The notes under the pieces were generated by a model. The model searched no databases. It had not been told where the DNA came from and was given only the letters and a program-made list of their open reading frames with translations. Shown one piece after another: positions 1 to 20,323 of a DNA stretch of 20,323 nt. Each line of letters starts with the position of its first letter. Position 1 is the first letter of the stretch. The DNA is taken from positions 1 through 20,323 of IMG/VR virus record IMGVR_UViG_3300034374_006306. One strand, 5' to 3'. The translations under genes were made by a program, and so were the position numbers. This DNA comes from a virus.

Positions 1-46
1 CGGCACGCTTCTCGTCCTCCATCATTATCAGCTCGATGATCTTCAT
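1..46 (-). CDS. Hypothetical protein, N-terminal fragment (runs off the left edge)
   Basis: An ATG at 46 opens a frame that continues to the window edge, giving 15 residues that begin MKIIELIMMEDEK. It starts 9 bases after the stop of the preceding 55-aa gene on the same strand, consistent with the same transcript. The short helical, Glu/Met-rich start resembles the start of the 49-aa protein at 2141-2290 (both have an II-L-MEE/MED pattern). Nothing can be said about function. A gene here is supported only by position and by the open frame. Confidence 0.45.
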   Translation of the reverse strand, partial: MKIIELIMMEDEKRA

Positions 47-55
47 GCTACAAAA

Positions 56-223
56 TTAGTCATTACCTCCGTACACGTCCCCGATGCCTTGGTTCAGGAG
101 GTAGCCCTGACAGCACTCGATCTTGTAGGTGTTGTCTTCACAGAGGCACGCCCTGCGCCCTCCTCTCTTGCCTGAACGCCCCCATGTGAGGGACTTGTTG
201 CCGATGGGTTTCTGGTAGCTCAT
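56..223 (-). CDS. Small cysteine-containing phage protein, 55 aa
   Basis: The frame starts with ATG at 223, overlapping the stop of the upstream 123-aa gene by 4 bases (ATGA), and ends with TAA. The protein is basic at the N-terminus (WGRSGKRGGRR, about residues 14-24), then carries Cys26, Cys28 and a Cys37-Cys38 pair, followed by a QGYLLNQGIG segment. I recall similar short proteins with a CLC-DN-Y...CC-G...QGIG pattern in Bacteroidetes phages, always without a function. The four cysteines could bind a metal or form disulfides; this is inference. The start is well fixed by the overlap. Confidence 0.7.
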   Translation of the reverse strand: MSYQKPIGNKSLTWGRSGKRGGRRACLCEDNTYKIECCQGYLLNQGIGDVYGGND

Positions 224-591
224 TTCTTTCTTTTATATCCTCCACGCTCCCCGATCTCTGCCAGTTCGATGCCGAGCTCCTTCAGCTTGGACGCTGCCCA
301 CCGCTTCCCTGCCTTGCCTCCCCAGAGGAGGTAAGAGATAGTGCCGCACGCTTTGGTGTCGCTCTCGTCGTAGTAGGTTTCGGCTCTGCTCAAATAGCTG
401 TACATCCGACGGATCACAGCCTCTGTGATGGGTTTTTTTTGTGCGAGTTGTTGGGCTCTTATCTTCCCGATTTGGGTCGCGCACTTGTTATTGACGCGGG
501 CGTTCAGGGCGATGCCCCGCTTCGCGTTGTTGCTTACGGCTTCAGGATAATCGCTGTAAGATTCGAGGATTGTCTTCAGTTTTGCTTTCAT
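220..591 (-). CDS. Conserved phage protein, 123 aa, similar to a domain linked to head-maturation proteins
   Basis: The ATG at 591 overlaps the tape measure stop by 4 bases. The pattern YPEAVSNNAKRGI (about 16-28), CATQIGKIRAQQLA (about 37-50), a central MYSYLSRAE and a C-terminal CGTISYLLWGGKAG/RWA block matches a domain I recall from Bacteroidetes phages, often found beside or fused to prohead protease (XkdF-like) regions. Its biochemical role is unknown. If the association holds, head genes may lie just past the left edge, which would fit their absence from the rest of the window. The protein is basic and predicted helical. An A8 run in the coding strand (at QKK) does not lead to a convincing alternative frame. 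Confidence 0.72.
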   Translation of the reverse strand: MKAKLKTILESYSDYPEAVSNNAKRGIALNARVNNKCATQIGKIRAQQLAQKKPITEAVIRRMYSYLSRAETYYDESDTKACGTISYLLWGGKAGKRWAASKLKELGIELAEIGERGGYKRKK

Positions 592-2156
592 CCGAATGAG
601 GCGTTTCGTTCGATTCTTCTGTCGAGGGCTTGGTTGTCTGTCATCTCACCGCTGACCACATAGGCGCGGGTCGGTTTCTTCCCGAACTGGGCGAGCGATC
701 GGGTGGCCTGCGTCATGGCTTCGTTGCCTCCCAAGATGGAGACGTTCGGCATGGTGGGCGTAGGTGCGCCCCCTCTGCCTGCTGCTGCTCCTCCACCGCC
801 TCCGAATCCGTTGGGGACTGGAGTGCTCAAGATGTTGCGCACCTGTGCGAAGCCCGAGGCGAGCGTCAAGCCTGCCGCGATCTGTGGGCCGGGAGGTGGC
901 AGGGGTGTGTTGGCGAGGGCGTTGGTGAACGCCTTGTATGTGTCGATGGTTGCGGAGGCGATGGCTGCGGCCTTCCCTGCTGCGCTCTCTCTTCCGAATA
1001 TCTCACCGATGACATTCAAGCCAGTCTGCGCGAGGGCGACCCTTGCTTCTGCAAATTGCTCCTCTGTCCTTTGCTTCTGCTTGGCGATCTGCTCCGCGAT
1101 CTCGCCCTCTTTGATCTGTTCGTCGATGCGCTCGAGGTGTGCCTTCTTCCGCACCTTGCTCATCTCGATTTGTCGGTCGAGCTCTGCGTTGAAGTTCTCC
1201 TCCATGATCGCCTCGTCCTCTTCCTCCATCGCGATGGCCTCCTTCATGGCCTTGATCTTGTCCTCGATGCTCTGCGTCTGCTGCTGCTCGGCTTTGCTCA
1301 ATGAGTTCAGGCGGGTGATCATCTCCTTCAGTCGCTTGTCCCTGCGCCTCTCAAGGTCGAAGAGTTCAGCCTCGGCCTCCCTCTGCCTCTTGATGTCCTC
1401 GGTCAGGCTCTCGCTCATGGCCACCTCCTCGGCAATGATTCGGGCGCGTTCCCTTGCGATCTCGATCTGCTCGTCTGCTTCTTCCCTCTGGAGGCGTATG
1501 GCTTCGCGGAGTGCTGCGGCCTGCTCCTTCCTGCTCTTCGTTTGGTCTTCAGCGGCAAGCCTTAAATCTTCGATTTGCGCCCTCCTTTTTGCAGAGGTGA
1601 GTATCATCTCTGCCTCCTTCTTTTCGAGCTGATCTGTGGCTTCTGCGAGGCCGATGGCGAGCTTTGTCTCTCTCTCTATCTCATCGCCCACACCCCTGAC
1701 GGCTTCCGCTGCCAGATTCGCGGCCTCCGTGAACTCTCCCCTGAATACCAAAGTGATCGCTTTGCCGAGCATGCTGATGCGGTCGATCACCACGTTGATG
1801 GTCGCCCCGATGCCTGCGGTGATCTTGTTGAACATCTCTGCACCCTCCTGCGTCTTGCTGAACATGGTGGCCAATGAGCCCACAGCGACGACGAGCAGGC
1901 CGATGCCCGTGGCTGCGATCGCTCCCTTGAGGGTGGTCATGGCTACGACCCCGCTCTTCGCCCCCTTCACGATGCCCCTGAAGGCTGTCACCGCCCCGCC
2001 CGTCATCTTATCGAGCTGTCCAGTTAGCCCTCTGGTGGCTGCTGTTGCGTCCTCGGTGGTCTTCTTCGTCTCGTTGAGCTTCCCCTCGAGGTCTTTGATC
2101 TTGCCCTCCGCTGCTTGCGTCCGGGCGATGAGCTCGATGATTACTTCGTTCGCCAT
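588..2156 (-). CDS. Tail tape measure protein, 522 aa
   Basis: This protein sets tail length and is threaded through the tail tube. The ATG at 2156 (MANEVIIELIARTQ) is preferred over an open extension to 2192 because the family usually starts this way and the small upstream gene ends at 2141. Visible parts: an N-terminal coiled coil (about 10-50), one strong hydrophobic segment (about 77-97), a long Glu/Lys/Arg-rich coiled coil (about 160-370), an Ala-rich helix, a Gly-rich linker (GGGGGAAAGRGG) and a C-terminal AYVVSGEMTDNQ-type end that I recall from tape measure proteins of Bacteroidetes phages. At roughly 1.5 angstrom per residue it would imply a short tail. It lies downstream of the large tail proteins, an unusual order. 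Confidence 0.85.
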   Translation of the reverse strand: MANEVIIELIARTQAAEGKIKDLEGKLNETKKTTEDATAATRGLTGQLDKMTGGAVTAFRGIVKGAKSGVVAMTTLKGAIAATGIGLLVVAVGSLATMFSKTQEGAEMFNKITAGIGATINVVIDRISMLGKAITLVFRGEFTEAANLAAEAVRGVGDEIERETKLAIGLAEATDQLEKKEAEMILTSAKRRAQIEDLRLAAEDQTKSRKEQAAALREAIRLQREEADEQIEIARERARIIAEEVAMSESLTEDIKRQREAEAELFDLERRRDKRLKEMITRLNSLSKAEQQQTQSIEDKIKAMKEAIAMEEEDEAIMEENFNAELDRQIEMSKVRKKAHLERIDEQIKEGEIAEQIAKQKQRTEEQFAEARVALAQTGLNVIGEIFGRESAAGKAAAIASATIDTYKAFTNALANTPLPPPGPQIAAGLTLASGFAQVRNILSTPVPNGFGGGGGAAAGRGGAPTPTMPNVSILGGNEAMTQATRSLAQFGKKPTRAYVVSGEMTDNQALDRRIERNASFG

Positions 2157-2290
2157 GTCATTCTTTTGATTGCCTTCACCGCGCCCCTCCATGTGGTCGG
2201 GAGGTAGTGCCTACCCTTCGCGATATCGACCTCTTCGCTGATTCCTTTGTGCTCCTCCATCTGGAGCAGCTTGATGATTTCTGTGATCAT
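2141..2290 (-). CDS. Hypothetical protein, 49 aa
   Basis: An ATG at 2290 lies 3 bases after the stop of the 866-aa tail gene; the frame ends with TAA inside the start of the tape measure gene (16-base overlap). The product begins MITEIIKLLQMEEHKG and ends with a basic segment containing TTWRGAVKAIKR. It fills the only gap between two tail genes, and its end couples to the next start, which supports it being translated. Its N-terminus resembles the truncated gene at 1-46. A position just before a tape measure gene recalls small tail accessory proteins, but I cannot assign a function. Confidence 0.6.
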   Translation of the reverse strand: MITEIIKLLQMEEHKGISEEVDIAKGRHYLPTTWRGAVKAIKRMTWRTK

Positions 2291-2293
2291 GCG

Positions 2294-4894
2294 CTATGCC
2301 CTTTTTACTATGAATGAAGCGTCCGAGATCGTGAGCGTGGCGTTGCCGCTTGCCACCTTCTTGATGCCGATGCTGATGGTGTCCTCGTTGAACAAATTCA
2401 TCAGCCCCACAAGCATCACCTCGCTCGACCCGTTCGGCTCGAATGCTACAAAGTTAGTTTCGACCCCGTTCACAAGGATGGCGAACTGGATGTCCTTCGT
2501 TGTCTCATTTGTGAAGGATGCGTGAAAGATGACCTCGGTGATGAAGTTGTCGTTCTGCGTGAACTCCCCCGTCGTGAGGTTCTTCGTGAAGCAGGTGCAC
2601 TGGTCGAAGGTGCTCGTGTCGTAGCCTCCGATCTCTTGGTAGCTCGTCGTCATGCTGATGGCTTCGTCCGTGTTGATGATCATGTCCAAGACGCGAGGGT
2701 TCGCCAGAAAGGTCAAGTGCTGAATCGCCCCCTGCTGTGCGATACCCCTGCTCCTGCTCTGATATAATTCGTCGGGCTTGATGAGGTAATTGCTGCCCAC
2801 CTTGAGAGCCCCCGCGAGCTTGAGCTCTTGGTTCGTTGGGGTCTGATCCCATGTGAGCGTGCCGTCGTCCGAGTAGGTGGGGGTCGCTGTGGCCTTCTGG
2901 TCGTAGGTGAACAAGTCAAGCGTCGCCCTCCCCTCCGTCATGTTGTAGCTGATCTTCTCGATCTTGTAGGGGCGCGTCGCGATCTGAATGGTGTCGTTCA
3001 TCTCGAGGGTCAGCCAGTCCGTCGTGTCGAGGTAGGCGGTCATCTGCACGCGCCTCATGGCAGGGTTGAAGATGCGGTCGAGGTGCGGCCTCCAGTATTT
3101 CTCGAGGAAGGTGTTTGTCGTGATCGCTCTGCTCGGTGGTGTCTCAATGCTGAAGGCGATCGAGTTGTCCGTTGAGGCCACAGGCTTGTCGTCCCATGTC
3201 CTGAAGTAGGGGAAGGAGGTCTGATCCACCACGACGGCCGAATCGTTCACCATCTTCCAAGTGAAGGCGGTCGTCTCATATCCTGCCCAGTAGAAGAGGG
3301 ACAGCTCGACCTGTATCGGCTCGCCATCCGTGTCCATGAACTTGTAGATTTCGAGGTCAGTCGTCCCTATGCGCACCCCTGCGGTGTCCACCTGATTCTC
3401 GAGCGTTGTCGGCATAATAACGAAGGGACTCTCCACCTCGATGCTGTCGGACGTGAAGTCAAACAAGCCCGCGTTCTCGTACTTGACCGCTCCGTAGTCC
3501 CGGGCGAAGGCGTTCTTGAAGCTGATGTTCGCGAGGTCTTCGCTCTCCTTGTGCTTGAGCTTGACCGATTCGGGGACTTCCTGCTTGTCTATCTTGATGA
3601 CGGAGGTGTCTATCTTGTCCGACCACTCCTTCGTCGCCCCTGCGTTGAGGTAGTCCGTGAGGGGGCTCATGGTGTAGGCCACCCCGTCGGAGGTGGTCAG
3701 CACCGCGTTGAACATCTTGAGCACTCCGTTGATGAAGTCGGTGATCTTGACCTCTGGCATCCCGTCCTCGATGAGGATGGTCGCCCCTGTCTTGAAGGTC
3801 GGCCAGTCAATGAGGTCGTAGACGAGGGTCGCTGTAAACGCGAGCCCCTGCGTCTCTGCCACTTGGAACTTGATGACGTCGCCCTGCTGCAAGAACATGG
3901 TGAAGGTGTAGGTCTGCGAAGTGCCTGAAGATTGGACTGGAGCGTTCGGCATGACGTTTCCATTCTTCCGAGCTCGAATGTTGAAAGATCGCGATGAGGT
4001 GATGGAGGTGAAGGCGAGTCTGAAGGTGTAGTTCCCAACGGTTGCCGCTGTGAACTCGCCCGTCGTGTCGTTGAATCTGATGTCGTTGTCCGTGTTCTCG
4101 GTAAAGCCTGCGAGGTCGTTGTAAGATGTCCCCGCTGATACATCCACAACAAGCTCCGCGTTCACCTCTGCGTCGTAGCCATCGAGAAACTTGCCGACCT
4201 TCTCCATCCCCATCATGTAGAGGTTGTCGTCGTCGATGGAGGAGTCGAGCGTGAGGGTCTTGCTGATATGCGTGAAGCACTTGGTCAAGATGGTGCTCAA
4301 TCGCACCGCAGGGCGTAGCTCTGCCGGGTGTATCGCTCCCCCATCTATGGCAATGCTGTTCTGTGCCATTCCTGCGGTCGAGTAGTTCCATGCTCCCTGC
4401 TCTCTGCTGCCGAAGTCGATGACTGGGTAACGTATCTGACCGCTCTGAAGAGTACCGCCCCACGATGCCACCACGTTCGTATATGTCAGCGCGTGGTCGA
4501 GGTTCATGTTGATGTCGCGGAGGTAGTCATCGCCCCAGAGGGTGGTGAGCTGCTTGTTCCTTCCGTAAAAGTTCACCTCATAGCTGTCGGGGATGTTGTT
4601 CTTCAGGGTGACATTCATCAGCTCGAGCACGCCCTCGAATATCTGCACGCCCTTGACGTTGATGGATGCCTCTGCCTTGTTGTGTACAGGGTAGGGGTCG
4701 TCGATGTCGAGGTTGTAGAAGTGCGTAAAGATGCCGTTGTTCGTGTCCGTCGCGGGGATGGTGAAGGGGCGCGAGAAGTCCGTCCGCGTCGCCCCGAGGT
4801 CGGTCAGGTCTTTGGCTTGCTTGACGAGGGTGATGTCCTCCCCTTTGTACAGGTCAGCGGTGACTCCTCCGATAATTAGCGAGACCCTGCTCAT
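2294..4894 (-). CDS. Large tail/baseplate structural protein, 866 aa, with two C1q/TNF-like jelly-roll segments
   Basis: The N-terminus (DLTDLGATRTDFSRPFTIPA, about residues 30-49) is a pattern I recall from tail-tip proteins of flavobacterial and marine Bacteroidetes phages. About residues 265-370 read like a C1q/TNF-type jelly roll: FNDTTGEFTAATVGNYTF, then an asparagine-glycine turn and QTYTFTMFLQQGDVIKF. The last ~120 residues repeat the logic (TTGEFTQNDNFITEVIF, ILVNG, ending DASFIVKRA). Such folds often sit at the exposed end of phage fibres and may bind host glycans; that is inference. The start overlaps the 407-aa gene stop by 4 bases. It is probably part of the distal tail or receptor-binding apparatus. 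Confidence 0.7.
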   Translation of the reverse strand: MSRVSLIIGGVTADLYKGEDITLVKQAKDLTDLGATRTDFSRPFTIPATDTNNGIFTHFYNLDIDDPYPVHNKAEASINVKGVQIFEGVLELMNVTLKNNIPDSYEVNFYGRNKQLTTLWGDDYLRDINMNLDHALTYTNVVASWGGTLQSGQIRYPVIDFGSREQGAWNYSTAGMAQNSIAIDGGAIHPAELRPAVRLSTILTKCFTHISKTLTLDSSIDDDNLYMMGMEKVGKFLDGYDAEVNAELVVDVSAGTSYNDLAGFTENTDNDIRFNDTTGEFTAATVGNYTFRLAFTSITSSRSFNIRARKNGNVMPNAPVQSSGTSQTYTFTMFLQQGDVIKFQVAETQGLAFTATLVYDLIDWPTFKTGATILIEDGMPEVKITDFINGVLKMFNAVLTTSDGVAYTMSPLTDYLNAGATKEWSDKIDTSVIKIDKQEVPESVKLKHKESEDLANISFKNAFARDYGAVKYENAGLFDFTSDSIEVESPFVIMPTTLENQVDTAGVRIGTTDLEIYKFMDTDGEPIQVELSLFYWAGYETTAFTWKMVNDSAVVVDQTSFPYFRTWDDKPVASTDNSIAFSIETPPSRAITTNTFLEKYWRPHLDRIFNPAMRRVQMTAYLDTTDWLTLEMNDTIQIATRPYKIEKISYNMTEGRATLDLFTYDQKATATPTYSDDGTLTWDQTPTNQELKLAGALKVGSNYLIKPDELYQSRSRGIAQQGAIQHLTFLANPRVLDMIINTDEAISMTTSYQEIGGYDTSTFDQCTCFTKNLTTGEFTQNDNFITEVIFHASFTNETTKDIQFAILVNGVETNFVAFEPNGSSEVMLVGLMNLFNEDTISIGIKKVASGNATLTISDASFIVKRA

Positions 4895-6114
4895 ATCGTC
4901 ACCATGTTCTTCAGGTCATTGGCCACCCTGAAGGCGAGGGTGTAGTTGACGAGCTTGTTGTTGATGTGCTTCTGCTTCGCCACGTCTCCGCTCGAGGGGA
5001 TCAGGGGCACGATGGTCGTCCCATCGACGAGAAAGACCTTCTCGCTCTGCATCATGTCGGTGATCATCTCCCAGATGTCCTCGGGTTGGTAGCCTGTATT
5101 GATGGTGATGCTCTCCTGCCCATTGGCTTCAAAGATGCGCTCCGTGCCTTCGGTGTCGGTGTAGCTCACCGCGAGGGCTGCGGTCGTGAGGTAGCTGTTG
5201 TTGAACTCCCTCCGCTCGAAGGTCGCGCTGTCCTCCCTTGCCTTAAGTGCGGGAATGTAGTCGTATGCTCCGAAGCGATTCAAGAAGCCGATGAAGAACT
5301 GCGTGTACCTATCTGCGCAGGCCACCTCCACAGCCATCCTCCGCTGCTCTGCTGCGCCATCTTTGGCGATGATGGTGTAGGTGTCATTGTATTGGGTTGC
5401 GTAGCTGTAAACGCAGGAAAACGACTCAACTGTCCCGCTGTCTGCCACGATGTCCTGCCTCCTCTTCTCGAGCGTCTGGCCGTAGAGGTCAGAGCCGAGG
5501 AGCACATGGACGAGGCTCTCGGTGGTTTCGGTCGTGTCCTTCCCTGTCATGTCGATTGCGTAGTCGATGCCGTGCTCCCCCTCGATGACGAGGTTGTCGA
5601 TCGTGGCGGTCAGGAAGGATGTGGTGAACTGGAGGTTGTTCGGGATGACGAGCCCGTCGATGAAGTTGCTCATCGTTGCCCTTGAGCTGTGGGTCGAGTT
5701 CACGCCCTGCGAGTATTTGGTGAAGCCACGAACAGCGAGGCGCGTGCCTGAATCTACTGGCGTGGCCGTGCTGTCGTCGCTCGTGTAGGTTGCGGTCACT
5801 TGCACCCACACCGCCCCCGTCGTGTTGTTGTTCACTTGGGTGCTGTTCGCATTGAGCAGCGCGTCGGGCTCTTCAAAGCCGAGCTGCGACCTAATGAGCT
5901 GACTGATGTCAAAGATGCCCACGTTGTTGCTGTCGGGCAGCTTGGTGAGGGTGTAGGTGGCCGAGCCGGGCTTGTCGCTTGGGTTGTCTCCTTCCCAGAT
6001 GTAGACCTCGAGCTTGTACCTGAAGTTCGTTTCTGCGTAGGCCGAGTCGCTGATGTGATAGATCACAGGGCTCAAGGCGTAGATCGTGCCCCCTGGCTGT
6101 TGGTTGATCGTCAT
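4891..6114 (-). CDS. Putative tail structural protein, 407 aa
   Basis: The ATG at 6114 overlaps the preceding stop by 4 bases. The protein begins MTINQQPGGTIYALSP, a beta-rich start resembling tail proteins of Bacteroidetes phages in which a GIFDISQLIRSQL motif (about residues 67-79 here) is conserved. The rest is rich in Thr, Ser and aromatic residues, as in virion proteins made of beta sandwiches. No enzymatic motif is visible. It is translationally coupled to both neighbours and is followed by the 866-aa tail protein, so a baseplate or tail-tip partner is likely. An alternative is a major tail protein with added domains, but it is long for that. Confidence 0.6.
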   Translation of the reverse strand: MTINQQPGGTIYALSPVIYHISDSAYAETNFRYKLEVYIWEGDNPSDKPGSATYTLTKLPDSNNVGIFDISQLIRSQLGFEEPDALLNANSTQVNNNTTGAVWVQVTATYTSDDSTATPVDSGTRLAVRGFTKYSQGVNSTHSSRATMSNFIDGLVIPNNLQFTTSFLTATIDNLVIEGEHGIDYAIDMTGKDTTETTESLVHVLLGSDLYGQTLEKRRQDIVADSGTVESFSCVYSYATQYNDTYTIIAKDGAAEQRRMAVEVACADRYTQFFIGFLNRFGAYDYIPALKAREDSATFERREFNNSYLTTAALAVSYTDTEGTERIFEANGQESITINTGYQPEDIWEMITDMMQSEKVFLVDGTTIVPLIPSSGDVAKQKHINNKLVNYTLAFRVANDLKNMVTI

Positions 6115-6689
6115 GCTGTCACTTGGTTTCTGATGTCCTCCTCGAAGGCTTCAATAATTTTCTGTTCGTATTTGTCACGCGCCTGCTCCTCGGGCTCGCT
6201 GAAGAAGTGGGTGGGCTCGATGCCGAACCACTTGATCTTCCTGTTCATCAGGAAGGCCATGCTCCTCATGTTGCTCTCCGTCTTCTCAATGAACTGCCCG
6301 GTCGTCAGGTCGCGGGGCTGTATTCTGCTTGCCTCGATCCAGTCCCTCATCTTCGCGGGCGGGATGCCTCTCCCCTGCGCCACGCCCTTCATGAATGGAT
6401 AACGGCCTCGGTCTAAATAGAAGCCATAATCGAGCCCCTTGTATTTGACCACGATGCTCTGGCCGTCCTCCTTGAGTTCGTAGCCGAGGGACTTCTGAAG
6501 CCTGCCTGTCGCCTTGAGGTCGCGCTGCGCTTTCTTGAACTCAAAGCCTGTCGGCCTGCCGTTCTTCCATTTGGCGCGGACGTTCTTCCGTGTCTGCCGT
6601 GCTCCGAGGTTCTGCTTCGCCTTCTTGACGACCCAGTCGCCCATCTCGGTCAGCACCTCCTCGAGGCGTGGAAATTTAGCAGAGGCCAT
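6111..6689 (-). CDS. HK97 gp10-like tail completion / head-tail connector protein, 192 aa
   Basis: The start is set at the ATG at 6689 (MASAKFPRLEEVLTEMGDW); the frame stays open to 6836, but that stretch lies inside the previous gene and reads as low-quality Arg/Ser-rich sequence. The protein begins with an amphipathic helix and continues with a basic stretch, LKATGRLQKSLGYELKEDG, YGFYLDRGRYP (about residues 88-98) and IPPAKMRDWI. The order of an L-TGRL-S segment, a hydrophobic D-G-P loop and a PP..I..WI helix is typical of gp10-type proteins that join the tail to the head. The C-terminal 60 residues are charged and helical, longer than in the minimal family. Confidence 0.68.
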   Translation of the reverse strand: MASAKFPRLEEVLTEMGDWVVKKAKQNLGARQTRKNVRAKWKNGRPTGFEFKKAQRDLKATGRLQKSLGYELKEDGQSIVVKYKGLDYGFYLDRGRYPFMKGVAQGRGIPPAKMRDWIEASRIQPRDLTTGQFIEKTESNMRSMAFLMNRKIKWFGIEPTHFFSEPEEQARDKYEQKIIEAFEEDIRNQVTA

Positions 6690-7149
6690 CGGTCGTCGTT
6701 GCGTTTGGCGCTGTGATGCTGATGGATGCGCTCCAACCTGCGAGGCTGTTCGTCTGCGTCTCAAGGAAGCTCTGAAGCGTGACCCCTCCATCGAGCTGAA
6801 GGTTGTCCGCGTGGCGATCTCCCCTCCTGAACTCATCGAGCCAGATGTGGAAGGTGAGGGCGCAGTCGTTCAAGATGTCCTGCACGTTGTCCGTGCCATG
6901 AAAGGAGACGGGCGCATCCCTCACGTCGTCCTTGTTGAAGTCCACCTGATCGAAGATGCTGATGTTGAAGCTCCACGTCGAGGTCGCTCCGTTCATGGTG
7001 CAGTTCTCGGGGGTGATGTGGGCGATGGGGTATATGTTCTGCTTGTTCAGGTCAACGTCCCCGAGGTTGCCGAAGGTGATGGTGTTAACCCTGCTCGTCG
7101 CCTCGATGGCCTGCCTGATCTGTCCGGTGATTCTGTAAAAGTTAGCCAT
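6676..7149 (-). CDS. Putative tail terminator-like protein, 157 aa
   Basis: MANFYRITGQIRQAIEATSR begins with a helix, followed by VNTITFGNLGDVDLNKQNIYPIAHI and a beta-rich middle (STWSFNISIFDQVD). This layout is seen in small tail-completion or terminator proteins of Bacteroidetes phages, and the gene stands beside a gp10-like connector, as tail terminator genes often do. The start ATG at 7149 overlaps by 8 bases the stop (7142-7144) of the -1 frame of the tail chaperone gene, so translation of this gene may depend on ribosomes finishing the frameshifted product. The end overlaps the next gene by 14 bases. Function is inferred from context. Confidence 0.58.
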   Translation of the reverse strand: MANFYRITGQIRQAIEATSRVNTITFGNLGDVDLNKQNIYPIAHITPENCTMNGATSTWSFNISIFDQVDFNKDDVRDAPVSFHGTDNVQDILNDCALTFHIWLDEFRRGDRHADNLQLDGGVTLQSFLETQTNSLAGWSASISITAPNATTTDGLC

Positions 7150-7878
7150 GTGCCTGCTTTAGTCTTCTTCGTTCGTATTCGTCCCTGTCGCTCTCGTAAG
7201 CAAGCCAGAACAACGCTCGATGAAGCGGTAGTGATGTGATGGAATCAGCTCTTGCAATGTCTCCGTCGCAAAGCCGATGGATCGCTGCAAACCACCCCCA
7301 CTTCTTAAGGAAGTTGTCCCCTCCGATGCCTCCATCGCTTCGGGGCTCAAAGATTTCAGGATATGCATCGACAAATGTGTTCCGATGCGATAAAAAAAAA
7401 GCAGGGCTGCGATGGCCGTCCCTGCGCTCATCTTCTTGATGACCTCGCTGTCCCCGTCCGCGTTGTACGGCTCGATCTCGTAGCGGTCGCCCATGCTGCG
7501 CACAATGGGTCGGTAAAGGATCGCCATGATCTTGTCGAGGCTCTCCATGTTGTACTGGTATTTCTCGAGGTCGATGAACTCCCCGAAGGTGATCTCGTCG
7601 AGGTTCGGGTGGAAGCCGTAGTCCTTACCGAAGAGGCTGAAGGCTTGCGTGAACTCGGGCTCTCTGTTGAGCACCTCGAGTATCTGGGCGATGATGGCCT
7701 CCCGATCTTTCACCTTCATGTCCATCGCGTCGAGCTCGTTGATGCCGCAGAAGTAGGCGAGGGCTTTCACTTGGATGAACTCCTCCTTCGCGTCGGTGTC
7801 GATCGCGCTGAACTTCATGTAAGCCTCGAGGGTGATGTCCTCCCACGATGTGGGCACAATTACTTTGATCTCGCGCAT
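7142..7878 (-). CDS. Tail assembly chaperone, long form made by -1 frameshift (about 245 aa)
   Basis: Frame 0 runs from ATG 7878 (MREIKVIVPTSWEDITLEAY) through HPNLDEITFGEFIDLEKYQY and reaches CTT TTT TTT at the T9 run (7392-7400). Re-reading one T there moves translation to the -1 frame, open from 7393 to a TAA at 7142-7144. This adds 83 residues containing NFLKKWGWFAAIHRL, DGDIARADSITSLPLHRAL and FWLAYESDRDEYERRRLK. That tail matches the pattern I recall from tail chaperone C-terminal domains (KKWGWY-SIY-LA-GD...LPLH..L..L.FEK). Such chaperones coat the tape measure protein during tail assembly, and frameshifting in them is a classic phage feature. A homopolymer sequencing error would give the same protein as a single ORF. 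Either way this reading is more protein-like than the unshifted one. Confidence 0.72.
7159..7878 (-). CDS. Tail assembly chaperone, short form (unshifted frame, 239 aa)
   Basis: Without slippage the ribosome reads past the T9 run for a further 77 codons to the TAA at 7159-7161. Residues up to about 162 are shared with the long form. The unshifted end (YRIGTHLSMHILKSLSPEA onward) shows no pattern I recognise and is Ser/Gly/Thr rich, as expected for a passively open overlapping frame. A GTG at 7884 would add two residues (MQ); ATG 7878 is preferred because a promoter element lies just upstream. In phages such as lambda the short form is the abundant product and the shifted form a minor one; whether this holds here is unknown. 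Confidence 0.55.
   Translation of the reverse strand: MREIKVIVPTSWEDITLEAYMKFSAIDTDAKEEFIQVKALAYFCGINELDAMDMKVKDREAIIAQILEVLNREPEFTQAFSLFGKDYGFHPNLDEITFGEFIDLEKYQYNMESLDKIMAILYRPIVRSMGDRYEIEPYNADGDSEVIKKMSAGTAIAALLFFYRIGTHLSMHILKSLSPEAMEASEGTTSLRSGGGLQRSIGFATETLQELIPSHHYRFIERCSGLLTRATGTNTNEED
7391..7401 (-). promoter_or_regulatory. T9 slippery run (candidate programmed -1 frameshift or transcriptional slippage site)
   Basis: In the coding direction the sequence is C, nine T, then A, read as CTT TTT TTT TAT in frame 0. Two consecutive TTT codons allow both tRNAs to re-pair after a -1 slip, and a nine-base run can also cause RNA polymerase slippage. The conserved-looking C-terminal domain lies only in the -1 frame. 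I did not establish a stimulatory hairpin downstream. Confidence 0.62.
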
Positions 7879-7899
7879 TTGCACAGGGGTATGTGCAAA
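7878..7899. promoter_or_regulatory. Inverted repeat over promoter and start codon (candidate operator)
   Basis: Perfect 8-base arms, TTTGCACA and TGTGCAAA, are separated by 6 bases. The repeat overlaps the -10-like element TATCTTTGCA and reaches the first base of the tail chaperone start codon. Symmetry and placement suggest a binding site for a dimeric regulator of the tail transcript; an RNA hairpin hiding the start codon is the alternative if transcription begins further upstream. Confidence 0.5.
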
Positions 7900-7903
7900 G
7901 ATA
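7894..7903 (-). promoter_or_regulatory. Bacteroidetes-type promoter element before the tail genes
   Basis: TATCTTTGCA on the minus strand fits the Bacteroidetes -7 consensus TAnnTTTG exactly. It follows two terminators and precedes the tail chaperone start, where a new promoter is needed. No good TTTG box is visible 19-21 bases upstream, so the call rests on the -7 element and position. The predicted leader is only about 10 bases. Confidence 0.5.
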
Positions 7904-7904
7904 G

Positions 7905-7923
7905 AAAAAGGGGCGTGTGCCCC
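7905..7923 (-). terminator. Rho-independent terminator (second of a tandem pair)
   Basis: On the minus strand GGGGC, loop ACAC, GCCCC is followed by TTTTT. It lies just downstream of another terminator and just upstream of the tail promoter, separating the packaging transcript from the tail transcript. Confidence 0.6.
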
Positions 7924-7931
7924 CTTAAACG

Positions 7932-7951
7932 AAAAAAGCCCCCGGAGGGGC
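7932..7951 (-). terminator. Rho-independent terminator (first of a tandem pair)
   Basis: On the minus strand GCCCC, a short TCCG-type loop and GGGGC are followed by TTTTTT. It begins about 12 bases after the stop of the 112-aa gene and is the most convincing terminator in the window. Confidence 0.75.
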
Positions 7952-7962
7952 GTTGTGTTCTT

Positions 7963-8301
7963 TTACTGCTTGCGCTTCCAGTTAGGGACGTGCAGCTTGT
8001 ATCCGGTGGTGAGTGCCTTGAACTTGTCCTTCTTGGAGGCAACGATGTACGCGCTCACGTGCTCCTTTGGGAACTCTGCGACGATCTGGCGACGAATCTC
8101 TGCCCACTCCTCGCGTGCTGCATACATCTCGGCCTTGTCGTAGTTGCCCTGCTTGTAAAGCTCGCCCTGCTTCTTGCTTGATTCAATCTCTGCCTCGATG
8201 AGCACCTTTGCCTTCGCCTCCTCAACGCTCATGCCTTCCATGATGAGCTCACAAACTGCGATGCTGTAGTCGTTGTCGATGAAGTTGATTTCGTTGGTCA
8301 T
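7963..8301 (-). CDS. Hypothetical protein, 112 aa, with its own promoter and terminator
   Basis: The ATG at 8301 (MTNEINFIDNDYSIAVCEL) is chosen over an in-frame ATG at 8334 because a good promoter (-7 element at 8324-8331) would start RNA downstream of 8334. The protein is mostly helical and charged: EGMSVEEAKAKVLIEAEIE, a YKQGNYDKAEMYAAREEW segment and a basic end (VPNWKRKQ). I do not recognise a family. A strong promoter before it and tandem terminators behind it make it a single-gene transcription unit between the large terminase gene and the tail block. It might be an abundant or separately timed product, such as a regulator or scaffold-like protein; that is speculation. Confidence 0.7.
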   Translation of the reverse strand: MTNEINFIDNDYSIAVCELIMEGMSVEEAKAKVLIEAEIESSKKQGELYKQGNYDKAEMYAAREEWAEIRRQIVAEFPKEHVSAYIVASKKDKFKALTTGYKLHVPNWKRKQ

Positions 8302-8323
8302 GTTTTCTGCTTGTTTGATGGTG

Positions 8324-8354
8324 CTAATATACAACCGTTATCAACATCACCAAA
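8324..8354 (-). promoter_or_regulatory. Promoter of Bacteroidetes type (TTTG-N19-TATATTAG)
   Basis: On the minus strand TTTG (8351-8354) is separated by 19 bases from TATATTAG (8324-8331), one mismatch from the TTTG-N19/21-TAnnTTTG consensus. It lies between the large terminase stop and the 112-aa gene. The spacer contains TGTTGATAA, one base from a DnaA-box core. Confidence 0.65.
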
Positions 8355-8371
8355 TAAATCACAAAGTTTTT

Positions 8372-9523
8372 TTACCGCAGATGATATTTGCCGTGGTTCG
8401 GCTTGCCCACCTTTGAGAAGATCGCGTATCTCGTCGCGTCGATGGCGTGGTTGAATGCATCGACGGGCTTGTTCAGGTTGCGCCCGTCCTTGTCCTTCGT
8501 CCACTTGTAGTTCCGCAGCTCCTTTATGAGGTTGGTGCTCGAGGGGTCGACGTGCAGCTTGAAGGTCTTCATCAACTGGATGCCCGCGTTCACGCTGTCC
8601 TTCCCTTTGTCTGCGGGGCGCACGTTCCACCCCATGCGTCGCAGCTCCTCGATGCTCTTCGGCTCTGCGCTGTCGCAGTAGATGATGTCGCGCCTGTCGA
8701 TGTTGAGGTTCTTCAGCTCGCGCCCGATGTCTTGGTTGGTCATGTCGGTGCGGTATATGCGCTCCTTGATCCAAACGTCATCCCCCTGCGCCCACACCTC
8801 AACGAACGCGGTCGGGTCATTCGTGAAGCCGAAGTCCATGCCCATGCTCATCAGCTTCGCCTCCTTCGGGATTGGCTGCTCGTCGAATGTGAAGACGTTG
8901 TCCCTGCTGATCGCCCTCTCCCCGAGGCCGTACACTTGCCACGCTTGGGGGTCGGTATCCTTGAGCCGTTCGATGCGCTGAATGGTGAGGGCATCGAGGA
9001 AGGGGTTGTTTCGGTATGTGGACTTGATGAAGTGCGCCCGAGGGATCACGTCTTCATAAAGCCAGTGATATTCGTCCGACGGGTTGAAATCGATGTATAT
9101 CTGCTCGGTGGTTCGGAGCTCGAGCTGAAGGAAGTCCTCCTTCGCCAGTTCGTTCGCCTCGTTGCAAAAGAGGATGTGTCTCTTCGCTCCTCTCTTCTTC
9201 TGGGGGTCGTCCATCCCCATAAATTCGAAGCGGTTGCCGTTGATGAAGTAGATGTTGTCGCTCTTGTTGTGGAGGCTTTGGTCGTACATTCCCGCCTTCT
9301 CCAGTATCTCGAAGAAGTCGCGCATGGCTGTGGAGCGCAAGCTCTTGAGGGTCTTCCTTGCGATGGTGAACGTCTTGCCTGTGGTCTGGTGGGCTTTGAT
9401 GATGAGCACCTGCAAGATGCTGTACGTCTTCCCCGATCGGCTGCCGCCCTGATTGACGACGATGCTGTCGGTGGCCTCGAGGTTCTTCCTGAACAGGCCG
9501 GACGTCTCAAGGCGTGCTTTCAA
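8372..9523 (-). CDS. terL: Terminase large subunit (ATPase and nuclease), 383 aa
   Basis: This is the motor that cuts and packages phage DNA into the prohead. The Walker A motif QGGSRSGKT is at 25-33, Walker B ILFCNE at 117-122, and a coupling-type IDFNPSDEYHW at 144-154. The RNase H-fold nuclease shows MGMDFGFTNDP with Asp230, IYCDSAEPKSIEEL with Asp284, and HAIDATRYA with Asp362. Length and motif order fit the Terminase_3/PBSX-like family. The start is a TTG overlapping the small-subunit stop by 4 bases; an in-frame stop lies right before it and no other start precedes Walker A. Unusually, portal and capsid genes do not follow; a 112-aa gene and then tail genes do. Confidence 0.93.
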   Translation of the reverse strand: MKARLETSGLFRKNLEATDSIVVNQGGSRSGKTYSILQVLIIKAHQTTGKTFTIARKTLKSLRSTAMRDFFEILEKAGMYDQSLHNKSDNIYFINGNRFEFMGMDDPQKKRGAKRHILFCNEANELAKEDFLQLELRTTEQIYIDFNPSDEYHWLYEDVIPRAHFIKSTYRNNPFLDALTIQRIERLKDTDPQAWQVYGLGERAISRDNVFTFDEQPIPKEAKLMSMGMDFGFTNDPTAFVEVWAQGDDVWIKERIYRTDMTNQDIGRELKNLNIDRRDIIYCDSAEPKSIEELRRMGWNVRPADKGKDSVNAGIQLMKTFKLHVDPSSTNLIKELRNYKWTKDKDGRNLNKPVDAFNHAIDATRYAIFSKVGKPNHGKYHLR

Positions 9524-9849
9524 AAGTCATCGGCCTCTCTGATGACGATTTCGATCTCGTCGATTTTACTCACCTCCTGCTGTATCTGCTGCAATGGTTG
9601 TCCGTAGGCTGAATCGAGCAGGGCTTTGTAGGCTGCGACATCTCCGTCGCGTGCTTTCTTGATGATGGCGAGCGTCATGATGTCCTGCTGCTCGAGCTTC
9701 TCCTTCTCCCCTGTGATTGGGTTGGTGATGTACTGGCTCACCTCGAGCCACTCGCGGGCGATGGTGCTGCGGTTGCGTGAGCCCTTCGGTCGTCCGTTGG
9801 GGTTGCCGCTCTCTCCCTTTTTGAAGGGCTTTAGGTTCTCTTTTCCCAC
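9520..9849 (-). CDS. terS: Putative terminase small subunit (DUF5681-like), 109 aa
   Basis: The protein is expected to recognise the phage DNA for packaging. It starts with FKKGESGNPNGRPKGSRNRS (about 9-28), the hallmark of DUF5681-like proteins often found directly before large terminase genes, and continues with helices (DIMTLAIIKKARDGDVAAYK) and a C-terminal coiled coil of the kind that makes small terminases oligomerise. The start is a GTG 5 bases after the TET-like gene stop. The end overlaps the large subunit gene by 4 bases. The role is assigned from context and the N-terminal motif; a homing or regulatory protein is less likely. Confidence 0.75.
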   Translation of the reverse strand: MGKENLKPFKKGESGNPNGRPKGSRNRSTIAREWLEVSQYITNPITGEKEKLEQQDIMTLAIIKKARDGDVAAYKALLDSAYGQPLQQIQQEVSKIDEIEIVIREADDF

Positions 9850-9854
9850 TGTTC

Positions 9855-10637
9855 TTACTCTGTTTTGTTGGCAAATGCTTTCAAGGGGTAAAAGATCAGG
9901 CTGTTCCTGTACCCGTCCTCAAAAGTTGGCTCAATGGGCGTGACCCCATGAACATTTCTCCACGCCGGATAGACGAGTATTGAGTTGTCGCATTGATCAA
10001 TCGTAGCGTCATAGTCAGGTACATGAAGGTTGCCCCCTCTGCTGTTTCTTCTTTTGGTGATGATGACGTTCACCGCGCCCTTTATGTTGCCTGTGTCTCG
10101 GTGATATGGTGCGCTGATATTGTAGTTGCTGATCGAGGAGGTGAACAGGCTGCCAAATTTCCATTGATCCGGCACGGCTTGAAAGAGTTGCTTTTGTCTT
10201 TGATGTTGTTCTGGCAGTATCTCTTGCATGAGTTTCTCGCTCTCGCGTGCAAGCAACAGCATGGCTTTGATGAATGTCTGGGCAGACTTCACTTGATGGA
10301 CGCTGCTTCTTGTAGGGTATGGCCGCTTCATGTGTGGCTTCGGCGCTACGCTTCCCAATATTGTCGAAAACTGACTGACCCATTCTTGCCCTCTGCTTTT
10401 AGCCTGCTTCTCTGTTCCGCGATTCATTCTGGATTTTGGGACTTTGTCGCTTCTAAATTCGTTGTCTGCTATTTCAGCGAGTTTCACAGCCTTCTCGGGC
10501 ATGCGCCTCAAAAAGAATCCGATCGCCTCGCCACCTTCGTAAAAAACACAATCCTCGGTGATGTTTGGCTCAATGCGCAGGGCCTTGTCTCCTATTTTCG
10601 TAGAGTGCTCCCTGTGCTTCAATTCAATCTTTTGCAT
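9855..10637 (-). CDS. TET/JBP-like 2-oxoglutarate/Fe(II) dioxygenase, 260 aa
   Basis: Predicted to oxidise the methyl group of 5-methylcytosine (or thymine) in DNA using Fe(II), O2 and 2-oxoglutarate. The C-terminal half has the double-stranded beta-helix signature: iron ligands His179 and Asp181 in YHRDTGN, a GGNLHVPDYD segment (201-210), distal His230 in RNVHGVTPIEP, and 2-oxoglutarate-binding Arg244 in YRNSLIFYPLK. Spacing and wording closely follow eukaryotic and phage TET enzymes (HRD..N; LHATTP; R-SLVFY). The N-terminal ~160 residues are not recognised and may bind DNA. ATG 10637 is chosen over 10688 and 10649 because it overlaps the FkbM gene stop by only 14 bases. The gene sits between an FkbM-type methyltransferase and the terminase, in DNA of lower G+C than its flanks. 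Base specificity cannot be read from the sequence. Confidence 0.82.
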   Translation of the reverse strand: MQKIELKHREHSTKIGDKALRIEPNITEDCVFYEGGEAIGFFLRRMPEKAVKLAEIADNEFRSDKVPKSRMNRGTEKQAKSRGQEWVSQFSTILGSVAPKPHMKRPYPTRSSVHQVKSAQTFIKAMLLLARESEKLMQEILPEQHQRQKQLFQAVPDQWKFGSLFTSSISNYNISAPYHRDTGNIKGAVNVIITKRRNSRGGNLHVPDYDATIDQCDNSILVYPAWRNVHGVTPIEPTFEDGYRNSLIFYPLKAFANKTE

Positions 10638-11316
10638 GACAGAAAACATTTGTGCATGCCGGAAACCAAGATTTCTGCCAAGTGTCATAATCTCTCGTCT
10701 TTATTCTGGCGGTGTTCCCGATGCTTGCAATTTTGTATTGTTCAGAAAGTTTGTCCATGACGTTCCAAAACCTCGGCAAACTAGGGTCGATGTCAAAAGA
10801 CCATTCAAAGACTAATTTTTTGAATTTGCGCGTGGTGCTTTCCAAAATCGGCATTTCAGCGCCTTCAATATCCATCTTCACGCAGGCTCCATCAGGAACG
10901 ACCTCGTCAAAATTGACGCAATCTACCTTCAGTCCTTTGCCGTTCCAGTTTTTGAACATGGAGTTGCGCCATACATTACCATTGTTGCCGACATAAAGTT
11001 TGGCCCGTTTGGTTTCATTGTGAACCAATCCCGCGCAGACAATATCAGCTTCAAAGTTGTTCAGCTTCAAGTTCTTTTCTATCATCTTGCAGTTGTAAGG
11101 GTCGGGTTCATAGACAGTCACCCTCGCCCCTTTGGAACATGCGAGAAGGGCAAAGGCTCCGACATTGCCACCGCAATCAATCCAATGCTCACCTTTCCTT
11201 ATCTTGTTTCCTTTTTTTTGGTACACATCACGTACGACTACCTCCTCAAAGGTCTTCATGTCGCTTGTCTCTCTCCTCGCAATAAATTTGATGCCGTTGT
11301 GCTCCGTTGTCTTCAT
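10624..11316 (-). CDS. FkbM-family SAM-dependent methyltransferase, 230 aa
   Basis: The family usually O-methylates hydroxyl groups. Motif I reads HWIDCGGNVGAFALLA (43-58), followed by the acidic strand VYEPDPYNCKMIEKNL (67-83) and the FkbM hallmark VKMDIEGAEMPIL (about 146-158). The length fits a single-domain enzyme without extra domains. ATG 11316 overlaps the ParB-fold gene stop by 4 bases, and the gene's end overlaps the dioxygenase start by 14, so the three are translationally coupled. Context suggests the substrate is the product of the dioxygenase, for example a hydroxymethylated base, rather than a small metabolite; a sugar or lipid substrate cannot be excluded. Base composition is visibly more AT-rich than the flanking terminase and replication genes. 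Confidence 0.85.
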   Translation of the reverse strand: MKTTEHNGIKFIARRETSDMKTFEEVVVRDVYQKKGNKIRKGEHWIDCGGNVGAFALLACSKGARVTVYEPDPYNCKMIEKNLKLNNFEADIVCAGLVHNETKRAKLYVGNNGNVWRNSMFKNWNGKGLKVDCVNFDEVVPDGACVKMDIEGAEMPILESTTRKFKKLVFEWSFDIDPSLPRFWNVMDKLSEQYKIASIGNTARIKTRDYDTWQKSWFPACTNVFCHAKD

Positions 11317-11885
11317 ATTTTACCCTTCTCTGATTTCAAGAAGTCCAAAATCATTTTGCCGACATAGGCGTCTTGCTCTCTCCAGAATTTCACAATCTCA
11401 AAGGCTTCTTCATAGTGCTCGGGCTCAAATTCAATCTGAATCGCCTTTTTGACGCCGAGGGCCATATCTTCGATTTGATCGTCCACTTCATCCTCGTCAT
11501 CCAAAAGCGAGTAGTCTAAATCCTCATTGGGCTGCCACACATCCAAACCCCAGTCTCCCAGCTCTTCCTCATCCCACTCGTTGGCGAGGGCATCCCAATC
11601 CCATTCCCCGAAGCCGACGTTGTCCTTGATGATGAACTGCCGCTGCTTCACTTCATCCCATGATGCGATATAGACGGGAGCTTCTTCCACCCCTGCCTCG
11701 CGGAGTGCCTTCAGCCTCATGTTGCCACCCAAGACCACCATGTCGGGGTTGACTACGACCGGGCGAGCCTCGAGCATCTCGGGGAACTCCTTGATGGACT
11801 TCACGAGCTTCTTGAACTTTCCGTCCCGAATGATTCGCGGGTTGTTCGGGTTGGCTTTGATTTTGTTGAGCTTTATTCTTTCCAT
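11313..11885 (-). CDS. ParB/Srx-fold protein, 190 aa (upstream of the modification and terminase genes)
   Basis: The N-terminal domain has the ParB-fold pattern IKANPNNPR (9-17), VVVNPDMVVLGGNMRLKAL (43-61, with the nucleotide-binding-type GGNMR at 53-57) and APVYIASW. An acidic linker (about 115-140, rich in Asp/Glu) leads to a C-terminal helical domain (EFEPEHYEEAFEIVKFW). Phage proteins of this form usually sit close to terminase genes; proposed roles include nuclease or nucleotide-dependent activity on DNA, and ParB-fold proteins have been proposed as partners in DNA base modification. It overlaps the FkbM gene by 4 bases. It is one of two ParB-fold proteins in the window; the other is at 16523-17335. 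Confidence 0.85.
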   Translation of the reverse strand: MERIKLNKIKANPNNPRIIRDGKFKKLVKSIKEFPEMLEARPVVVNPDMVVLGGNMRLKALREAGVEEAPVYIASWDEVKQRQFIIKDNVGFGEWDWDALANEWDEEELGDWGLDVWQPNEDLDYSLLDDEDEVDDQIEDMALGVKKAIQIEFEPEHYEEAFEIVKFWREQDAYVGKMILDFLKSEKGKI

Positions 11886-11888
11886 TCT

Positions 11889-12278
11889 TTAGGGCTGTTT
11901 TGTTGTGGTCTTTCCATAGGTGTCAAAAATGCGGTCGATGTCTCTGATCCACTCGTTCCACTTCTTGGGCGAACAGGTGCAGGGCTTTGTGAATTTGTGG
12001 TGGAAGAGGTCGGAGTGCATCCGCGCCACCATCTCCTGCTCTGGGCTTGTGATCTTGTGCCCTCTGTTCTCCTTGAAGTCCTGCCAGACGGAGTGCTGTG
12101 CTCTGTTCATGCAGGCGGGCTTCTGGTAGGGGAAGAGCTCGTTCAGAATCTCCTTGCGCTTGTCGCAGCCGCAGTCGATGCCCGTGGCCTTCGTGAAGCG
12201 TTTGATCACTTGCTTGATCCCCGTTGCCTCTGTGAACTTTTCGATCGAATCTCCGAGTCCGGCTGATTTGTTATCCAT
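11889..12278 (-). CDS. Conserved phage protein with Cys motifs, 129 aa
   Basis: MDNKSAGLGDSIEKFTEATG, then GIDCGCDKRKEILNELFPY (about 33-51) and a later CTCSP pair match a family I recall from Bacteroidetes phages (GLGD..E..T.ATGI...C.CD.R...LN.LFPY). Function is unknown. The Cys pairs (CGC and CTC) suggest a metal site. The gene lies 3 bases before the ParB-fold gene start and overlaps the upstream gene by 73 bases in another frame; the conserved start sequence argues that the ATG at 12278 is right. Confidence 0.72.
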   Translation of the reverse strand: MDNKSAGLGDSIEKFTEATGIKQVIKRFTKATGIDCGCDKRKEILNELFPYQKPACMNRAQHSVWQDFKENRGHKITSPEQEMVARMHSDLFHHKFTKPCTCSPKKWNEWIRDIDRIFDTYGKTTTKQP

Positions 12279-12592
12279 GCTTTTCTTGATGTGAAAAAGT
12301 AATCAATGGCTTCGACCTTCTTGCCCTCTTCGATGAGGTCGTGGAGGTGGTGCACCCTTGAGAGCTCAAAGTTATCAATTCGGGAGCGAACGTGCTCCTT
12401 AAACTCCTCAAACGAGACAGGTGCGCCCGAGTTGGCGATGCGCCTGATCTTGTACTCCTCGGGTGTGAACATCTTCCAAAACTTTCGGGCGGTCTTCGCG
12501 CAGATGAGGTAAGCCTGCATCTTGTTGGCCTCCTCCCTTGCGTAGAAGTCCAGACGCTTGCCGACGGGTCGCTCGTTCTCGAAGGTTGCCAT
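12206..12592 (-). CDS. Hypothetical protein, 128 aa
   Basis: The ATG at 12592 follows the DnaA-like gene stop without a gap (TAAATG). The first ~105 residues look like real protein: helical, with KMQAYLICAKTARKFWKMF, EEYKIRRIANSGAP and EFKEHVRSRIDNFELSR. The last 23 codons overlap the next gene and give a Ser/Arg/Gln-rich tail (SKSSQRQRGSSK) that is probably just tolerated read-through of the overlap. No family recognised. Position in the replication-to-packaging transition offers no firm clue. Confidence 0.65.
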   Translation of the reverse strand: MATFENERPVGKRLDFYAREEANKMQAYLICAKTARKFWKMFTPEEYKIRRIANSGAPVSFEEFKEHVRSRIDNFELSRVHHLHDLIEEGKKVEAIDYFFTSRKAWITNQPDSEIRSKSSQRQRGSSK

Positions 12593-13021
12593 TTATGCCT
12601 TCTTCATCTCGTAGAGGAACTGGAGCATCTCCACGCCCCACCCGTGCTCGTCGTATGCCTCGTTCGCCTTGTCCACGAAGTCGCGCCATTGCTGCGCGTC
12701 GCCTGTGACCATCTCATACCTGAACGCGCTGACGAGCTTGTCGAACTTGAACTTGTACTTCGCGTCCGTCTTCATCAGGTCGTCGTGCAAATTGCGGTAG
12801 TGGATGATGGTCGCGTGGTCTTTGTTCAGGAAGCGGGCGATCTCGGAGAGCGTGAGCCCTTCCTTCAGGAGGAGCTTGCTGATCATCATCCGCGCCTCGA
12901 CGATGTGCCTCTTGCGCGTCTTCATCACCACCTCCTCGGGCGGGATGTCGTCCTGCTCGCACTTGACCCGAAGGGCGAAGTGGAAGAGCTGCTTGTCTGT
13001 GAATTTCTCGCTGATGTTCAT
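12593..13021 (-). CDS. DnaA domain IV-like DNA-binding protein, 142 aa
   Basis: Residues about 35-83 read as the DnaA C-terminal DNA-binding domain: KTRKRHIVEARMMISKLL, then TLSEIARFLNKDHATIIHY, matching the DnaA pattern (..R..R.IV.AR...MYL.......S..EIG..FG.RDHTTV.HA). The AAA+ ATPase domain of DnaA is absent, so the protein can probably bind DnaA boxes but not open an origin. Possible roles are recruiting the host replisome to a phage origin or blocking host initiation. ATG 13021 overlaps the VRR-NUC stop by 4 bases; a longer open frame upstream is an out-of-frame reading of that nuclease gene. Confidence 0.8.
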   Translation of the reverse strand: MNISEKFTDKQLFHFALRVKCEQDDIPPEEVVMKTRKRHIVEARMMISKLLLKEGLTLSEIARFLNKDHATIIHYRNLHDDLMKTDAKYKFKFDKLVSAFRYEMVTGDAQQWRDFVDKANEAYDEHGWGVEMLQFLYEMKKA

Positions 13022-13380
13022 GCTTTCGTGTGTTGGTTTAGGTAATCGTTGACAATGTTCTGAAACTCCTCGACCGATCTGGCGAGGGCGTAAATATAGC
13101 CATGCGCCTCGACATGGGTCTGCCACGCCTTCTGATGGTCGGTCTGCCTGCCCTTTGGTGTCTTCATCTCGATACACAGGCCGTGGAAGTCGTGCGAGGG
13201 GATCAGAAGGATGAGGTCGGAGACTCCGGCCACCACGCCCTCGAGCTTCATGCGCTTCGCTGTGGAGATGTTGCGGAAGCCTCCGTTCGGGACAGAGAAG
13301 AGGAGCTTGCGATGCTGCGGGTACTGCATCCGAAACCATTTCACGCAGGCCATCTGAAGGCGGCTTTCATCTTGTTTCAT
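13018..13380 (-). CDS. VRR-NUC domain nuclease, 120 aa
   Basis: Stand-alone VRR-NUC proteins are PD-(D/E)XK nucleases of phages, active on branched or structured DNA. Visible here: Glu5, a VPNGGFRN segment (30-37), KLEGVVAGVSDL with Asp55, the core IEMKTPKG with Glu71 and Lys73, and Gln83 in DHQKAW, followed by YIYALARSVEEF. All expected catalytic positions are present and the length is typical. The gene overlaps the methyltransferase by 14 bases upstream and the DnaA-like gene by 4 bases downstream. It likely acts in recombination or in resolving replication intermediates. Confidence 0.9.
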   Translation of the reverse strand: MKQDESRLQMACVKWFRMQYPQHRKLLFSVPNGGFRNISTAKRMKLEGVVAGVSDLILLIPSHDFHGLCIEMKTPKGRQTDHQKAWQTHVEAHGYIYALARSVEEFQNIVNDYLNQHTKA

Positions 13381-19112: not shown

Positions 19113-19769
19113 ATGGTCTACATAATGCAATGCGGTGAGTTCTTTAAGATTGGAATGTCTAACAATCCAGAACAAAGGCGCGTGACTTTGCAAGGCGCAA
19201 GCCCTTACGAGGTGGTGCTTATAGCACAAAAAAAAGTTTCCAATGACAGGGATTTTGAGGCTGGCCTACACAAAGAATTTGAAGATCACCATATTCGCGG
19301 AGAGTGGTTTGGAATGAGGCCTGAATTGATTGAGAGTCTTATAACGAAACACAATTTCGATTTTATCAATAACATCTCAAAAATGCATGACTTGCACTTC
19401 TCTCTAAAAATTGAAAGAGAATTACAAAAAAGCAAAAAGAATTGGGAAGCATTAAAACATCAGGCTTTATATCGTGCATACTGGAGGGGCTACAAACATG
19501 GGGAAGAGGTTGGAGAAAGGAACAAGAGAAAAGAAATACAATCTGCTTTAGGTTTAAGTGAAGTTCTTGATCTTGACAACGATAATAACCCACATTGGAG
19601 CAAAAGATTTTGCGAAGATTGCGATTTACCTGATAGTATTTGGGAAAATTTTGGTAGTTGGAAACGAATTCCAAAAAAAAATAGGCAGCAAATTTGGTTT
19701 AATTCAGACGCTCAAGAAGCGGTCGATCGCTTTCTGGATAATCTTGAAAGCAAACAGCCCAGCAAGTAG
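19113..19769 (+). CDS. GIY-YIG-like (T5orf172/MUG113) nuclease-domain protein, 218 aa
   Basis: The only plus-strand gene. ATG 19113 starts directly at the conserved domain: VYIMQCGEFFKIGMSN (2-17), RRVTLQGASPYEVVLIAQ, then EAGLHKEFEDHHIRGEWFGM with the Glu and His positions of T5orf172 domains. A charged helical stretch (ERELQKSKKNWEALKHQALY) and a C-terminal region of unknown type follow. An open frame continues upstream but reads the early gene antisense. The gene is strikingly AT-rich compared with its neighbours and lies against the direction of transcription, so it was probably acquired separately, perhaps as a homing-type endonuclease or host-take-over factor. Its last 66 bases overlap the end of the spanin gene on the other strand. 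Confidence 0.78.
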   Translation: MVYIMQCGEFFKIGMSNNPEQRRVTLQGASPYEVVLIAQKKVSNDRDFEAGLHKEFEDHHIRGEWFGMRPELIESLITKHNFDFINNISKMHDLHFSLKIERELQKSKKNWEALKHQALYRAYWRGYKHGEEVGERNKRKEIQSALGLSEVLDLDNDNNPHWSKRFCEDCDLPDSIWENFGSWKRIPKKNRQQIWFNSDAQEAVDRFLDNLESKQPSK

Positions 19770-20186
19770 CCACGCGAGGATGGTCTGCCACGTCGGGCGC
19801 GGTTCGTACTTGATGACCGGAGGAAGCTCCACCTGCTCGATGATGCGGATTGTATCGGTCATGCACATACCATCAACCACCAGAGTGTCGTGGATGCGCT
19901 TTATCTTGATTCTAAGGCGTTCTTTTTCGATTGTAATGGTATCCACCGGAAGCGACACAAACGTCGTCTCTGCGCGTATTTCTTCGATGATGATGGTAGT
20001 GTCCACGATCTCCACCTCGGGCGGCTGCATGATGCTCGGGTCTTTGGCGATGGCTCTCTTCAAGTGCCAGTTCGCGGAGCAGGAGGTGAGCGACAGGATG
20101 CAGATGGTGGTGATCAGGATCAGCACCTTGATGATGTCGCTGTCAGGCGTATGCAGGCGGGATTTGAAAGTAGAGAACCTTGTCAT
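19704..20186 (-). CDS. Single-molecule (u-type) spanin-like lipoprotein, 160 aa
   Basis: Spanins join inner and outer membranes in the last step of lysis of Gram-negative hosts. ATG 20186 gives a basic N-terminus, a hydrophobic segment (about 19-33) and a lipobox ending LTSC with Cys36, predicted to be lipidated. The periplasmic part is beta-rich (VDTTIIIEEIRAETTF, VDTITIEKERLRIKIKRIHD, DTIRIIEQVE) and a C-terminal membrane helix follows (TWQTILAWLLAGLFAFKII, 132-150). A lipoprotein signal plus C-terminal membrane helix in one chain is the u-spanin layout. The CSANWHLKRAIAKDPSI start after the lipobox matches a family I recall from Bacteroidetes phages. The open extension to 20237 lacks a recognisable start context. 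Its end overlaps the plus-strand nuclease gene. Confidence 0.72.
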   Translation of the reverse strand: MTRFSTFKSRLHTPDSDIIKVLILITTICILSLTSCSANWHLKRAIAKDPSIMQPPEVEIVDTTIIIEEIRAETTFVSLPVDTITIEKERLRIKIKRIHDTLVVDGMCMTDTIRIIEQVELPPVIKYEPRPTWQTILAWLLAGLFAFKIIQKAIDRFLSV

Positions 20187-20265
20187 CGTCGGGGGCGTAT
20201 TGATGCAAACAAAAGTACACAAGGAAGAGACTCCCATCCTCGTAGACCTGATAACAAGGGTTCAT
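20143..20265 (-). CDS. Small hypothetical protein, 40 aa, overlapping the spanin start
   Basis: ATG 20265 lies 2 bases after the stop of the truncated upstream gene. The product reads MNPCYQVYEDGSLFLVYFCL, then HQYAPDDDKVLYFQIPPAYA, an aromatic-rich sequence that looks like a beta hairpin rather than random frame. It overlaps the first 44 bases of the spanin gene. A TACTTTTG element (TAnnTTTG) lies inside it at 20210-20217 and could drive the spanin gene. No family recognised. Confidence 0.5.
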   Translation of the reverse strand: MNPCYQVYEDGSLFLVYFCLHQYAPDDDKVLYFQIPPAYA

Positions 20266-20267
20266 TT

Positions 20268-20323
20268 TTAGACCTCGAGGATGTGGCCGTCGATGATGTA
20301 GATGGTGTCGTGGTAGATCGTGT
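20268..20323 (-). CDS. Hypothetical protein, C-terminal fragment (runs off the right edge)
   Basis: The last 17 or so codons of a gene are seen, ending YHDTIYIIDGHILEV and TAA at 20268-20270. The next start follows after 2 bases, so it belongs to the same transcript. Too little is present to say what it is. Confidence 0.45.
   Translation of the reverse strand, partial: TIYHDTIYIIDGHILEV

Follow-up and report, generated by a model that had tools for sequence, protein, structure and literature searches.

The Locus and Its Gene Content

The window analysed here, 20,323 bases long, spans an entire virus record. A run of five genes on its minus strand begins with a ParB-like protein of 190 amino acids (11313-11885) and continues through an FkbM family methyltransferase of 230 amino acids (10624-11316), a TET/JBP dioxygenase of 260 amino acids (9855-10637) and a DUF5681 protein that is possibly the small terminase (9520-9849; PF18932, 59.2 bits) to the terminase large subunit, TerL (8372-9523; PF04466, 101.3 bits); the last two genes form a constant downstream context. 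The coordinates of the cassette agree exactly with the original prediction, in which the ParB-like, FkbM and TET genes overlap by 4 and 14 bases and lead in one direction into the terminase genes. The reduced G+C content that it ascribed to the FkbM/TET stretch is also real and is deepest in FkbM (44.6%, the lowest of the genes measured), against 48.4% for TET, 50.8% for ParB, 56.9% for TerL and 54.0% for the window. Purifying selection on both the FkbM and the TET gene is strong (pN 0.09-0.19 versus saturated pS).

About 2 kb from the cassette, the window phage encodes a C5-cytosine DNA methyltransferase (13367-14455, minus strand; PF00145, 149.9 bits), an optional partner that could supply 5-methylcytosine (5mC). 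A 296-amino-acid open reading frame (13423-14313, minus strand; phrog_1008, 87 bits) lies inside this gene in another frame. Homologous nested frames are open in the C5-methyltransferase genes of six related loci (L003, L066, L027, L011, L014, and L086; 36%-68% identity) and share a C-terminal motif resembling NPxFVxEMMGFP; in L086, the final part of the nested frame is more conserved than the main frame there. From its sequence, the nested frame looks like a conserved overprinted gene.

Two other regions of the window can be compared with G001, a near-complete relative of 29,673 bases that is rearranged (apparently circularly permuted). An A+T-rich stretch at approximately 19055-19715 (about 37% G+C) does not align to G001 and is likely a recent insertion; it carries a plus-strand open reading frame that resembles, by eye, a GIY-YIG/T5orf172-type domain. 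A second ParB-like or GmrSD_N-like protein (16523-17341, minus strand; phrog_12305, 126 bits) differs in part between the window and G001.

Identity of the Cassette Enzymes

The TET protein matches the Tet_JBP family (PF12851) at 43.7 bits, above the curated cut-off of 34.9. Residues H179, D181, H230, and R244, corresponding to the HxD...H Fe(II) triad and the distal arginine for 2-oxoglutarate, are invariant among 34 TET relatives, as is the methionine at 10637, which lies downstream of another possible start at 10688. The top 26 Foldseek matches in the PDB to an AlphaFold2 model (pLDDT 80.7) are TET2, CcTet, NgTET1, and CMD1, with human TET2 first; a profile search against PDB sequences also gave a weak match to human TET2. 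By sequence and model, the product of 9855-10637 is a TET/JBP dioxygenase with its catalytic residues complete, a predicted oxidase of a 5-methyl pyrimidine in DNA. It also matches PHROG 6059 at 194 bits, a family labelled queuine tRNA-ribosyltransferase; this label implies no role on DNA bases and conflicts with the Tet_JBP match. Public labels misname other phage TETs as well: that of Prochlorococcus phage MED4-184 (L146, 17129-17914; 51% identical to the window TET) is labelled queuine tRNA-ribosyltransferase, and that of Pelagibacter phage HTVC112P (L217, 4094-5002) a DnaJ chaperone or SNF2 DNA repair protein.

The FkbM protein matches Methyltransf_21 (PF05050) at 44.8 bits (curated cut-off 22.7) and phrog_28597 at 252 bits, a family of unknown function whose label likewise gives no role on DNA bases. 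Its SAM-binding motifs (D47, G49, G50, N51, G53, E70, and D72) and a DxEGxE motif (DIEGAE, D149-E154) are invariant in 38 FkbM sequences. The structure model is that of a class I methyltransferase; Foldseek matches in the PDB were considered as a clue to the substrate and set aside, being generic class I methyltransferases alone, many of them RNA-acting. A profile search against PDB sequences gave a weak match to a single FkbM structure (2py6, E = 0.0055). The family is broad, and its members need not all be O-methyltransferases; the protein of the window is predicted to be an O-methyltransferase of hydroxymethyl pyrimidine in DNA. The ParB-like protein scores just under the cut-off for ParB_N (PF02195, 23.1 versus 26.3 bits) and matches PHROG ParB-like families strongly (E down to 4e-26).

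Linkage of FkbM to TET

All 80 of the closest FkbM relatives in IMG/VR adjoin a TET gene, and nearly all are preceded by ParB. Further scans, started from the family profile or from the FkbM of a Prochlorococcus or a Pelagibacter phage, again found FkbM adjoining TET. The pairing, which the original prediction suggested looking for in other phages, is present in 240 loci (some of which overlap within one contig) that encode 139 distinct full-length FkbM proteins. FkbM occurring as often without TET at this locus had been named beforehand as the outcome that would count against the prediction, and the loci show otherwise: the single FkbM locus without TET (L223) belongs to a lineage with TET upstream, and its contig starts 25 bases before FkbM. 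As a control, TET was found near FkbM in none of 80 cellular FkbM loci, within fetched flanks of up to 6 kb. With TET beside every one of the 80 closest FkbM relatives, and strong purifying selection on both genes, the coupling is real and more than chance. A scan of bacterial genomes for FkbM relatives, considered as a means of inferring the host, was abandoned for that purpose, as none exceeded 34% identity.

An Exchangeable Slot between ParB and TET

FkbM is one of several exchangeable occupants of a slot between ParB and TET, and TET is the constant part. Other phages carry there glycosyltransferases matching TAGT (PF20691) or phrog_842 (labelled beta-glucosyl-HMC-alpha-glucosyltransferase), other glycosyltransferase-like proteins, a four-gene block that includes a P-loop protein and ends in an amino-acid:DNA transferase (ADDT; PF18724), or nothing. 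Among 80 loci retrieved with the TET query, the slot holds FkbM in 32, glycosyltransferases in 36 and the ADDT block in 4, and is empty in 6 and truncated in 2. In pairwise DNA comparisons, homology stops at the borders of the slot gene. L083 and L003, for example, have ParB and TET in common and the gene between them not, as do L090 and L098; L107 and L114 are unrelated up to the start of TET and 92% identical from its first base onward. On the TET tree, a quick tree with one very long branch that makes the count of changes a rough one, the FkbM/non-FkbM state needs at least 13 changes, 5 of them forced by well-supported branches. Of the cargo block proposed to lie between ParB and terminase, the exchange is thus borne out mainly for the gene between ParB and TET, and TET itself has to be taken out of the block. 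Two TET slots (L122, 5823-8001, and L406, 4897-7106) contain TAGT-like, HAD/phosphotransferase-like and nucleotidyltransferase-like proteins, which may link an unusual activated moiety to the base.

A slot of this kind recurs, in another gene order, in a second, divergent TET lineage. The cultured Pelagibacter phage HTVC112P has the order ParB-TET-FkbM, with a TET that scores 103 bits to Tet_JBP and an FkbM 30% identical to that of the window. Among relatives of this TET, the slot follows TET and holds FkbM, FkbM with TAGT, a cytidylyltransferase with TAGT, or ADDT with a P-loop kinase-like protein. Two divergent TET lineages with unlike gene orders and the same set of alternative partners constitute an independent replicate. 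Since FkbM shares its slot with known or predicted tailoring enzymes of hydroxymethyl pyrimidines, the proposal that it acts on the TET product gains support.

The Base: Thymine or Cytosine

TET enzymes need a 5-methyl pyrimidine, and thymine is present in all DNA. A C5-cytosine methyltransferase is encoded in 4 of the 29 FkbM-TET records of at least 28 kb, a count that may miss some such genes where IMG/VR contigs are incomplete, and in none of 10 second-lineage records. It was not found in the records of the cultured phages MED4-184, MED4-117 and HTVC112P, the last of which is a complete genome. Thymine is therefore the obvious 5-methyl substrate in most relatives, for which we favour uracil (from thymine) over cytosine; thymine is the simplest common substrate and 5-methoxymethyl-deoxyuridine the simplest product. 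The alternative source of a hydroxymethyl group, a pyrimidine hydroxymethylase making 5hmdU at the nucleotide level, was rejected, as a thymidylate synthase family gene (PF00303) occurs in none of 22 FkbM-TET records.

G001 provides a natural swap of DNA methyltransferases. Over the structural half it matches the window at approximately 99.8% identity, and its ParB, FkbM, and TET are 100% identical to those of the window; in place of the C5-methyltransferase (window positions 13381-14464) it has an N6_N4 methyltransferase (PF01555; L149/L150).

A cytosine route throughout, in which a C5-methyltransferase of the phage or its host supplies the 5mC that TET oxidizes and FkbM yields 5-methoxymethyl-deoxycytidine, is doubtful as a general account. 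Phage TETs reportedly act on 5mC, the top fold match, human TET2, is the best-known 5mC oxidase, and the window phage has its own C5-methyltransferase close by. On the other hand, 25 of the 29 long records lack that gene, and in G001, where it is swapped out, a host methylase would have to stand in. Asn184 of TET was considered as a discriminator between thymine and cytosine and proved indecisive; it aligns, weakly, with the asparagine of the HRDxxN motif of human TET2 and, because human TET2 has asparagine at the aligned position, is no argument against cytosine. The original prediction's preference for cytosine accordingly does not extend across the family, while its central proposal, that FkbM acts on the TET product, keeps the backing of the constant linkage and of the slot. 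Because the window phage can make 5mC, its own product could also be on cytosine.

The Acceptor of the Methyl Group

FkbM could have an acceptor other than the TET-made hydroxyl, such as a sugar, another exocyclic position, or some additional group carried by the base. Sugar hydroxyls are common substrates of FkbM enzymes, and one second-lineage locus (L400) encodes both FkbM and TAGT; there, FkbM could be methylating a sugar. Against this, FkbM of the main lineage occurs together with a glycosyltransferase in none of 244 FkbM loci, and TAGT exceeds its cut-off in none of 29 FkbM-TET records, so that no supplier of a sugar is seen. Because TAGT is absent above cut-off from those records, the hydroxymethyl group, rather than a sugar, is the probable target of FkbM. 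We consider another acceptor unlikely overall, and methylation of a DNA-linked sugar is specifically disfavoured for the main lineage by the missing glycosyltransferase; the evidence there favours the hydroxymethyl oxygen itself.

It is very improbable that FkbM sits next to TET as unrelated cargo, such as a methyltransferase of the cell surface or of small molecules. The family is common in cellular genomes, the G+C content of FkbM is below that of its neighbours, and no TET is annotated among the neighbours shown for the distant FkbM-like genes of two other phages, Streptomyces phage Wakanda and Rhodococcus phage Trina; but the 139 distinct FkbM proteins always adjoin TET, in two gene orders and with two divergent TET lineages, and the slot is otherwise occupied by DNA-base tailoring enzymes. 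A demethylation-type role, in which TET oxidizes 5mC for removal or regulation, as eukaryotic TETs do, and FkbM stalls the intermediate, is scarcely credible, as the alternative slot genes encode transferases of sugars and amino acids, which are characteristic of stable hypermodification and not of repair.

Proposed Pathway

From the observed gene identities, catalytic residues, TET fold, constant linkage, exchangeable slot, and purifying selection, we infer the chemistry from its context, namely which reactions occur and in what order, which base is modified, and how the phage benefits. Using Fe(II) and 2-oxoglutarate, TET would convert a 5-methyl pyrimidine of phage DNA into its 5-hydroxymethyl form, and FkbM would transfer a methyl group from SAM onto the resulting hydroxyl, giving a 5-methoxymethyl pyrimidine. 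The cassette would act after replication, its product being a capped, hypermodified DNA base, and the ParB-like protein may help to position the enzymes on DNA. For most relatives, thymine would likely be the base and 5-methoxymethyl-deoxyuridine the product; for the window phage and the minority of relatives with a C5-cytosine methyltransferase, 5-methoxymethyl-deoxycytidine may also be formed. The modification would most likely protect phage DNA against host nucleases. We think it probable that the cassette makes a 5-methoxymethyl pyrimidine by TET oxidation followed by FkbM O-methylation, with thymine the likely base in most relatives. The more specific proposition, that a widespread phage group makes the undescribed base 5-methoxymethyl-deoxyuridine through TET acting on thymine and an FkbM cap, as a one-gene module swapped against sugar and amino-acid caps, is a tentative one, to which we give somewhat less than an even chance.

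Relation to Known Systems

The FkbM-TET cassette is a variant of TET-based DNA hypermodification and no new kind of system. Hypermodification clusters combining a phage TET with a C5-cytosine methyltransferase have reportedly been described; they resemble the present loci in that a Tet_JBP-family phage TET is encoded with DNA-base tailoring genes, and differ in that the tailoring partner here is FkbM and most relatives lack the C5-methyltransferase. In the kinetoplastid base J pathway, JBP1/2 act with a glucosyltransferase; there, as proposed here, thymine in DNA undergoes TET/JBP-type oxidation and the hydroxyl is then capped, but the base J cap is glucose and the system eukaryotic. TAGT cassettes and T4-type 5hmC glucosylation are related through the slot, which TAGT and related glycosyltransferases fill in sister phages; those enzymes should place a sugar on the hydroxymethyl group, whereas FkbM should add a methyl. 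A parallel in architecture is known from the thymidine hypermodification cluster of Rhodococcus phage Tonitrus, in which genes for ParB, a Tet-like protein, aGPT-Pplase2 and a 5hmU DNA kinase lie together (PMC11955845). ParB-like, Tet-like, and base-tailoring genes are thus grouped in both, and the Tonitrus TET is 31% identical to that of the window, but tailoring in Tonitrus is assigned to aGPT-Pplase2 and the 5hmU DNA kinase and not to a methyltransferase (PMC11955845). Our literature search found no paper with methoxymethylcytosine or methoxymethyluracil and none joining FkbM to a phage TET; an earlier mention may exist in the prediction literature (Iyer 2013; Burke 2021; Lee 2022).

The prediction is open to a direct check in cultured phages such as Prochlorococcus phage P-HS2 or MED4-184 and Pelagibacter phage HTVC112P. 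If it is true, an O-methyl ether would join the caps known from TET-made DNA bases, and the phage family phrog_28597 would acquire a function. The cap would be small and uncharged, and might escape host nucleases adapted to 5hmC or its glucosylated form. With a modular slot of this kind, the downstream base chemistry of a phage would be predictable from one gene.
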